From Sulfolobus sp. S-194 (lineage in GTDB: Archaea; Thermoproteota; Thermoprotei_A; Sulfolobales; Sulfolobaceae): 64,000 nucleotides of DNA. Of the stretch, positions 1 to 64,000 are shown one piece after another. The stretch lies in assembly GCF_012222305.1 (NCBI RefSeq), contig NZ_CP035730.1, positions 1,302,001-1,366,000 of the forward strand. Direction: 5' to 3'. Made by a program: the position numbers and the translations under genes. Within the stretch, counting starts at the first letter, position 1. Each line of letters opens with the position of its first letter. Below the pieces are notes generated by a model that worked only from the letters and a program-made list of their open reading frames with translations, had not been told where the DNA came from and made no database searches.

Positions 1-2
1 TT

Positions 3-359
3 AGTACCGTAAAAATCAAGAATCTTGATACTCTTTCTTCGCTTTCTATCATTTTAACAATATTAGGCTTTGTAATGCTTTTTGAACAAACTTATATTAT
101 AGATATTGCAGCAACATTTATACTCGGTATTTCTCATGGTATTATTTATCCCTTAGCTTCGGTTTATATAACCAGGTATTCTACCGCTAATGAGAGAAAT
201 TCATACATGAGTCTTTATTTACTCTTTAGAGAACTTTCTTTCTCTTTAATAATTTTTCTCTTTTCTTTTATAAATTTAGGAACGCAACTAATAGTATCAA
301 TTATCCTTAATCTTATTACCTTGTTAATTCTCTTATTTCTTAGATATTTGATATTTTAA
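3..359 (+). CDS. MFS-type transporter, C-terminal part (cut by window start)
   Basis: The frame is open from the first bases of the window and ends at 359, so the gene begins upstream; the ATG at 75 is internal. The visible part is about 118 residues and very hydrophobic. It has roughly three membrane-spanning stretches, with a charged loop (motif STANERNSYMSL) between two of them, as in the second half of major facilitator transporters. The substrate cannot be told from this fragment. The MFS call rests on hydrophobicity pattern and the loop, so it is moderate; some other polytopic carrier is possible. Confidence 0.6.
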   Translation, partial: STVKIKNLDTLSSLSIILTILGFVMLFEQTYIIDIAATFILGISHGIIYPLASVYITRYSTANERNSYMSLYLLFRELSFSLIIFLFSFINLGTQLIVSIILNLITLLILLFLRYLIF

Positions 360-442
360 TTACTACTTATAATAGATATGATTAAGATTAGATAAATTAA
401 GTAAAGACGAAAAGGAGAAAGAATAGTATAAAAATCGGATAG

Positions 443-1565
443 CATTTATCGGTAGACCCCAAAATCACCCCCTTGAAAATAAGTCTAATGCATAAAAAAG
501 TGATTTTAGAGCATTAAATGAATATTCGTAAAAATAATTAATATTATCAAATAAAAATAATAGAATTAAGAATAAGCGAAAGTCTTCCCTAGACATCTTA
601 ACAAACATGAACAACATGTAAATAAGTATAGCCAGAACGAAGACGAACAAGCGAAAAACCCAACTCCTAGAAGACGTGAAAATCAAGAAAGACTTAACCA
701 ACCTAAAGCCTCAATAGGAGTCCTAACCTCATTGTACAACCTTGTATTTGGGCAAATCAAGATTAGTCCCCTTAGCAAAATACTCCCTCTTGCCATCCCT
801 TACCCTATGATGATTAACCTAAAACCTATCCTTCCCCTTACTCCTCGTCCTATATATACCATCAAAATCGTGGTGAACCTTAACGTCACGGGGCACAACA
901 ACCACAAACTTAAATTGAGACAAGTACTTTAACACGTCAACAGAGTAAAAACCTGCATCAAGCGTTACTAACGCCCAAGGCCAAGACTTGCTCAAGGTCT
1001 TGACAATATCTGCTTTACTCATTCTTTTACTTATGCGTGTTAGGGCTAGTACTAGGGTTTTTCCGTTGATTTGTGTTGTTGTGTAGTTCCATGCGTAGCC
1101 TTGTTTTGATCCTCCTATTCCTTCTACTGGTTTCCCGTAGTATTCTATTGATGTCCAATCTATTGAAATTTTTATTAGCCTATGTTTTTAATTCGTTTTT
1201 TAGTTTTTTTATTGAGAGTTTTTTATTTTCTCTGTCATCTTGTTTATTATTGTTTGTTCTACGTAGTTTCTTGCTGTTTGCCGTTGTGCTTTTTTGTCTT
1301 GTTTTCTATTGAGTCTCTTGTTATTGCTGCTGAGATTATTACTTGTTTTACTTGTTCTGCTTTTCTTCCTTTGAAGTTCAAGATGGAGGATAATTTATTT
1401 TTGACTTGGTTGGGAGGGCTCGGTGTTATCACGTTGTATCTCCCACTAGTAATACCGGCTCTCCCAACCTTAAATTTTTACTATTAGTTTCAAATTTTCT
1501 ATTATCATTTAAGTAATTCGCTGAGATAATTTTTGTAAGACGATTTTGGGGTTTACCGATAAATG
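443..1565 (-). mobile_element. Decayed insertion sequence with 24-bp terminal inverted repeats
   Basis: The left end (443-466) and the right end (1542-1565) are inverted repeats matching at 23 of 24 positions; the outer part reads catttatcggta on the left. They bracket about 1.1 kb containing fragments of a DDE transposase on the minus strand. I see no convincing target-site duplication outside the repeats. Length and transposase fragments suggest the IS4/ISH3 group common in Sulfolobales; assignment to a named element needs a database search. Confidence 0.75.
465..1480 (-). pseudogene. DDE transposase relic (IS4/ISH3-like)
   Basis: Two readable pieces remain on the minus strand. The piece at 1022-819 contains LDAGFYSVDVLKYL, which resembles the second catalytic aspartate region of IS4/ISH3 transposases. 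The piece at 701-465 is the likely C-terminal end. The N-terminal part (about 1480-1030) is readable only with in-frame stops. The gene is therefore broken by several frameshifts and stops, and cannot make a full transposase. It fills the interior of the element with inverted-repeat ends at 443 and 1565. Confidence 0.7.
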
Positions 1566-2057
1566 TCTCTCCATGGTTTTTAATTTCATTTTGTTATCTT
1601 TTTAATATCGTATAAAGTCTTAGTTTACGACTCCCTATTAGCTTGCGAGAAGTTTAGGACTCCGCTGTGATCGTAGATCGCCTATCTCATTTAGGTTAGG
1701 GAACATGAATTCTTACATCGACTAGCTGAAGCCCGTCATGTTTAATATTAGATTATAAATATTTATGCTCAATTCTGTAATAGAAAAGGATTGATCAAGT
1801 TTACAAAAAAAGTGGAATTATATATTCAAAATTATTTTACCATTTTCTACGGCACTGGAGAGCCAGGTATCTGTGAAGGATAGAAGAGTAGATTATTTAA
1901 CAAAACCGCTGTCCACACTCAGCGTTAACTAAGTATTCTATTTAACACCAAATATCTATGAAAAGTTGGTATTAATTATACGGCAAAATATTGCTAGTTA
2001 TAGTTGGCTTTAACTGATTATAGTTAACTTTTTTTCCCAAAAAATCTTAAATCTCAT
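1566..2057. other. Intergenic stretch with a short GC-rich patch
   Basis: No gene is visible. The part at about 1620-1738 is richer in G and C than its surroundings and ends in catgaattc...ctgaagcccgtcatg. That tail resembles the end of the structured block at 19055-19250 (catgaa...caatgaagccc), so it may be a remnant of a transposon-associated RNA. The remainder up to 2057 is ordinary AT-rich spacer with the promoter of the next gene. Confidence 0.35.
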
Positions 2058-3332
2058 ATGCATAAGGTCTTTAAATATATTCTTATAAATAGATTTTACT
2101 TACCTCGTAATATTAGGGCTATAATTATTATAACATTTTTTATTTTGTTATTACCAACAGAATATATAATTGGTAATTTAGGAATTATAACTGCGAATGT
2201 CTTAGCCAGTTCATCTTCTACTAATTTACCTTCTTATATTGAGCCTATAAATTATGTTTTATCTGTATTGCATGTTATTGTTTCGAAAGAGTATATATCC
2301 TCGTTTAGTACTAGTAATTATAGTGGTTATGTTGTGTCTAATGCTAATGGTTGGGTTGTTATGAATAATACTAATTATACTTTTACTTACTTTGGTAAAG
2401 CTTGTTATAACAATTACACATTTAACACTATCCAACTCATAAACGTGACATATGACGGTGATATATTAATTAAGATTATATACAACATAACTTTGATTAA
2501 CATTCCTAAATCGAATGGTATAGATAGTGTTGCAAAGATTACACGCACTTACGTGATTATTAGGGGAATTGAGCCAGAGTCAGAAACTACAACAACACAA
2601 TTCTACTGGTTCAATTATACTAAAACCTTAGTTGGGAATAACGAATACAACATTTCATTTAATAGTAATATTGAGGGGATTAAAGCAAAAGGTTATGTTG
2701 TAGAAGACCCCAACAGTAATAGCATAACTTTAGCAAGCGGTGTATTGAATGTAGTTGGAGATAATGCTAATACTAAAGCTACAGTAAATAATAATGAGAT
2801 TACAATCTACACAAACACTAGTAATGATCCAGTAACAATTAACGTAGATCCGGTCGAATTTAAATGTTCCTACTCATGGGGATATGTAAAAGGAGTGTTA
2901 ATTGAAACCAACGTTCCAGATGCAACTGTTAATAATGTTAATTGGCTCATAGATGAGGTCGTAAGTCTTCTTTTTAGTTCTGGGGGTTTGGTAGCTAAAA
3001 TTATAGCAGCTTATATAATGTATTATTCTTATCAATATGATCAACTTGTAAATGAATATAGTTATAATGGCGTTGCAACCCTGTATTATATGGAGGCTGC
3101 ATCGCATAAAAAAGTTACTTTTCTCTTCTGGAGTAAATGCATAGTTAGTGGAATTTATGCTGAGACAGGGGTTTATTATAACGGTGAATATTATCCATTT
3201 ACGAATAGTTATACACTAATGTTAGCCCCTAACTATAACTTTGGTTATTTTCTATATGAACAACCACATTCCTCGATACTCCCACCACCACCTTACTCAC
3301 CACCTTGGTATGGATTTTGGGACTTGTGGTGA
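2058..3332 (+). CDS. Secreted or membrane-anchored protein of unknown function
   Basis: I do not recognise this 424-residue protein. It starts with basic residues followed by a long hydrophobic segment (about residues 20-42), which fits an N-terminal signal or anchor. The body is rich in Asn, Thr, Tyr and Val with many N-x-S/T sites, as is typical of glycosylated Sulfolobales surface proteins. A second hydrophobic stretch lies near residues 300-330. The C-terminus is rich in Pro and Trp (motif LPPPPYSPPWYG). The next gene starts immediately after its stop codon, so the two are probably co-transcribed and may work together at the membrane. Confidence 0.65.
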   Translation: MHKVFKYILINRFYLPRNIRAIIIITFFILLLPTEYIIGNLGIITANVLASSSSTNLPSYIEPINYVLSVLHVIVSKEYISSFSTSNYSGYVVSNANGWVVMNNTNYTFTYFGKACYNNYTFNTIQLINVTYDGDILIKIIYNITLINIPKSNGIDSVAKITRTYVIIRGIEPESETTTTQFYWFNYTKTLVGNNEYNISFNSNIEGIKAKGYVVEDPNSNSITLASGVLNVVGDNANTKATVNNNEITIYTNTSNDPVTINVDPVEFKCSYSWGYVKGVLIETNVPDATVNNVNWLIDEVVSLLFSSGGLVAKIIAAYIMYYSYQYDQLVNEYSYNGVATLYYMEAASHKKVTFLFWSKCIVSGIYAETGVYYNGEYYPFTNSYTLMLAPNYNFGYFLYEQPHSSILPPPPYSPPWYGFWDLW

Positions 3333-3788
3333 TTGAATATGGATAATTACTACAAGAAAATATATTTAAGATTTTTTTTGATAATATTTGGAGTATATAC
3401 TACAGCTATTATCAGTTTTATTGTATCGTCCTTGTACAATATTTATGTGAGTGTTCCGATGAAGTTATTAATTTTCATAGCAGTTGTTGTTATGAATATA
3501 ATACTTACGAATAGACTATTAATAGCTAAGTATAATGTTTATTTCTTTGCATTAACGACTATTACTGTAATCTATACTATGATATTAGTTTCAGCATCTC
3601 AATTACCAACATTTATATCCGGTTTAACTTGTTTATTTATGGTACTAGCATACGTTCTTACCATAATTTATCTTATAGTGAAATATAAGCCAAGACTTTA
3701 CCAATTTGATAAAAAACAGTTTACTGAGAATATTATATTTGTTTTATTCTTTACGGTATTATTTTTAGGGTACTTGCATATAATATGA
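3333..3788 (+). CDS. Small polytopic membrane protein, unknown function
   Basis: The protein is about 150 residues with four to five hydrophobic helices and very few charged residues outside short loops. A TTG directly at 3333 or the ATG at 3339 can serve as start; the ATG is two codons inside and is the safer choice. It follows the 424-residue surface protein without any gap, so the pair looks like a two-gene operon. There is no recognisable motif. The flanks contain decayed insertion sequences on both sides, so this pair sits in a region of frequent rearrangement. Confidence 0.6.
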   Translation: MNMDNYYKKIYLRFFLIIFGVYTTAIISFIVSSLYNIYVSVPMKLLIFIAVVVMNIILTNRLLIAKYNVYFFALTTITVIYTMILVSASQLPTFISGLTCLFMVLAYVLTIIYLIVKYKPRLYQFDKKQFTENIIFVLFFTVLFLGYLHII

Positions 3789-4421
3789 GGTAAAAAAAGA
3801 TAAGTTAAGTATTATAACGACTTTTTTCTACGTAATGTTTTAGAAACTCATTGTTATCTTAGATTACTCATTTATGTTAGTCTATATTTTATTTGGTACA
3901 TTTTATGATGAAATATAAACTGAAACTTTGTCGATTTCGAGATGAACAAAAATGGATACCGAACAAAGCGCAATTACTCTTCTTACTCATTATTTCATAT
4001 GATCTAGTGATTAAGATCGGAATAATGCTTACAACACAAAATGACAAGAGAGAGTTTACTTGAATAAAGCTCGCCTATAACAAACTCCAGAACCTCCAAT
4101 CCCCACAAAGATATCTCATATAATTTTTGTAAAAAATTACGGTGCTAGCGGTGGTGCGGTAATGGGGCTAATAATCATATAATTTTTGTAAAAAATTACT
4201 GTTTAACTTTACAACTGGGGGGAAGAAGTAGTCTTTTTCAGTTAATAGATTGATTGCATGTAAATCTCATGGTTAGAGAGCTCGAGAACTGTTACGAGAA
4301 AAATCACTATTTAATAATTTTGTGAAATTAGCTCTTGTACCTATTCCGCTTTTTCTTATCATATGTTATTAAAATCACTAGAGTGTGACGTTCACTAATA
4401 AATCTTTAGGTCGGGCGATTC
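3789..4421. other. Intergenic stretch with a possible 52-residue reading frame
   Basis: No firm gene is present. A frame at 3905-4063 on the plus strand would encode 52 residues beginning MMKYKLKLCRFRDEQKW and containing one hydrophobic run. It may be a relic of a membrane gene, and I would not call it a gene. The stretch also contains a 25-bp direct repeat pair (4116-4199). At 4379-4405 a sequence matches 60613-60639 at 24 of 27 bases. The stretch ends at the left inverted repeat of the next insertion sequence. Confidence 0.35.
4116..4199. repeat. Pair of 25-bp direct repeats
   Basis: The 25-bp sequence beginning tcatataatttttgt and ending aaaaaattac occurs at 4116-4140 and again at 4175-4199, identical in both, 59 bases apart start to start. 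Each copy is partly palindromic, because gtaatttttt and its complement are both present. The intervening 34 bases are GC-richer. The pair could be footprints of an excised element or a regulatory repeat. Confidence 0.7.
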
Positions 4422-5764
4422 ACGTCAGTATGGGAATCTCATTTATTGCAAGATAAATTAAAACTTAGAATAAATTGAATTTAACACAGTAATTTACGAT
4501 AAAATATTATATATTTCAGCCTATTATAACTAATAAATAATATTTTCTCTTGAATATACTAGAGATATACAATTTATTCAACGCCGACAGAAGAGGAAGC
4601 ATAGAATCAGCCGGACTTAAGGGAAAAACACTTCCTTGATAACACCCTTGCCCTACCCCTTTTACCTCTTGAACTACACGATAACTCAAGCCTTTCAATT
4701 CGCAAAACTCCCACAACTTAACCCTCCTCCAAGAACGAACCAAAAACCAAACATTCAAGAGAAAATAAGAAAGAAGAACGAGAACCAATTCCTTCCTAAC
4801 ATCACAACTCCTACTCCTAATCCTAAACTCCTCCAAAGAACGAAAAGCAGTCTCAACACCCCACCTACACCTATACATCTCAGCCAAAACAACAGCCCCT
4901 TGAACATCAACCTCACCCCTAATCAAAAACCCCACAACCTTACCATCCCCCCTCTTAAGCACAATTAAATAAGCACCAGAATCATGCCTCACACACAAGA
5001 AACCAACATACCTCACCCCGGCGTAATTAACATCAACTTGCTTAAGCCTCTTCTCATACTTCCTATACATTTGAACCTTAGCAGCTATAACAAAGTCCAC
5101 ACCCAACTCCAAGAGAAACTTGATCACATACAGCAAACTCCCTATCTGCAAAGACCATGACAAGTCTAAGCCCCTCTTTATCCAGTTCTTCTTTAAGGAC
5201 TTGCATTACTTTTTTGAAGTCCTCGGCTATTCTCTTTATTGTTATTGGTAGGACTTCTAGGAAGGCTTTTTTTCCTTCCTAGTAGGAAGATTGCTGCTTG
5301 GGCTAGTCCCCAGCTAGTCCCCTTATTTGGTCTACTTAATAGTGTTTTATCCTTGTGGTATTGTGGTATTGAGTGTAGGTCTATTGTTACTCTTCTATCC
5401 CTAGTTTCTCTTAATGCTTTCTTTCCCAATTCCTTGATTGCTTTTCTCACGTCTTCAACATTGATGTGGTTCAAGGCTCTTCTTCCCTCGTTTCCTAGTC
5501 TTGTCAAGTATGTTCCCCTAGCTTTAAGTAAGGCCTTGAGGAGTTGTTTAGGGAAAAGTATTATAGGGAGAGTTGAGTAAATTATCTTGAGGGCGGACCT
5601 GGCGAAGTCCCTATTGGTTTGCTTGACCCATTTTGTCTTAGGCATATGATTAGGTCCGCCCTCGCTTATACAAACTTTTCTACAAAAAATTAGCAAAAAT
5701 TAGATTTTTCTGAATTTTATTCATCTCGTTTTTTACGCAAAAAATGAGATTCCCATACTGACGT
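4422..5764 (-). mobile_element. Insertion sequence with perfect 23-bp inverted ends, transposase broken
   Basis: The ends at 4422-4444 (acgtcagtatgggaatctca...) and 5742-5764 are perfect 23-bp inverted repeats. The 1343-bp interior is filled by a minus-strand DDE transposase in two frames. Perfect ends with a frameshifted gene indicate a recent insertion that has lost autonomous activity. Only a 3-bp ttc is shared outside both ends, too short to claim as a target duplication. Confidence 0.85.
4516..5696 (-). pseudogene. IS4/ISH3-type DDE transposase, frameshifted
   Basis: The N-terminal part is read at 5696-5193 and includes VTIDLHSIPQYHKD, which fits the first catalytic aspartate region. 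The C-terminal part is read at 5163-4516 and includes GVDFVIAAKV and the motif YRCRWGVETAFRSLEE, a Y-R-E signature of the IS4/ISH3 group carrying the catalytic glutamate. The two parts lie in different frames, with the break between about 5163 and 5193, so at least one frameshift separates them. The middle region with the second aspartate falls at the break. The N-terminal MLIFCRK... stretch may be upstream of the true start, which could be the ATG of MPKTKW (5642). Confidence 0.8.
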
Positions 5765-5859
5765 TTCCATTGCGAATTCAATTTGTTTCCATAGAATTAC
5801 ATAAGAATAATTGATTCTGCATTTCAAAGACTAATAGGGGACGAGCGTGAGGTAATATC

Positions 5860-6893
5860 ATGGAAATCATAACTATCGACGAGAAAGCCCTCTACGGCAC
5901 TCCACTTAATGAGGGCGTGAAGGAGCTTGGACAAAACCTCACACTCCTCCCCAATCCGGAAAACGCATTATTAAACAAATCGGTCAAGGAGATTGAGAAA
6001 ATAGCCTTAGAAGAGGCTGATAAGACTAGCCCAAAGCACCAAAGAGGTAAGGAGCTGAAAAGGAAAGATTACGCAAGATACAAGTTCCTCAAGGGCTTTA
6101 GAATCGTGATGGCTGGGAGGGAGATTAAGCACGAGTTGAAGTGAATCTCGGTGAAGTTACCAGTGCTTTATGGAGATAAGGGAAGGGTGAAGACTCAAGT
6201 GGAGGAGACTCTGAGGAGAGAAAGGTCTTCATGGCCTTAATAGCAGTCTACCCGGTAAAGGGAGGTAAATTGAACAACAAACTCTGGATGCCTCAGATCG
6301 AAGCGAGTGGTGATTTCAAGTATGTAATAGTTGATGGGAAGTGCGTGAAGCTCAAGGGGGAGAAGGCGATACTCCTCGTGGCCATGGGCGTGACAGGGGA
6401 AGGCAAGAGGCAGGTGGTAGATATGATCTTAAGCCGACAGGAGGACGCCATGGTTTATTGGAGGCTCTTGGTTGAGGTCTGGAAGAAATCGGGCTTCATT
6501 CTTATAGTAGCTGATGGGATCAAAGCCTTGGACAAGGCCATCTCCCTCGCCGAACTTCACGTGGGAAGGCAGGGCTGCCTGGTCCACCTCAAACGAGGTA
6601 AGGCTAAGGAGGAAAGGGAGGCCCTAGACGCGATTATCTCCTCAGCTGAAAGTGGAGAGCTAAAGCCCGAGTCCTGCCCGACCCTCTTGAGCTACCTCAA
6701 AGCCAGCAAGGAGCTCTGGAAATGGCTCAAGACCAACAACCTGGTCGAGTCCTTCAACTCTCTCTTGGAAAGGAGGAGGTTCGGGTCGTTTCACAGTCCC
6801 TGGAGGATACTCCAGATCGCGCGGGCCATAGCCCTCTACTACAACCTATTGACCTATTTTCTCACTATTGTAATAATATTACAGGCTCCTTGA
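5860..6893 (+). pseudogene. IS256 (mutator)-family transposase, frameshifted
   Basis: The first segment (5860-6144) gives the N-terminal helical region. The second (6231-6893) carries the catalytic core: VIVDGKCVKL (first Asp), LLVAMGVTGEGKRQVV, LIVADGIKALDKAI (second Asp) and NNLVESFNSLLERRRF (catalytic Glu). These are the standard landmarks of IS256-family enzymes. The 86 bases between the segments still encode related residues (KLPVLYGDKGRVKTQ) in another frame and then hit a stop, so the gene is broken by frameshifts. The base composition is much GC-richer than the flanks, which fits an imported element. I could not find clear inverted repeats around it. Confidence 0.8.
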
Positions 6894-7743
6894 TTCTTAT
6901 TGCTTCAACAGAAATATATCCAGTAATTTCTTCATTGAATTATCCTAATTCATAGAGAATATTACAATTCGCAATGGACCCGTTAATCGTCCTTTTTAAG
7001 AAAGAAAAAGAAATTGTACAAGATTTGGATAGGATTAAAAAGGAATTCGGAGATATTACTTTTATTAACAAGGTATAAGAATTAACATTAATGTAAGGGA
7101 TAAGATTCTCTTCCAAAGAAGGTTAAATACTCTTTTAGTTATTATTTCAAAAAAGTGATCGTTATTCACAACAAATAACGGTTAATTAGCTGAGGATATG
7201 TCTCTTTCATTAAAGTTTATGGTATTTCATATCAACCCTTGTCCTCATACCCCACACGCCTAGGGCGTAAGGATTAGTTAAAATCCTCTTTGTAAAGATT
7301 ATGAGTAAACCCCATATTTCGTGACGTTGTCCAATTTGATAAAAATGGAAATTTACAAGAAATATTAATAAGTAATTGTGATGAGATAATATTATGATAA
7401 AGACAATTTCAACTGAGAAATATCCTTTTCCGTAATAGATAAAGAATTTTATTAGAATATTTTAGATGAACTCTAATTATTCCTCATAGCATATAATTTT
7501 TATAATATGAAATAATATGACTATGATTATTTTTCAATTTTTGTCTAATCTTTACGGATTGTTGAAATTAAATTCAAAATATTTCAAAAATTTATGTTTT
7601 TATGAGTAATTATCTTTATACTCAAATATAAATTTATTCAATTATTTGCATCTTAGACATCGTCTTAGTCTGCACCGAGATATATCCTAGACTTCAATCT
7701 ATGTTAATAATATTACTATCTTAATGGATTAAGAAAAAAGAAA
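6894..7743. other. Intergenic stretch with a 34-residue frame and two hairpins
   Basis: No established gene is visible. A frame at 6974-7078 encodes 34 residues beginning MDPLIVLFKKEKEIVQD and could be a gene relic. At 7256-7268 a 5-bp stem (acgcc/ggcgt) with a 3-base loop is followed at 7270-7287 by a 6-bp stem (aggatt/aatcct). This short block is GC-richer than its flanks and could be part of a small RNA or an old transposon end. The rest, 7330-7743, is plain AT-rich sequence. Confidence 0.3.
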
Positions 7744-9519
7744 TTACTTTCTCCTTTTAAAGACTATAGATAACACAGCTGCTACTATTACAACTACAAC
7801 TATGATACCGACTACTAGTGTTGTAGGAATGCTTGGAGGTGCTGAAGACGTATGAATTGAGGTAGTAGTTTGAGAAGTTGTCGTTACAATTGGTGGAGAC
7901 GGTTTGGGAAAGTTAACCTCATAAACCTGAAGCTCTGTATTGCCTTTTGTAGATGTGGTATTTGCCATACTTACGTTATAGTACGCTTTAACCATGTAAT
8001 ATGTATATGGACTAACTTCGACTACGCGTATGTTAGGAGAAGAGAGTAAGCCAAATATTGATGAAATACCTAGTTGTCCTACATTTACACTACCTCTCAC
8101 AGTACCGTTATTGTTCAAGAATACCAGAGAGAAATCACCACTTTCATTTAATAATAACACATAGTTCTCTGGTGCTATTTCGTAATTGCTCACGCTTTCG
8201 GCTAAGGTATAATTTGTAATTCCACCATAATAAAGATCTGTCACATTTGTTCCTTTTAATGTTGGATTTGTAATTAACAAATACTTACCGTAATCGTAAA
8301 AGAATCCAGATAAGATGAAAGTCTCGTTACGCGTGACGTTCTGTATTTGAACTTGGCCATTATTTGTGACCGGAACTTGTTCAGTTATCTGCTCTACTTT
8401 TACGGTAAGCGGAATTTTAGCTACTGTAGTTAGATTGGTACTATTATACATCTCTATTGTCACAGATTTCTCGCCACCTATTACTACGTAAAGTTTCCCA
8501 CCAAGGTTTAACAACGCTATGTTAGGTATTATGTTGTATAACTGTAACCTAGTAGTTATCTTTCCGTTAGTGAGATTTACTCCAAGTATTGTTGCATTAA
8601 CTTTAATGACTGGCGAGTTGGTAAATAATGGTATAGGTGTTGTGTTAATAATAAATATTTGATCTCCTACAACAGTGGAGTATGCTTGACCCATTAATGT
8701 ATATAAGTTTGAGTTTGCTATAGTTGACAAACTTCCAAAAACGAAGGTATCTAAGAGTAAAGGATTATATAACGTAATATTCTCACTCCATATTATCTTG
8801 CCGTTATAGTTGAACATTGTGAGATTGAATGGTAGGAGTTTAGGAGGACCGAAACTGTAAAAATTTGAGAGATTTTCGGATAGTAGAAGGATTCCTTGTG
8901 GTAACTGGAGCTCTGTAAATGGATATTGGTTAACAAGAGTAATGTTAGTATTGTTAAGCAATATGATAGTACTCATTGAAAATCTCATTGGCGATGAGGT
9001 ATTTAATTTAATAATTTGAGGGAAAGATAAGTTGAATGGGGGAAGTCCGTACTCTTTTCCGTAGTTTAATAGTAAACCGTTAATTGTGTAAGTATTAACT
9101 AGCTTCAAGCCATTAAAGACATATACGTAACTCTCAACTTGTTCTTGGTTGAGGTAAGATGAAGAAGAATCTATTACTATATATAGTTTTCCGTTTTTGA
9201 TGAATGGTATCACTACAGAAATACTAGTTAAAGTTGCTTCATATAATAGTAAGTGCATGGTAGAATTAAAGAAGTAAATGTATAAGGCTGTGGAGGGTTT
9301 TTGATTAAATCCACCCAGAGTAATAGAAAAATTAACATAGCTCATTACAATTACAACGCCGTTATCATAAGGTATCATACTCTGTATAGAAAGGTTGGGT
9401 TCGTTAATAGTCTCAGTGGCTATCAGATTCATTTGGGGAGAAACTTGTGCTGCGACCACAGAAGTACTTAAGAAAATTAGTGAGAAGAACATTAGAGCTA
9501 ATATCTTACTCCTTCTCAT
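7744..9519 (-). CDS. Large secreted protein with C-terminal membrane anchor, unknown function
   Basis: The 591-residue protein begins with RR then a hydrophobic segment ending in VVAAQ, a good cleavable signal peptide. The body is beta-rich, with many Asn, Ser and Thr and repeated short units such as NGKLYIVIDS, GGKLYVVIGG and NGKIIWSENI, which suggests a propeller-like fold of the kind seen in extracellular binding proteins. Near the end comes a Thr/Ser-rich linker (TTTSQTTTSIHTSS), then a single transmembrane helix and the basic tail FKRRK. So it is anchored by its C-terminus with the bulk outside the cell, probably in the S-layer zone. I do not recognise a specific family. It stands alone between intergenic stretches. 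Confidence 0.7.
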   Translation of the reverse strand: MRRSKILALMFFSLIFLSTSVVAAQVSPQMNLIATETINEPNLSIQSMIPYDNGVVIVMSYVNFSITLGGFNQKPSTALYIYFFNSTMHLLLYEATLTSISVVIPFIKNGKLYIVIDSSSSYLNQEQVESYVYVFNGLKLVNTYTINGLLLNYGKEYGLPPFNLSFPQIIKLNTSSPMRFSMSTIILLNNTNITLVNQYPFTELQLPQGILLLSENLSNFYSFGPPKLLPFNLTMFNYNGKIIWSENITLYNPLLLDTFVFGSLSTIANSNLYTLMGQAYSTVVGDQIFIINTTPIPLFTNSPVIKVNATILGVNLTNGKITTRLQLYNIIPNIALLNLGGKLYVVIGGEKSVTIEMYNSTNLTTVAKIPLTVKVEQITEQVPVTNNGQVQIQNVTRNETFILSGFFYDYGKYLLITNPTLKGTNVTDLYYGGITNYTLAESVSNYEIAPENYVLLLNESGDFSLVFLNNNGTVRGSVNVGQLGISSIFGLLSSPNIRVVEVSPYTYYMVKAYYNVSMANTTSTKGNTELQVYEVNFPKPSPPIVTTTSQTTTSIHTSSAPPSIPTTLVVGIIVVVVIVAAVLSIVFKRRK

Positions 9520-9652
9520 AGATTACATATCAAGACTTCAGTTTATAAATTTTATCATAATAATTATCGAACAAGATTTTACGGAAAAATTATAGGACTT
9601 GATAGTTTAAAAAATCTATTTGGAAGACTCCATTAAGAGTTCTGCCTTCATC

Positions 9653-9687
9653 GTGACTAATAGTCACTTTTCATGACTATTAATCAC
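9653..9687. other. 14-bp imperfect hairpin in a GC-rich leader
   Basis: Arms 9653-9666 (gtgactaatagtca) and 9674-9687 (tgactattaatcac) pair with one mismatch around a 7-base loop. The following 150 bases (to about 9830) are GC-rich and structured by composition. This lies upstream of the AbrB-like and TnpB genes, so it may belong to the left end of an IS200/IS605-type element. That is inference; the element boundary is not defined. Confidence 0.45.
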
Positions 9688-9840
9688 TCGGCCTCATCAC
9701 TCCTTTTCCCTCCCCGTGCCGTCTACGGGAGCGGTAGTCAAACCACTCCCTTCGAGGACATGGAGAGTTTCATTGGGTGTCTTCCTCCACCTCGCTACTG
9801 TTCATCGACTTCATAGTGACACCCTCTAATTAATTTTTGT

Positions 9841-9864
9841 AAGTAAAGCTTATAAGCTTTACTT
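9841..9864. promoter_or_regulatory. 24-bp perfect palindrome before the AbrB-like/TnpB pair
   Basis: Bases 9841-9864 form a perfect palindrome with half-site aagtaaagctta. Its end lies 13 bases before the ATG at 9878 and its centre contains a TATA-like cttataag. It could be an operator for the downstream AbrB-like protein, with repression of its own operon, or the subterminal hairpin of an IS200/IS605-type end. The sequence shows the symmetry; the role is inferred. Confidence 0.5.
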
Positions 9865-9877
9865 TAAATGATCAATT

Positions 9878-10042
9878 ATGGTTCAAGTTACATTCCACTC
9901 AAAAATATTCTCAATGGGTCATGATAAGTATGGTGACCCAAAATACGCAATATACGTTCCTAAGAGCGTTCACGAGAAGATTAAGGGCTTGTTGGAAAAG
10001 GAGGTGATTGTAATTGTTATCCTACCAGATGATGAGGAGTAA
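9878..10042 (+). CDS. Small AbrB-like transposon-associated protein
   Basis: This 54-residue frame starts at an ATG just after a 24-bp palindrome and ends inside the start of the TnpB gene, overlapping it by 29 bases. The sequence runs MVQVTFHSKIFSMGHDKYG, then AIYVPKSVHEKIKGLLEKEV and an acidic tail. The pattern of K-Y-A-I-Y-V-P-K followed by a helix and a beta strand resembles swapped-hairpin AbrB/SpoVT DNA-binding domains. Short proteins of this kind are known beside archaeal transposases (for instance the DUF2080 group). It probably binds DNA, and the palindrome is a natural candidate site. The overlap implies translational coupling to tnpB. Confidence 0.65.
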   Translation: MVQVTFHSKIFSMGHDKYGDPKYAIYVPKSVHEKIKGLLEKEVIVIVILPDDEE

Positions 10043-11093
10043 ATTAATAGGGTCTAAGGAAGCACACGAAAACTTCCAGTTTGTAACTATAAATGGTAAA
10101 GTTGAGTTTGAAGATGTTGAAAGGATCTCAATGATTGCTTATTATTACTCAAAGGCTGTAAAGGCTGGGATTAACCTAGCTTTAAGAGGAGTTTCCCTAA
10201 ATGAGGCTGTTAAACAGTTGTATAATATCATCCCTTACGCCTTTTACGCAGAAACTGCCTATAAGCAAGCTTTAGCCCTTGTTGAGAATAAAGGGAGTAA
10301 GGTTGAGATCAAAAGGAGGTGGATCGCTTGTAGGGGGAATAAAAACGATAAGGGTAATAGGGGAATTAAATTCCACGTTTTGGAAGACCACGTTGAAGTT
10401 AGGGTTAAAGACCCTTGGGGTAAGTGGATTTATGGGAAAGCGTACTTCGGCAAGAAATACTTACCACTGCTTAGGGAGTTGGAGGAGTTATCTAAAAGGA
10501 AGGAGGAGAGTTACGGTGCTGTCATTAGTTTTAAGCAAAAACCAACGGTTCACCTTCAAATCCCGATTTGGTTGTACTTGAATTACTTCTCTTCACCTAA
10601 ACCATCTGGTTATGATTTATTTGCTGGTTTTGATTTAAATAGTGATAGGTTGAACGTGGTTATTATTAACGAGAATGATGATGTTGTTACTACTAAGACC
10701 TGGTGGTTCCCAGATGTTACCAGACCAGGTTTTCCGAAAGAGAAGGCTAAAGCTTTGCGTTTGAACGCTCTTTCAGAGGCTCTTGAGTTCCTATCAAGGA
10801 TTGGTGTTGATTACGTCGTTTTTGAGGATTTATTCCTAGTTAAGAGGAGGAAGTTTATCAAGAGTAAAAGTGGTAATAGGAAGATTAGCAAATTTGCTAA
10901 GAAGCAGTTACTAATTCACGGTGTTATTAAATCTTTAAGGTTAGGTTTTAACGTTATCTTGGTTAATCCTAAGGGTACTACTAATTCAGAGGCTCATGAT
11001 AGGATAATGAGGGAAAAGGGATTTGATAGGCATACGGCATCAGCTTACTTAATAGCAATGAAAGGATTAGAAGTAATTAAAAATAATGAGTAG
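10014..11093 (+). CDS. tnpB: TnpB-like RuvC nuclease lacking the zinc finger
   Basis: The protein has 359 residues and starts at a TTG inside the preceding small gene. All three RuvC motifs are readable: FAGFDLNSDRLNVV with Asp 207, VVFEDLFLV with Glu 271, and GFDRHTASAYLIA with Asp 338. In typical TnpB a four-cysteine zinc ribbon sits between the second and third motifs. Here that segment is VNPKGTTNSEAHDRIM without any cysteine, so the ribbon has been lost. The N-terminal wedge-like region is intact in length. No TnpA gene is nearby, so mobility would depend on one elsewhere. TnpB enzymes are RNA-guided nucleases; whether this form is active is open. The gene reads through without stops. 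Confidence 0.8.
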   Translation: MLSYQMMRSKLIGSKEAHENFQFVTINGKVEFEDVERISMIAYYYSKAVKAGINLALRGVSLNEAVKQLYNIIPYAFYAETAYKQALALVENKGSKVEIKRRWIACRGNKNDKGNRGIKFHVLEDHVEVRVKDPWGKWIYGKAYFGKKYLPLLRELEELSKRKEESYGAVISFKQKPTVHLQIPIWLYLNYFSSPKPSGYDLFAGFDLNSDRLNVVIINENDDVVTTKTWWFPDVTRPGFPKEKAKALRLNALSEALEFLSRIGVDYVVFEDLFLVKRRKFIKSKSGNRKISKFAKKQLLIHGVIKSLRLGFNVILVNPKGTTNSEAHDRIMREKGFDRHTASAYLIAMKGLEVIKNNE

Positions 11094-11650
11094 TTACGCA
11101 AAAGTGTTATAGACTTTAATGGTCAAGGTCAGCATAACTAAACTCATAAGTTATGAGCTCACACATGACTTTCTGCCCCTTAACCTTTATATATATTACA
11201 AACAAATAAAACTTAATGAAAATCATCTCATTATTTATTTAACCTTTATTCTTTCTCTGTTCTTCTTCACTTATTCTCTCACTTTCATTTATGTAAATTC
11301 TAGTAATTTTCTTACCTTATTAATCAGTATATGACATCGTTATATTCTAAAGATTATTTTTATTATCATTAATACTCAAGGACGGTTCATTTTCTTTCTT
11401 TATGTTTAACGCTTCAGCAATTCCTTTAGGACTATACACAATAAATTTCTTGCTTACTCTCACATTAGTTCTCATAATTATTCTTACTTATTTAAATAGA
11501 AATATGCTATTAAAAAATTCATGAAAGATTATAATTTATATTCTAAATTAATATTACGAATCAACTACGATAATTCATAAATAATATGAGAATATTAAGA
11601 TAGTTAAATTCTATTTTAATTTCAGAATAGTTTACTAAACATTTTTATCT
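11094..11650. other. Downstream region of tnpB, possible guide-RNA zone, otherwise spacer
   Basis: In TnpB elements the 3' end of the gene and the following bases encode the guide RNA. Here a 7-bp perfect stem (ctcataa g ttatgag, 11143-11157) occurs 50 bases after the stop codon. Beyond 11200 the sequence is AT-rich with no gene I trust; the plus-strand frame at 11119-11334 is Leu/Phe-rich, has no good start and looks accidental. Confidence 0.3.
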
Positions 11651-12529
11651 TCACGATCTTATCACTTCCATTATGACCCTATAAGCGTTCTTCCATAACA
11701 CTTCCTCCTCATGACCCTCAATTGCTTTTGCCAGTTCCTTAATACTTAGTATATTTTCGAAGCCTTTAGGGGTTTCTTTAATTCCCAAAAAGTCTGTTCC
11801 TAATGCTACATATTCCCATCCATAGCTTTCACCAATATACCTTATACTTTCAACTATCCCCTGAATCGTAGGTTCTTTAAGAGTGTAAGGAATTGCAGTA
11901 ATTCCAATTACTCCTCTTGTTTTTACAATCAACTCGATTTCTTCGTCATCTAAATTTCTATTATGATCCTTTAACTTCTTCACATTTGTATGAGAAACAA
12001 TTACAGGTTTCTTAGATGTAGAAACCACATCAATTAGTGTCCTTTTGCCAGCATGAGCTAGATCAATGAGTATTCCTAATTCATTAGCTAACTTAACGAC
12101 CTCTTCACCCTCACCAGTTAAACCATAATCTTTTTTGGAAAAACATGATGAAGCAAACTTATTATCATAATTCCACGTTAAACCGATATTGTTTATGTGA
12201 AGTTCTTTCAATACATATAAATCTTCATAAGATCTCAAAGAATCTAATCCTTCTAAAGAGAGAAGAAATTTAATTCCAGGTTTGTTAAAATCATCTATGT
12301 TTCTTACTATTCTCACGTAACCTTTTCTCTCTAAATCGTAATAGAATTTTATCTGATCTAGAAGAAGTTCTAAAGAAAAACCTTTAGAAGCATGGGGAAA
12401 TATTGATGCAAAAATTGTCGCATCAAATTCTTTTAGTAATTTAATACTTGATTGAATGTCACCGTTTATCACATCAATACCAATCTGGTCTGAATACGCA
12501 AAATCTTCATGCAAATCTATTATTCTCAT
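11651..12529 (-). CDS. Membrane dipeptidase-type peptidase, family M19
   Basis: The 292-residue protein shows the landmarks of M19 (renal dipeptidase) metallopeptidases. At the N-terminus is IDLHEDF with the D-x-H-x-D pair (residues 5-9) for the first zinc. Then come LLSLEG with the bridging glutamate, GLTWNYDN, LIDLAHAG and IVSHTNVK with metal histidines, HNRNL, and VALGTDFLG with the final aspartate. The family hydrolyses dipeptides, including some with D-residues. There is no signal peptide, so it acts in the cytoplasm. It lies 26 bases downstream of the divergent-facing neighbour set, on the same strand as the secreted protein at 12556-13095, with which it may share a transcript. Confidence 0.85.
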   Translation of the reverse strand: MRIIDLHEDFAYSDQIGIDVINGDIQSSIKLLKEFDATIFASIFPHASKGFSLELLLDQIKFYYDLERKGYVRIVRNIDDFNKPGIKFLLSLEGLDSLRSYEDLYVLKELHINNIGLTWNYDNKFASSCFSKKDYGLTGEGEEVVKLANELGILIDLAHAGKRTLIDVVSTSKKPVIVSHTNVKKLKDHNRNLDDEEIELIVKTRGVIGITAIPYTLKEPTIQGIVESIRYIGESYGWEYVALGTDFLGIKETPKGFENILSIKELAKAIEGHEEEVLWKNAYRVIMEVIRS

Positions 12530-12555
12530 AAACTAATGAAGGAGTAAGAAAATAA

Positions 12556-13095
12556 TTAATCTTCTCCTTCTCCAGAAATGGGGGAGACCAATTGTAGGTA
12601 TAAGCCTAAATCATTAACTATCTGTGTTGGAGTTAAGTTTTCATTTATTGAACCGTATATATAAGCTGTAACTTCGACTTCTTTATCTGTAAGGGTTATG
12701 TTAGCTGAAGTAATGTTTAAATTTAAGGAAACAGTTTTACCATCATCAAAATATAACAATACGTATAGTGAGGAGAAGTTCGCTTTGGGCTTTATTCCTA
12801 TGATGTAAATTCCAGGCTGATCAACCTTTAAGTGAAATTTAACCTTAAACGAGAAAGAATATGTTGGACTAGATGTGGTAGTTTGCGTTGTTGTTTGCGT
12901 TACTGATGTGGTATTTTGTTGAGAAGTTGTTGTTTGTGTTGTTGTAGTTATTATCTGTACACCGGTTAGATTCAAAGGAACTTGGCTAACTGGTTTTGAT
13001 GACTGATGAAGTGTAGTATAAAGCTCTATTCCTAATACTACATTTACAATTAATGTCACTATAAGTAAACTTATTAATAAAGATTGTCTTGCCAT
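12556..13095 (-). CDS. Membrane-anchored secreted protein with Thr/Gln-rich stalk
   Basis: The 179-residue protein has a short basic N-terminus, a single hydrophobic helix (about residues 7-25) that looks like an uncleaved anchor, and then a Thr/Ser/Gln stalk (motif TTTTQTTTSQQNTTS). A beta-rich domain of about 100 residues with several N-linked glycosylation sites follows. The architecture fits an outward-facing single-domain protein on the cell surface. I recognise no family. It precedes the M19 peptidase on the same strand, with 26 bases between them. A divergent winged-helix membrane regulator starts 102 bases away, so the two may be linked. Confidence 0.6.
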   Translation of the reverse strand: MARQSLLISLLIVTLIVNVVLGIELYTTLHQSSKPVSQVPLNLTGVQIITTTTQTTTSQQNTTSVTQTTTQTTTSSPTYSFSFKVKFHLKVDQPGIYIIGIKPKANFSSLYVLLYFDDGKTVSLNLNITSANITLTDKEVEVTAYIYGSINENLTPTQIVNDLGLYLQLVSPISGEGED

Positions 13096-13197
13096 ATGTA
13101 TAATCTATCTTATTATTTCATTTAAACCTTAGTTCCATTTCAGAATGAAACACAGTGAAACACTAAGCTAATAAACCTCTGACCAAAAGGTTTTCTT

Positions 13198-13986
13198 GTG
13201 GTAAAATTTCTATTGATTACACTTATCATCTTAGTTTCGCTTGCTCTTCTTACAAAAGGAGACAACGGTATAATTAATATTTACTATAACGGTACAGTAG
13301 TAGCTGAACTTCATAATGTGAGCGAGTTCAACCTTATAGGTGACTACGCTGGTGGTCTAAAAGTTATAGGGGCAGAATATAACTTGTCCGATGGGCACTT
13401 ATTTTTAAAAGGAAATGGTACAGTTTATGTGTACTATAGGGCAATCCTACCAAAAGGAGTTATACAAATCCTAGAGAATAATAACTTTACTATAAATATT
13501 TATTTACCTACAAACTCGACTATAAATTATGTAACACCACAGCCTTATAGTTTTACTGCTATAAACGGACTTTATAATATAACTTTTGTTAACGTTTCTA
13601 AGGTTATATTACTCTATGTAGAATCTACACCGTCACAAAAAAGTGAAACTACTGAGCACCAACTCATTATATTGCTTTTAATCGCAGATATTGTTCTTAT
13701 ATCTCTAATAGTTTACTTATTCTTTAGACGAAGAAAAGAAGTAAGAAAAGCAGAATTAACAGAGGAAGAAAACGCAGAATTAGTTACTGATATTTTGGAT
13801 GAAAGAGATAAGCTTGTGCTTAACGCATTAAAAGACGGTTCCTCCACTTTAGCTGAGATTATAAGAAAAACTAATTTACCTAAAGCAACAGCTTATAGAA
13901 GGTTAAAAAAATTGGTTAAACTTGGTTACGTTGAAGAGGTTAGAGAGAGGGGTAAGATTAGATATGTGTTAAAGAAAAAAGATTAG
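13198..13986 (+). CDS. Membrane-anchored winged-helix transcription regulator
   Basis: The protein has 262 residues and starts at GTG. It has a hydrophobic N-terminal signal segment, then an external beta-rich domain (about residues 25-145) with many Asn and Thr, a transmembrane helix near residues 150-172, and a cytoplasmic part. The last 70 residues are a winged helix: DERDKLVLNALKDGSSTLAEI, then NLPKATAYRRLKKLVKLGYV as the recognition region, and a wing. So it can sense something outside the cell and bind DNA inside. Similar one-component membrane regulators are known in archaea. Likely targets are the neighbouring surface-protein genes; a 48-residue membrane protein lies convergent at its 3' end, overlapping by 4 bases. 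Confidence 0.75.
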   Translation: MVKFLLITLIILVSLALLTKGDNGIINIYYNGTVVAELHNVSEFNLIGDYAGGLKVIGAEYNLSDGHLFLKGNGTVYVYYRAILPKGVIQILENNNFTINIYLPTNSTINYVTPQPYSFTAINGLYNITFVNVSKVILLYVESTPSQKSETTEHQLIILLLIADIVLISLIVYLFFRRRKEVRKAELTEEENAELVTDILDERDKLVLNALKDGSSTLAEIIRKTNLPKATAYRRLKKLVKLGYVEEVRERGKIRYVLKKKD

Positions 13987-14129
13987 AAAAATACCTTGTG
14001 TCCAGATGTCGCTATAATTATTAGGTCTATTAGCACTTCTATTGTAACACCTACTATTAATCCTATTGTTATTAGTTTTGTGTCAATCCAGTATTCTGTT
14101 ACATCTTCTTCTTTTTCTACCGCTTCCAT
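13983..14129 (-). CDS. 48-residue single-span membrane protein
   Basis: A small frame reads from an ATG at 14129 to a stop at 13983. The protein begins MEAVEKEEDVTEYWID, an acidic and amphipathic head, followed by a hydrophobic helix (LITIGLIVGVTIEVLIDLII) and a short tail ending VFF. The helix interrupted by acidic residues is unusual and could assemble with partners. The gene overlaps the stop of the membrane regulator by 4 bases, so they are convergent. Codon pattern and composition look coding, but I have no homologue to cite. It could be a subunit of a small membrane complex. Confidence 0.5.
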   Translation of the reverse strand: MEAVEKEEDVTEYWIDTKLITIGLIVGVTIEVLIDLIIIATSGHKVFF

Positions 14130-14302
14130 CGAGTTAATAACCTAAAATACTCCTTTTAAGAGACACGTTTCGAAAAGCCTCCTTTTTTGAAGTTTCAAGA
14201 ATAACGATAAAGTTTCGAATATAATGAAACGTTGAAACATATAGAATTTTATGGTAGCGAAATTGTATCTTTTAAGGATGAAACGCGTAGCTTACTTTAG
14301 CC

Positions 14303-14794
14303 ATGAACAAACCACTACTACTGGGACTATCCCTAGCAATACTAGCAGTAAGCGGACTAGTAATAGCTGCACAAATGTATGGAACGTTAGCAACAATATC
14401 ATATAATGTAATAAATAATAACTCTAACAATCAACAAATACAAATAATTCCTATTAATTTTAATTTAGGTAATATAACTTCTGGGCAAAGCGGTAGTCTT
14501 AATGGATCTACAACAGTATCCATACCTTCCAACGGTACCTATGATTTAGAATTGAAAGAAGATGTGTTGGACAATGTGTTTTCTCAATTTATAGCGACTA
14601 TCACTATCGGGAACCATACAATAATTCTACAATTACATGAAAATAACGATTATAAAATATATTTAACTGCTGGAAAATATACTGTTATCGTAAAAATAAC
14701 GTATACAGTATCTCAGAATCCAGAGACTAAGGAAGTTAGCAATACTCCTTTCCTATTATTAAAATATGAGCAAGACAACGATAGTGACTCTTAG
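14303..14794 (+). CDS. Secreted beta-rich protein, possible surface filament or pseudopilin-like
   Basis: The 163-residue protein starts MNKPLLLGLSLAILAVSGL, a signal-type hydrophobic segment. The remainder is beta-rich with glycosylation-type N-x-T/S sites and a Gly/Ser patch (NITSGQSGSLNGS), and the C-terminus is acidic (YEQDNDSDS). The small size and beta-sandwich-like sequence recall archaeal filament or thread subunits, but I see no diagnostic motif and leave the function open. It stands alone, with an AT-rich leader and probably its own promoter. Confidence 0.55.
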   Translation: MNKPLLLGLSLAILAVSGLVIAAQMYGTLATISYNVINNNSNNQQIQIIPINFNLGNITSGQSGSLNGSTTVSIPSNGTYDLELKEDVLDNVFSQFIATITIGNHTIILQLHENNDYKIYLTAGKYTVIVKITYTVSQNPETKEVSNTPFLLLKYEQDNDSDS

Positions 14795-14827
14795 ACTAAA
14801 TAAGGTATTTTCTTTTTTTTCTCTTTC

Positions 14828-16627
14828 TTAATCAAAAGTCAGTGGTGATAGTTTTCTTCCGAACTTACTTATGTAACTGATAATCCTTTCCTTTTGTTCT
14901 TCCAATTCTGTAATAACTTCATTAGGTGCCTGAATTTCTTTATATATTTTGAGAATTCTCTCAGTCTTTTCTAAGTATTTATCTAGTTTGAGTGTGAACT
15001 GCTTCTCGTAATCCTCCATCTTATACTCCTTGTTTAACACTTCAATAAAGAGTAATTTTAAATCTTCATAAGAAGGAACGAGTCCGATAGGTGTATAAAT
15101 TGCGTCCACTCTTCCCTCAACTCTCTTTACAGCCCATTTTATCCAAACCTTTTTATCCTCTTTTGAATTAAGAAACCTATTCCCCTCTTTAAGAAAGTAA
15201 TTAAACCCGAAAATTTTAGGAACTTTTTTAAGTTTTTTGCAAAAACCTAGATAATTTCTCAAATATTCTCCTAAACGAATTGGCATAAAATCTAGTATGG
15301 CCATTGGATTAAACTCATATTCATCCCCCTTTCCTATTACAGCACTAGTCCTTACAGATTCCATTGACGCTCCAATAGTTACAACACCGTGAGAACAAGA
15401 AAAAGCTTCAACAACCGGAATTAGAATCTCATAGTCCCTTACACCAAATATTATTCCCTCGATTTCAACCCCGTCTGGATTATCATAATTTTCATCAAGA
15501 TTTCTAAAAGCTGTTAAAGGTACTGTAAACCTAGCATTCGGATGAGAAGCTGGTTTACCCATGTCACTACTCCAAGGACCTTCATAGTTTATCCCTTTTT
15601 CTGGCCTCTTCTCATCACTACCTTCCCAATATACAGAACCGTCCTCAGTCATTAATACATTAGAGAATATCACTTCATTAGGCTTATGCAAAACCTCCCA
15701 TATTATAGGATCGTCCTTAGAGTTAATCCCTTGAATTATCCCAAATACACCAACCTCTGGATTAACAGCTCTAGCTACTCCATTAATCTCCCTTATAAAT
15801 GCTAAATCATCGCTTATTAGATTCCCGATCATTGACGTTGATGTCTTTCCACTGCCGGATGGAAAAGAGGCCGTAAAATAATGAGTTCCTTTATCACCTT
15901 CAAAGCCTATAATCGCCATATGCTCCGATAACCAACCTTCCTTTACAGCCTTATTAATGGTTAACCTTAAAGCTAACTTCTTCAAACCAACACTGTTACC
16001 AGCGTAAGTTGTGTTAACGCTATAAACAGTGTCTTCCTTAAGGTCTATCATAATCCTCCTTTTTCTTATATCCAATTCTCCTTTAGAATGAACAAATTTC
16101 AAAAATTGTTTATTTCCTTTAAAATCATCAAAATCAAGTCTATAAAGGATATTCTCGCTATGAATAACATAGGGAGAATCTGATATTTGAATAGCTAAAT
16201 GCTGAAAAATTGAATTCTTGGGACCTAATGAATAAAATCCTACATACATCTCCTTTCCTTTCATTGAATCTTTTAATAGGGAAAATATCTCTCTTAATCC
16301 TTCTTCTCTCTTTTTAGTATTTACAAACGGAATTTTCTCGTCAGCTAGTATAAACGTATCCTCTCTAGCCCTAGCCTGATCTAAAGGATGATCAAAATGT
16401 ATTGTATGCCCTAAAGTTTTTAACGGTATTTCTTCTTTTGTTTCTATCGCTTTTCTTCGTATATAATCTTTATCTTCTTCTTCGGTAACCAGATATATTG
16501 AGTAAGGATTGCATAATTCAACAATTTTTTCAATAAATCCCTCCACATTAGGATTATTTAGCATTTCTATTTTTTTAATCATTTTATCTGAAACTAACAA
16601 GTTTAAAAAATTAAAACTTGATTTCAT
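14828..16627 (-). CDS. pckG: Phosphoenolpyruvate carboxykinase (GTP)
   Basis: This cytoplasmic enzyme converts oxaloacetate and GTP to PEP, GDP and CO2, the entry to gluconeogenesis. At 599 residues it has the usual length for the GTP-dependent family. The kinase loop [13 protein letters not shown] lies near residues 254-266, in place of the common FPSACGKTN form. Other family landmarks are [17 protein letters not shown] near 205-221, DDLAFIREI, and [12 protein letters not shown] in the manganese/phosphate region. The gene is single on its strand with its own leader. The organism probably grows autotrophically or mixotrophically, in which case PEP carboxykinase links the carbon-fixation cycle to sugars. 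Confidence 0.92.
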
Positions 16628-17019
16628 AATATATGTATAGTATTAAATGATATAAATCTTTCTAACTGATACATGCGATTAGCTTTAAAGTACAATATCG
16701 TAAGAACCAGATTAAATACTGATATAACTGGTTCTAATAGTATGCCCAGAACTAATATTTATATTTCTATATAGAGAAAGTAACTTATTGTTGTTAACTT
16801 GGAAAATCTATACAAGATATTGAATTATCTCTCTCAGAATTAAACTAAAGAGAACTATTGGAGAGATGAGAGCAATTATCTTTGTCATTCTTAACATCAA
16901 ATATAGGCATAAATCATTATAATTTAGTAGAAGAAAAGTATTGGAAACAATAGATTTTTCTTTCCATATCTACCAATAACCATTATAAATCAATAGATCG
17001 AAAGATTAACACGTATCTT
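16628..17019. other. Divergent intergenic region
   Basis: These 392 bases separate the pckG start and the amidohydrolase start, which face away from each other, so both promoters lie here. The sequence is AT-rich. I see no hairpin, repeat or small frame that I would call a feature. Confidence 0.5.
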
Positions 17020-17826
17020 ATGATTAAAGTAATTGATGTTCACGTTCATTATCACGTTTTTGCTGGAAAAATACCGGATCATTGTAAGGAGTTTTTAGAA
17101 TATGTTGAAGGAGCAAAGTATACGTTAAAGAATGAATATGTTGAGCTTGAAAAAATTATTATGGTTCCTTCCCATCCTTGTCATAGTGATGAATGCTCAG
17201 ACGGTTTTTATATCGATTATGAAGAAAGGAGAAAAAATCCCGATCTCTATTTGCAGTGGGGCGAAGTAAATCCGACAAAATGTAACGTCAAGGAAGAACT
17301 TGAAAAACAATACTCTTTGGGTATAATAGGTATAAAACTTCATCCAGTACATAAGGGATTTAAACCTAATGCCTATAGGGAAGAGGAAGGAGGATTAAAG
17401 CAACTGCTTTACATTTATGAATTTGCTGAAGATCACGGTTTACCAATTATGTTCCATACGGGAACTAGTATAGGTGTTGGAAGTAGGAATAAGTATGCCG
17501 ATCCTATTTATATAGATGATGTTGCTAAAGATTTTCCTAGATTAAAAATAATCTTAGCTCATGCTGGAAGACCGTTATGGTATGAGATAGCATTCTATTT
17601 AGCTAAGTCTCTGAATAACGTTTACTTGGAAATTTCATCGATTCCTCCAAAAAATATATTAAAAGTGTTACCCAGAATAGGTGAGATTTCTGAAAAAATA
17701 ATTTACGGAAGTGATTTCCCAGCATTCAAGGGGCAAGATTTAGCTGATTATGCTTTTCAAGTTTACAGTATTTTGAAGGACGAAAAGATAATGAGAGATA
17801 ACGCTAAAAGAATATTGAAAATCTAG
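17020..17826 (+). CDS. Metal-dependent amidohydrolase (TIM-barrel, COG2159-like)
   Basis: The protein has 268 residues. It opens with IDVHVHYHVF (metal histidines H-x-H), followed by GIKLHPVHKGF, PIMFHTGTSIG, LAHAGRPLWYE and YGSDFPAF with the closing aspartate. This is the pattern of the amidohydrolase superfamily, in the group that includes decarboxylases and lactone hydrolases. The substrate cannot be inferred. A Cys/His cluster, PSHPCHSDECSDG (about residues 51-63), is not a usual part of the barrel and may bind another metal. The gene stands alone. Confidence 0.75.
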   Translation: MIKVIDVHVHYHVFAGKIPDHCKEFLEYVEGAKYTLKNEYVELEKIIMVPSHPCHSDECSDGFYIDYEERRKNPDLYLQWGEVNPTKCNVKEELEKQYSLGIIGIKLHPVHKGFKPNAYREEEGGLKQLLYIYEFAEDHGLPIMFHTGTSIGVGSRNKYADPIYIDDVAKDFPRLKIILAHAGRPLWYEIAFYLAKSLNNVYLEISSIPPKNILKVLPRIGEISEKIIYGSDFPAFKGQDLADYAFQVYSILKDEKIMRDNAKRILKI

Positions 17827-18298
17827 ATGTATCTAGTGTTTTAGGGCCTCATAAATTACCATCATTCCACAATTCGCTGAAATCATGGAAAACTATACAG
17901 TCAGGTTTTTGATATTTTATAGAAATTTAATATTTAATAGTTTTAAAAAATTTCTTGTTTTAAGTATAAGTTTCTATCTTGAAAGGACTAAATATTATTT
18001 TTATCCTAAAATAAGAAATAAATGCTAACATAATTGTTTATAAGAATCAAGTATTTGCTTATAAATCATAAAGATAACAGTCTCTCCCTAAATCCGTATA
18101 AGACCTAAGAAGAAGATCTTGCCCTTCAAAACCCTAAGAAAATTATATTTTCCTAGTCAAAAATTATACATCACAATCCTAGTAGAAATAAGCTTATCTT
18201 TCTTACACTAAGACTGAAGTTTTATCTGAGTAAACAGAATTAACGTTTAAACTCTTCAAGAGAGAAAATTTTACTAATTTTGACAAAAGATTAAGTGT
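17827..18298. other. Intergenic stretch, nothing recognised
   Basis: About 470 AT-rich bases lie between the amidohydrolase and sfsA. I see no reading frame with coding character, no strong hairpin and no repeat. The sfsA promoter is presumably within the last 60 bases. Confidence 0.45.
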
Positions 18299-18976
18299 AT
18301 GATTGTTTATACTTTTCCTACACTATATGAGGATATTGTGAAAGCTAGGATTAACCGTTTTACGGTCGTAACAGAGAGTGAAAAGATTTGTCATCTTCAC
18401 GATCCTGGAAGACTTAAAGAACTGATTTATCCCGGCAATAAAATCTTAATAAGAAACGTTAACGGAAAAAGGAAAACCAAATGTCAAGTTACAGCCGCAT
18501 GGAGCGGCAAAGAATGGGTTGTAACAGATTCTAGCATACATAACGAAATAGCTAGAAAGTTTTTACCCACTGATGCTAAAGCTGAAGTAACAGTAGGGAA
18601 AAGTAGGATCGACTTTGCATTTGATAATACATTTGTTGAGGTTAAGGGTTGTACTCTGGCTAGAGATAACATAGCTCTTTTTCCAGATGCACCAACTAAG
18701 AGAGGGAAAAGACATCTAGATGAGTTGATAGAGCTCAAGAGAAAAGGATATTCGGTTTTACTCATGATTCTAGTCTTTAGAACTGACGCTGTATGCTTTT
18801 CTCCTAATTTTGATACTGATCGAGAGTTTTCCAATACATTTATTAAGGCATTAGAGGAGGGTGTAAATGTTGAGGTCAAAGCGTTTCAGTTAGATAAAGA
18901 AAATATAGTGTATAAGGGAGAAATTCCAATTTGTCCTCAAATTCTTGGAAAAGTGAAATCTACCCCTCATAAATAA
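18299..18976 (+). CDS. sfsA: SfsA-family DNA/RNA nuclease-like protein
   Basis: The 225-residue protein matches the SfsA family along its length. The N-terminal OB-like part contains RFTVVTE and CHLHDPGRLKELI. The C-terminal nuclease-like core contains KSRIDFAFDN, FVEVKGCTL, LFPDAPTKRGKRHLDEL and LVFRTDAVCFSPN. The VEVKG segment is the PD-(D/E)xK type catalytic element. In Escherichia coli SfsA was described as affecting sugar fermentation genes and the fold is that of a nuclease; the archaeal role is unclear. It has no operon partner here. Confidence 0.88.
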   Translation: MIVYTFPTLYEDIVKARINRFTVVTESEKICHLHDPGRLKELIYPGNKILIRNVNGKRKTKCQVTAAWSGKEWVVTDSSIHNEIARKFLPTDAKAEVTVGKSRIDFAFDNTFVEVKGCTLARDNIALFPDAPTKRGKRHLDELIELKRKGYSVLLMILVFRTDAVCFSPNFDTDREFSNTFIKALEEGVNVEVKAFQLDKENIVYKGEIPICPQILGKVKSTPHK

Positions 18977-19054
18977 TTCATAGAAAATTAATAAAGCCGT
19001 TGTCAACAGTTTCCGATAAACTGTGAAGTTTATATACTTTGTTGGAAAACATAA

Positions 19055-19250
19055 CTACAGTCACACCAGATGGGTGGGTATATCATGACAAGGTGTGACG
19101 GTAAATCAAAGATGTACGGATTTCCCCAACGGATAGTCCGTTGGGTTGGGGTTATCCCGCTAAAGGGGCGGAGGGGTATGAATAGGTTATCCCGTGACTC
19201 TGGTAAAGCCCAACGGCTGAGAATTTGATACAATTTCATGAAAAATCAAT
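19055..19250 (+). ncRNA. Candidate structured non-coding RNA
   Basis: This block is far GC-richer than the surrounding spacer. A TATA box (gtttatatac, 19028-19037) lies the right distance upstream for a start near 19058. At the 5' end 19060-19067 (gtcacacc) pairs with 19092-19099. A 9-bp perfect stem joins 19125-19133 (cccaacgga) and 19137-19145 around a 3-base loop. The decamer ggttatcccg occurs twice (19150, 19185). The tail ends in caatgaagccc, like the 3' ends of some TnpB-associated RNAs, and no protein frame runs through. It may be a guide-type RNA left behind by a transposon, or an unrelated small RNA. It lacks features I would expect of SRP or RNase P RNA. Confidence 0.5.
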
Positions 19251-19363
19251 GAAGCCCAAACCCCCTACATTTTATCGCTTATAGAATCTTTATTAAGATA
19301 ACTCTTACACCTCTTAATAGTTAGAATGCAAACTTTTTAGCTATAGAAAGATAATTTTATAAC

Positions 19364-20458
19364 ATGTCAAAGTTTCTTTCGTCTATTTCAGTCCTAATCC
19401 CATTTCTACTATCTGCTTACGTGATGTATACAATTTCTTTCGTAATAGTACCATTAGCTCATTATCTCTCTACGAGTGTTCCTAATGTAGTCTTCGCAAT
19501 AACCTTATCATGGATTGGCGGTGGAATTGGTGGATTTGTTTTTGGAAGACTTTCAGATCTAATAGGAAGAAAAAAGGCTTTAATAATTTCCTTCTTTCTT
19601 TTCTCAATTCCCGCTATATTATTGTATTTTGCTAATAATTTATTAGAACTTTACATATTATGGTTCATAATAGGTTTTGGTGTAAATGGCGAAAACGGTA
19701 TTAGTTATGTTATAGTAGCTGAGCTAAGGTTAACGAACTTGAGGGGCTTTCTAGGTGGAATAATGCAAGGCTTTTATGCTTTAGGGGCTTTATTAGGGGC
19801 TATAACTGCCACTTTTATGGGTAATAGATTTTTATTAATATTTTTAATAGCAGGAATTGTTTCTCTTTTATCATTTATATTCTATCCTTATATTCCAGAA
19901 GAAAAAGTAAAGTACGAGAATAGGAGTAAATTAACAGATATATTCTCACAAAAAATGATAGGGTTGACAGTAATAAGTTCAATAGCTTCATTAGCATCAT
20001 TTCTATATATTATCTCAGCTTTTGAACTGCTTCCTACGATACTTCAGAATAATGAATTAGTAGCTATTGGCGATATAATTGCTGTCTTATCTTTCGCTCT
20101 TTCTGGTTACATTTCAGATATAAAAGGAAGAAAATTCTCAGCAGTAATTTTTGGTATTTTAGCTGTTATTTCTTCAGCTCTTTTCTTAGTTTCTAACATT
20201 TTAGCATTAACTATATATTTCTCTTCAGCGTTTTTTGCGTTCTTTGGAGTTTGGTTAAGTGAGCTATATCCACCACAAGTTAGAGGTACTGGGAGCAATT
20301 TTGCTTTACTGATAGGTAGAATAATAGGTGGAGGATTCGGCACTTTCATCGTGACATTATTACCATTCCCGTTAAAGATCTCTTTGGGGATTGTGTTAAT
20401 TATTGCATCAATAATTAGTGTAATTAACATGGATTTGCTTAGACCTATAACCAACTAA
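19364..20458 (+). CDS. MFS transporter
   Basis: The protein has 364 residues with about ten to twelve hydrophobic helices. The diagnostic major facilitator loop between helices 2 and 3 is clear: GRLSDLIGRKKALI. A related loop in the second half reads GYISDIKGRKFSA, and ELRLTNLRGFLGG and ELYPPQVRGTGSNF are typical of the sugar or metabolite:proton symporter branch. The substrate is unknown. It is slightly short for a 12-helix carrier. It is not in an operon. Confidence 0.85.
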   Translation: MSKFLSSISVLIPFLLSAYVMYTISFVIVPLAHYLSTSVPNVVFAITLSWIGGGIGGFVFGRLSDLIGRKKALIISFFLFSIPAILLYFANNLLELYILWFIIGFGVNGENGISYVIVAELRLTNLRGFLGGIMQGFYALGALLGAITATFMGNRFLLIFLIAGIVSLLSFIFYPYIPEEKVKYENRSKLTDIFSQKMIGLTVISSIASLASFLYIISAFELLPTILQNNELVAIGDIIAVLSFALSGYISDIKGRKFSAVIFGILAVISSALFLVSNILALTIYFSSAFFAFFGVWLSELYPPQVRGTGSNFALLIGRIIGGGFGTFIVTLLPFPLKISLGIVLIIASIISVINMDLLRPITN

Positions 20459-20773
20459 ACAACTTTTCATTAATAAAAAGATAATCTTACATAATGGTGT
20501 GAGCTTCTTGCTTTTGGAATCCCATTTTAGGATTAAGCTCCTCACCTAATCGTGATTAAATATAAAATGAGTGAAATGAATATGTAGGGACAAACGGACT
20601 AACGGATGAGCCTTATTAGTGTTAAAAATAATGGCTATCCAAGTTTCCTATATATGGGTCTTAAATCCGCCTTGTCTATATTTGGTTAATTTATTCAGAA
20701 TTTTTTAGATAAAATTTAATAATTATAGAAATATTCGTCATTAAAGTTAATCATAAATTTTTATAACTCTCAG
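20459..20773. other. Intergenic stretch, nothing firm
   Basis: These 315 bases separate two MFS genes on the same strand. A stretch at 20500-20640 is slightly GC-richer and contains no convincing frame or stem. It may be a remnant of another mobile element, but I cannot show that. The promoter of the next gene should lie near 20750. Confidence 0.4.
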
Positions 20774-21910
20774 TTGGAATTGATGATTAGAAACATACTA
20801 CTAGGCTGGTTCGGTACGTTCTTGCAATTGTTCCTAAGGCTAAGTTGGGGAGTTATATCCATTCCCATAGCAGTTCTTCTTCATTTAAATACGGTAGAAA
20901 TAGGTTTAGTAGCAACATCGTTCTATATAGGATATGTGATATCATCAATACCGTGGGGGTTAGTAATAGATAAAATAGGGCCCAACAAAGCAATAACGAT
21001 TTCAGCTCTAATTTTGGTACCTTTTAATTTATTATTATTCTTTTCTCTTAATTCTTACGTTCTTCTTGTTGTAGTATATTTAATTGATGGATTAGTTGCT
21101 GCAGCTATATTTCCATCTGCAATGAAGATAGTTGCAATCTCTCACTCTGATGGGTCCAAATTTACCTTTTACATAGCATTAGTTGAAAGTGCGGCCCCTA
21201 TAACAACTTTACTATTAAGTCTAATTGCAACAATATTACTACACTTATGGAAGTTTGTCTACCTTCTAATGGCAATAGGATTCCTATTACTTGGAATACT
21301 CAGTGCTAAGATTAATCCAAATGTTACATCTACTGAAATAAGGAAATCACTCAAAATTATATTTGATAAAAGAATAGCTTTATCAACACTCATTAGGCTA
21401 GGAGAGTTATGGGCTACATGGGGAACTACTACATGGATATTTCCTATGCTGATACTCTATAAGGATATTTCACCATCGTTATCCGCATTATTCCTTTTAC
21501 TATTTGGTATAGGTCAATTGGTAGGGATAATAAGCGTGGATAGGTTGGTTCAATTAGTAGGAACTATAAAGGTTATATTGCTTAATCTAATCGGTTTTAT
21601 TATAATATCGTTATTGCTTACAATATCGAATGACAATCTAATACTGTCAGAAGCGTTTTTGTTAGGCATATTTTCTTTTTCGTACAGGCCACCAACGGAT
21701 TCACTTATTATGAAAATTTCAGGAGGTGGTAGTGCGGGAACTTCCATAGGCTACGCTAATGCAATATCTCAAATAGGTACAATGATTGCTCCTACTGTAG
21801 TAGGTTTGGTATTATACTTAACGAAGAGCTTTACTTTTTCAATGATAGCCCTAGATATTGGATGTATAATATCAGTAATTTCCCTTATAATTCTCGAAAC
21901 TTGGTTATAA
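20774..21910 (+). CDS. MFS transporter
   Basis: The protein has 378 residues (or 375 from the ATG at 20783, three codons inside the TTG start, which I prefer). It shows alternating hydrophobic helices. The second helix pair carries IPWGLVIDKIGPNKAI, the major facilitator loop with Asp and Lys but without the classical RRGRR pattern. AAIFPSAMKIV follows in helix 4. The substrate is unknown. The protein differs clearly from the preceding MFS protein, so they are not a recent duplicate. Confidence 0.8.
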   Translation: MELMIRNILLGWFGTFLQLFLRLSWGVISIPIAVLLHLNTVEIGLVATSFYIGYVISSIPWGLVIDKIGPNKAITISALILVPFNLLLFFSLNSYVLLVVVYLIDGLVAAAIFPSAMKIVAISHSDGSKFTFYIALVESAAPITTLLLSLIATILLHLWKFVYLLMAIGFLLLGILSAKINPNVTSTEIRKSLKIIFDKRIALSTLIRLGELWATWGTTTWIFPMLILYKDISPSLSALFLLLFGIGQLVGIISVDRLVQLVGTIKVILLNLIGFIIISLLLTISNDNLILSEAFLLGIFSFSYRPPTDSLIMKISGGGSAGTSIGYANAISQIGTMIAPTVVGLVLYLTKSFTFSMIALDIGCIISVISLIILETWL

Positions 21911-22571
21911 ATTATCTTGAAAACTCTTTACTTAATATTGCCATATATTAAGGTTTAAAGATATTCCATTACTATAAAAAATCATAATATTTGCTAGTCA
22001 TTTATTAAAATACTTTTATTTAACTTCTTAGTCCTATTTACTTATTAATTAAAAGTTCCATTAAATAAGACGATCATTTTGTATATATTTTAAAGTAGAA
22101 CGTAATAGTTTATCTAGATTATATAAAACAAGAGAAAAATTTGAGATAATCAAATAAAAAATCTATAGTGATATCATTAACCTAAAAACTACCAATTATA
22201 GAAGATCTATCTATAGGGAAAAGATATTCAAATTAAAATCTTTATTTAGATATATAGAAGATTTTAGATTAATCATGTATTGTACTTGAAAATGCAAATA
22301 TTATATCCAAATTTCTTCTATAAATTGATTCTGATAGCCATTGTAAAGGACTTCCTATATTGCAAGTTATGACTTTTGTAATGATGCTTCTAGTATAAGA
22401 GAAATAGCATATATACGTTACATCTATAGTAAACCTATTAGCTTTACTTAATCTGTGAGAAAATCTCATAAACAATTTCTTCTATATATTTACTTAACAA
22501 ACTCTTTTTAAGAAAAGAAATTTTAACTTTTTAATAGTTGAATTTAAAAACTCAAACTATATTTATATTTT
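21911..22571. other. Long AT-rich leader before the hydrogenase island
   Basis: This stretch of 661 bases precedes the first gene of the island. A minus-strand frame at 22475-22269 would encode 68 residues, but its composition is not convincing and it has no neighbours. I see no strong stems or repeats. The promoter for the 22572 gene, and possibly hypA/hypB, should lie just before 22572. Confidence 0.4.
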
Positions 22572-23183
22572 ATGAAAATAAATAATGCTTCTATTTCGGC
22601 AATATTTAATAGAAATTTTAACAAAAATGATATTGCAATACTAATAAACAAAGGGGTTATAGAGCAAGACTTAGTGCCGTTAATCCTTAATTTAATAACC
22701 ACCAGAACCAGGCTCCAAAATTTACTTAGACTTTACACTTATGAGAACTCAACGCTATACTTAATTAACTTAGAGCAAGTATCACTTCTCCAATTATCCT
22801 TTGGAAAGGAAGTTAGAGAGGAGGATCTAATTTCTGGATTTGAAAAAGTCAAAAATTTAGCAGAAGATGTATTTAGAGAAAATATTATGACTTACGAGTT
22901 AGCATTTTCTGGAATAATAGAAAGAAGAATAAAGGGGTTACCGGTTTCCATACCATCTCTAAATAATCCAAAAATTATGGGATTTAGAATCATATCTGGA
23001 TTGGAGAATTCCTCACACGATATTAGATATAAAGATTTATTTGAAATTATATTAGAACCAGTAGTTAACAATTTAAATCACACATTCGTAAGTGTGACTT
23101 ACAGAGATAAAAGTTTAAATCAAGATAAGATTAGTTCGACTTTTAAAGATGTCGAGAATGTTATAAAGTACCTTTGTGAATAA
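22572..23183 (+). CDS. Protein of unknown function beside hypA
   Basis: The protein has 203 residues and no signal peptide or membrane segment. It is mixed alpha/beta, with a C-terminal half containing LPVSIPSLNNPKIMGFRI. It lies 35 bases upstream of hypA on the same strand, so it is probably co-expressed with the maturation genes. Its second half resembles, in spacing of hydrophobic residues and in the I-x-IPS...P motif, the unknown protein at 29275-29832 in the hynSL operon. This suggests a hydrogenase-linked family, though the similarity is weak by eye. No catalytic residues stand out. Confidence 0.55.
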   Translation: MKINNASISAIFNRNFNKNDIAILINKGVIEQDLVPLILNLITTRTRLQNLLRLYTYENSTLYLINLEQVSLLQLSFGKEVREEDLISGFEKVKNLAEDVFRENIMTYELAFSGIIERRIKGLPVSIPSLNNPKIMGFRIISGLENSSHDIRYKDLFEIILEPVVNNLNHTFVSVTYRDKSLNQDKISSTFKDVENVIKYLCE

Positions 23184-23218
23184 AAAGGTATAATATATTG
23201 CCGGATAAAATATAATTT

Positions 23219-23647
23219 ATGCATGAGTGGTCAATAGCTTATTCGGTAGTTAAGACTTTGACGGAAAATTTCAATAAAAGGATTTCTAAGGTAACATTAG
23301 TAATTCCATTGTTTTCGTTTCTTGATGTAGGAATTTTAAAGGAAGCTTTTAATGAATTAAAAAAAGAGAACCCAATAGTTGAGAATGCTGAATTAGAGGT
23401 TAAAATCCAAGAACCTAGTTTCAGATGTAGAAATTGTAATAGAGAATTTAAATTTTCGGATATTCAACAACAAGTTGGGGAGGTTAAAAATTCGTATGGT
23501 GAAGAATATCCTTTACATTTAATGCCAGAATTATTCCCTGCATTTATTAAATGTCCTTATTGTGGATCTCATGATATTGAAGCAATAGGACAAGAAATTT
23601 ATATAGAAAAGGTTGAAGAATATGGAGCCGTTGAGAGAGTTAGCTAA
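23219..23647 (+). CDS. hypA: Hydrogenase nickel incorporation protein HypA
   Basis: HypA delivers nickel to the large subunit of [NiFe] hydrogenases. The 142-residue protein starts MHEWSIA; the N-terminal amine, His 2 and Glu 3 are the known nickel site. The zinc hairpin has two CxxC pairs, CRNC and CPYC, the latter in [18 protein letters not shown]. The interval between the pairs is longer than in bacterial HypA, as is usual in archaea such as Thermococcus. The next gene starts inside its last codons, so hypA and the ATPase are translationally coupled. Confidence 0.92.
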
Positions 23648-24323
23648 AGAGAAACTAAAAGACAAAAAAGTAATTGCTATTATGAGTGCTAAAGGTGGCG
23701 TTGGGAAGAGTGTAATATCAGCACTAGTATCCCTCTCGTTACCTTCAGATGTAACATTAATTGATCTTGATATCCATACAATGGCAATAGCAAAATTATT
23801 TGGAGTAGAAAATTTTCCTTTACAAGTCAGCAAAGAAGGAATAGAACCTGTAAAAATAAGAAATGTTAATTTAATTTCTCTTGCTGGAATAGTAAGAGAT
23901 AGATACATTATTCTCCCTGGAAGAAATCAGAGTAATGTTATGAGGGAGTTGATAGCTTATTCTAGCATAAAAGGAGACTACGTTATTTTTGACCTACCTC
24001 CAGGTCTTGGCGATGAAATATTAGTACTTGAAGAGTTGAGTGATTTTAAACCAATAGTGGTTACTACACCTTCAAAAGTATCATTAAAAGTTGTAAAATA
24101 CTTGTTAGATTATTTAAACGAGAGGAAAAAGAAAGCGCTAGTAGTAGTTAACATGTCATACTTTACTTGTAATGAGCAGAAAGTTACTCCATTTGGAAAT
24201 TATGAGGGAGACGTAAATTTACCGATAGATCCCAAGCTAGAGGACTACATAGGAAAAATTCAGGAATATGATGGAGAAGTAAAGAAGGTTATTGAGAAAG
24301 AACTAATACCTCAATTTACTTAG
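23622..24323 (+). CDS. hypB: Mrp/MinD-family ATPase, archaeal HypB counterpart
   Basis: In Thermococcus the HypB role in nickel delivery is played by a Mrp/MinD ATPase rather than the GTPase of bacteria. This protein fits that type. It has the deviant P-loop [11 protein letters not shown] (about residues 22-32), LIDLDIHTM as the switch aspartate, and [11 protein letters not shown] as a Walker-B-like motif. It overlaps the end of hypA and no GTPase-type hypB occurs in the window. I chose the ATG at 23622; an in-frame TTG at 23613 is possible. ATP hydrolysis probably controls the HypA-HypB contact. A role in Fe-S assembly is the alternative for the family, but the coupling to hypA favours nickel. 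Confidence 0.8.
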
Positions 24324-24485
24324 GCTTTTATTCTTTTTATATATAAAGATACTTGTTTCACCTTTCTGAGTCAGGTTAGTTCTCTAAAGCTTTTATCACA
24401 TGATACATTAAGGGAATATCTATGTATAACATTAGTTCAGATATTAAATTTGAAATAGCAATTACTTTATTTAATATGTAGCAGT

Positions 24486-25533
24486 TTATGTTTTTCTCCT
24501 CCGCATAAACAATTTCTTTATCCCTCCAGATTCTTGATAAACATTTTTTATCAATCTAGCAATTCTCTTGGCACCGAGGTGTAAACCAAGGGAGTATTTG
24601 AATAAGAGAACGAAGAGGAGGGAGAGGGCTTTAAGGGTTATGAAACCCTTATTCCTAACCCAAGTGAGGAAAGAACCCTTATCCAACCCCAACGCCTTTA
24701 ACTCCCTAATCAAAACCCCAACAACGACTCTCCCATGAAGTTATTATGTCCTCTGAAGTATCATTTACATTAGTAGAGAAGAAGTACCTCTTACCCAAAC
24801 CCTTATAATCATCTACTACAAGTAACTTTATGGGAACACCTAGATATTCTACTAGGTACTCCCCTTGGGGGAACTCGCCAACGGGCACGGATCTGCCACC
24901 CTCGACGACTCGCGCGCTGGACTTGAGTTCCCCCACAGTATTAGAATTAACATACCAAGAGTCGAAGGAGATAATAACAACATTGAACTCACTTAAGAGT
25001 ATCGGTAGTAACTCTAGGTATAACTGGATTTTTGTCTTGAACTCTGCCTCTTCACCCCTTTCTTTGAGTATTTCTGCAACCTTTTGCGGTATGTAGGGTG
25101 TTATTGCTACTATGTAAGTCTCGTTTGTCCTCAAGTCCTTTAATACTATTATTAGTAGTTGTATTGCTGGTTCGTATCTCTTGTGTTCTCTGCAGTAAAA
25201 GACTTGTGCTCCGTTTCTTGATACCGGTATCGCTCTCGCGTATTCTTTGTGGTCGTGTGTGTCGTCTATTATTAGTAGTACCGGGTGGTCTTTTACTATT
25301 TCCTTTACTGCTTTTATTAAGCTAGTGTTTGCTATCTTGTCCAAGTTTTTTAGTGTTGTCTCATAGTCCATGTTTATTTCTTGTGCTATTTCTGATGCTG
25401 TGCAACCTATTACTCCCCCTAGTATTAGTTTTGCTGCTGTGCTTTTTCTTAAGCCCTCTAGTGGGGTAAGTGTTATGATTATTGCATTCTCCAACGCTTT
25501 GTAATACGCTTGTTTTTCTGAGTTTTTATCCAT
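24486..25533 (-). pseudogene. DDE transposase of an insertion sequence, read in two frames
   Basis: The main frame (25533-24706) has VLLIIDDTHDHKEYA with the first aspartate, SRNGAQVFYCREHKRYEPA, VVIISFDSWYVNS with the second, and ends ITSWESRCWGFD where the catalytic glutamate is expected. The last 75 residues (24713-24486) continue in the -1 frame: LIRELKALGLDK and so on. The break falls at a sequence reading g ggt ttt, which is a classical slippery heptamer, so either a simple frameshift mutation or a programmed -1 shift would join them. I could not find clear inverted repeats. The family looks like the Sulfolobales DDE group (IS4 clan or ISNCY); I do not name a specific element. Confidence 0.75.
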
Positions 25534-26128
25534 GCATATTTCATCCGGGTTAATTTTAAAAAGTTTTCAAGGTCTCCTTGGTCTGCACGGATTTTCCGAC
25601 AAGTGCTAAATATGTTATGGACTCATTAACTTAGAATAGTATTTATCGAAAAATCGTAATAACTAATATTTATTTTATAGGATATCGTAGATATTTATAC
25701 TATATTTCATGGCAAAGAGAGCAAGTTTATCCGTAATATATGAAAAACTTATACTATAAAACCGGATTATTTAAAAAATATTTTAACGTAAGATTTTTAC
25801 GTAAAATGTTATTAGAATTAACACATTTGTTTTTAAAATCTAATTCAGAGTGGTGATTGCTTCTTTCACTTCTCCAAATATCCTATATCTCCAGTTTACT
25901 ATTTTTGTGTAAAACACTTTTTACTAAAGGCAAAAACTTTAACGTAAAGCTCAACGAAAGCCTAAGTAGTACCGAAAGTTGAGTTGAAGTCTTAAGAATA
26001 TATTTAGAAGCCTTGGGTGCGGGAATCATGCATCAAAGGGCATCTATTCTTATTTTTCAAGGTTTGTTAGTTTCTCAATAAGTTAGGGACAATACGAACC
26101 AAATGAATTTCTGGAGATTGTTAAAAAA
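25534..26128. other. Intergenic stretch after the transposase
   Basis: About 595 AT-rich bases. The first 90 bases presumably include the right end of the insertion sequence (start codon side), but no matching inverted repeat is seen on the other side. A slightly GC-richer patch lies at 25975-26045. There is no frame I would call a gene. Confidence 0.4.
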
Positions 26129-26533
26129 TTACGTTAGGGACAGTTTGTCCAGTATCTCCTTAGGTATTTCAACGGATTTCCAGATCTTTGGATTTATCGC
26201 AACTTGTACTAAGTATCCTTCAGTAGTTAGATCACCTTTATTCAATATTTTCAAATCAAATCTTATAACCTTCTTTGAAAGTAACTTAACGCTAAGTAAC
26301 ACTGTTAATTTGTCCCCTAGTTTTACAGGCTTATGATAAACAGCGTGAGATTCAACCATCACAAACCAAAGTTCATCATTAACGTTAGGATAAGGGATTC
26401 CTACTTTCTCGTTAAAGAACTTTTCAATAGTGTTTGTAAAGAAGCGATAGTATGCAGCATAATGTGCTATACCTTGTGCATCTGTATCATAAATCCTTAC
26501 CACATCCTCAAATACGTATTCCAAGTTTTGCAT
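26129..26533 (-). CDS. Acyl-CoA thioesterase, 4HBT (hotdog) family
   Basis: The 134-residue protein has the signature of YbgC/4-hydroxybenzoyl-CoA thioesterases: RIYDTDAQGIAHYAAYYRF near residues 13-31, with the catalytic aspartate and the loop typical of the fold. The rest (VYHKPVKLGDKLTVLLSV, then a strand) fits the hotdog fold. It would hydrolyse acyl-CoA thioesters in the cytoplasm; the acyl chain is unknown. It precedes the isp operon end but faces the same strand as it. No link to hydrogenase is evident. Confidence 0.85.
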   Translation of the reverse strand: MQNLEYVFEDVVRIYDTDAQGIAHYAAYYRFFTNTIEKFFNEKVGIPYPNVNDELWFVMVESHAVYHKPVKLGDKLTVLLSVKLLSKKVIRFDLKILNKGDLTTEGYLVQVAINPKIWKSVEIPKEILDKLSLT

Positions 26534-26603
26534 AAATACATTATTTCACTCTGTGTAAAATGATTTTGGTTATATGGAGAGAAAGGGTTACTACACACTT
26601 TAT

Positions 26604-27236
26604 CTACATTTTCTTCTTTATTAAATATTTTATTTCTCCTTTTCTCAACAAATTAATGTCTCCTAAAGTTCTTATAACTTTGCCATTGTTAAAAGATATT
26701 CTTACTATTGTATCACCGTCAGATAAAACTAACTCTGTTTCTGAATTAACACTCTCAATTGACGCTAAATCTATTACATCTTTAAATTTATCATCCTTAA
26801 TTACACCCTCTTTTATTACTACCATGTTTAATTCGCTTAATTCTTCAAAGATCTTGTCATTTAAGTTTTCAAGGAATTTGTGCGCTTCTCTCCTTACATA
26901 GAACTCAAATGGTCCTTGATATTTGAAAATGATTATTACTTTTGTACTCTGTTTTATACTTGCTAAAAAGTGTGTAAGTTGCGCATGTATTTTAGGTATA
27001 CCATCTCTGTTTACTAAATATGTTATCTCATTAGTAGATTTCTGAAAGATTCGTATAACTTCAAAGTCTATAGAGAATAACCATTTTAATGTTACTTTAA
27101 ACGTATTTTCATTAATTTGATGAATCTCTTTAAAATATGGTATATATTTCATGATATTGCGAGGATTCATAAAATATGATAATAGTAAATCTAAGGATTT
27201 ACTAATCATAATTTCTTTTTTAACTTCAAGCATCAA
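26604..27236 (-). CDS. SRPBCC-like (START-type) domain protein, unknown function
   Basis: The protein has 210 residues. The N-terminal 150 resemble a START/SRPBCC helix-grip fold: EVKKEIMISKSLDLLLSYF, MNPRNIMKYIPYFKEI, then alternating strands such as TFKVTLKWLFSIDFEVI. Proteins of the CoxG branch of this fold serve in maturation of molybdo-enzymes, but membership here is only by pattern. The C-terminal 60 residues (residues 150-210) form a separate beta-rich extension. It lies downstream of the hydrogenase operon on the same strand, 53 bases from its last gene, so it could belong to the transcript. Confidence 0.55.
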   Translation of the reverse strand: MMLEVKKEIMISKSLDLLLSYFMNPRNIMKYIPYFKEIHQINENTFKVTLKWLFSIDFEVIRIFQKSTNEITYLVNRDGIPKIHAQLTHFLASIKQSTKVIIIFKYQGPFEFYVRREAHKFLENLNDKIFEELSELNMVVIKEGVIKDDKFKDVIDLASIESVNSETELVLSDGDTIVRISFNNGKVIRTLGDINLLRKGEIKYLIKKKM

Positions 27237-27289
27237 TATATATTCTGTTAAGAAAAAATAAAAGTTTTATTAGATTCGTCTTAGATTTA

Positions 27290-27943
27290 TTATTTTAACT
27301 TTTTAACAAATTCTCTTAATTTTTCATAAGTCTCTACTTCAATATTACTAGCATTTTTAAAAAGACTAATATAAAAGTCGACTGAAATATTCAGATTCGA
27401 ATACGGTAATCCTAACTTTTCAGCTTCAGATTTATACATTACTTTAGGAACGTTAGACGTTAATTCTCTAATTTTAACATAATTAAAATCAATCTTATGA
27501 TCTTTACCGCACTCAGCTATTAGCTTCTTTTGAAATAATTTGGAAGATAAATCAAAGGAGTTTATTGCTATAACTTTTTCTTCACATATATTCTTAGATA
27601 AAGTAATTACTATTTGCTCACTAACAATTTTCTCATTATGAATTATTAAATCCCATTCTTTAAGCGTTTTTATAACATAGTAAGGAGCAATAATAATACT
27701 AGGCTTCGATATAGAAATCACTAGTTTTCCAAATCTTATTTTATCATTAAATATTTGGGCTAAAATAACTTCTGATGGAACGTACTCAATTAAATATTTA
27801 GCAGTTGGAATGGCAGAGATAATATTAACAATTTCGTCTTCTATAATCCAAAAATTATAGTTCGATATTAGTAACAGATTGTACGGAATTTCACCAACTA
27901 TATCGAAAATTTTATCATTATCATTTGTTAGATCCAGAATCCT
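27290..27943 (-). CDS. Last gene of the hynSL operon, unknown function, start unclear
   Basis: A frame with coding character runs from just after an in-frame stop at 27944-27946 down to the stop at 27290, about 217 codons. The first conventional start is the GTG at 27721, but 73 upstream codons are open and read like protein (NDKIFDIVGEIPYNLLLI, then EVILAQIFNDKIRFGK), so I think the true protein is longer. No ATG, GTG or TTG exists in that extension. Either a rare start such as ATT is used, or a one-base error separates it from the ATG at 27925 in another frame overlapping the protease stop. The function is not recognised. It overlaps the end of the maturation protease gene, so it is in the same operon. 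Confidence 0.55.
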   Translation of the reverse strand, partial: RILDLTNDNDKIFDIVGEIPYNLLLISNYNFWIIEDEIVNIISAIPTAKYLIEYVPSEVILAQIFNDKIRFGKLVISISKPSIIIAPYYVIKTLKEWDLIIHNEKIVSEQIVITLSKNICEEKVIAINSFDLSSKLFQKKLIAECGKDHKIDFNYVKIRELTSNVPKVMYKSEAEKLGLPYSNLNISVDFYISLFKNASNIEVETYEKLREFVKKLK

Positions 27944-28460
27944 TTATCACCAGCTTAAGTTTTTCTACTGTTTTTTGTGTATCAATTTCAATCCCGTATT
28001 TCTTTAAAAAATTATATAAAGAGGCAATAATTTGATCTATTTTGCTCATTAACTCATCAGATATACCCATTTTTGCATCTAAAACGCAAGGCCTACATCC
28101 AAAAATATAGACTTCAGGTGTATAACCTAAAATCCTTAAGGTAGTAATTACACTTTGTATTCCTAAACCATGAGAACCAGAATATTGAAAGTCAACAACA
28201 GTAGAAGTTATTTCTTCACTATCTATTTCTTGATCTATTTTAGTTATAAAAATATCTTTATCATCTTCCAACATTATTGCATCAATTAATATAATAACAT
28301 CATAGTCTTTTAGTATCTCTAACGATGATATCCCAGAAGCGCCTAAATCAATAACATCACAACCTCTAACATTTCCTTCTAATGCCTCTGCTAAATAGGA
28401 ACCGAAACCGTCATCACCCATTAACCTATTTCCTATTCCTACAATTGCAATTCTCTTCAT
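27921..28460 (-). CDS. [NiFe] hydrogenase maturation protease
   Basis: The 179-residue protein belongs to the HycI/HybD family of endopeptidases that cut the C-terminal tail of the large subunit after nickel insertion. Landmarks are VGIGNRLMGDDGFGS with the metal-binding acid in the loop, ILIDAIM with the second aspartate, and YSGSHGLGI with the histidine. It has the usual length. Being within the hynS-hynL-isp1-isp2 operon it probably processes HynL (tail of 34 residues). It overlaps the preceding gene by one base and the following gene by about 20. Confidence 0.9.
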   Translation of the reverse strand: MKRIAIVGIGNRLMGDDGFGSYLAEALEGNVRGCDVIDLGASGISSLEILKDYDVIILIDAIMLEDDKDIFITKIDQEIDSEEITSTVVDFQYSGSHGLGIQSVITTLRILGYTPEVYIFGCRPCVLDAKMGISDELMSKIDQIIASLYNFLKKYGIEIDTQKTVEKLKLVIKDSGSNK

Positions 28461-29266
28461 TAGAAATCACGCCAGTACTTCTCGCCTTCTGATATGGGTT
28501 TCCAACTTGGTTTTTTAGGATAATTCATAATTCTTCCGTGAAGTTTAATAATTCTTGAAATAACTGGTGCTAATTCTTCTCTTTCTTTGACCTCATCTGC
28601 AATTAACCTTCCTATTAAGTCTCTTGCTTTTAGTAGATTATCTGTAACATCTTTCCATAATCCCCAATCAGATGACGTTAGTTCAACTATCTTATTGCCT
28701 TCAACATTAGATTTCAAGAGTAAAGCTATAACATCTGACAAATGTTTGTCTAAAGTGAAGTGAATTTGTAACTTTGATAAAAGTAAATCTTCTTCGGTGA
28801 ATGTAAATTCTGAATTCCAATCAACAGGAACTATATGACTAAATCTCATTTCATTGAAGTAATAAACTTTAACAACTTTCTCTTCTTTAAAGAACATTCC
28901 AGCAACATCGCCCATAGTTCTTTCCAAGTGGAAGTATGGCGTATATTCTAGGCTATACATTATTTGCTTAAACTTATCTCTATCTTCACTTCTAACTAAA
29001 AAATTAATATCTTGAGGACCGCTTCTTCTATATAACTGAATAATTTGAGATGCTAAAGAATTATCTTTTACTTTATGATAAACTCCTATAGAACCATAAA
29101 GGAGTACTCTCACATTTTCTTTTTTACATGCGTCATCTATTCTTCTTGCTTCAGTTAGATAGTCTTCAAACATTTTATTTACATCAACTTTTCTTGTTTG
29201 GATGTCAAAGGGAGTTATACCAGACATCATAATTATATTGTTCTTAGTAATATATAATCTTATCAT
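28460..29266 (-). CDS. Nucleotidyltransferase-like protein in the hydrogenase operon
   Basis: The 268-residue protein has VRVLLYGSIGVYHK, then RRSGPQDINFLV and LEYTPYFHLER. This follows the pattern of nucleotidyltransferase-fold proteins (a G-S loop followed by D-x-N/D) related to antitoxin and aminoglycoside nucleotidyltransferase families. The catalytic acids are incomplete (DIN rather than DxD), so activity is doubtful. It has no signal or membrane segment. It lies 8 bases after the 29275 gene and overlaps the protease gene by one base, so it is part of the isp operon. An assembly or regulatory role is likely only by context. Confidence 0.6.
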   Translation of the reverse strand: MIRLYITKNNIIMMSGITPFDIQTRKVDVNKMFEDYLTEARRIDDACKKENVRVLLYGSIGVYHKVKDNSLASQIIQLYRRSGPQDINFLVRSEDRDKFKQIMYSLEYTPYFHLERTMGDVAGMFFKEEKVVKVYYFNEMRFSHIVPVDWNSEFTFTEEDLLLSKLQIHFTLDKHLSDVIALLLKSNVEGNKIVELTSSDWGLWKDVTDNLLKARDLIGRLIADEVKEREELAPVISRIIKLHGRIMNYPKKPSWKPISEGEKYWRDF

Positions 29267-29274
29267 TCAATTTT

Positions 29275-29832
29275 TTAAATTTTTAATTTATCTAACATAT
29301 TTTGTAGATCTTGTAATAAGGTAGAAATATTAATATAATCTTGAGATCTCTTCACAACCCTAATACGTTTATCTATCTGAACTGTGGTAAAATTCCTTGA
29401 GATCATTTTAAAATCTAGGTCATTAGTTATGATTATTCCATAATTGGCTACATTTCCAACTAATGGGAGCACAGAAGGAATATTTAAATTAATTTTCTTA
29501 TTATAATCACTCTCTAATTCTAAGTAAACTTCATAACACCACACAATATCTTCTATATCTAGAGAAAATTTTTCCTTTAAGTACAATAGAAAATACTCAA
29601 CCCATTTTTGGGCTTCATCACCAGTAAAAATAATTTGCTTAACAAAACTGTCATTTCTCTCATCTAATATTAAATTTACATTAGTATTGCCAACCTTAAA
29701 TTCTAGTGAATTAGTCATAAAAATTGTACTAAAAAGATTTTGTGGAAGAGGCCTTACGAAGTTAATAGAGTAGACAAGATCCCTTATTTTCGAATTCTTT
29801 TCAAAACTTCTTTCTTCATCATTTCCTTGCAT
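29275..29832 (-). CDS. Unknown protein of the hydrogenase operon
   Basis: The 185-residue soluble protein is mixed alpha/beta and overlaps the preceding gene by 49 bases, a sign of tight coupling. It contains LEFKVGNTNVNLIL, then a helix (AQKWVEYFLLYLKEKF) and INLNIPSVLPLVGNVANYG. The last part recalls the 22572-23183 protein beside hypA, weakly. There are no catalytic clusters or cysteines arranged for metal. I cannot assign a function. Context points to maturation or assembly of the Isp-type hydrogenase. Confidence 0.55.
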   Translation of the reverse strand: MQGNDEERSFEKNSKIRDLVYSINFVRPLPQNLFSTIFMTNSLEFKVGNTNVNLILDERNDSFVKQIIFTGDEAQKWVEYFLLYLKEKFSLDIEDIVWCYEVYLELESDYNKKINLNIPSVLPLVGNVANYGIIITNDLDFKMISRNFTTVQIDKRIRVVKRSQDYINISTLLQDLQNMLDKLKI

Positions 29833-30230
29833 ATTTTACCCCATTCACTAATTTCTCCTTCTTCATTTATAACTTCACATTCAATAACTGTTAAATTTGA
29901 AGGAAGAGCTCCTAAGACTCTCGCCATTCGTAAAAAACTGTCCACATCCATATAATATGCCTTTAAGTTAGAATACACGTTAAGAAAATCTGAAAAAACA
30001 CTATCTTCAAATTCAGGCTTATAAATCCTTAATTCTTGTTTACCTCTTTTTTCACTCGCTAAAAGAATAAGATTATCAATATCAAGTTCAGATAAAAAAG
30101 TAGATGCCTTAATAGCTCCTAAACTAAAATCTATTACCTCTATGTTTTCTCTTCTTAACTCTTCCATTACTAGTAATGGTATTTGATAATCTCCCTTATA
30201 CCAATAACCTATTGATCCGATTTTTGGCAT
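29784..30230 (-). CDS. Small protein resembling a degenerate hydrogenase protease
   Basis: The 148-residue protein begins MPKIGSIGYWYKGDYQIPLL, reminiscent of the G-x-G-N-x-x-x-x-D-D-G start of HycI-type proteases but lacking the asparagine and acid pair. It then has VIDFSLGAI and LDIDNLILLASEK, the positions where such proteases have VIDLG and the second aspartate. So it may be a non-catalytic relative used as a chaperone, though the match is by pattern only. It overlaps its neighbours on both sides (22 and 49 bases). Confidence 0.45.
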   Translation of the reverse strand: MPKIGSIGYWYKGDYQIPLLVMEELRRENIEVIDFSLGAIKASTFLSELDIDNLILLASEKRGKQELRIYKPEFEDSVFSDFLNVYSNLKAYYMDVDSFLRMARVLGALPSNLTVIECEVINEEGEISEWGKICKEMMKKEVLKRIRK

Positions 30231-30526
30231 TTCCTCAACCCTTTAGGCTTTATAGCTTGAGCAATCTGCCATAATATATCTTCTGGGTTTTCGACATTTA
30301 ATGGAGTCATATTAGAAGCTATTGAGGTTAGCCTCCTTCTTTCATCAATTAAACTACCACTCTCCTTTAATTCGATATTTATATTATACTCCTTCAATAT
30401 TTCTTTTAAAATTGAGAGAGAATCATCTCTTGAAATTTTTATAGGATATATTATCTTTCTTGTTTCCTCTTCTATGTTTTTCACTATTTTATCGACACCT
30501 AAAAAACGGAATAAAAAATCACTCAT
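30209..30526 (-). CDS. Small soluble protein of the isp operon, unknown function
   Basis: The 105-residue protein has no membrane segment. It starts MSDFLFRFLGVDKIV, followed by a charged alpha/beta region and a helical C-terminus ending LRKCQKSDQ. Its ATG overlaps the stop of isp2 in an ATGA arrangement, which is strong evidence for co-translation. No family is recognised. Confidence 0.55.
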   Translation of the reverse strand: MSDFLFRFLGVDKIVKNIEEETRKIIYPIKISRDDSLSILKEILKEYNINIELKESGSLIDERRRLTSIASNMTPLNVENPEDILWQIAQAIKPKGLRKCQKSDQ

Positions 30527-31800
30527 ACCTTTATACCCCTATCCATAAGTTCAGTGAAATACACTACTTTAAAATCAGCTTGCTTCTCTTTAACAGCGTT
30601 TTCTAAAGATAGCATACAATTTGGATCAAACACTATAACGCTTTTACCTCCCCATTTCTTCAATTGCGTAATTACGTAATTCCTTACTTTTCTAACTATG
30701 TCTTTCTTCTCCTCGATCAATTCTAAATGATGAGGACAAGTATATAGTTTGTCTGATGAAGGACTCTCCTTAGGTTCTATAAATTGTGGTGCAGTTAATC
30801 TTAATATTTCTCTCGGTGGTTCTTCTACCCCTCCTAATCTACTAAGGAACTCTGAATAATGAACTGTAGTAGGCGAAGTTATGTCAGCCTTTTCTAACTT
30901 TACTTTTCCCTGCTTATACATATCATATACAGTCTTAGTCAAATGTTCGACTGGTAATGGTGGATTCTCTTTTATGCTTTTAGGTCCTTGCCATCTTAAC
31001 CAGAAATAGGCAGAACCATCAGTAGTTATTATTTTCTTTACGTTCAATTCCTTAGCAACACTATATGCATTTTCTAATAGCTCTCTACCTGTCTCAAAAT
31101 CTCCTACAAAATAAGCATAGTATCCTGGATCACTGACTTTATAACTAACTGTTACACTTATTTTTAATTTATTAAATATATTTAATACTGAACTTAATAT
31201 ATTGGTATTCTGCACTTCTAATGGTGATGGAACATAAAGCACCTCACTATCTTTCTTATCAACATTAAAACCTATTTTGTTAGCAATTTCACTCCACTTA
31301 CCTAAATCTATACCTAAGGCGTTCTTCATATCTTTAGAATTCTTAGATAATTTTTCAGCACTTTCATAATTAAACCCAGAGTAATGAAGTATTCTTCTCA
31401 TTAAAAGTGCCGTATACCAATTGGGTACTTCCATTGGAGATGTGAAAGTACATGCACCACATGCAGTACAATCATATGCAGATTCTGTCCAATGAGTAAA
31501 CTCTTTGCCACTTATTTTTCTTAGCCTTAGATACCTTGCTACTATACCATAAGCAGTGTAGAACATTGAATATAATTTATTAATCTCATAAGTCCTCCAC
31601 GCTGGAACGTCATAAAATTTCTTTGTTTCTAACCAGAATGGACAACTATAGCTACATATTCCACATCTCATGCAATTCTCAATACCCATTACATCAGCGG
31701 GCGAAAGTTCATCTAGTGTTCTTGAGGCTAATTTTCTATTTATTTCAATCCTACCTTTACTCACTCTAAATCCCCCACATTTAAACTCTTCTCTTACCAT
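30523..31800 (-). CDS. isp2: Isp2: Fe-S electron-transfer subunit linked to hydrogenase
   Basis: The protein (425 residues from the ATG at 31800, which overlaps the isp1 end by 20 bases) is related to the HdrD/Fe-S subunits of heterodisulfide reductases. It has a full [4Fe-4S] motif, ENCMRCGICSYSCPFW. A second motif, YDCTACGACTFTSPMEVP, has its fourth cysteine replaced by serine. Further on are YTCPHHLEL and FDPNCML, remnants of a CCG-like region. With Isp1 it passes electrons from the Tat-exported hydrogenase to the membrane quinone pool. The upstream extension to 31875 lies in isp1 and is not the start. Confidence 0.85.
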   Translation of the reverse strand: MVREEFKCGGFRVSKGRIEINRKLASRTLDELSPADVMGIENCMRCGICSYSCPFWLETKKFYDVPAWRTYEINKLYSMFYTAYGIVARYLRLRKISGKEFTHWTESAYDCTACGACTFTSPMEVPNWYTALLMRRILHYSGFNYESAEKLSKNSKDMKNALGIDLGKWSEIANKIGFNVDKKDSEVLYVPSPLEVQNTNILSSVLNIFNKLKISVTVSYKVSDPGYYAYFVGDFETGRELLENAYSVAKELNVKKIITTDGSAYFWLRWQGPKSIKENPPLPVEHLTKTVYDMYKQGKVKLEKADITSPTTVHYSEFLSRLGGVEEPPREILRLTAPQFIEPKESPSSDKLYTCPHHLELIEEKKDIVRKVRNYVITQLKKWGGKSVIVFDPNCMLSLENAVKEKQADFKVVYFTELMDRGIKV

Positions 31801-32668
31801 ATACACTACCAGCAAACCCTTTCTGTACATAATACCAGAACATATGGAAGGCTTTGCTGAATGGCGTGTAACCAATAAATATTCCCACTAGGGCTATATG
31901 TAAACCGTACCAGTTAGCTTGATTTGGTATTCCTAGATATGGGAATGACCAGTCATATGCTGCTCCTAATCCAGTAACTATAATTGCAGCTAGTAAGATT
32001 AAGAATACATAATCTCCAACACTACTTATGAGCCTATGTCTTGTTGCATCATCAACAACCCTAGTTACTATATAACCTACTAGACCAGCTAAAGCTAATA
32101 GTGCCATAAAGCTACCATTAACTATTACAGATAATATACCCCATGGGGATATAGTATTTGTTGCAACTTCAGCTGAATTCCAAGCACCAACCGGATTTAG
32201 GATACCTCCATGAGAAAAGGAAGAAGAACCTAAAACGCCTAATTGATACCCTGATGTATATGATTCTGGAACCGAAGCCGGCATTAACCAACCTAAGATG
32301 TTTTGAATACCAGTTAACCCACTAAAGATATAATTCCAAGCTATTATATGAATACCTACTACTATAATTAATCCTAGTATAAAGACATGATTAAAAATCG
32401 TTTCTATTATCAGTAATGGATCTTTTCTTGCAGCTCTTCCAAATGGCCTAGGGATAGCACTTATGGCTTCTTTAAATTCTCTACTAAATCCTACTTCTCC
32501 TTTTACACTAGCCCTTGAAAATAGAAATTCTCTAGCTATTCTATAAATTACACCAAACACAAAAAATACAATCCCTAGCGGAAAAATTACGTTTAATCCC
32601 CACCAATAAAGGCTTAAGGGAGTGCTTGGACCTCCATTAGCACCTATTGCGGCATGTACTACTATCAA
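31781..32668 (-). CDS. isp1: Isp1: membrane b-type cytochrome-like subunit
   Basis: The 295-residue protein has about five transmembrane helices, with histidines in helices suited to haem b: NHVFILGLIIVVGIHIIAW, GLHIALVGIFIGY. It is of the NarI/HdrE type, taking electrons from Isp2 and reducing quinone (caldariellaquinone-type in Sulfolobales). It starts at TTG 32668, directly after the hynL stop and with the Shine-Dalgarno-like gagggtga inside hynL. The gene order hynS-hynL-isp1-isp2 supports the role. Confidence 0.85.
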   Translation of the reverse strand: MIVVHAAIGANGGPSTPLSLYWWGLNVIFPLGIVFFVFGVIYRIAREFLFSRASVKGEVGFSREFKEAISAIPRPFGRAARKDPLLIIETIFNHVFILGLIIVVGIHIIAWNYIFSGLTGIQNILGWLMPASVPESYTSGYQLGVLGSSSFSHGGILNPVGAWNSAEVATNTISPWGILSVIVNGSFMALLALAGLVGYIVTRVVDDATRHRLISSVGDYVFLILLAAIIVTGLGAAYDWSFPYLGIPNQANWYGLHIALVGIFIGYTPFSKAFHMFWYYVQKGFAGSVYGKRRV

Positions 32669-34930
32669 TCATTTCACCCTCATGGCAAATTTATAGAATG
32701 CCTTTATAGATTCACTTAGATCTATCGGAGCACCTAGGGTTATATATCTTACCTTCCCATTGGGTAATACTACATGGACCCCGCAAACAAAGCATGGATC
32801 AAATGATCTTAATGTAGCAGCAAATTCAAAACCATCCCACTGTTCTAATGGAGTCACAGTTAACTTTGGTACTCCTTTAATATTATATCCTGGATTACCT
32901 TGAATAACCTCCTCAAATGTTCCAGCACCATCGTTTTGTGCTAGTAGTGGATATGGTGAAATTGTACCAATAACATCTGAATAGGAATTCTTAACTCTAG
33001 GACCCGAATTAACAGTTGTTGGTTGTATCTGTTGTGGATTTATAGTAGGTACTGTGGGACCACTACCTAATGCTATTACTTCTGAATGCCATTGAGCTCC
33101 TCTAGGAGCTTCTTTAAGTCCTACACCTATTGCGACATCTGTATTAGTATTCTTCTTATAAGTCCAATCATATTGATTACCTCTACTTACAGTAGTCTGT
33201 CCATTTTTGATATAATTAACTGCTGAGAACCAGGCTATCCACGCTCCTCCAGCATCTAATGCACATGCATGAGCTCTTGCCCTCATTCTCTCTACAGCAT
33301 TAGTTGTTACAGTAACGGTTCCATTAGATAGTTTAGATGAAACCATCCATGGAGATACATATTTAATCTCTATTTCACCTTGTAATTCTTGTGGTAAAGC
33401 TATTCTTGATGAGATGGTTTGTGGTAAATTCCACGTAACTGACTGTTCGTTGCTATTGTATTGTATTTCTATTCCAGCAGCAGAGTACACTGCGGAATAA
33501 ATTGGTTCTGGTGCTTGTGACTGTAGTACCTGAGCCCACATTACTGCCTGCGGATCGGCCTCAACATTAAAGAAATAATTCATTATAGGTTTATGACCTG
33601 AATATGGAACAAGCCTAGGTGACATTGCCCAACTATACTTATTTTGTGAATTACCACTACCAAACGGATATCCTCTAGCTAGTGGATTTGGTATAGTCCA
33701 TTTTCTCCACGGATGATACGGACTTACTGAATTACCTATAGGATCTTGAGAAATACCAGACACTTCTGATGGAACCTCTGAATTATTTACCCAATCCTCA
33801 TAAAATGAGGACTCAACAAATTCTCTCATTCCTAGAGTAATATCAATTAGACTATTAGTTACTAATTCTGGTGGTGAATTTGGACTCTTTTGTATAACTA
33901 AACCAGGCTTTACTACTCTTGCCCTTCCCCATGCACCCATATTTTCATAAGTAGCATCATAAGGCATAACACTTGTAGAAGATGGTGTGACACTAGGAGC
34001 TTCAGAAACATCACTTTGTCCGTAACATAAGAAATTACCGGGTCTGTTTCCCATTTCAGCAAAACCTAAGTTATTAAAGTATTTGTCATAATATGCTTGT
34101 ACACCGAAAGCATTACCATAATCATTTAAGAATAAGTTCAATACCTCCCAATAAGCCACTTGTTTCTTCGCATATGCTGTGCCATCAACTAACCTATACA
34201 AGTATCTTTGTAGGTTTTCAACAGTAGCTGGTACTCCTATTCCACCTGGAACCATGGTTATGGGGTGCGGAACTCTTAAGTAGTATAATAATTCTGCCTC
34301 ATGCATTATTCTCCATGTATAAGCTCCTTCTAACCATATAGCACCTATAATTGGCACTAATCCATCCATTATGTCAGCTACAGTCCGCATTGTAACTCCG
34401 CTGAACTTTAACTCACTAGGCGCTCCGTTTGGAAAAGCCTCAGAATATTCTAAGACTTTACTTATAGGTGTTTGCTGTGCTAATTGGTAGATTTCTGGTG
34501 GATAATAACCAGCGATCTTAAAGAACAATGAGCTCCAATCTGGCCCTCCTAAAGCTGTAAGATGAGTTGTAGCATCATACACCATTGCAGCATCGTTAGC
34601 TAACATGATAGTTTCTAATCCCAATGGTGGTGGTGCGTATCCTCCCATTGCCATCTCTTGTGCTATTCTCTCTATAAATTGATGATGTTCTCCACATATT
34701 CCACACTCTCTTGAGCTTAACATTATTACATCTGGTGCTGGCTTATTTCTCATAAAGATTTCAAATCCTCTAAACATTCCTGCTCCGGCATAAGCTTCAG
34801 TAGCTCTTACCTGATTCTCTCCTTCTATGCTTACACTAACTTGAATACCTAATTCTGGTTTAATTCTAACTATTGGTTCTATTACAACTGGTTTAGTCCA
34901 ATCATATTTAAATAGATAGGAAGAACCCAT
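32669..34930 (-). CDS. hynL: [NiFe] hydrogenase large subunit HynL (hydrogenase 1)
   Basis: The protein has 753 residues, long for the family. It has the two active-site motifs: SRECGICGEHH near residues 73-83 and SFDPCFVCGVH near 709-719, where four cysteines bind Ni and Fe. After the histidine comes a 34-residue tail to be cut by the protease. The arginine motif appears as EAPRGAQWH. The sequence contains several Ser/Asn/Gln-rich insertions. Together with Tat-type HynS and Isp1/Isp2 it forms the membrane H2-uptake enzyme of the crenarchaeal group 1 type. It sits one base after hynS. Confidence 0.93.
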   Translation of the reverse strand: MGSSYLFKYDWTKPVVIEPIVRIKPELGIQVSVSIEGENQVRATEAYAGAGMFRGFEIFMRNKPAPDVIMLSSRECGICGEHHQFIERIAQEMAMGGYAPPPLGLETIMLANDAAMVYDATTHLTALGGPDWSSLFFKIAGYYPPEIYQLAQQTPISKVLEYSEAFPNGAPSELKFSGVTMRTVADIMDGLVPIIGAIWLEGAYTWRIMHEAELLYYLRVPHPITMVPGGIGVPATVENLQRYLYRLVDGTAYAKKQVAYWEVLNLFLNDYGNAFGVQAYYDKYFNNLGFAEMGNRPGNFLCYGQSDVSEAPSVTPSSTSVMPYDATYENMGAWGRARVVKPGLVIQKSPNSPPELVTNSLIDITLGMREFVESSFYEDWVNNSEVPSEVSGISQDPIGNSVSPYHPWRKWTIPNPLARGYPFGSGNSQNKYSWAMSPRLVPYSGHKPIMNYFFNVEADPQAVMWAQVLQSQAPEPIYSAVYSAAGIEIQYNSNEQSVTWNLPQTISSRIALPQELQGEIEIKYVSPWMVSSKLSNGTVTVTTNAVERMRARAHACALDAGGAWIAWFSAVNYIKNGQTTVSRGNQYDWTYKKNTNTDVAIGVGLKEAPRGAQWHSEVIALGSGPTVPTINPQQIQPTTVNSGPRVKNSYSDVIGTISPYPLLAQNDGAGTFEEVIQGNPGYNIKGVPKLTVTPLEQWDGFEFAATLRSFDPCFVCGVHVVLPNGKVRYITLGAPIDLSESIKAFYKFAMRVK

Positions 34931-34931
34931 T

Positions 34932-36281
34932 TTAGCTCACCCCCCTCGCCTTAGGAACTGTGGGTTTACCTCTTCTTCTAGATAAGAAATAGGAACCTAC
35001 ACCTACAACTATACCAGCACCTACAGCTGCTGCTAATAAAGTTGTAGAGGGTAAGGTTGGTGCATTAGGTGGAGCATAGAAGGGTTCATATAGGTCTGGA
35101 AATCCCGGTGCAGTACAAGCAATACATACACCACCTCTTGTACATCCACCAACACCGCCAACCCAACCTAGACGTGGTGCTGGACTGTTTGCTTCTGTAC
35201 CTTTACACCCTAAACTATATGTACATTGCGGGTCTCCGAAATTCTTTGCAAATATACCCTGAGCGAAGAATCCAGCTCTGGGACAATTTTGATGAGTTTC
35301 ATTACCATAGAAATATTTTGGCCTATTAAATATATCAATAGTCGAAGATGGTGGAGGGGCTAATCCTCTAACATATAAAACTCCAGCGACTAGAGTCCTC
35401 ATTATCCAGTCACCTGCTGGTGGATCTGCTGCTATAGCAACTATTGGCTGTCCTAATTTACTCTGCCAATGATAACTAGGTCCAGGGTATGCAGTATTAT
35501 AAGGAGAATTAGTTGCAGAATATATATCTTCATCTATAACTTGTTCGCCTCTAAAGTAGCCTAAATCTTTCTCATAAACTTCATGTAAATATGCTGGAAA
35601 ACCTAGTATTCCTCTATAAGGATCATCTAACATACCCATAGCATATGTTGGAGATCTTTGACCTAATCCATTGGTTGTAGCAGGAATTCCTCCATAGGTT
35701 GCACATGCTCCAGTTGCATAAACAAGTGCAGCTCTCTTCATTAAATTAAATACAAACTCATCGCATAATAGTACGTGGCCACCTGGTGTTCTTCCAGCTG
35801 AACACCAGAAAGAATCTGAGGGCTTTTTATAGTATAGCCCAAATTCATCAAACATTGTACCTTCTACTACTAACACATAAGGATCAAATACTCCAGCTAA
35901 TGCAGCTTCCATTGTCGGATACGCCATATCATCTTGAGGCATTAAAATCGGGTGATAAACTAGGTTTATGTTTCCAACATTCGTTATTGATGGACTTCTT
36001 AATGTAACTGGTTGAAGATTTAATGTGACTTGTGTTACTACATCCTCTACGGATGGATTCATAGCATCTATAAAGGCTATAGTATTTCCTCCACACCATC
36101 CGTTTCCAGTCCATATAATGTTTATTGGGTCTGACAATGCGTCATTAGCCATGTTAAATAAGTCCTTCCATGTTAATCCTTTTTCTACCATCCATGCAGT
36201 AAGTCCAGTTATTCCGGCTAATTTCATGAAGTCTCTTCTGCTTATCCCTACCTTAACTTGTTTAGGCTTCGGCTCTTCCAC
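34932..36281 (-). CDS. hynS: [NiFe] hydrogenase small subunit HynS, Tat-exported (hydrogenase 1)
   Basis: The 449-residue protein starts at GTG 36281 and has the Tat motif SRRDFMKLAG near residues 14-23, so the folded dimer is exported. The first proximal-cluster motif is NGWCGGNTIAF (Cys 63, Asn 66): the usual second cysteine of CxxC is Asn. Other ligands are TGACATYGG, NETHQNCPRAG (distal, with His), SLGCKG and GVCIACTAPGFPD. A C-terminal transmembrane helix with the tail LSRRRGK anchors it. The residues between GCKG and GVCIAC (NSPAPRLGW) lack the cysteine expected for the medial cluster; a nearby GGC may replace it. Confidence 0.93.
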   Translation of the reverse strand: MEEPKPKQVKVGISRRDFMKLAGITGLTAWMVEKGLTWKDLFNMANDALSDPINIIWTGNGWCGGNTIAFIDAMNPSVEDVVTQVTLNLQPVTLRSPSITNVGNINLVYHPILMPQDDMAYPTMEAALAGVFDPYVLVVEGTMFDEFGLYYKKPSDSFWCSAGRTPGGHVLLCDEFVFNLMKRAALVYATGACATYGGIPATTNGLGQRSPTYAMGMLDDPYRGILGFPAYLHEVYEKDLGYFRGEQVIDEDIYSATNSPYNTAYPGPSYHWQSKLGQPIVAIAADPPAGDWIMRTLVAGVLYVRGLAPPPSSTIDIFNRPKYFYGNETHQNCPRAGFFAQGIFAKNFGDPQCTYSLGCKGTEANSPAPRLGWVGGVGGCTRGGVCIACTAPGFPDLYEPFYAPPNAPTLPSTTLLAAAVGAGIVVGVGSYFLSRRRGKPTVPKARGVS

Positions 36282-36318
36282 TTTAATCCCCTTTACTAGG
36301 TATATTATAGTATAGTGT

Positions 36319-36328
36319 ATTTATAAAT
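36319..36328 (-). promoter_or_regulatory. TATA box of the hynSL-isp operon
   Basis: The sequence atttataaat lies on the minus strand about 40 bases before the GTG of hynS. That gives a transcript start near 36295 and a short leader containing aaagggg as ribosome-binding site. This single promoter probably drives the whole operon down to 27290. Confidence 0.6.
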
Positions 36329-36361
36329 TTTTCTTACAAACTTAGGATATCATATTTTTTA

Positions 36362-37369
36362 TTAGTTATATTGAAATTTATTAAAATAGTAATAAAGTAT
36401 AGGCAGAAGCGATATAATGAAAGACGAAGAAGACAACGCATACGTTATAGAAACTAAATTATAAAAATAACTAACCGAGGCACCATAAAATATTTCGGCT
36501 ATTGATGGTAAAAAGCATAGATAGGGCAGTACTTTTTTATCATTTACGTTATCTTTTTTATCAACATAATAAAGCAATAATGCAATTCCTAGTAAAGTTA
36601 TTATTGCATATGGTATCTCATTTAAGGTTAATGAATAATAAAATTCTGTTACTGAAATTGCAATGGCTAATAAACTAAACAAAAGAAAGTAAAAGAAATT
36701 TAATTTTCTTTTTATATAATTAATAGAGAAATATATAGATAAACAGACGGAGATAAATAATTCTAACAAAGATGCTTCATTTATAGGATCGTGAGATAGT
36801 GGCAAAATTGAATGAGTCATCTCTGAGGCTATATTTGGCCCTGCAAAGACCAAGAATGAAAGAAATAATACATATTTATTTCTATATTTATAACTTAAAT
36901 AAGCGATTTCTGGAAAGATCATAAGAAAGAACATGAAAGAATTTACAACCTCTAAAACTGCTGGTACTATAATCTGCGATATTTGTAATGAGAAGCTTGG
37001 AATATCGGTTCCATAAAAATATAAACTATATAACGCATTAGTTAAATCTCCTCTCACGATTTCATAATAGAGTAAGCTCATAAGAATCTCTTGGAATACC
37101 ACTGAGGATACTATCGCAAATTTATATTTTCCCAAATTATAACCTAATTGTATAATTAACCAGAAGTAGACTGAAATAAGCAAGGAAAGGATTAGGTCAT
37201 GAGGTGATAGAAGAACTAAGAACATTGCAGTAGTTATATAACTTGTTAAAAGAATGAAATATCCTATCTTATTTTTTAGAGAGAATTCATAAGATATAGT
37301 GACTATTATAGTCATCAGTAATATATAGATTATATAAAGGATAATTAATGAGTGGGTCTCACCATTCAT
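36362..37369 (-). CDS. Polytopic membrane protein next to the hydrogenase operon, unknown
   Basis: I take the ATG at 37369 as start (335 residues); an upstream in-frame start at 37477 would run into the divergent gene's coding region and is less likely. The protein has about nine to ten hydrophobic helices. Histidines in SPHDLILSLL and THSILPLSHDPINE lie near membrane faces and could bind metal or haem. It is on the same strand as hynS, separated from it by 80 bases with the hynS promoter between, so the genes can be regulated separately. No family is recognised. Confidence 0.6.
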   Translation of the reverse strand: MNGETHSLIILYIIYILLMTIIVTISYEFSLKNKIGYFILLTSYITTAMFLVLLSPHDLILSLLISVYFWLIIQLGYNLGKYKFAIVSSVVFQEILMSLLYYEIVRGDLTNALYSLYFYGTDIPSFSLQISQIIVPAVLEVVNSFMFFLMIFPEIAYLSYKYRNKYVLFLSFLVFAGPNIASEMTHSILPLSHDPINEASLLELFISVCLSIYFSINYIKRKLNFFYFLLFSLLAIAISVTEFYYSLTLNEIPYAIITLLGIALLLYYVDKKDNVNDKKVLPYLCFLPSIAEIFYGASVSYFYNLVSITYALSSSSFIISLLPILYYYFNKFQYN

Positions 37370-37453
37370 ATAATTACATTTCACAGAAATAAATATAAAG
37401 TTTACTATAATATACCTAGTATTGCTTATTAACCTCAAAAATAAATTATATTT

Positions 37454-38710
37454 ATGAACTTTCTTTCCTGGAATCAAGCAATTAATGAGAATAAAGATTT
37501 AATTTTACTTTTCATGATAACGAGCTGGTGTGAAACTTGTGAAGAACAGGAAAAAGAATTGGAAATTATACATAATGAGAGAATTAGTTTAGTTAAGGAA
37601 GACGCTGATGAGAGAATAGATTTAGGAGTCCGTTATACACCCCAGATATATCCTTGCATTAGTTTTATACATAAAGATTCAGTTCTAGGTGGAACTTACG
37701 GTTTAATAAAAAGGGATAAAATTCAAGAAATGATTAATCAAGCTTTAGATTTAATTGATAAAAAGGGTAAAATTGTAAATCCGCCAAAATTATCTTACAG
37801 ACTTGATAAGTTTTCTCCCCAATATGCTTTAAATCACATACTGAAGGTTTGTGAGGGTTATTTCGATTGGAAAGAAGGAGGATTTGAAAAGGAGCCAAAA
37901 TATGTTTCTCCAGAAGTTTTACAACTATTTTTACGTTTTGAAGATTATTATCACAAATTAATGGTAGAAGTAACATTAGATAACGCTATTGAATATTTGT
38001 GGAATGAAGGTTTTTATTTATTCTCTAAGTCTATCGACTGGAAAGAGCCCTATACTGCAAAACTACTAGACTATAATGCTGAAATGACTAAGACACTACT
38101 TAAAGCTTATGAGGTTTTAAAAGAGGATACATACTTAGATTACGCTATAAAAACTGTAGATTGGATGGTAAGAAGAAGAGAAAAGTCGGGATATTTCATT
38201 AACTGCGAATTTCAAGGGAGGAAAGAAGATAAAAGACCATTTTTAAACGTGAATGCTAATGTGGGTGACGCTTTATTACAAGTCTATAAAGTCACTGATG
38301 ATGAGAAATATTTTGAAATAGCTAAAGACTTAGAGGAAAAACTGATAATTTCACATGAACTTAATAAAAATACTACCCCATATTTAATAGACATAGCTTC
38401 TTATCTTAGATTTTTATCAAAAATTGACCAGAGTAAAGCGAGAAAGTTACTTGGAATTTTGAATGATTATGAAGGAATAGAAGCATATTATGACGTAACA
38501 CTAAAATATGCTAAGGATAATTTAATTGGACGTTATTATTTTTTATATGATAATTCAATTCTAGCTGAGACATTCATAAATCTGGGTTTTTTGGATAAAG
38601 CTAAGAAGATAATTGACTCTTTTCTTGGTTCGTTCGGAATTTTCACTTATTTTAATCAAGCAAAATATGCGTTGATCTTAGGTGAGCTATATGGTTTATT
38701 TCCTTACTAA
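37454..38710 (+). CDS. Thioredoxin-domain/DUF255-like protein (YyaL/SPATA20 type, short)
   Basis: The N-terminal 110 residues are a thioredoxin-fold domain with the motif SWCETCEEQEKELE and YTPQIYPCISFI (cis-Pro region). The rest is alpha-helical and resembles the alpha/alpha-barrel of DUF255 proteins, with WKEGGFEKEPKY near residue 140 a family landmark. At 418 residues it is much shorter than the usual 600-700, so the barrel is reduced. It starts at an ATG divergent from the previous gene and overlaps the next one by 29 bases. A redox role is plausible, but substrate and partner are unknown. Confidence 0.75.
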   Translation: MNFLSWNQAINENKDLILLFMITSWCETCEEQEKELEIIHNERISLVKEDADERIDLGVRYTPQIYPCISFIHKDSVLGGTYGLIKRDKIQEMINQALDLIDKKGKIVNPPKLSYRLDKFSPQYALNHILKVCEGYFDWKEGGFEKEPKYVSPEVLQLFLRFEDYYHKLMVEVTLDNAIEYLWNEGFYLFSKSIDWKEPYTAKLLDYNAEMTKTLLKAYEVLKEDTYLDYAIKTVDWMVRRREKSGYFINCEFQGRKEDKRPFLNVNANVGDALLQVYKVTDDEKYFEIAKDLEEKLIISHELNKNTTPYLIDIASYLRFLSKIDQSKARKLLGILNDYEGIEAYYDVTLKYAKDNLIGRYYFLYDNSILAETFINLGFLDKAKKIIDSFLGSFGIFTYFNQAKYALILGELYGLFPY

Positions 38711-39158
38711 GGTATTATTTGGATTAATAACATTAGATCAAATACTTTTCATATATCAACTCTGGGGTATACTTAGTAATTCGTTATTATCTCCCTTAAC
38801 TATTGTTAACTATGTTTTTGGCTTGATTACAATTGGCATATTGATTTTTAGAATCTATTCTATTCTGAATGGATATTCAAGATACTTATCGTTCCTTCTC
38901 ATATTACCAGTTGTTAATGTTTTTGTGGTACCATTTTTATCGTATAAATTGACATCATCAAAAATCTTAGCTTCTATTACTTTTGCTATATGGTTTGCTA
39001 ATCTGTTCTTTACCTTACTATCTAATATACCGCCAGTAATCTATTTTGATGAGGGATCATATTTCCTTAGTCAATTTATAATTCTTGATTTACTTTCATT
39101 AGCTTCACTATTAAGTGTCACATTTTGCATAGTATACAGAGAGAAAAGAAGAAACTAG
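38682..39158 (+). CDS. Small membrane protein, unknown function
   Basis: The 158-residue protein has four to five transmembrane helices. It starts at GTG 38682 (or ATG 38691) inside the end of the DUF255-like gene, so the two are coupled. There is no motif; a small basic C-terminus (REKRRN) points to a cytoplasmic end. It may act with the thioredoxin-like protein in the membrane. Confidence 0.55.
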   Translation: MSYMVYFLTKVLFGLITLDQILFIYQLWGILSNSLLSPLTIVNYVFGLITIGILIFRIYSILNGYSRYLSFLLILPVVNVFVVPFLSYKLTSSKILASITFAIWFANLFFTLLSNIPPVIYFDEGSYFLSQFIILDLLSLASLLSVTFCIVYREKRRN

Positions 39159-39270
39159 TTTATTCAGAGTAACTATTCTTGCTTTATAACTGAGAATTAA
39201 TTACATTTGTTTTAACATAATACTTCTTCATTTAACTAAAATTTTTATATTGCTAATATAACAAGTAAAT

Positions 39271-40209
39271 ATGCATCTAAGAGGAGTGCTTTTCATACTC
39301 TTTATTGTTATTCTTTTGTTAAATTTAACTTCTCATGTAAGTTCCTACGAGATAAATCATTCACTCATGATAATTAACAAGAAAAATTTGGTGATCTCTG
39401 GGATTAGCGTGATTAACGGAAATATAACCATTATAAATTCCAGTAATATAATTATAAAAGATGATAATATTTACAACAGCTCTTATTTTGGAATATTTGT
39501 ATATGATTCAAAAAATGTGACTATTGAAAATAATCATATAGACCAGTCTTATTATGATGGTATTTCTATCAGAAAATCAGAAAATGTGACTATTGAAAAT
39601 AACATTATAGCTAATAATTCTAACGGTAACGGAATATCTGTATGGGATAATAGCAATTATATAATTATAGCTAGCAATATTCTATCAAATAACGGCTATG
39701 GAATTTTTATTCTCATGAGTTCTAATGTTACTATGTTAAATAACAGTATAATTAAGACCTATTACTATGCGATTTATCTTTATCAAGCTAACTTCATTAA
39801 AATAGTAAATAATACAATCTTGTTATCAGACATAGGATTAGAGGTTGATTATGGAAGTTTTATCCAATTCGAGTTTAATGTTATAAAAAATGATTTGGTA
39901 GGTGTTTATTTAGGGGATGGTATTGGAAGTCTTAATCTGATTGATAATATAATTCAAAACTCTCGATACTTCGGTGTACTTATTAAATATTATCCTAACG
40001 TGTTTAATTATAATAAAAATAAATTTATAAATAATACAGCAAATATTTTCTATGAATTTAATAATACATTACCAGAGCAAACTAACGGATTAGTACCTCC
40101 TATAACAATTACTAGCAAGTCAAACATTTCGTTCAATTATTCGTATCTTACTATCCTTTTATTGACTATACCAGTTATCTATATTTTACTAAGGAGAAGA
40201 AGAAAGTAG
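39271..40209 (+). CDS. Secreted parallel beta-helix protein with C-terminal anchor
   Basis: The 312-residue protein has a signal peptide followed by repeats of the NosD/pectate-lyase-like right-handed beta-helix type. The unit is about 22-24 residues, e.g. SKNVTIENNHIDQSYYDGI, then SENVTIENNIIANNS, SNVTMLNNSII, and so on. A transmembrane helix and the basic tail LLRRRRK end the protein, so it faces outward and is held in the membrane. Its 3' end overlaps hypC (convergent) by 21 bases. NosD relatives serve in metal-centre assembly, but here only the fold can be read. Confidence 0.78.
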   Translation: MHLRGVLFILFIVILLLNLTSHVSSYEINHSLMIINKKNLVISGISVINGNITIINSSNIIIKDDNIYNSSYFGIFVYDSKNVTIENNHIDQSYYDGISIRKSENVTIENNIIANNSNGNGISVWDNSNYIIIASNILSNNGYGIFILMSSNVTMLNNSIIKTYYYAIYLYQANFIKIVNNTILLSDIGLEVDYGSFIQFEFNVIKNDLVGVYLGDGIGSLNLIDNIIQNSRYFGVLIKYYPNVFNYNKNKFINNTANIFYEFNNTLPEQTNGLVPPITITSKSNISFNYSYLTILLLTIPVIYILLRRRRK

Positions 40210-40419
40210 TCTTCTCATTTCAATCTCATATTCTATCATTTCTTTAAATTCCTTTTCAGTAATCTTACTTACTATCATCCCGTAACTTACTACAACATAA
40301 TCTCCTTCTTTTACATCATCAGCATTATTTATTACTGGTTCTATTACACCATTACCATAATCCACAAAAGCAATCATTCCATCAATTTGAACAACTTTCG
40401 CAGGTAAACTTATACACAT
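40189..40419 (-). CDS. hypC: Hydrogenase assembly chaperone HypC (copy 1)
   Basis: HypC carries the Fe(CN)2CO group with HypD and binds the large subunit. The 76-residue protein starts MCISLPAKVVQIDGMIAFVDYGNG. Cys 2, which becomes N-terminal after Met removal, is the essential ligand. VKEGDYVVVSYGMIV is the family's second strand pair. It is separated by 43 bases from the divergent HupK-like gene, so the two share a bidirectional promoter. Confidence 0.9.
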   Translation of the reverse strand: MCISLPAKVVQIDGMIAFVDYGNGVIEPVINNADDVKEGDYVVVSYGMIVSKITEKEFKEMIEYEIEMRRLLSSSP

Positions 40420-40462
40420 AATATAATAATATTTTTTATACTTTTAAATCTTCATATATTTT
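40420..40462. promoter_or_regulatory. 43-bp divergent promoter between hypC and the HupK-like gene
   Basis: Both genes start within 43 bases of each other in opposite directions. The interval contains TATA-like elements for each strand: cttttaaatc (40441-40450) on the plus strand, and agtataaaaaa (40434-40444) on the minus strand. They overlap, and each lies about 20-25 bases from its start codon, so both messages are probably leaderless and may compete. Confidence 0.55.
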
Positions 40463-41626
40463 ATGAGTTTATATGATTTAGAGATAATTGACTTAGACGT
40501 TTACGTTAGTGAAGGAAAGGTAATTAAAGCCAGATGTTCTGGGAATAAAATAAGAGGTTTTGAAAAATCCTTTATTGGAAAAGACGCAAATACTTTCTAT
40601 GAAATAATTCCCAGAATCCTAGCTACTTGTAGCCAATCTCACGTTTACGTGTATATAAAGCCTCACATTAACACTAAGGTTACGGAATTACTTACGGCCT
40701 TAGAAATAGTAGATAGTCACTTAAAACATCCATATGCCTATTGGTTTCCACACTTAATTAAAAATGAAGAATACTCGTTCCCTTCAGGTACAAAATTTAG
40801 AAAAGTAAGCTTAATATCTAGACGAATAAAAGAGATAATGGAAAAAATTGGGGGTAAATGGCCACATACTGATTACTTAAGGAAAGAAAAGGAAGTTAAG
40901 TTCAATAAAGAGGAATTGAAAGATGTAATAAATTTTGTTGAAAGTGAAGTTTTAGGAATGAATATTGAGGATTTCTTGAATGTAAAAAGATTGGAGGAAC
41001 TTAGAGGTGATCTTAAGTTATTAGTTGAAAAGGGAATTGATACACTTAGTTGGGGCTTCGGATTAAGGGACTATTTAGTAGTAGGTTATCCATTTAATGG
41101 TAATTTTGATTTTAGTAAAATTGAAGATAAGGGTATTGAAGTAATGTATAATAATAAAAAAGTAGAAGTGGGACCTTTAGCTCAAGCATTAACTTTTGAT
41201 GAACTAGTAAAAACTTACTTTAATAAATATGGACCTTCACCATTACTTAGAGAAATTGCAAGGATTAAAATTTTAGCAAAACTATTAAATGATATTAAAG
41301 AAATCGACATTCATACTAGTGCATTTGTAGCTAATGGGGGAGAATTTGTATCATTTGCAGAATCTATTAGAGGTTCATTAATACATAATTATGAAATTGA
41401 AGGGGATAAAATTGTTAAGTATAAGATAATTCAACCAACAACTTTTATAGCTTCTCCAGGAGGAGCGTTAGAAAGTGCAGTATTAGGTTTACCTATAAGA
41501 AATCCTAAAGAGCCTATTGAGTTGTCATTAACAGTCTCATCATTAGATACTTGTTTTATAACTAGAGTTAATATATTTGAAAATGAAAAAATTATAACTA
41601 CAAAAAGAATTGGTGGTTTTTGCTAA
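40463..41626 (+). CDS. Large-subunit paralogue with degenerate active site (HupK/HoxV-like)
   Basis: The 387-residue protein is homologous to [NiFe] large subunits. [14 protein letters not shown] corresponds to the APRG region, and [19 protein letters not shown] to the P-T region. The first motif is [10 protein letters not shown] (Cys 56, His 60), with Leu in place of the first cysteine. The last is [10 protein letters not shown] (Cys 364), with Thr and Asn in place of the second cysteine and the cleavage-site histidine. So one cysteine per motif survives and no cleavable tail exists. This is the pattern of HupK/HoxV, scaffold proteins on which the Fe(CN)2CO unit is built. It neighbours hypC (divergent) and hypF (convergent, 4-base overlap). 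Confidence 0.75.
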
Positions 41627-43854
41627 AAGAAGGTAAGATAGTACGATTGCCCTAAGGCTATCCCTCCATCTCCAGCTGGAATCCTTCTTGGAGTTAGCAC
41701 TTCTACTCCTTCAGAATTATCTATAATCCCTTTAAGAATATACTCATTTACAGCCGCACCACCAGATACGAAAATTCTTTCTGGGTTTAGTTTAAGAGAA
41801 GCTTTAACTAAGCTCTCACCTAGCTTGTATTGGACAGTGATTGCCAAGTCATTTATAGGCTTATCCCTATTTTCTAAGAGCCATTTAAATATTACTGTAG
41901 TATCTATTTCCTCTCCAACAATCGGTATTTCAAGGCTATCTAAAATCTTTCCTCCTCTAGCAGAAGCCTCGAGTTTCATTGCAGGTTCTCCTTCATAAGT
42001 CCTATATTTACATATTCCTAAAAATGCTGATACAGCATCTAAAACTCTACCAGTACTTGATGTAAATAATGTTGATTTCTTACTAACTTTTTCAAGAATT
42101 TCTAATTCCCTATCACCTAAACTAACAATTCTCCTAATTTCATCCCAAGTCATAAAAGTTGATAAGAATAGTGCTAACATTCTTTCTGGTTTAAGAGCAT
42201 TTACATCACCACCTACATAAGGAACATATTTTAAATGATATTTTCTCTCATATCTTTCCCTATCAAATTTAATTATCTCACCTCCCCAACCATTTCCATC
42301 ATCACCATAACCTATGCCATCAATAGCAATTCCAACTCCTTCTCCATAACCATAATCAGCAGAAATACTTAATATGTGAGCATAATGATGTTGAATCTGT
42401 ACTAAATCTGCTGAAAATCTTTCAGCTAACTTATGAGCTAAGTAAGTACTCTGATAAGCTGGGTTTTTATCAGCCATAATTACTTTAGGCTTAATGTTAT
42501 ACCATGAAATTAAAAGAGAAAGGGCTTTATCAAGTTCATTTAAATTTTCTAGCTCATCAGTATCTCCGATATATTGAGTTAAGACTACTTTATCATCAAA
42601 GGCTATCGCACCAACATTTTGTAACTCAGCCCCAACTGCAACTATAGGCTCTTTAACTTTCCTTTTCAGCTTTATCCATGTTGGGGCATAGCCTCTACTT
42701 CTTCTTAGCAACATTGTTCTACCTGCAGATACACGAACAACACTATCATCTACTCTATTTACAATTTCTCTATTGTGATAAAGAACGTAATCCACAACGT
42801 CTTTAAGTTTCTTTTTTACACATTCCTCATTTGTACACATAGGAAAACCATGTTTATTCCCACTGGTCATAATAAGTACATTATTTTTAACATTGCTTAA
42901 CAACAAATAATGAAGAGGAGTATAATATAGGAAGAATCCTTCTCTATCTAATCCTGGTGAGATATGTTTAGACAACTGATATGGTTCTTTTTTCTTAAGA
43001 AGAACTATAGGTCTTTGAGGAGATGTTAATAAGCCTCTCTCTATAGACGATATATAAGTATATTTTTCAATTATATCTAGATTTAAGGCCATTACAGCAA
43101 AGGGCTGTTGAGGCCTATTTTTCCTTTCTCTTAATTTTAGCACTACATCATCATCAAAGGGATTTGCGGCAATATGGAAACCTCCGATCCCCTTAACAGC
43201 TACTATATAACCTTCGTTTATTATTTTCGCAGCAAGTTCTATGGGATCACCATTAACTTTTTCTCCATCGATAGTTTCAAGATATAAACGTGGACCATCC
43301 CTATTGCAACTAATTCCTTGAGCATCAAATCTTCTCTCATTATTAGGATCGTAATACTCGTGCTTGCAATCATCACATAATGGGAAATACTTCATTGAAG
43401 TGTTCTCTCTATCATATGGTAATTTATACATCATAGAAAATCTAGGACCACAATATGCACAGCTATTAAATGCGTACTTATACCTTCTAGGATTATTAGG
43501 ATCTAACACTTCTTTCATACATTCATCGCACACTGCAAAATCTGGAGGTATTTGACTAGGAGTTCTTATTTCATTTCCACTAGTTAGAATTTTAAAATTT
43601 ATAAATGATTCAAATTCACTTTCCTCTATCTTAATTTCCTCTATCTCTGCTACTGGTGGTAATTTTGAAAAAAGCAATCTCATAAATTCAGCTATTCCCT
43701 CTTTATCACCCTCTATACGTACTTCTACCTCACTTCCGCCCAAATTTCTCACGTAACCTTTAACATTAGCCTTAGTCGCAATTCTATAGATAAATGGTCT
43801 AAAACCCACTCCTTGAACAATTCCGCTTATAATAATTCTGTAACTATATTCCAT
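41623..43854 (-). CDS. hypF: Carbamoyltransferase HypF
   Basis: HypF makes the cyanide ligands of the active site from carbamoyl phosphate. In order the 743-residue protein has an acylphosphatase domain ([16 protein letters not shown] near the start); a zinc region with [20 protein letters not shown] and [11 protein letters not shown]; a YrdC-like domain ([13 protein letters not shown]); and a Kae1-like domain ([36 protein letters not shown]). The fourth ligand of the second zinc site is Asp (SCNRDGP) instead of Cys. It overlaps the HupK-like gene by 4 bases. Confidence 0.93.
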
Positions 43855-44191
43855 AATTAATTTTTAACAAAAAGAGGATATTAAACGTTAATAGAAGTAG
43901 TTATTACTGCATAGATTTTTAAGGAAACAAATCTCTGCGTTCCATTAATAAGGATACTAGGAAATAAAGAAAGGAATCTTTAAAATCTTAAACATTTATT
44001 TTTCTAATAGATTGATTTTAATATGCCGTATTCTTAACTTCACATAGTTTTACACTCTTACCTAGCTACTATCTATATAATAACATATTTTAAATCGTAA
44101 ATTTGTATAGTTAGTTTTGACTACTAAAGTTTGAATACCTTAATATACTAATAAAAAAATTTATATTTTTGATAGTAAAGCTACTATACTA
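43855..44191. other. Divergent spacer between hypF and the DUF1641 gene
   Basis: This AT-rich region of 337 bases holds the promoters of hypF and the DUF1641 gene. A TATA element tttatattt (44160-44168) lies about 27 bases before the ATG at 44192, so that message is leaderless. I see no other structure. Confidence 0.5.
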
Positions 44192-44698
44192 ATGGCAGAA
44201 AACTATTTTGAAGATGAAGATTATAAAGAAGGAATAAAGAAGCTTGCGGAAATTGTAATTTACCTTAATAGTAGTGGAATTCTAGATTCGATATTAGATT
44301 TCCTAAAATCCGATAAATTGATAAAAATAATTAAGTCACCTACGTTTAAGGCAGTGATAGAGCTCTTAGGTGATATACAGCAAATGATAGATTCTGGCGA
44401 GGTTAGTTCAGATGATTTTATAAATGGAATTATAGCAATTGCGAAACATCTTGATAAATTGGGTAAAATAGTAAGTACTTTAGATAAACACGGTGTTCTT
44501 GATGTTGTTACTAACGGATTATCAAAGGCTGCAGAGAAAATTATAAAGGAGAATAGCGAATCTAACATAGTCCAGCTTTTAGCATCGTTTGATGATCCAG
44601 ATGTAAAAATGACTTTAGCATACTTACAATATATGTTAAAAGAACTTGGAAAATCTACAAGACCTTTAATAGAAAAAGGTAACAATCAACATAAGTAA
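44192..44698 (+). CDS. DUF1641 protein in the hydrogenase island
   Basis: The 168-residue, all-helical, acidic protein has the DUF1641 pattern: SGILDSILDFLKSDKLIKII, LGDIQQMIDSGEVS, then NGLSKAAEKI, ending in FDDPDVKMTLAYLQYMLKEL. Such proteins occur next to hydrogenase and formate dehydrogenase genes in many bacteria and archaea, with unknown biochemical role. It is convergent with the HxlR-like regulator (13-base overlap of ends), so it sits between hypF and hydrogenase 2. It probably affects expression or assembly of one of them. Confidence 0.7.
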   Translation: MAENYFEDEDYKEGIKKLAEIVIYLNSSGILDSILDFLKSDKLIKIIKSPTFKAVIELLGDIQQMIDSGEVSSDDFINGIIAIAKHLDKLGKIVSTLDKHGVLDVVTNGLSKAAEKIIKENSESNIVQLLASFDDPDVKMTLAYLQYMLKELGKSTRPLIEKGNNQHK

Positions 44699-45042
44699 GC
44701 ATCCTTATTATTATCTAATAAATTAGCTAGACTAACTAAAATTTGCATTGCATTTTTGACTGCCTTACCTTCAGTAGTTATAGCGTAATATACCTTTACT
44801 GGTTCTGACGGTTCTACGACTCGTTTTATTAACTTCACTTTTTCTAGCTCTTTTAATCTTATAGATAGAGTTCTTTGTGTTAAACCTAGAATTTTTCTCT
44901 GTATTTCATTAAATCTTAATTTTCCATATTTATCTAAAACTACTAGGATAGCATATGTGTATTTTTTCATTATTAATTCTAAAAGTCTAGAGGAATAAAA
45001 GATGCATAATTCTTGATCTTCTCTAAAGCAACATTCCTCCAT
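44686..45042 (-). CDS. HxlR-type winged-helix regulator with N-terminal cysteines
   Basis: The 118-residue protein has the HxlR/PadR-type winged helix: GKLRFNEIQRKILGLTQRTL, then SIRLKELEKVKLIKRVV and a wing (YYAITTEGKAV). The N-terminus has three cysteines, MEECCFREDQELC, and the C-terminus ends in YLC, an arrangement that could bind a metal or Fe-S cluster or form disulfides. It lies 22 bases behind the hydrogenase 2 large subunit on the same strand, so it may sense oxygen or redox and control its own operon. Confidence 0.78.
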   Translation of the reverse strand: MEECCFREDQELCIFYSSRLLELIMKKYTYAILVVLDKYGKLRFNEIQRKILGLTQRTLSIRLKELEKVKLIKRVVEPSEPVKVYYAITTEGKAVKNAMQILVSLANLLDNNKDAYLC

Positions 45043-45064
45043 AAGAATATCTATTAATATTTTG

Positions 45065-46579
45065 CTAAATAAGCTTTAACATGTGAACATTACATACCAT
45101 ACATGCATCATGACTCCTAACTATATGATGAACTTCAATAGGATTATTAACATCAGAAACTTCAGTACCTATTAATGCTAATGCCATATGACTCTTATTA
45201 CCTAAAGGATCTTCCGGGCTCATATTAATTTGTGTAGGAGTCACAATTTGGTAATTCAATATTTTCTCGTTCTTTACTACAACCCAATGTCCTAAAGCAC
45301 CCCTAGGTGCTTCAACTAAACCATAACCCATACCTTCCTTAACCTCTGAAGGCTTCTTGTATGTAGGTTTACCGAACTCAAAATTATTTAGTTCTTGAAG
45401 CATTAACTCGTTATAAATTAAAACTCTAACTAATCTAGCAACAACTCTAGAAAGAACACTAGGTCCTATCTTGTCTATAAGATCTAAAATTAGTGGATTA
45501 CCAGTCACACTTAACATCGCTAAAGCACCAGCTTCTGGAGCTATAAGTTTACCATCTAGTTTATATCTAAAGCACTTCGTTAATGAATATTTCTTTTTAT
45601 TCTTCTCATCTAGATTAGGATTCGTCTCACCCTCAAATGGGTGTAAGCCCGTTTGATCCCCCTTACTGTAAGTATAATAAGAAGAGTTTACGAACTCAAG
45701 AACATTACGCTGATCAAACTCTCTATACTCTTTCTCTTTTGCAAAATAAATTCCAGGTTTAAAGTACTTCTTACTTGGAGTCCCAACATATTCCTCAGTT
45801 GGTAAGTGACCATAACTTAACATTATTCCAGAACCATAACCTAATTTATGCCAATTGGCTTCTAATCCAAACTCCAGTATTTTAGCCAAATCTCCCTCTT
45901 TATAATCTTCAGCCCATTGCAGTAAATCATTATAGCTTTTAACGGTATCTAAGAATTGATTTATAGGACCTCCTAAAATTACCTTTTCTAGATAATTCTT
46001 CTTTAAATCTAATAGTATGGAAATAGCCCTTTGAATTTCATTTGGTAAAGGGTCAGCTGTTATACCACCGGGAATAATAGCTGAACCGTGAGGCCACTGG
46101 CCACCAAATATAGCATAAACCTCAGTATATTTTTTCGACCATTTAAAACATTCTTTATAAGACGAACCTTGAATAGGGGCCCATCTTCTAATAACTTCTT
46201 CAAAATTTGCATAATCATGGTATTTATTATTTAGAACATCAATCAAAAACATAAAATAAGTATGTCTAAGATCATTCTGACAAGTCTCTGCCATACTTAG
46301 TACATTTCTTAACCTTATTGCGTTAATTGGAACTTCAGCATTATAAATCATGTCAAGAGCTGAAGCTGATGCATATAAATGAGAAGCACCACAAATACCA
46401 CAAACTCTAGGAGTAATAACTAAAGCATCTAAAGGATTCTTACCTTTAAGAATTATTTCTATTCCTCTAAACAATCTTGAGATAATTTTAGCATCAATAA
46501 CTTTATTTCTCTCAAATTTTACTTCAACATCTAAATCTCCTTCAACTCTATTAAACGGAGAAATTATTTTGCTACTCAA
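45065..46579 (-). CDS. [NiFe] hydrogenase large subunit (hydrogenase 2)
   Basis: The 504-residue protein has the first site PRVCGICGASH (Cys 60, Cys 63, His 67) and the last HDACMVCNVH (Cys 493, Cys 496, His 499). The Ala at the usual Pro position (D-A-C) is a small departure. The tail after His 499 is only five residues (MLKLI), yet it should still need cleavage. VEAPRGALGHW is the arginine motif. With no Tat signal on its partner, the enzyme is cytoplasmic, of the group 2 uptake type found in aerobic archaea. It overlaps the small-subunit gene by 8 bases. Confidence 0.93.
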   Translation of the reverse strand: MSSKIISPFNRVEGDLDVEVKFERNKVIDAKIISRLFRGIEIILKGKNPLDALVITPRVCGICGASHLYASASALDMIYNAEVPINAIRLRNVLSMAETCQNDLRHTYFMFLIDVLNNKYHDYANFEEVIRRWAPIQGSSYKECFKWSKKYTEVYAIFGGQWPHGSAIIPGGITADPLPNEIQRAISILLDLKKNYLEKVILGGPINQFLDTVKSYNDLLQWAEDYKEGDLAKILEFGLEANWHKLGYGSGIMLSYGHLPTEEYVGTPSKKYFKPGIYFAKEKEYREFDQRNVLEFVNSSYYTYSKGDQTGLHPFEGETNPNLDEKNKKKYSLTKCFRYKLDGKLIAPEAGALAMLSVTGNPLILDLIDKIGPSVLSRVVARLVRVLIYNELMLQELNNFEFGKPTYKKPSEVKEGMGYGLVEAPRGALGHWVVVKNEKILNYQIVTPTQINMSPEDPLGNKSHMALALIGTEVSDVNNPIEVHHIVRSHDACMVCNVHMLKLI

Positions 46580-47552
46580 GCCAATTACCTCTATCTTCTT
46601 TTTTCTTTATAAGTGGCTTTACTAAAAATTCTGGTGCTGAAGCTCTAGCTATTGCTGAAAGTGTTGTATAAGCACCTCTGCTAACGCCAAGTGGTAATCT
46701 CTTCGGTATCCCACTTCTGTTTTTCTCTGTAACAAAGAAGTTAAATGTTGGGAAATCAAATTCAGTACATCCAAAACATGGTGTACCAACCCTAGTTTTG
46801 CTACTTTGCTTGTTCCATAAGATAACATTACAAGGACTCCTAGTATATGAACCTTTACAACCTAAATCAAAATATAAGCATCCTTCCCTATGACCAAATT
46901 CCTTAAGAGCCACCTTATAAGAGAAATATATGTTCCTAGGACAGCCAAATTGCGTTGTTGTATTATAGATAATTTTTAATCTCTGATATTCATCCAGATC
47001 TTCTTCTGTCAATTTATCATTAATAATCATGGAAAGAGTTGTAATGATCCATTCAGGGTGAGCTGGACAGCCAGGGATATTTATTACAGGTAAATTTTTT
47101 CTAGATCTAAAATCCTTACCAAGAAATCCTCCCTTTTCTTTTTTATGAAATTGTAGCCCGGTAGATTCTGTGGGATTTGGGTCTGAAGCTGGAACTCCTC
47201 CAAAACTAGCACAATCTCCCACAGCTATGACATAATTAGCAACTTTAGATATTTCATTAACCCAGTCTTTCATTGGTCTACCAGCAAACATATTAAATTT
47301 TCCAGAACCATTAGGACCCAAAACCACAGTACCCTCAAAGATGAATATATCTAGATTAATTTTCATGTTGACTATATTATTTAATAATTCTCTTACTTTG
47401 TCACCAGTCTCTAGGGATAAGGAGGGATGCCACAATAGTTTTATATCATAATAGCTGAAGAATTCTAGTACATCAGGACTCTCCGCGTTTAGGAATGAGA
47501 GAGTGTTGCCACCACAAGCACCGCCCTGAAGCCATAAAATTGTTTTCATCAT
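46572..47552 (-). CDS. [NiFe] hydrogenase small subunit (hydrogenase 2)
   Basis: The 326-residue protein lacks any signal peptide, so the enzyme is cytoplasmic. The first motif is LQGGACGGNTLSF (Cys 13, Asn 16): the usual second Cys is Asn. Then come VGDCASFGG and NIPGCPAHPEW for the proximal cluster, TTQFGCPRN (distal, with Gln rather than His in the HxxC position), EGCLYFDLGCKG, SPCN and GTPCFGC. The enzyme thus can carry all three clusters. It begins at a leaderless ATG with a TATA element about 26 bases upstream. Confidence 0.93.
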   Translation of the reverse strand: MMKTILWLQGGACGGNTLSFLNAESPDVLEFFSYYDIKLLWHPSLSLETGDKVRELLNNIVNMKINLDIFIFEGTVVLGPNGSGKFNMFAGRPMKDWVNEISKVANYVIAVGDCASFGGVPASDPNPTESTGLQFHKKEKGGFLGKDFRSRKNLPVINIPGCPAHPEWIITTLSMIINDKLTEEDLDEYQRLKIIYNTTTQFGCPRNIYFSYKVALKEFGHREGCLYFDLGCKGSYTRSPCNVILWNKQSSKTRVGTPCFGCTEFDFPTFNFFVTEKNRSGIPKRLPLGVSRGAYTTLSAIARASAPEFLVKPLIKKKEDRGNWLE

Positions 47553-47902
47553 ATAATTTTCATAAATTATAATATAAAACTTTACATGATATAAAGCCCT
47601 ACCATCAAAGTTTTTGCAATTAAGTCATCTCAAATTAAAGAATAATTTTTAAATTACATAATCATTCAGCTCTTGACTACAAATTCATAGCGTTATAGCA
47701 ATAAAGGGCTATAAATGTTATTAAAAGATCATGAGATAAGAAATGTTTTTTACCTTTTTTCTTGGGTTAATTAAAGAATTCTAAATAGCTTATTGTTAAC
47801 TTGGTATTAGCTCTAATCTTATTTATTTTATTTAAAATTCAATATTTACTATAATATAATTTTTGAGGAAATCCTTAAATATTAGGTAAAACTACTTTAA
47901 TA
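47553..47902. promoter_or_regulatory. Divergent promoter region between hydrogenase 2 and hypE
   Basis: Minus-strand TATA ttttatatt (47571-47579) precedes the small subunit, and plus-strand cttaaatatt (47874-47883) precedes hypE. Each lies about 25 bases before its ATG, so both are probably leaderless. Nothing else is seen in the 350 bases. Confidence 0.55.
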
Positions 47903-48970
47903 ATGAGAGATAACATGAGTGATCCTAAAAGTGTAGTAACTTTGCTTCACGGAGCTGGAGGAGCTTATATGCACAATCTCATTAAAGAGTACTTTCTTCA
48001 ACTATATGACGGTTTTGGAGAAGTTGGGCTAGATGCTTTAGATGATGCGGCTGTTATAAATGGAGTTGTATTTACTACTGATTCCTATACTGTAAGACCT
48101 ATATTTTTCAAAGGAGGAGATATTGGAAGATTGGCAGTCAGTGGAACTGTAAATGACATTGCTATGATGGGGGGAGATCCAATAGCCTTAAGCCTAGCAA
48201 TAGTAATGGAAGAAGGTTTCCCAAAATCAGACTTAGCCAAAATAGTGGAAAGTATAAAGAAAACTGCTGAAGAAGCTGGTGTGCATATAGTTACTGGTGA
48301 TACGAAAGTTATGGAAAAAAATGCGTTAGATAAAATTGTTATAAATACATCTGGGATTGGTGTAGCATCGGAAGAACTAAAACATAACTTTAATGTGTTA
48401 AGAAAAAGTAGGACTGTTAAACATGAGTGGCTAGTCCCAATGAATATTAGAGATGGGGATAAGATAATAGTTTCTGGAACTATAGGAGATCATGCAATAG
48501 CGATTCTATCATCTAGGGAAGGCGTAGGTTTTGAGTCAAATATTCAATCTGATGTAGCACCACTAAATAAAATGATGAAAACTATTCTAGAAGTTGGCGG
48601 AGTAGCTGATGCGAAAGATCCTACTAGAGGTGGATTAGCAGATTTATTAAATGATTGGGCTGAAAAATCAGGTTTAGGTATTTATATTAGAGAAAGTGAG
48701 ATACCGGTAAAAGAAGAAGTTAGTAGTGCTATAGAATTCCTCGGATTAGATTTACTTGAATTAGGAAATGAGGGAAAAGCTGTCCTTGCTGTCTCGCCGG
48801 AAATGGCTAGAGATATTTTAGAAACTCTCCGTAGTACACCATGGGGTAAAGATGCAAATATTATAGGAGAAGTTAGGAAGGATACTGAGGGAGTAATATT
48901 AGAAACCGTAATTGGAGGTAAAAGATTAGTAACTAGACCTACTGGCGATCCAGTACCCAGAATTTGTTAA
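47903..48970 (+). CDS. hypE: Hydrogenase maturation protein HypE
   Basis: HypE dehydrates the carbamoyl group on its C-terminal cysteine to a thiocyanate. The 355-residue protein has the PurM-like fold. LHGAGGAYMHNL is the ATP-binding start, followed by DDAAVINGVVFTTDSYTVRP, GDIGRLAVSGTVNDIAMMGG and CTR-like DPTRGGLADLLN. It ends DPVPRIC, the PRIC tail that carries the thiocarboxamide. An ATG four codons inside (47915) is possible. The operon continues with the zinc-ribbon, hypC and hypD genes. Confidence 0.93.
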   Translation: MRDNMSDPKSVVTLLHGAGGAYMHNLIKEYFLQLYDGFGEVGLDALDDAAVINGVVFTTDSYTVRPIFFKGGDIGRLAVSGTVNDIAMMGGDPIALSLAIVMEEGFPKSDLAKIVESIKKTAEEAGVHIVTGDTKVMEKNALDKIVINTSGIGVASEELKHNFNVLRKSRTVKHEWLVPMNIRDGDKIIVSGTIGDHAIAILSSREGVGFESNIQSDVAPLNKMMKTILEVGGVADAKDPTRGGLADLLNDWAEKSGLGIYIRESEIPVKEEVSSAIEFLGLDLLELGNEGKAVLAVSPEMARDILETLRSTPWGKDANIIGEVRKDTEGVILETVIGGKRLVTRPTGDPVPRIC

Positions 48971-48981
48971 AGGTGATTTTA

Positions 48982-49236
48982 ATGGCTAAATTAGTTTGTA
49001 TGATATGTGAACATGAAGAAAAAGTACCAGAACACTGTGGAGTAGAAATGGAGTATGTTTTAAAAGGGACCTTTAGAAAGGTAGAATACCTTAAATGTAA
49101 AGTATGTAGTAAGGATTTTGTAACTCCAAAACATTGCGGGATTCCTATGCTTTATGTTGATGAGGATTATTTACCAGTTAATAAGTTAAGTAAAACAGAA
49201 ATTGAGGAAATGAGAAAACTTTATTCTGGTGAGTAA
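48982..49236 (+). CDS. Small cysteine/histidine-rich protein in the hyp operon
   Basis: The start is the ATG at 48982 with aaaggtgat just before it; a TTG upstream (48964) inside hypE is less likely. The 84-residue protein has two matching halves: CMICEHEEKVPEHCGVEMEY and CKVCSKDFVTPKHCGIPMLY. Each has C-x-x-C and HCG at nearly the same spacing, so it is an internal duplication of a metal-binding unit. It resembles rubredoxin- or desulforedoxin-like knuckles. It may bind zinc or iron and act in redox or metal handling during maturation. I recognise no named family. It starts 12 bases after hypE. Confidence 0.7.
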   Translation: MAKLVCMICEHEEKVPEHCGVEMEYVLKGTFRKVEYLKCKVCSKDFVTPKHCGIPMLYVDEDYLPVNKLSKTEIEEMRKLYSGE

Positions 49237-49238
49237 GA

Positions 49239-49517
49239 ATGTGCGTAGCTTATCCAGGTAAAATAATAGAAATTAACGGGGAGTTTGCTAAAGTAGATTT
49301 TGGGGCAGGTACAATTAGAGATAATATACTAATAAGTTTAGTTAATGCTAAAGTTGGTGATTATGTTTTAGTCCATGCTGGTTACGCTATACAAGTAGTA
49401 GATGAAGAGGAGGCTAAAAAAACTATTGAAATGTGGGAAGAAATGACAAAAGAATTAGATGAGGAACAGAAAAAGAAAGATCTTTACGAAGCTATAGGGA
49501 GTGGTATAAATGAGTGA
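49239..49517 (+). CDS. hypC: Hydrogenase assembly chaperone HypC (copy 2)
   Basis: The 92-residue protein starts MCVAYPGKIIEINGEFAKVDF with the required Cys 2. It has VGDYVLVHAGYAIQ as the second strand pair and a longer acidic/basic helix at the end (EEQKKKDLYEAI). It is tightly placed between the zinc-ribbon gene and hypD, with 2 bases to the former and an 8-base overlap with the latter, as in the standard hypCD pair. It is distinct from copy 1, so the two may serve different large subunits. Confidence 0.92.
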   Translation: MCVAYPGKIIEINGEFAKVDFGAGTIRDNILISLVNAKVGDYVLVHAGYAIQVVDEEEAKKTIEMWEEMTKELDEEQKKKDLYEAIGSGINE

Positions 49518-50640
49518 TGAGCTTCCAAAAATATTAAAATATTATAGAAATCCTACATTAGCAAAGAGTATTACAGAAAAGATTGATGAGTTGGCAAGAA
49601 AGATAGAAGAGAATATTGCAATAATGCATGTCTGTGGTTCCCATGAATGGACAATAACACATTATGGTATAAGAGCATTGTTACCAGAAAATGTCCAGGT
49701 GAGAGCCGGACCAGGATGCCCAGTATGCATAACTCCAGCTAAAGATATTGACGATGCTGTAAAGTTAGCCTTAGACGGTGTAGTAGTTATGACATATGGT
49801 GATATGAGTAGATCAAAAGGAACTAAAATGAGTCTACAAGATGCCAAAGCATTGGGTGCAGATGTGAGAATTATTTATGGAGTCCAAGATGCTGTTCAAA
49901 TGGCTAGAAAGGAACCAAATAAAGAGTTCGTATTTTTCGCTGTAGGAATGGATACTACAGCACCAGCAACGGCTTATGAAATACTTTCTAGTGTCCCGCC
50001 AAACTTAAGTTTTCTAGTTTCTTATAGATACACACCATCAATACAAGGCTCTGTTATGGAGTCAAACGTACTAGGAATAGATGCATTTATCTCTGCTGGT
50101 CATTCAGCCACTATAACTGGCATGAAACCATATTACGAGTACTTTTTAAGGACTAAAAAACCTGTAGTATTTTCTGGTTTTGAACCACTAGACATTTTAC
50201 TTTCAGTATACATGTTACTAAGACAAATATACGAGAATAAACCTAAATTAGAAAATGAGTATACGAGGGCTGTAACTTGGGAAGGAAATGTTAAAGCTCA
50301 AAATGCAATGGAAAAAGTATTTGATCTTGAAGATGGATATGTACGAGGAGTTGCTGTTTTCCCTAAGGCAGGATTTAGGCTTAAGGATGAATTTAAACAT
50401 GTAGATACTAGGGAAAGATATGGATTAAAGAAAGGTATATCCACCGAGGATGAGTATGTAACTGGAGCCAGATGCGGAGAGGTAGTGATGGGATTAATTG
50501 ACCCACCAGAATGCCCATTATATATGAAAGTTTGTAAACCAGAAGATCCTAAAGGAGCACCGATGGTATCTCAAGAAGGAACTTGTTGGATATGGGCCCA
50601 TCATAAAATCACTAATTTAGTACCTAAATGTAAGAGGTGA
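49510..50640 (+). CDS. hypD: Hydrogenase maturation protein HypD
   Basis: HypD with HypC assembles Fe(CN)2CO; it carries a [4Fe-4S] cluster. The 376-residue protein has the family landmarks MHVCGSHEWTI, RAGPGCPVCITP with the redox CxxC, FFAVGMDTTAPATA and SAGHSATITGM. The cluster region includes GARCGEVVMG, PPECPLY, KVCKPEDP and SQEGTCWIW. It has the normal length. It is followed by the class II aldolase gene 13 bases later. Confidence 0.95.
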   Translation: MSDELPKILKYYRNPTLAKSITEKIDELARKIEENIAIMHVCGSHEWTITHYGIRALLPENVQVRAGPGCPVCITPAKDIDDAVKLALDGVVVMTYGDMSRSKGTKMSLQDAKALGADVRIIYGVQDAVQMARKEPNKEFVFFAVGMDTTAPATAYEILSSVPPNLSFLVSYRYTPSIQGSVMESNVLGIDAFISAGHSATITGMKPYYEYFLRTKKPVVFSGFEPLDILLSVYMLLRQIYENKPKLENEYTRAVTWEGNVKAQNAMEKVFDLEDGYVRGVAVFPKAGFRLKDEFKHVDTRERYGLKKGISTEDEYVTGARCGEVVMGLIDPPECPLYMKVCKPEDPKGAPMVSQEGTCWIWAHHKITNLVPKCKR

Positions 50641-50653
50641 GAACACGGTTTAT

Positions 50654-51367
50654 ATGATAGGGAACACTTATTGTAAACTATGCCAAACTAGCGAACAACA
50701 ATTAAAGGAAGAGCTAGTAAAAACTGTAAGGGCATTTTATTATAAAGGATTAATAACTAACGCCGGCGGTAACCAAAGTGCGCGATTACCAGGTAGTGAT
50801 AAAATCTGGATAACTCCATCAGGTTATCCAAGGATGAGTTTAACTGCTGAAGACTTAATTGCTGTGGATATTAACGGAAATGTAATAGAAGGAGATCTAA
50901 AACCATCAATAGAAGTATATGCACATTTAGAAGTATACAAAAGAAGGCCAGACGTTAATGCAGTAATTCATGCCCATGTACCATACGTAATGGGGGCAAC
51001 AATATCTGGTTTTCTAGAAACTACTCACGGAGAGGCTGCAGCAATTTTGGGTGAAATTAAGATTATACCATATTATCATCCTGGAACCAAAGAATTAGCT
51101 AAAGCAGTAGGAGAAGCTTTTCAAGGAGTAGGGATGAAAGTACCTAGAGTGGTAATTACATTAAATCACGGAGCTTTTTCAGCTGGAGCTTGTATCCATG
51201 AGGCAAGGGCTTTTATGGAAATCTTGGATGAGTGGTCAAGATTTAATGTTGCCGCTAAGACACTTGGTGGAATTAAGCATAAATTAACTTTATTGGACTT
51301 AAGAAAACCTGGGGCTGGATATATTAGGGCGGTGAAATTTGGAGGAAGATCTGGTAAAATGTCTTGA
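50654..51367 (+). CDS. Class II aldolase/adducin-type protein in the hyp operon
   Basis: The 237-residue protein has the zinc aldolase fold of L-fuculose-phosphate/L-ribulose-phosphate enzymes. SNxG-like AGGNQSARL, WITPSGYPRM and the acid motif SIEVYAHLEVY are present, then VIHAHVPYVMG and LNHGAFSAGA, which supply the three metal histidines. The N-terminus adds YCKLCQT, a CxxC not typical of the family. It follows hypD by 13 bases and overlaps the DUF59 gene, so it belongs to the hyp operon. A retro-aldol enzyme could make a one- or two-carbon precursor for the CO ligand, but this is a guess; a metabolic gene caught in the operon is the alternative. Confidence 0.75.
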   Translation: MIGNTYCKLCQTSEQQLKEELVKTVRAFYYKGLITNAGGNQSARLPGSDKIWITPSGYPRMSLTAEDLIAVDINGNVIEGDLKPSIEVYAHLEVYKRRPDVNAVIHAHVPYVMGATISGFLETTHGEAAAILGEIKIIPYYHPGTKELAKAVGEAFQGVGMKVPRVVITLNHGAFSAGACIHEARAFMEILDEWSRFNVAAKTLGGIKHKLTLLDLRKPGAGYIRAVKFGGRSGKMS

Positions 51368-51644
51368 AAATTTAAAAAATGTAATAGAACCAGAAACTGG
51401 AATATCAATTGTAGACTTAGGCTTAGTTAGAGTTAGTAAAGAGAACGGCGAACCAGTAATATATTATATACCAATTTCTGCTTATACATCGCCAATTTTA
51501 GTAATTGCTGTGGGGCTTCAGATACTGAAGGAATGTAAGGCAAAAGTTAAGGTTGAAAATTACTACCTTGAGGAGGAGATAAATAAAAGACTTGAGGTGT
51601 TAGTAAACGAACTCTCACGCTTACCTAGCCAAACAACTACTTAA
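51339..51644 (+). CDS. DUF59 (MIP18/PaaD-like) protein
   Basis: The 101-residue protein starts at a TTG inside the aldolase gene, overlapping it by 29 bases. It has the DUF59 pattern: ENLKNVIEPETGISIVDLGL near residues 9-28, then VIYYIPISAYTSPILVIAVG. DUF59 proteins help Fe-S cluster assembly and are often linked to Mrp/MinD ATPases. The usual conserved cysteine is absent (SAYTSP where other members have TTPxCP). In this operon it may assist the Mrp-type HypB or Fe-S insertion into the hydrogenases. Confidence 0.75.
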   Translation: MEEDLVKCLENLKNVIEPETGISIVDLGLVRVSKENGEPVIYYIPISAYTSPILVIAVGLQILKECKAKVKVENYYLEEEINKRLEVLVNELSRLPSQTTT

Positions 51645-51678
51645 AATATCTGAAAATACAAATGATAATACAGTAAAA

Positions 51679-51915
51679 ATGCAAGCTATTATGAGATGCA
51701 TAGAAGAGATTGCAACTTATAGATATAATTTAGATGACTCTTCACAGGATTATAAGAGGATCCTACTAGATACTATAAAGAACGACAAAGAACTTTACCC
51801 TCTTTATTCACAGATTTTAAATATAATATTCTACTATTTATTAGGAGAAGAAGTTGAAATAAACAATATAAAGAAAAAAGTAGAGGAAATAATTAATCAG
51901 ATAAAAGAGATTTAA
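51679..51915 (+). CDS. Small helical protein, unknown function
   Basis: The 78-residue, all-helical, soluble protein has its start at the ATG 51679, 34 bases after DUF59. The upstream frame is open back to 51607 without any start, so the ATG is chosen. It contains no motif. Its 3' end overlaps the Cys-less HypC-like gene on the other strand by 23 bases. It closes the hypE-hypC-hypD operon. Confidence 0.45.
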   Translation: MQAIMRCIEEIATYRYNLDDSSQDYKRILLDTIKNDKELYPLYSQILNIIFYYLLGEEVEINNIKKKVEEIINQIKEI

Positions 51916-52123
51916 GTTTATTCTTTAAATCTTCCTCAACTTCTTCAGCGTTTAAAACTTTAATAGCGTAACCAGCATGGACTAAAACATAATCACCAAC
52001 TTTAGCATTAACTAAAGAAATTTTAACACTCCTTATAATTCCATTAAAATCAACCCTAGCCTCTTCACCTTGAATTTCTATGATTTTTCCAACATGTGCA
52101 ATATCATAGGGGTCATATTCCAT
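51893..52123 (-). CDS. HypC-like protein lacking the essential cysteine
   Basis: The 76-residue protein has the HypC fold region nearly identical to copy 2: GKIIEIQGEEARVDF, then VKISLVNAKVGDYVLVHAGYAI. Its N-terminus, however, is MEYDPYDIAHV, which has no Cys 2 and adds five residues. The protein has no cysteine at all. It lies 2 bases behind the maturation protease of hydrogenase 3. So it cannot bind iron in the usual way and may be a chaperone specific to the large subunit of hydrogenase 3. Confidence 0.85.
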   Translation of the reverse strand: MEYDPYDIAHVGKIIEIQGEEARVDFNGIIRSVKISLVNAKVGDYVLVHAGYAIKVLNAEEVEEDLKNKLKSLLSD

Positions 52124-52125
52124 GA

Positions 52126-52617
52126 TTATTTACTCTTTTCCGGGTTATATACACATTTCTCTTTAATATATCTTATAATATCAGGAATATTGAAGTTCGT
52201 TTTTATTCCTTGTTCCTCTAAAAAACGCTTAAAAATTGGTAATATTTTTTCGATTCTCTCAATACATTTCTCCGATAATCCTTCTCTAATATCTATACTT
52301 TCTGGTTTACAAGCTATTAGATAAAACTTCTTATTGTCATACATTTTAAGCAAAATAGATAGACCTAGATCATGAGTTAAAGGTTCTAAGTTTTGATTAG
52401 CTTTAAGCTCATATATTCCATATTCATCATTTATATTAGCTATATCTAAAATTATTATAGTATTATAGTTATCTAGCTCAATATTGAATAAAGGTGATAA
52501 ACCCAAATCTATTACATCAGCATTAAAAATGAATTCTTTAAGTATCTCAGCTAAACATGAACCAAAACCATCATCGCCCATTAACCTATTACCAACGCCT
52601 ATAATTATTTTGCTCAT
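52126..52617 (-). CDS. [NiFe] hydrogenase maturation protease (hydrogenase 3)
   Basis: The start is the ATG at 52617, which overlaps the large-subunit stop as ATGA; an upstream start lies inside the large-subunit gene. The 163-residue protein has IGVGNRLMGDDGFGS, IIILDIANIND and THDLGLSIL, the metal-site acid, aspartate and histidine of HycI/HybD proteases. Its position in the hydrogenase 3 operon indicates that it cuts the 12-residue tail of that large subunit. Confidence 0.9.
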   Translation of the reverse strand: MSKIIIGVGNRLMGDDGFGSCLAEILKEFIFNADVIDLGLSPLFNIELDNYNTIIILDIANINDEYGIYELKANQNLEPLTHDLGLSILLKMYDNKKFYLIACKPESIDIREGLSEKCIERIEKILPIFKRFLEEQGIKTNFNIPDIIRYIKEKCVYNPEKSK

Positions 52618-54137
52618 ATCAGCTTCTCCAAAACGTAATCTTTGCCTATAATATGTACAGCACATGCAGAGCAAGGATCAAAACTTCTTATGACACGTAA
52701 AACATCTAAACCAGAAGGTTTCTCTACTTCTTCAGTAACTCTTTGCCCAATAATGCTTACCTCTACTGGTCCGCCATTACTGCTAAAGTTTCTATCTGTG
52801 GGAGTTATAATTTGGTATCTTGTGATTGTGTCACCCTTTGATATAACCCAATGAGCATTACCACCTCTAGGTGCATCATGAGCTCCCACGGCCAACTCAC
52901 TCTCTTTTCTCTTATATTGTTTCATCTCCTTACTTACTTCCACATTCATTAAATATTCATAGAGTAAACCTACACTAAAGACTCTTGCAAAGAATCTTTC
53001 AGTAACATCATTAGCAATGTATTCCCATTCGTAATCAAAGGCTTTAGGTTTTCCTTTAATCACTCTATATGCATAAAGCCTTGCTATATCTCCAGTAGAT
53101 GGCATGAATTCTTCTGAGTTAAAAGCTTGCTTAACCGTAAATAAGTAGTCTCCTTTAAAGCTCTTCAGTTTAGTCTCTTTATTCCATGGATGATACAAAT
53201 CAACTTTATTCCCTAAAGGATCATTAAATACAGTTTGGTTCCATTGATCATATGCTGAATTTTCGATATAAACCCTAACTCCTAGTAAAATATCTCTTAA
53301 ATTAGTTAAAACTAATTCACCTTTCTTTATTAACGCTGGCGGAATAAATCTTGTTGAACCCCACTTATCCATTTCTTCATAAGAGGCATTATAATCATGC
53401 GATTCTAAAAGACCATAAGTTACGAAATTTGCACCTATATCTTTATAAACACCTTTGTAAAATTCTCTTAGTTCTAATGCAATATAGAATAATTTCTCTA
53501 TATCATTCTTTATTTCATTAAGTCCTTGTTTGATTTTGTCAACAACATTAAGATCCCTAATATCGATACCTCCAATCCTTAAAGACACTGGCTGAGGATA
53601 TCTTAACCAAATTAAAGTAGCTAAATCCCTTAATTTAGTAGAAATCTTTAACGAATTCTTATATATTTCTCCTTTATAATATAAATTATCCATCAAATCA
53701 GAAACTTTCTGATAACCATGACGATCTTTATAAACACACGGAGTGTTTAATGCTCTCTCATATTGAGAAGGAGTAAAAGAAGCTATTATCGGAGAGGAGA
53801 AATCAATGCCTTCAAAAAGAAACGCTACAGTAACGTTATTATACATAATATCAGCTAATGCGTATGCAACGTTTCTTAAATCAATAACCCCTGAAGAGGG
53901 ATAAACTCCCGTAGTCATTTCCAAAGCCTCAATAGAAACCAAAGTATGTGTAGCACCACAAACGCCACAAATTTTACCAGCAATATTTGGAGCTAGGTTT
54001 AGTTTTTTATTCTTTAGTAAAAGTTCAAAACCTCTAAACATAGTTATTTTTACCTTTGCGTCTGTGTAAACCTTGTTCTCAATATTTACATCTACACCTA
54101 AATGACCTTCAACTCTAGTTATGGGTTCAATCTTCAT
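52614..54137 (-). CDS. [NiFe] hydrogenase large subunit (hydrogenase 3)
   Basis: The 507-residue protein has the first motif [11 protein letters not shown] (Cys 57, Cys 60, His 64), with Lys instead of the usual Arg two before the Cys, and the last [11 protein letters not shown] (His 495) followed by a 12-residue tail. [12 protein letters not shown] is the arginine motif. Several segments ([22 protein letters not shown]) resemble HynL of hydrogenase 1, so it is a group 1-type large subunit. Its partner is only a 165-residue small subunit. It overlaps both neighbours by 4 bases. Confidence 0.93.
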
Positions 54138-54631
54138 TTTGCATCGCCGGTCAAAGCATAGTAAATTGCAGCAACCATCATTTTCTCAGATGCTGGACAA
54201 CCAGGCACTTCATAAACCTTTTTACCTAAAAACTCGCTTACCCCTACATATCCTAATTCTCTAATGATACCCCCATTTACTGCACATGAACCAACTGCAA
54301 TAATTGCTTTAGCCTTTTCAGCTAACATGGAAATTAGTTGAGAGCATGTATATTCTCCAACATAACAAAGCTCGTCTTTTCCTTTTGGAATTGCGCCCTC
54401 AATAACAAGAACGAAATCCTTCTGGGAAAGTAACTCATTAAGATAATCTTTTCCACACTTTTCTCCACATATAGTCGAATATAATTTAAAAGGAGAGGAA
54501 TTAAAGAATAAATTTTCTAATGATCTACAACCACTTTTTAATATATTTATACTTTCACCAGAGCAAGATTGAGCTTCAATCCAAACAATATTACTTTTTA
54601 ATATCTTCTCTAGTGCTTCACAATAATCCAT
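54134..54631 (-). CDS. Short [NiFe] hydrogenase small subunit (hydrogenase 3)
   Basis: The 165-residue protein has only the flavodoxin-like domain that binds the proximal cluster: [14 protein letters not shown] (Cys 23, Glu 26), [10 protein letters not shown] and [10 protein letters not shown]. The domain with the medial and distal clusters is missing, as in group 4 enzymes, but its partner is not of group 4. The second CxxC cysteine is Glu. Additional cysteines (Cys 4, [26 protein letters not shown]) may bind metal. There is no Tat signal, so it is cytoplasmic. The stop and start overlap as ATGA with the large subunit, so they are co-translated. Confidence 0.85.
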
Positions 54632-54801
54632 ATGTTATTATAGAGTAACTTAACTTTAAATCTTTTGATAAAGATAAGTATTATTTTTATCTTTTTAACC
54701 ATATTACAAATTTATTTACTTAAATGGGTATGAATAGAAGTAGTAATTGGTAGTAAGATTTTTAAAATGGAAATGATAATTATAATTTAGGGATCAATAA
54801 A

Positions 54802-55878
54802 GTGAAGATCCCTATACCTTTAAGAATAATGATTTTATTTTATAGCATAGAAATAATCATTACGATTTTCTTATTCTTATGGCTCATCTCTTTATCTAAT
54901 ATAATAGGCCCATCGGTAAAGATAAATATTAAAGAAGCTCATACAGAGGCAACATTTTTAATACTAGGAATACTAGCTTATTTATTTGGATTACGCCACG
55001 CTGTTGATGCAGATCATTTAGCAGCTATAGATAATGCTACAAGGAAATTGGTTCAGGAGAAAAAATCGTCATATTTTACTGGGTTATTCTTTTCTTTAGG
55101 GCACTCCACAATTGTTATTCTTTTAAGCATAGCGTTAATGATAGCTACCAGAATAATTACCTCTGACATACCTAGATTAGAAAATTTAGGCTCTATTATT
55201 GGTACGCTTATTAGCGGTGGATTTTTATACATTATAGGATTTTTAAATCTATTAGTGCTTCTGGAGATTTATAATATGTATAAAATATATAGCAGAGAAA
55301 GACAACTTAATGAGAAGAAACTGGAAGAATTACTACTAAAAAGAGGATTTATAAACCGATATTTTAATAAATTATTCAAAATTGTTGATAGACAATATTA
55401 TATGTATCCAATAGGGGTTCTATTTGGCTTAGGTTTTGATACAGCATCGGAGACAGCAGTATTAGCAATATCCGCTGCTACTGCAGGAGTATTTCTTAAA
55501 ATACCTTTATGGAGTTTATTAGTCTTCCCATTCTTATTTACAGCTGGAATGACATTAATCGATACTACAGATGGGTTCTTTATGAATTCAGCCTATGGAT
55601 GGGCATTTATGGGAAGTCCAATTAGGAAATTATGGTATAATCTTACGATGACAACTATTTCGATAATAGTCGCATATATTGTAGGAACCTTTGAGCTATT
55701 AGGATTAATACAATCGGAATTTAATCTTTCCGGTATTTTCTGGAATTGGATAGCAACAATAAATGGAGAAACATACTGGTCAAGCATTGGAATAATAATT
55801 GCTAGCACTTTTGCAATAACATGGGCGTTATCATACATATTATATAAAATAAAAATAGAAAATTATGATAAATTATAG
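54802..55878 (+). CDS. hoxN: Nickel/cobalt permease of the NiCoT family
   Basis: The 358-residue protein is an eight-helix NiCoT transporter. The signature is RHAVDADHLAAIDNATRK (metal-binding histidines in helix 2), followed by FSLGHSTIVIL, GLGFDTASETAV and GMTLIDTTDGFFM, in the positions typical of HoxN/NixA. It starts at GTG. It faces away from hydrogenase 3, with 170 bases between, and would supply nickel for all three enzymes. Cobalt as substrate cannot be excluded. Confidence 0.92.
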   Translation: MKIPIPLRIMILFYSIEIIITIFLFLWLISLSNIIGPSVKINIKEAHTEATFLILGILAYLFGLRHAVDADHLAAIDNATRKLVQEKKSSYFTGLFFSLGHSTIVILLSIALMIATRIITSDIPRLENLGSIIGTLISGGFLYIIGFLNLLVLLEIYNMYKIYSRERQLNEKKLEELLLKRGFINRYFNKLFKIVDRQYYMYPIGVLFGLGFDTASETAVLAISAATAGVFLKIPLWSLLVFPFLFTAGMTLIDTTDGFFMNSAYGWAFMGSPIRKLWYNLTMTTISIIVAYIVGTFELLGLIQSEFNLSGIFWNWIATINGETYWSSIGIIIASTFAITWALSYILYKIKIENYDKL

Positions 55879-56246
55879 AATTTTAAAGTAACTTTTAAAG
55901 ACTTTAATCAAGAATTGAGTTTACTCCTCTAAGTAGTAGTTAGATAAATATCAGCAAGAATAAGAAATTGAATTAAAAATATTTATCAACTCATGAATAA
56001 ATATGATGATTTTATGTAATAGAATAACCAGAAATTATTATTTAAGATATAAGATATAAGTCTTATATTTAATTACGTAAATTATTTATAGAGATGAGAT
56101 TATTTAACAAGCTCATAATTAGATAATATAATTATAATAACTATAGTTAACTAATATAGATAATATAATTAGATTGAATTTATTAGTAGATTTTTATTGG
56201 AATTTATTAAAAATATCCTAGTATAATGATAGATTGAATTTTTAAT
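55879..56246. other. Intergenic stretch with repeated AT motifs
   Basis: The 15-bp sequence tagataatataatta occurs at 56120-56134 and again at 56157-56171, identical. Between them is ctatagttaacta, which has local symmetry. No gene is seen. The repeats may be regulatory sites or chance in an AT-rich region. Confidence 0.4.
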
Positions 56247-57341
56247 TTGATCTATGATATTACGATTAAACTTAAATCACTCTCTATAAAATATAAAAAC
56301 ATGAAAATTAGCGATAAAGTTATTAGGTTAATTATAGTTCTTACTATAATGAAATTTCTAGTAATTCTTCCACTATATTTTATCTCTAATTCAGATACCT
56401 TTTGTCTATTAACAAGTAAATGGGATTCAGCACTCTTTGAAACTATAGCTAAATATGGTTATATAAAACCTTATTTATTAGCCTTTCCACCTATATATCC
56501 TTTCTTAATTCATTTAGTCAACGTTATTTTTGGTAATTATCACATTAGTGCTCTTCTTGTTACAAACATATTCGGATATTTATTTCCTATAATAGTATAT
56601 AAAGCGTTAGACTATAAAACAGCTTTACTTCTGGAACTATTTCCCATTTATATAATTTATTCTACTTTACCTTATTCTGACGTTATCTATTTAACAGCAA
56701 TAGCGTTAGTCTTTTATTTTTTAAAGAAGGGAAAGATTCTTCCTGCATCAATAGCAATGGGCTTTGCTATTGCAAGTTTTTATAGCACAGCCCTTACCTT
56801 ACCCTCATTTGTAGTTAAACTTAAACAATCGTTCCTAAAATTTGTTATAATTCCGTTAATTTTTGGCTTTTCTATATTAAGCTGGTACTATGTATCAACT
56901 GGTAACCCGTTCTACTATTTTGAACTAGAGAGAAGTTATTGGGGAGTAAAATTTGTCGCACCTTTAGCTCAAGCTAATTGGTTAATGAGTGGTTGGTTCA
57001 CTACTCAGCACTGGACTATACTCTCTCTAGAACTAAGACCAATAGATTGGTTAATTAGGAATTTATGTTTTGAGATTTTCTTTATTATTTTAACTCTAAT
57101 GCTGCTAAGACTTAAGGATAAGGACAAATTGTTCTATTTAATTTATTCTTTATCGGTAATAATTCCGTTATTTTTCATTGTAGGCACACCCGTAATTTCA
57201 ATTCCCAGATTATTACTCGCTGCATTTCCATCATTTTATTCACTGAAGATTAATAAAATTTGGTTACTAATATACGTAATAACTTCAGCAGCATTAACAC
57301 CTCTATTTACATTTTGGCAAATTTATGCTTTTTTCTCTTAA
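56247..57341 (+). CDS. PIG-V-like membrane glycosyltransferase candidate
   Basis: The protein has 364 residues (TTG 56247) or 346 from the ATG at 56301, which I consider equally likely. It has about nine hydrophobic helices. The loop after the first helix contains SKWDSALFETIAKYGY and LLAFPPIYPFLIHL, which is the PIG-V/GT76-type pattern (W-D-x..GY..aF-P-x-Y-P) of mannosyltransferases that use a dolichol-linked sugar. So a lipid-linked mannosyl transfer in surface-glycan or lipid synthesis is plausible. It has no operon partner. Confidence 0.6.
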   Translation: MIYDITIKLKSLSIKYKNMKISDKVIRLIIVLTIMKFLVILPLYFISNSDTFCLLTSKWDSALFETIAKYGYIKPYLLAFPPIYPFLIHLVNVIFGNYHISALLVTNIFGYLFPIIVYKALDYKTALLLELFPIYIIYSTLPYSDVIYLTAIALVFYFLKKGKILPASIAMGFAIASFYSTALTLPSFVVKLKQSFLKFVIIPLIFGFSILSWYYVSTGNPFYYFELERSYWGVKFVAPLAQANWLMSGWFTTQHWTILSLELRPIDWLIRNLCFEIFFIILTLMLLRLKDKDKLFYLIYSLSVIIPLFFIVGTPVISIPRLLLAAFPSFYSLKINKIWLLIYVITSAALTPLFTFWQIYAFFS

Positions 57342-57587
57342 TTTCTCCTTCTCCTCTATATTCTATAAAGTAAGTTATACTTTATTATAATATAAAATTC
57401 TGTATATTTGATGGAAATTATATATAATTTTCAATGAGATAAACGCAGATACTCTTTTTAATTTGATTTATAATGCAAGATAACTTACAGTTAGAATTGA
57501 ATCGCAAAACTTTAATTAGGTTAATATGCTAACCTTAAATTTCTTACGAAAATAAACTTTTTATATATTATTAAATTACATATACAT

Positions 57588-58997
57588 ATGGTAAGAAAGT
57601 CTATTGATAGTATTCATACCAGAATATCAGATCTTAAAGGAAATGTGTTACATATTCTGGATTTAATACCTTTATCAACGTCCTCAGTAGCTCCTACTTT
57701 TAGTATTGCTGCAGCTTATGGAGTAATGGTATCATTAGCAGGGCCTCAAGCGATAATGTCAACGTTTTTAACTGCAATCCCTTTCATATTAGTTGCATTA
57801 ATATTTAGGCAGTTCAATATTCACTATCCTAATTCAGGAGCTTCATACTATTGGAGTACGAAGATTATAGGGAAAAAGTTTGGGGCCTTTCAAGCTTGGG
57901 TAGTAACTTTAGCTTACTTCTTTTCAATTCCACCAATAGTTATTCCTGCAGGTGAATACACTCTTGCTTTGCTTTATTCCCTTAGGATAATTTCACACAG
58001 TGTATATTCTAGTCGATTTTGGGTTGCATTTAGTGGAATAATATGGATAATAATTTCTGCAATACCCCTTATTTTAGGGGCTAAGCCTACAGCAAGATTT
58101 ACTGAAACTTTCTTAATAATAGAACTTATAATTTTAGGACTTTTCCTCGGCTTTGGTTTCACAAATTTTAAGGTCATAAATTCCTTCAATATTAGCTGGT
58201 TCTTTGATCCAAATGTGAATTGGAGCAGGATAATACTTGCAATGATAGTAGCTGCAACTATAGTAGATGGATGGGAAATCGATAGTTACTCCTCAGAAGA
58301 ATCAAAGAAACCTAGACAATGGCCTGGTTTAAGTGGAATAATAGGTCTAATCAGCGTCCTTATAATATATGCAATAACGATGCCTTTAATGACTATAGAG
58401 ACTCCTTTAAATTCACTATCAGGTAGTGTAGATCCATTATTCACATGGGCTCAAAACATAGTTCCCTCATATGCATGGTTAATTAACCTAGCAGTTCTCA
58501 CTTCTACCGCAAGCTCTCTTTGGCTAACTGCCTTCATATTAAGTAGAGCTTGGTACGCAATGGCTAGGGATAATCTTTTACCTTCAATCTTTGGTTGGAT
58601 CCACGAAAGATTTAGAAGTCCTTGGGCAAACATACTCATTATATCGGGGTTAAATATCTTAATTAACACTCTAATGTTAGTTTCTCCTTCGGTCCAATCA
58701 TTCTTCACAATAGTATTAGGTACTGCGGGAATATTCTTAGCAATGGAATTCTTCCTAGACAGCATTTCGGGGATAGTTTTCTTCTGGTTCAAACATAAAC
58801 CTATGGGTAGAGAAAGTCTAAAAGAGCATGTTCATTGGATATATAGAATGATATCAGTCTTGTCTTCTCTAGGTTTAGGGACTATTGTAATCTTAGGATT
58901 ATACTTTAGCCCTTTTACTATAGGTCAAGAGTTCATATACATTTTCGTGGGATTACTGGTCTTCTCAATACTCCTTGTATATAGATCCAAAAAATAA
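57588..58997 (+). CDS. APC-superfamily amino acid permease
   Basis: The 469-residue protein has about twelve helices. Typical landmarks are APTFSIAAAYG in helix 1, FNIHYPNSGASYYW and GAFQAWVVTLAYFFSIPP, then VDGWEIDSYSSEESKKPRQW, which is the conserved helix 6-7 loop of amino acid permeases. It would import amino acids or amines with protons. The ATG is preceded by a TATA-like tttatatatt about 25 bases upstream, suggesting a leaderless message. Confidence 0.85.
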   Translation: MVRKSIDSIHTRISDLKGNVLHILDLIPLSTSSVAPTFSIAAAYGVMVSLAGPQAIMSTFLTAIPFILVALIFRQFNIHYPNSGASYYWSTKIIGKKFGAFQAWVVTLAYFFSIPPIVIPAGEYTLALLYSLRIISHSVYSSRFWVAFSGIIWIIISAIPLILGAKPTARFTETFLIIELIILGLFLGFGFTNFKVINSFNISWFFDPNVNWSRIILAMIVAATIVDGWEIDSYSSEESKKPRQWPGLSGIIGLISVLIIYAITMPLMTIETPLNSLSGSVDPLFTWAQNIVPSYAWLINLAVLTSTASSLWLTAFILSRAWYAMARDNLLPSIFGWIHERFRSPWANILIISGLNILINTLMLVSPSVQSFFTIVLGTAGIFLAMEFFLDSISGIVFFWFKHKPMGRESLKEHVHWIYRMISVLSSLGLGTIVILGLYFSPFTIGQEFIYIFVGLLVFSILLVYRSKK

Positions 58998-59544
58998 AGG
59001 TGATAGAGTTTGTCACATAAGAGTATTATGCGATATTGACCACACATTAATAGATTTTACTTACCACTTTTTAGTTCCTTAACGAGTTAATATTTTACAT
59101 ATAATATCTAAGATTTTTATTACATAATTATAATATTATTCGTATTAAAGTTTTTTCTCAAATACATGTTATAGTTATTTCAAAATACTTATAGAAGATG
59201 GTATAATATTAAAGCAATTACATCTAAATTTAACAGATTTAACGCGTATATAGGATGTACAAAACGTAAACTTTAACTAATGAAATATGGAGATAAGAAT
59301 TTTTTATCTAAACTAAAGAATCTAACTCTTAACTTTAGTGTAAGTCAAATAATTCCGTAGTTGATTATAAATCCAATATCAACGAATAAGAAATTGTAAT
59401 TTCATTAAATAAATCTAATTTTATTTATGTAAATTATTAACTATAAAGACATATATAGTGCAAAATAAACTATATTTAGGTTATAAACATTTAGAAAACA
59501 TGACTTATGTACTTCTGGGGATAAGAAATTTTTAGTGAATATTT
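58998..59544. other. Intergenic stretch, nothing recognised
   Basis: These 547 bases are strongly AT-rich. I see no frame, stem or repeat worth naming. The promoter of the following transporter should be near its end. Confidence 0.45.
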
Positions 59545-60615
59545 TTGAACCAAAAAATTTACGTAATATTCTTCAGAGCTTTATTTTCACTATTTGAAGG
59601 TTTTATGAGTTTTGTATATGTAGCACTTATGAAATCTTCTGGTTTAAACAGCTTCCAAGTGGGGTTAATATTAACATTAAGCCTAATGGTAGAAGCATTG
59701 TCTTACGTAGTACTGATTGTATTCTCTATTCCAAGAAATATAATCTTCTCGGCATTGTTAGTAACTATATCCGATGTTCTTTTATTACTTAGAAATATTT
59801 ACGGTTTTATTTTAATAGCAGTTATTTCTGGCATATCTAGTGCAATCTACTCAGCTGTTATCATAATCCAAAAAGACTTTACTAAAAAGGACTATTCACT
59901 GATGTTAGGGTCAGTTGCAACGACTAGCGTAGCTGGAATTGGACTATACTATTTATCAGCATTCATAGGTGTAAATCTATTATTATTCGCTCTCTTGCCT
60001 GTTCTAATTTTCAACATAATTATTTCAATGAAGATAAAATACGAGGAACCAGAGGAAAATTTAAAAGATTTTCTTCAGAACTTAAGGTCTATTGGAAGAA
60101 CCCTTTTTGGTGTGGATTTTCTTATTGCCCTACGTAGAACTTTTCTCCAAGGATACATCTCTTTAATACTTCTTTCAATATTCGTGAGATATACTCCACA
60201 ACAAATAAGTCTCTATTTAACCTTATTTAAGATACCTACTATACCTTTTCTCTTTATAGGTCATAAAATAAGCAATAATGTGTATCTAATCCTTTCACTC
60301 CTAGAACTAACCTCTTTCTTGTTTATAGCATTTTTCTATAATTTTTCTCTCTTTATTTTCCTAATAGCCGTAATGCTAATTCTCATATTGTCGAGTTTAA
60401 GGGGACCTTCTGCAGAACAAGCAATAATGAAGATGTTAAGCTTTAGCACAAAACTTTCTGCCCTATTTAACCTCTTAGATGTGATGTTATCTTCTATCTC
60501 TTCTCTCATTATAGCGCTTATGCTGGAGTTCGGACTTTACAGTTTAATAATCTTAATGATTGGCATCTTGAATTTTATGCTCGATTTAACTATTTATAAA
60601 ATGTTAAGGAAATAG
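59545..60615 (+). CDS. MFS-like transporter
   Basis: The 356-residue protein starts at TTG 59545; other frames nearby lack a better start. It has about ten to eleven hydrophobic helices, with a reduced major facilitator pattern. Charged loops occur at residues 165-180 and 200-210, and LSSLRGPSAEQAIMKM in the second half. The RGPSAEQA loop is seen in MFS exporters. Its stop codon lies within a 27-bp stretch shared with position 4379. It is 252 bases upstream of another MFS-like gene on the same strand, with the first MITE copy between. Confidence 0.65.
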   Translation: MNQKIYVIFFRALFSLFEGFMSFVYVALMKSSGLNSFQVGLILTLSLMVEALSYVVLIVFSIPRNIIFSALLVTISDVLLLLRNIYGFILIAVISGISSAIYSAVIIIQKDFTKKDYSLMLGSVATTSVAGIGLYYLSAFIGVNLLLFALLPVLIFNIIISMKIKYEEPEENLKDFLQNLRSIGRTLFGVDFLIALRRTFLQGYISLILLSIFVRYTPQQISLYLTLFKIPTIPFLFIGHKISNNVYLILSLLELTSFLFIAFFYNFSLFIFLIAVMLILILSSLRGPSAEQAIMKMLSFSTKLSALFNLLDVMLSSISSLIIALMLEFGLYSLIILMIGILNFMLDLTIYKMLRK

Positions 60616-60648
60616 AGTGTGGCGTTCAGTAATAAACCTATATAGGAG

Positions 60649-60775
60649 ATAGTGTCGTCATTTGTATGTAATTTCATTAATTGAGGCTAATCTCTAGCGA
60701 GAGATGACGCTAAGATAAAGTTACTGTATACTTTATTTTAATATAGAAATATAAATAGGTTAATGACGACACTAT
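60649..60775. mobile_element. MITE-like element, copy 1 (127 bp)
   Basis: It is bounded by perfect 14-bp inverted repeats: atagtgtcgtcatt at 60649-60662 and its complement at 60762-60775. The interior shares gctaagataaagtt and attttaatatagaaatataaat with copy 2 (62286-62411). Its size and inverted ends fit a non-autonomous miniature element; no transposase is present. It also contains TATA-like sequence and may carry the promoter for the downstream gene. Confidence 0.7.
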
Positions 60776-60867
60776 GTCCACTCTCGTAGAATTCTTACTT
60801 AAATTAATAATAGAGGATTAAGTACTATAAAAAACATATTGAAAAATTATGAAAGGGTGAGTAATAA

Positions 60868-61941
60868 GTGGATTCCCATAAAAACTTCAAATTCGTAGCC
60901 TCTATTTTGGTAATAATGGATTTTCTTTTAGGTTTCCAATTCCTAGGCTACCCCTTATATATGTATTTACTTGGCATAACTCCCTATGAAATCGGTACAA
61001 TATATTCGCTAGAATTTATATCAAAAATAATATTTACTCCAATCCTTCACTTCTTTAAGGGTAGAGAAAGATTAAGTTATGCTTTATCTTTCGTTCTCTC
61101 ATCAATAGTGTTCCTTAATTTAGCTTTTTACCCCTCTTTCCTAACTTTTCTAGTTAACGCTTTTCTGATAGGTCTTTCAAACGCTTTGGGATCATCAGTT
61201 ACTGTATTCATGGGAGACTTTGACAGGTCTAAATTCCCTATATTAGGGTTCTTAAGGAGGATATTCGCGGCCCTAGGCTTCCTTACCTTCTATTTCACTA
61301 AGATGGTTTCATTCTCACTCTTTTATTTTTCCTTTTGTCTTATCGCAATTATTCCAGCTATCCTTTCAAAGTTTATAATATTAAAACCAGTTAGCACTAG
61401 ATACAATCTATCTCTTAGTTTTATTGGAGGAGTTTTAAGAGAATTTAGCTGGTATTTAATTTATGCTGCAGCTATATCTCTTTTTAGTAACATGTTGCCC
61501 ATTATGATTCATTATTACACTGGCATATCGGTATATGACGAAGTTTTCTATTTTATCCTTATCTTTACTGTCTCCTCAATAGGTGCTTATGTGTCTAAGG
61601 CAGTTAAAGGTAAATTGCTCATCATGTGTTTTGTTACTTCGCTTCTAATTCTCATATTCATGGGAACAGAGTATCAAGCTTACATCACGTACGTTATCTA
61701 TTCGTTCTTCTCGGCAACAGTATCTCCAAATTTTTCATACCTTTACGCAAAGTCCATAAATAAGAATATTGATAAAATAGTAATTATATCCTTAGTTAGT
61801 ACCTTAATTACCGCCCTTGATAATTTCGTTGAAGGAATACTCATCACTTTCAATTTAACGCCATTTATTTTTCCCTTGGCCTCACTTCTGATATTCCTCG
61901 GATTATTTAGCAAAGTTAAGGAATTGAGTCTTGAAACGTGA
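60868..61941 (+). CDS. MFS-like transporter
   Basis: The 357-residue protein starts at GTG with aaagggtgag just upstream as ribosome site. It has about eleven helices. The N-terminal half has GTIYSLEFISKIIFTPILH, and a helix 4-5 loop MGDFDRSKFPILGFLRR in place of a classical MFS loop. The second half has SKAVKGKLLIMC. The substrate is unknown. It resembles the previous gene in organisation, so the two may be distant duplicates separated by a MITE. Confidence 0.65.
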   Translation: MDSHKNFKFVASILVIMDFLLGFQFLGYPLYMYLLGITPYEIGTIYSLEFISKIIFTPILHFFKGRERLSYALSFVLSSIVFLNLAFYPSFLTFLVNAFLIGLSNALGSSVTVFMGDFDRSKFPILGFLRRIFAALGFLTFYFTKMVSFSLFYFSFCLIAIIPAILSKFIILKPVSTRYNLSLSFIGGVLREFSWYLIYAAAISLFSNMLPIMIHYYTGISVYDEVFYFILIFTVSSIGAYVSKAVKGKLLIMCFVTSLLILIFMGTEYQAYITYVIYSFFSATVSPNFSYLYAKSINKNIDKIVIISLVSTLITALDNFVEGILITFNLTPFIFPLASLLIFLGLFSKVKELSLET

Positions 61942-62598
61942 ACATTAACAGCTTAACAAAGAATGCATATAAATATAAGAGGACTTGTCTTCAAGCCCCC
62001 AGAGAACCATCTTTTACGTTTTTAATAAACGTAAATGTGAGTGTGCCCATAATGTCGCCATTATGTTATAAATTCTGGGGTTTAGCCTTTTTCGCGTTCT
62101 GTGTGTCCAACAATTTCATTTGTTTCAGATTTAGTTAAAAAATCTAGATAGTCTCATCTTGTTAGTATCTTTTTTAACAAAAATTATTTATTAACATGAT
62201 TTTCATAAAATCTTACGTTAAATTGAAAGCATTTTCTTTAATTTATATGATAAATATTAAACTAACAATATAGTTGGACACACTCATAGTGTCGTCATTA
62301 TGTTATAAATTCATTAGCGGAGTTTATCTCTAGCTAGAGAAGATGCTAAGATAAAGTTCTTGTTCTCCTTATTTTAATATAGAAATATAAATACCATTAT
62401 GACGACACTATCGACACACTCATCACAATCCCCAATAATAGTTTACTTATCTGATTATCCATTGTAATACCTGAATATAGAATATATTTTCTTTCTTCCC
62501 ATAAAATAGTAATGATAAATATTTCTTAGAAAGTTTTACTATATAGTTACAGAAATTAAAATAATTTATTAAGCACTTAGAGAAAACTATTATATTAC
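61942..62598. other. Intergenic stretch with MITE copies
   Basis: It holds a 27-bp fragment (62049-62075) matching the left end of MITE copy 2 at 25 of 27 bases, then copy 2 itself (62286-62411). A short frame at 61938-62138 has no coding character. The rest is AT-rich spacer. Confidence 0.55.
62286..62411. mobile_element. MITE-like element, copy 2 (126 bp), with direct-repeat flanks
   Basis: The inverted ends are atagtgtcgtcat (62286-62298) and its complement (62399-62411), 13 bp perfect. An 11-bp direct repeat gacacactcat occurs at 62277-62287 and at 62413-62423, flanking it and overlapping the left end by two bases, which suggests a target-site duplication of about 9 bases. The interior is closely similar to copy 1. 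Confidence 0.75.
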
Positions 62599-63577
62599 GT
62601 GATAGCCGTAAAAGGGAAATTGTTCGGAGGGAAAAGATTATAGAAAAAGATGTTGCAATAATTGATAAGGTAAAATAGTAAAGGTAGGAAAGGACTTAGA
62701 CACCTCTGACCTAAAGACAATTGAAGAAAAATTCATAACCCCCAGATTAATAGATGCTCACGTACACTTCTTCGGTGCAGTTAATGACAACGTGTTGGAA
62801 TGGAATATAACTCCTGAAGGCTTTCTACTGCCAGAAGCGTTTCAGACATGATTAGGTTGCTTTCAGCCGGGTTTACAACAGTAAGGGATTTAGGGAGCAA
62901 ATCCGAGATATACTTAAGCAAAGCTGAAAAGGAGGGGACAATAATAGGGCCTAGAGTAATAGCTTCATGTTATTCAATAGCCGAAACGGGAGGAAATGAC
63001 GATCCCACAGACTTACCTTTAGATATGGCGCAAAGGCTTTCCTACTCATTTTTATTGTGATTCACCGTGGGAGTGCAGAAAAGCCGTTAGGCTCGCTATA
63101 AGGCAAGGTGCTGAGGTGATAAAAGTTTACGCTTCGGGTACCTTTTCTCAAGGTGGAAAGATTAAGGTGGATAACAATAGATTATTTAAAGGCTATAGTT
63201 GACGAAGCCCATAAGGCTGGTTTAAAGATTGCTTCACATGCTTATGGTGAGGAGGCTATTTCCAATAGGATTGAGGCTGAGGTAGATATTATTGAGTACG
63301 GGCTAGGTTTACTGAAGAACCGGCTAAGGAGATGAAGAGTAAGGGGATTTGTTATATTCCGACTTTAACAACTAACGAAATTAATCCTAAAATAAGGAAG
63401 TTAGATGAGGAAATTAATGCTAAGAAGAAGGAGTTAATAAAAAGGCATTTCACAGACTATATGAGGATTGCTGTAGAAAATAGGTTGAAAATTGAAGCTG
63501 GTACAGATTACGTAGGTCCTTCTGAAAGAGCTCACAGTATGAATTGCAGATTGTTTTACTTAGCAAGTAAAGGTTAG
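62599..63577 (+). pseudogene. Amidohydrolase (imidazolonepropionase/prolidase-like), decayed
   Basis: It begins at a GTG near 62599 and can be read in pieces with at least four frameshifts or stops. The pieces are FITPRLIDAHVHFFGAV (H-x-H), LLSAGFTTVRDLGSKSE, GAEVIKVYASGTFSQGGK (metal lysine region), KIASHAYGEEAI, EVDIIEYGLGLLK, and IEAGTDYVGPSERAHSM with the closing Asp. These are the landmarks of COG1228 amidohydrolases. It also ends before the usual C-terminus. It is inactive. Confidence 0.82.
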
Positions 63578-63678
63578 CTTAGCTCTATTTTTCATCTTAG
63601 GCTAGAGAATAAAACATCGACATCTCAAAACCTTCAAAACTACTAGGAAAAAAGAAATAAAAGCTATTGTTAGTGCAT

Positions 63679-64000
63679 CTATTTTCCCCTTTTCCTCAAG
63701 TATACAACTCCACTTACTAGAAATCCAAATAATGAAGAGTAAACGTAATATTCGGAAATAAATGAATATATGTTATCCACTTGATAATAGTACATAGATA
63801 TCCCTAAAGTTAATAGGAAAAGTAGTAAAGCAGATAATACTAGGAATCTCTTCTTAACCCCAGCAAATAGTAATGCAAAAGCTATTACCTCTAGTGGTAA
63901 TAAGAAAGATATTGCTGGTGCAGGATAATTTTGTGCATATGAAGTATAATTAGGTACTTTTGCAATATAACCATAATGAATTGTGTATTGTAATGGAATT
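63679..64000 (-). CDS. Membrane protein, 3' part only (runs off window end)
   Basis: A minus-strand frame is open from the window end (64000) to the stop at 63679, giving at least 107 residues. They include LQYTIHYGYIAKVPNYTS, then hydrophobic helices (SFLLPLEVIAFALLFAG, LVLSALLLFLLTLGISMYYY) and the tail LRKRGK. It has about three membrane spans in the visible part. The start lies beyond the window. The function is unknown. Confidence 0.65.
   Translation of the reverse strand, partial: IPLQYTIHYGYIAKVPNYTSYAQNYPAPAISFLLPLEVIAFALLFAGVKKRFLVLSALLLFLLTLGISMYYYQVDNIYSFISEYYVYSSLFGFLVSGVVYLRKRGK

Follow-up and report, generated by a model that had tools for sequence, protein, structure and literature searches.

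HysK, a degenerate [NiFe]-hydrogenase large-subunit paralogue of Sulfolobaceae, as a candidate HoxV-like carrier of the Fe(CN)2CO unit

Analysis of the window, i.e. the entire 64,000-nucleotide stretch of Sulfolobus sp. S-194 DNA considered here, revealed a gene that encodes a paralogue of the large subunit of [NiFe]-hydrogenases; it was given the working name hysK (protein, HysK) in this analysis. From its lost ligands, HysK is predicted to be non-catalytic. Judged from its sequence and setting, it is on balance likely to hold or carry the Fe(CN)2CO unit, together with the HypC-family paralogue HypC2, during the maturation of aerobic hydrogenases (the group 2e enzyme Hys and/or SUL2).

A dead large-subunit scaffold has so far been described in bacteria only, as HupK/HoxV, and the one found here may have evolved separately. 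If the assignment is true, such a scaffold would be a general and possibly repeated solution to NiFe-cofactor assembly in aerobes, and HysK would be a likely requirement for the production of group 2e/SUL2 hydrogenases, the proposed atmospheric H2 oxidisers in Sulfolobales, in other hosts. HysK also offers a heat-stable protein in which the thiols that bind Fe(CN)2CO, two or three in number, could be identified.

Active-site motifs of HysK

A PF00374 match (E 5.9e-14; score 52 bits, cut-off 25.8) and alignability with large subunits across almost the full length identify the protein as a large-subunit paralogue. Alignment with HysL, the large subunit of Hys, paired R51-ILATC56-SQSH60 with RVCGICGASH and D362-TC364-FITRVN370 with DACMVCNVH. 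In the L1 motif, the first Cys is replaced by Leu53 and the second (C56) is retained together with H60; in the L2 motif, the first Cys (C364) is retained, the second is replaced by Thr367 and the His is lost. The alignments agree residue by residue with the preliminary description of this DNA, according to which a large-subunit paralogue keeps one Cys per motif. Catalytic group 2e enzymes have four Cys ligands, arranged as two CxxC pairs; HysK does not, L53 and T367 being invariant among its orthologues, and the RxEG motif with its glutamate was found to be absent upon alignment with large subunits.

Residues expected to surround the iron unit have fared differently. R303 corresponds to the arginine of the PRG motif, which in hydrogenases lies close to the Fe cyanides, and P325-T326 corresponds to their cyanide-contact motif P-[ST]. 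As to the C-terminus, the cleavage-site His is missing, as had been noted in the claim that the protease site is gone, but that claim overlooked a tail of 17 residues ending in the invariant Cys387. C56, C364 and C387 are the only three cysteines that are invariant in the eight intact orthologues. The coordinates of these motifs and of the surrounding genes are given in Table 1.

Table 1. Features of the hysK region, in window coordinates
Feature	Position	Strand	Evidence or remark
SUL2-like large subunit, 753 aa	32669..34930	-	alternative or second client; same nine genomes
hypC2 (HypC-family paralogue)	40189..40419	-	PF01455, E 6.8e-16; divergent from hysK
hypC2/hysK divergent intergenic region, 43 bp	40420..40462	.	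near-identical in four genomes
hysK	40463..41626	+	ATG start, 387 aa; PF00374 match, orthologues, model fold
degenerate L1 motif R51-x-L-[AS]-T-C56-x-Q-S-H60	40613..40642	+	orthologue alignment; HoxV RLFALCGEAH likewise
invariant R303-G304	41369..41374	+	orthologue alignments
invariant P325-T326	41435..41440	+	orthologue alignments
degenerate L2 motif D362-[TS]-C364-F-[IV]-T367	41546..41563	+	orthologue alignments
Cys387 codon ('R-[IV]-GGFC' end)	41621..41623	+	invariant; not in 11 HupK/HoxV
hypF	41623..43854	-	convergent with hysK, 4-bp overlap
hysM-like DUF1641 protein	44192..44698	+	weak PF07849 match; position relative to hysLS
hysL, group 2e-type large subunit, all four cysteines	45065..46579	-	likely client; co-occurrence 9/9
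hysS, small subunit of Hys	46572..47552	-	PF14720, E 2.5e-21
hypE - rubredoxin-like - hypC1 - hypD	47903..50640	+	general Fe(CN)2CO synthesis genes

Orthologues and selection

Orthologues of hysK were found across four Sulfolobaceae genera, eight of them intact (the window copy counted) and one broken, with Metallosphaera yellowstonensis MK1 among the carriers. L53, T55, C56, Q58, S59, H60, D362, C364, F365 and T367 are invariant in the eight intact proteins, residue 370 varies (N, K or E), and 104 of the 395 alignment columns are invariant. The four pairs with estimable dS gave dN/dS values of 0.09-0.17 (0.087-0.173), and hysK is under purifying selection. Since orthology extends down to 47-59% identity at these ratios, chance is excluded.

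The absence of catalytic ligands and of whole segments could suggest that hysK is a hydrogenase 2 copy decaying in the manner of a pseudogene. This is extremely improbable in view of the dN/dS values, the number of columns held invariant over four genera and an identity between HysK and HysL of about 28%. The same ratios and the same divergence rule out a recent hydrogenase 2 duplicate with dN/dS near 1, the case that had been named as refuting the scaffold reading.

Several further matches were discarded. One from Burkholderiales (L006) is a chance peptide similarity in an unrelated protein. Ten wider archaeal matches (E 1e-13 to 1e-8) were inspected; nine of them retain both CxxC pairs and the tenth retains the L2 pair, so that none is an orthologue.

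Gene neighbourhood

The HypC2 proteins form a HypC clade of their own (100/100), and hypC2 neighbours hysK, in divergent orientation, in each of the nine genomes. The promoter said to be common to hysK and a hypC gene accords with this arrangement, the two divergent genes of the window being 43 bp apart. The gap measures 43-121 bp in seven genomes; in the other two it widens to about 1.46 kb and contains a radical-SAM-like reading frame (L051 6932-8390, L053 6844-8313), which is broken in one of these genomes.

On the other side of hysK, the overlap with hypF had been read as fitting a maturation role. The convergent 4-bp overlap exists, but hypF adjoins hysK in four of the nine genomes only; the adjacency is not conserved, carries little weight and was dropped as evidence of role. 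DUF1641 genes, of which the HysM-like gene is one (for the name, see PMC11018855), were found by locus comparison also beside group 2a hydrogenase genes.

In the four genomes tested, no small subunits (PF14720) were found beyond those of known enzymes; with no such protein to spare, HysK is without a small subunit of its own. The small subunit of SUL1 is described as truncated (PMC11018855).

Two minor observations concern neighbouring genes. A third HypC-family paralogue, HypC3 (51893-52123, minus strand), is without Cys2 at its N-terminus, a residue regarded as essential for the binding of Fe; it starts with MEYDPYDIAHVGKIIE, its relatives start with MAHVGKIIE, and these proteins form one 100/100 clade from seven genomes. 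Furthermore, the C-terminal extension of HysL after the final His is shrinking, from 13 residues in three Metallosphaera-type genomes to five in the window (45065-45085) and zero in G050 and G090 (L048, L050), where the gene stops at ...VH* and the enzymes would need no maturation protease.

Co-occurrence with aerobic hydrogenases

Among the 31 family genomes, hysK, hysL and the SUL2 large-subunit gene are present in the identical nine and in none of the other 22 (Fisher p 5e-8, inflated by linkage and kinship); the pattern represents one linked locus in related genomes and not independent observations. Two genomes, G114 and G175, have hysL remnants and neither hysK nor hypC2, and hysK is missing from G163, G114 and G059, the genomes with group 1g/SUL1-type hydrogenases only. 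In the genome with the broken orthologue, G131, an IS element with a 329-aa transposase frame splits hysK, and a one-base frameshift breaks hysL (L049 5652-8263, 11615-13124). The hysK gene is broken or absent where aerobic hydrogenase systems have decayed.

G102 has SUL2 and group 2e hydrogenases only, plus HysK; the data suggest that this genome is M. sedula, as which we take it. For M. sedula, SUL2 and group 2e hydrogenases only are reported (PMC11018855), and the label SUL2, and not group 1g, follows from matching its hydrogenase content to that source.

Linkage leaves Hys and SUL2 inseparable as clients by co-occurrence, exactly the nine hysK genomes carrying SUL2, and in A. brierleyi the principal aerobic hydrogenase is SUL2 (PMC11018855). 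That SUL2 is served by HysK instead of, or besides, Hys is nevertheless somewhat doubtful, given that in every hysK genome the distance from hysK is 5.5-20 kb to the SUL2 gene but 0.7-4.3 kb to hysL, and that the SUL2 large-subunit frame is open in G131 beside the broken hysK and hysL, although hypD was not found in the G131 genome either. The client of HysK among the aerobic hydrogenases is probably Hys.

Comparison with HupK and HoxV

HoxV of Cupriavidus necator (L056; RLFALCGEAH...AYDPCVPYTVE) keeps the same two cysteines and has lost the same two positions as HysK, in line with the HupK/HoxV cysteine pattern proposed in the preliminary description. The L1 Gly, replaced by Ala in this HoxV, is A/S in HysK. 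Across the 11 HupK/HoxV proteins compared, L-C, RGxLxH, PTxWNF and DPC are invariant; HysK has the Cys, RGxLxH and D-x-C of this set and is without WNF, the stretch P-T-x-W-N-F reading P-T-T-[FI]-[IN]-A. A counterpart of C387 was found in none of the 11 proteins. With regard to missing parts, HysL segments ~121-132, 265-276 and 301-324 are absent from both HysK and HupK, and the region around HysL 145-168 (FGGQWPH) is largely present in HysK and mostly lost in HupK.

HoxV (C. necator) and HupK (Rhizobium leguminosarum) are, like HysK, large-subunit paralogues of ~340-400 aa with a HypC-family gene in their cluster, and the hydrogenases of their hosts are likewise from aerobic organisms. Three traits of HupK are seen in HysK: it is a degenerate large-subunit homologue by PF00374 and alignments, it retains the second L1 and the first L2 Cys with loss of the first L1 Cys, and a HypC/HupF-family gene is linked to it, hypC2 lying beside hysK in nine of nine genomes. 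The operon position hybE/hoxT - hupK - hypA is not that of hysK. Unlike HoxV/HupK, HysK is archaeal, goes with group 2e/SUL2 and not with group 1d, has no hoxO/Q/R/T context, has lost W-N-F, carries the invariant C387 and forms a separate clade in trees.

HoxV is a nickel-free carrier of Fe(CN)2CO that encounters chaperones of the HypC type as well as the large subunit in its apo form, and a 2025 review lists the role of HupK/HoxV among the questions still to be answered (PMC12134894); hupF and hupK accompany the hydrogenases of aerobic bacteria (PMC3534401). In the openly accessible HupK/HoxV literature, no archaeal representative is described, the proteins being from Pseudomonadota only. That HysK would work like bacterial HoxV/HupK, on behalf of archaeal aerobic hydrogenases, is well supported by indirect evidence.

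The surroundings of a HupK-like gene on a Rhodovastum plasmid (L067 2941-3987) are those of a formate-hydrogenlyase-type cluster, with hycH, hycI and fdhD nearby, and not those of a group 1d hup operon; the L2 motif of this HupK-like protein retains both cysteines (DPCVAC).

Evolutionary origin

Maximum-likelihood trees, calculated with or without the motif columns, revealed HysK and HupK as separate clades, each at 100/100, with HysK placed among group 2/group 1 enzymes. AU tests, in which HupK, HysL, group 1 and HysL+2a were considered as partners of HysK, did not reject a union with HupK (p 0.33, 0.28), with HysL (p 0.13, 0.24) or with group 1 (p 0.18). Phylogeny, which had been suggested as a check, gives a divided answer: the clades are distinct, but union with neither HupK nor HysL is rejected. 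The profile check pointed away from HupK, with the HysK profile lying nearer to group 2 enzymes (hhalign scores of 255 for HysL at E 3.6e-35, 243 for group 2a, 202 for 2b, 159 for group 1 and 135 for HupK). This ranking is not decisive because HupK evolves fast.

An AF2 model of HysK reached a mean pLDDT of 62.6 and a pTM of 0.68, with pLDDT below 50 at residues 48-69 and 362-364; a second model from a thinner alignment was worse (mean pLDDT 54.7). Both alignments were shallow, comprising window proteins and related loci only, and cysteine geometry could not be read from the models. The best structural match was the Huc large subunit 7utd_A (Z 21.4, rmsd 3.6, 349 residues), obtained with a model that is unreliable at the motifs. 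This group 2a protein of Mycobacterium, close to HysK also by profile, is catalytic and has four Cys ligands, unlike HysK. HysL, the best profile match, shares with HysK the fold and the neighbouring genes; it differs in its four Cys, RVEG, C-terminal His and small subunit, and large parts of its 265-348 region are gone from HysK.

Orthology of HysK to HupK/HoxV, arising before or with the hydrogenase split or by transfer and implying that HysK works exactly like HoxV, would account for the identical set of kept and lost Cys, the A/S after the first L1 position in both and the shared missing segments, and a single clade is compatible with the AU tests. We regard it as unlikely, since the trees keep the two apart, HupK gives the lowest profile score, WNF is lost and C387 gained, the FGGQWPH region is kept and a hoxV-like operon context is absent. 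Convergent origin of HysK from a group 2 enzyme is favoured over descent from HupK. A fuller version, in which a group 2 large subunit independently turned into an archaeal HoxV-like Fe(CN)2CO carrier with a private HypC and with a new C387 as substitute for a lost ligand or as releasing thiol, is put forward tentatively.

The HupK/HoxV-like role that had been proposed is supported indirectly by the HoxV ligand pattern, the dedicated HypC2, the lack of a small subunit and the co-occurrence with aerobic hydrogenases, but membership of HupK/HoxV is not established. This partial failure does not lower the claim that HysK works like HupK.

Proposed role in Fe(CN)2CO transfer

A route from HypC2 via HysK to the apo-HysL and/or SUL2 large subunit is proposed because HysK keeps the residues expected to hold the iron unit and is without a complete nickel site, and because HoxV provides a precedent. 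Cyanides would be made by HypE/HypF and Fe(CN)2CO would be built by HypC-HypD, after which HypC2 might deliver the unit to HysK through its N-terminal Cys. There, C56 and C364, perhaps also C387 of the tail, would hold Fe(CN)2CO in a pocket that retains R303 and P325-T326. The direction of transfer would be from HysK to the apo large subunit, and we infer a link of the process to O2. The HypC/HypD scaffold complex has the same proposed cargo but is unrelated to large subunits and, with the 4Fe-4S cluster of HypD, builds the unit, whereas HysK would merely receive or carry it.

Two of four ligands remaining and a GGFC tail end as a possible thiol handle are also what might be expected of a protein-binding accessory subunit or chaperone for pre-HysL, HysS or HypC2, in which the cysteines are structural or serve thiol chemistry. 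Such a function appears quite unlikely, as the conserved residues (C56, H60, R303, P325-T326, C364) surround the Fe(CN)2CO pocket and the dedicated HypC gene adjoining hysK points to the iron unit. For HysK as Fe(CN)2CO carrier, C387 could be a third ligand or the releasing thiol. The C-terminal residue of HypE is likewise Cys (...VPRIC).
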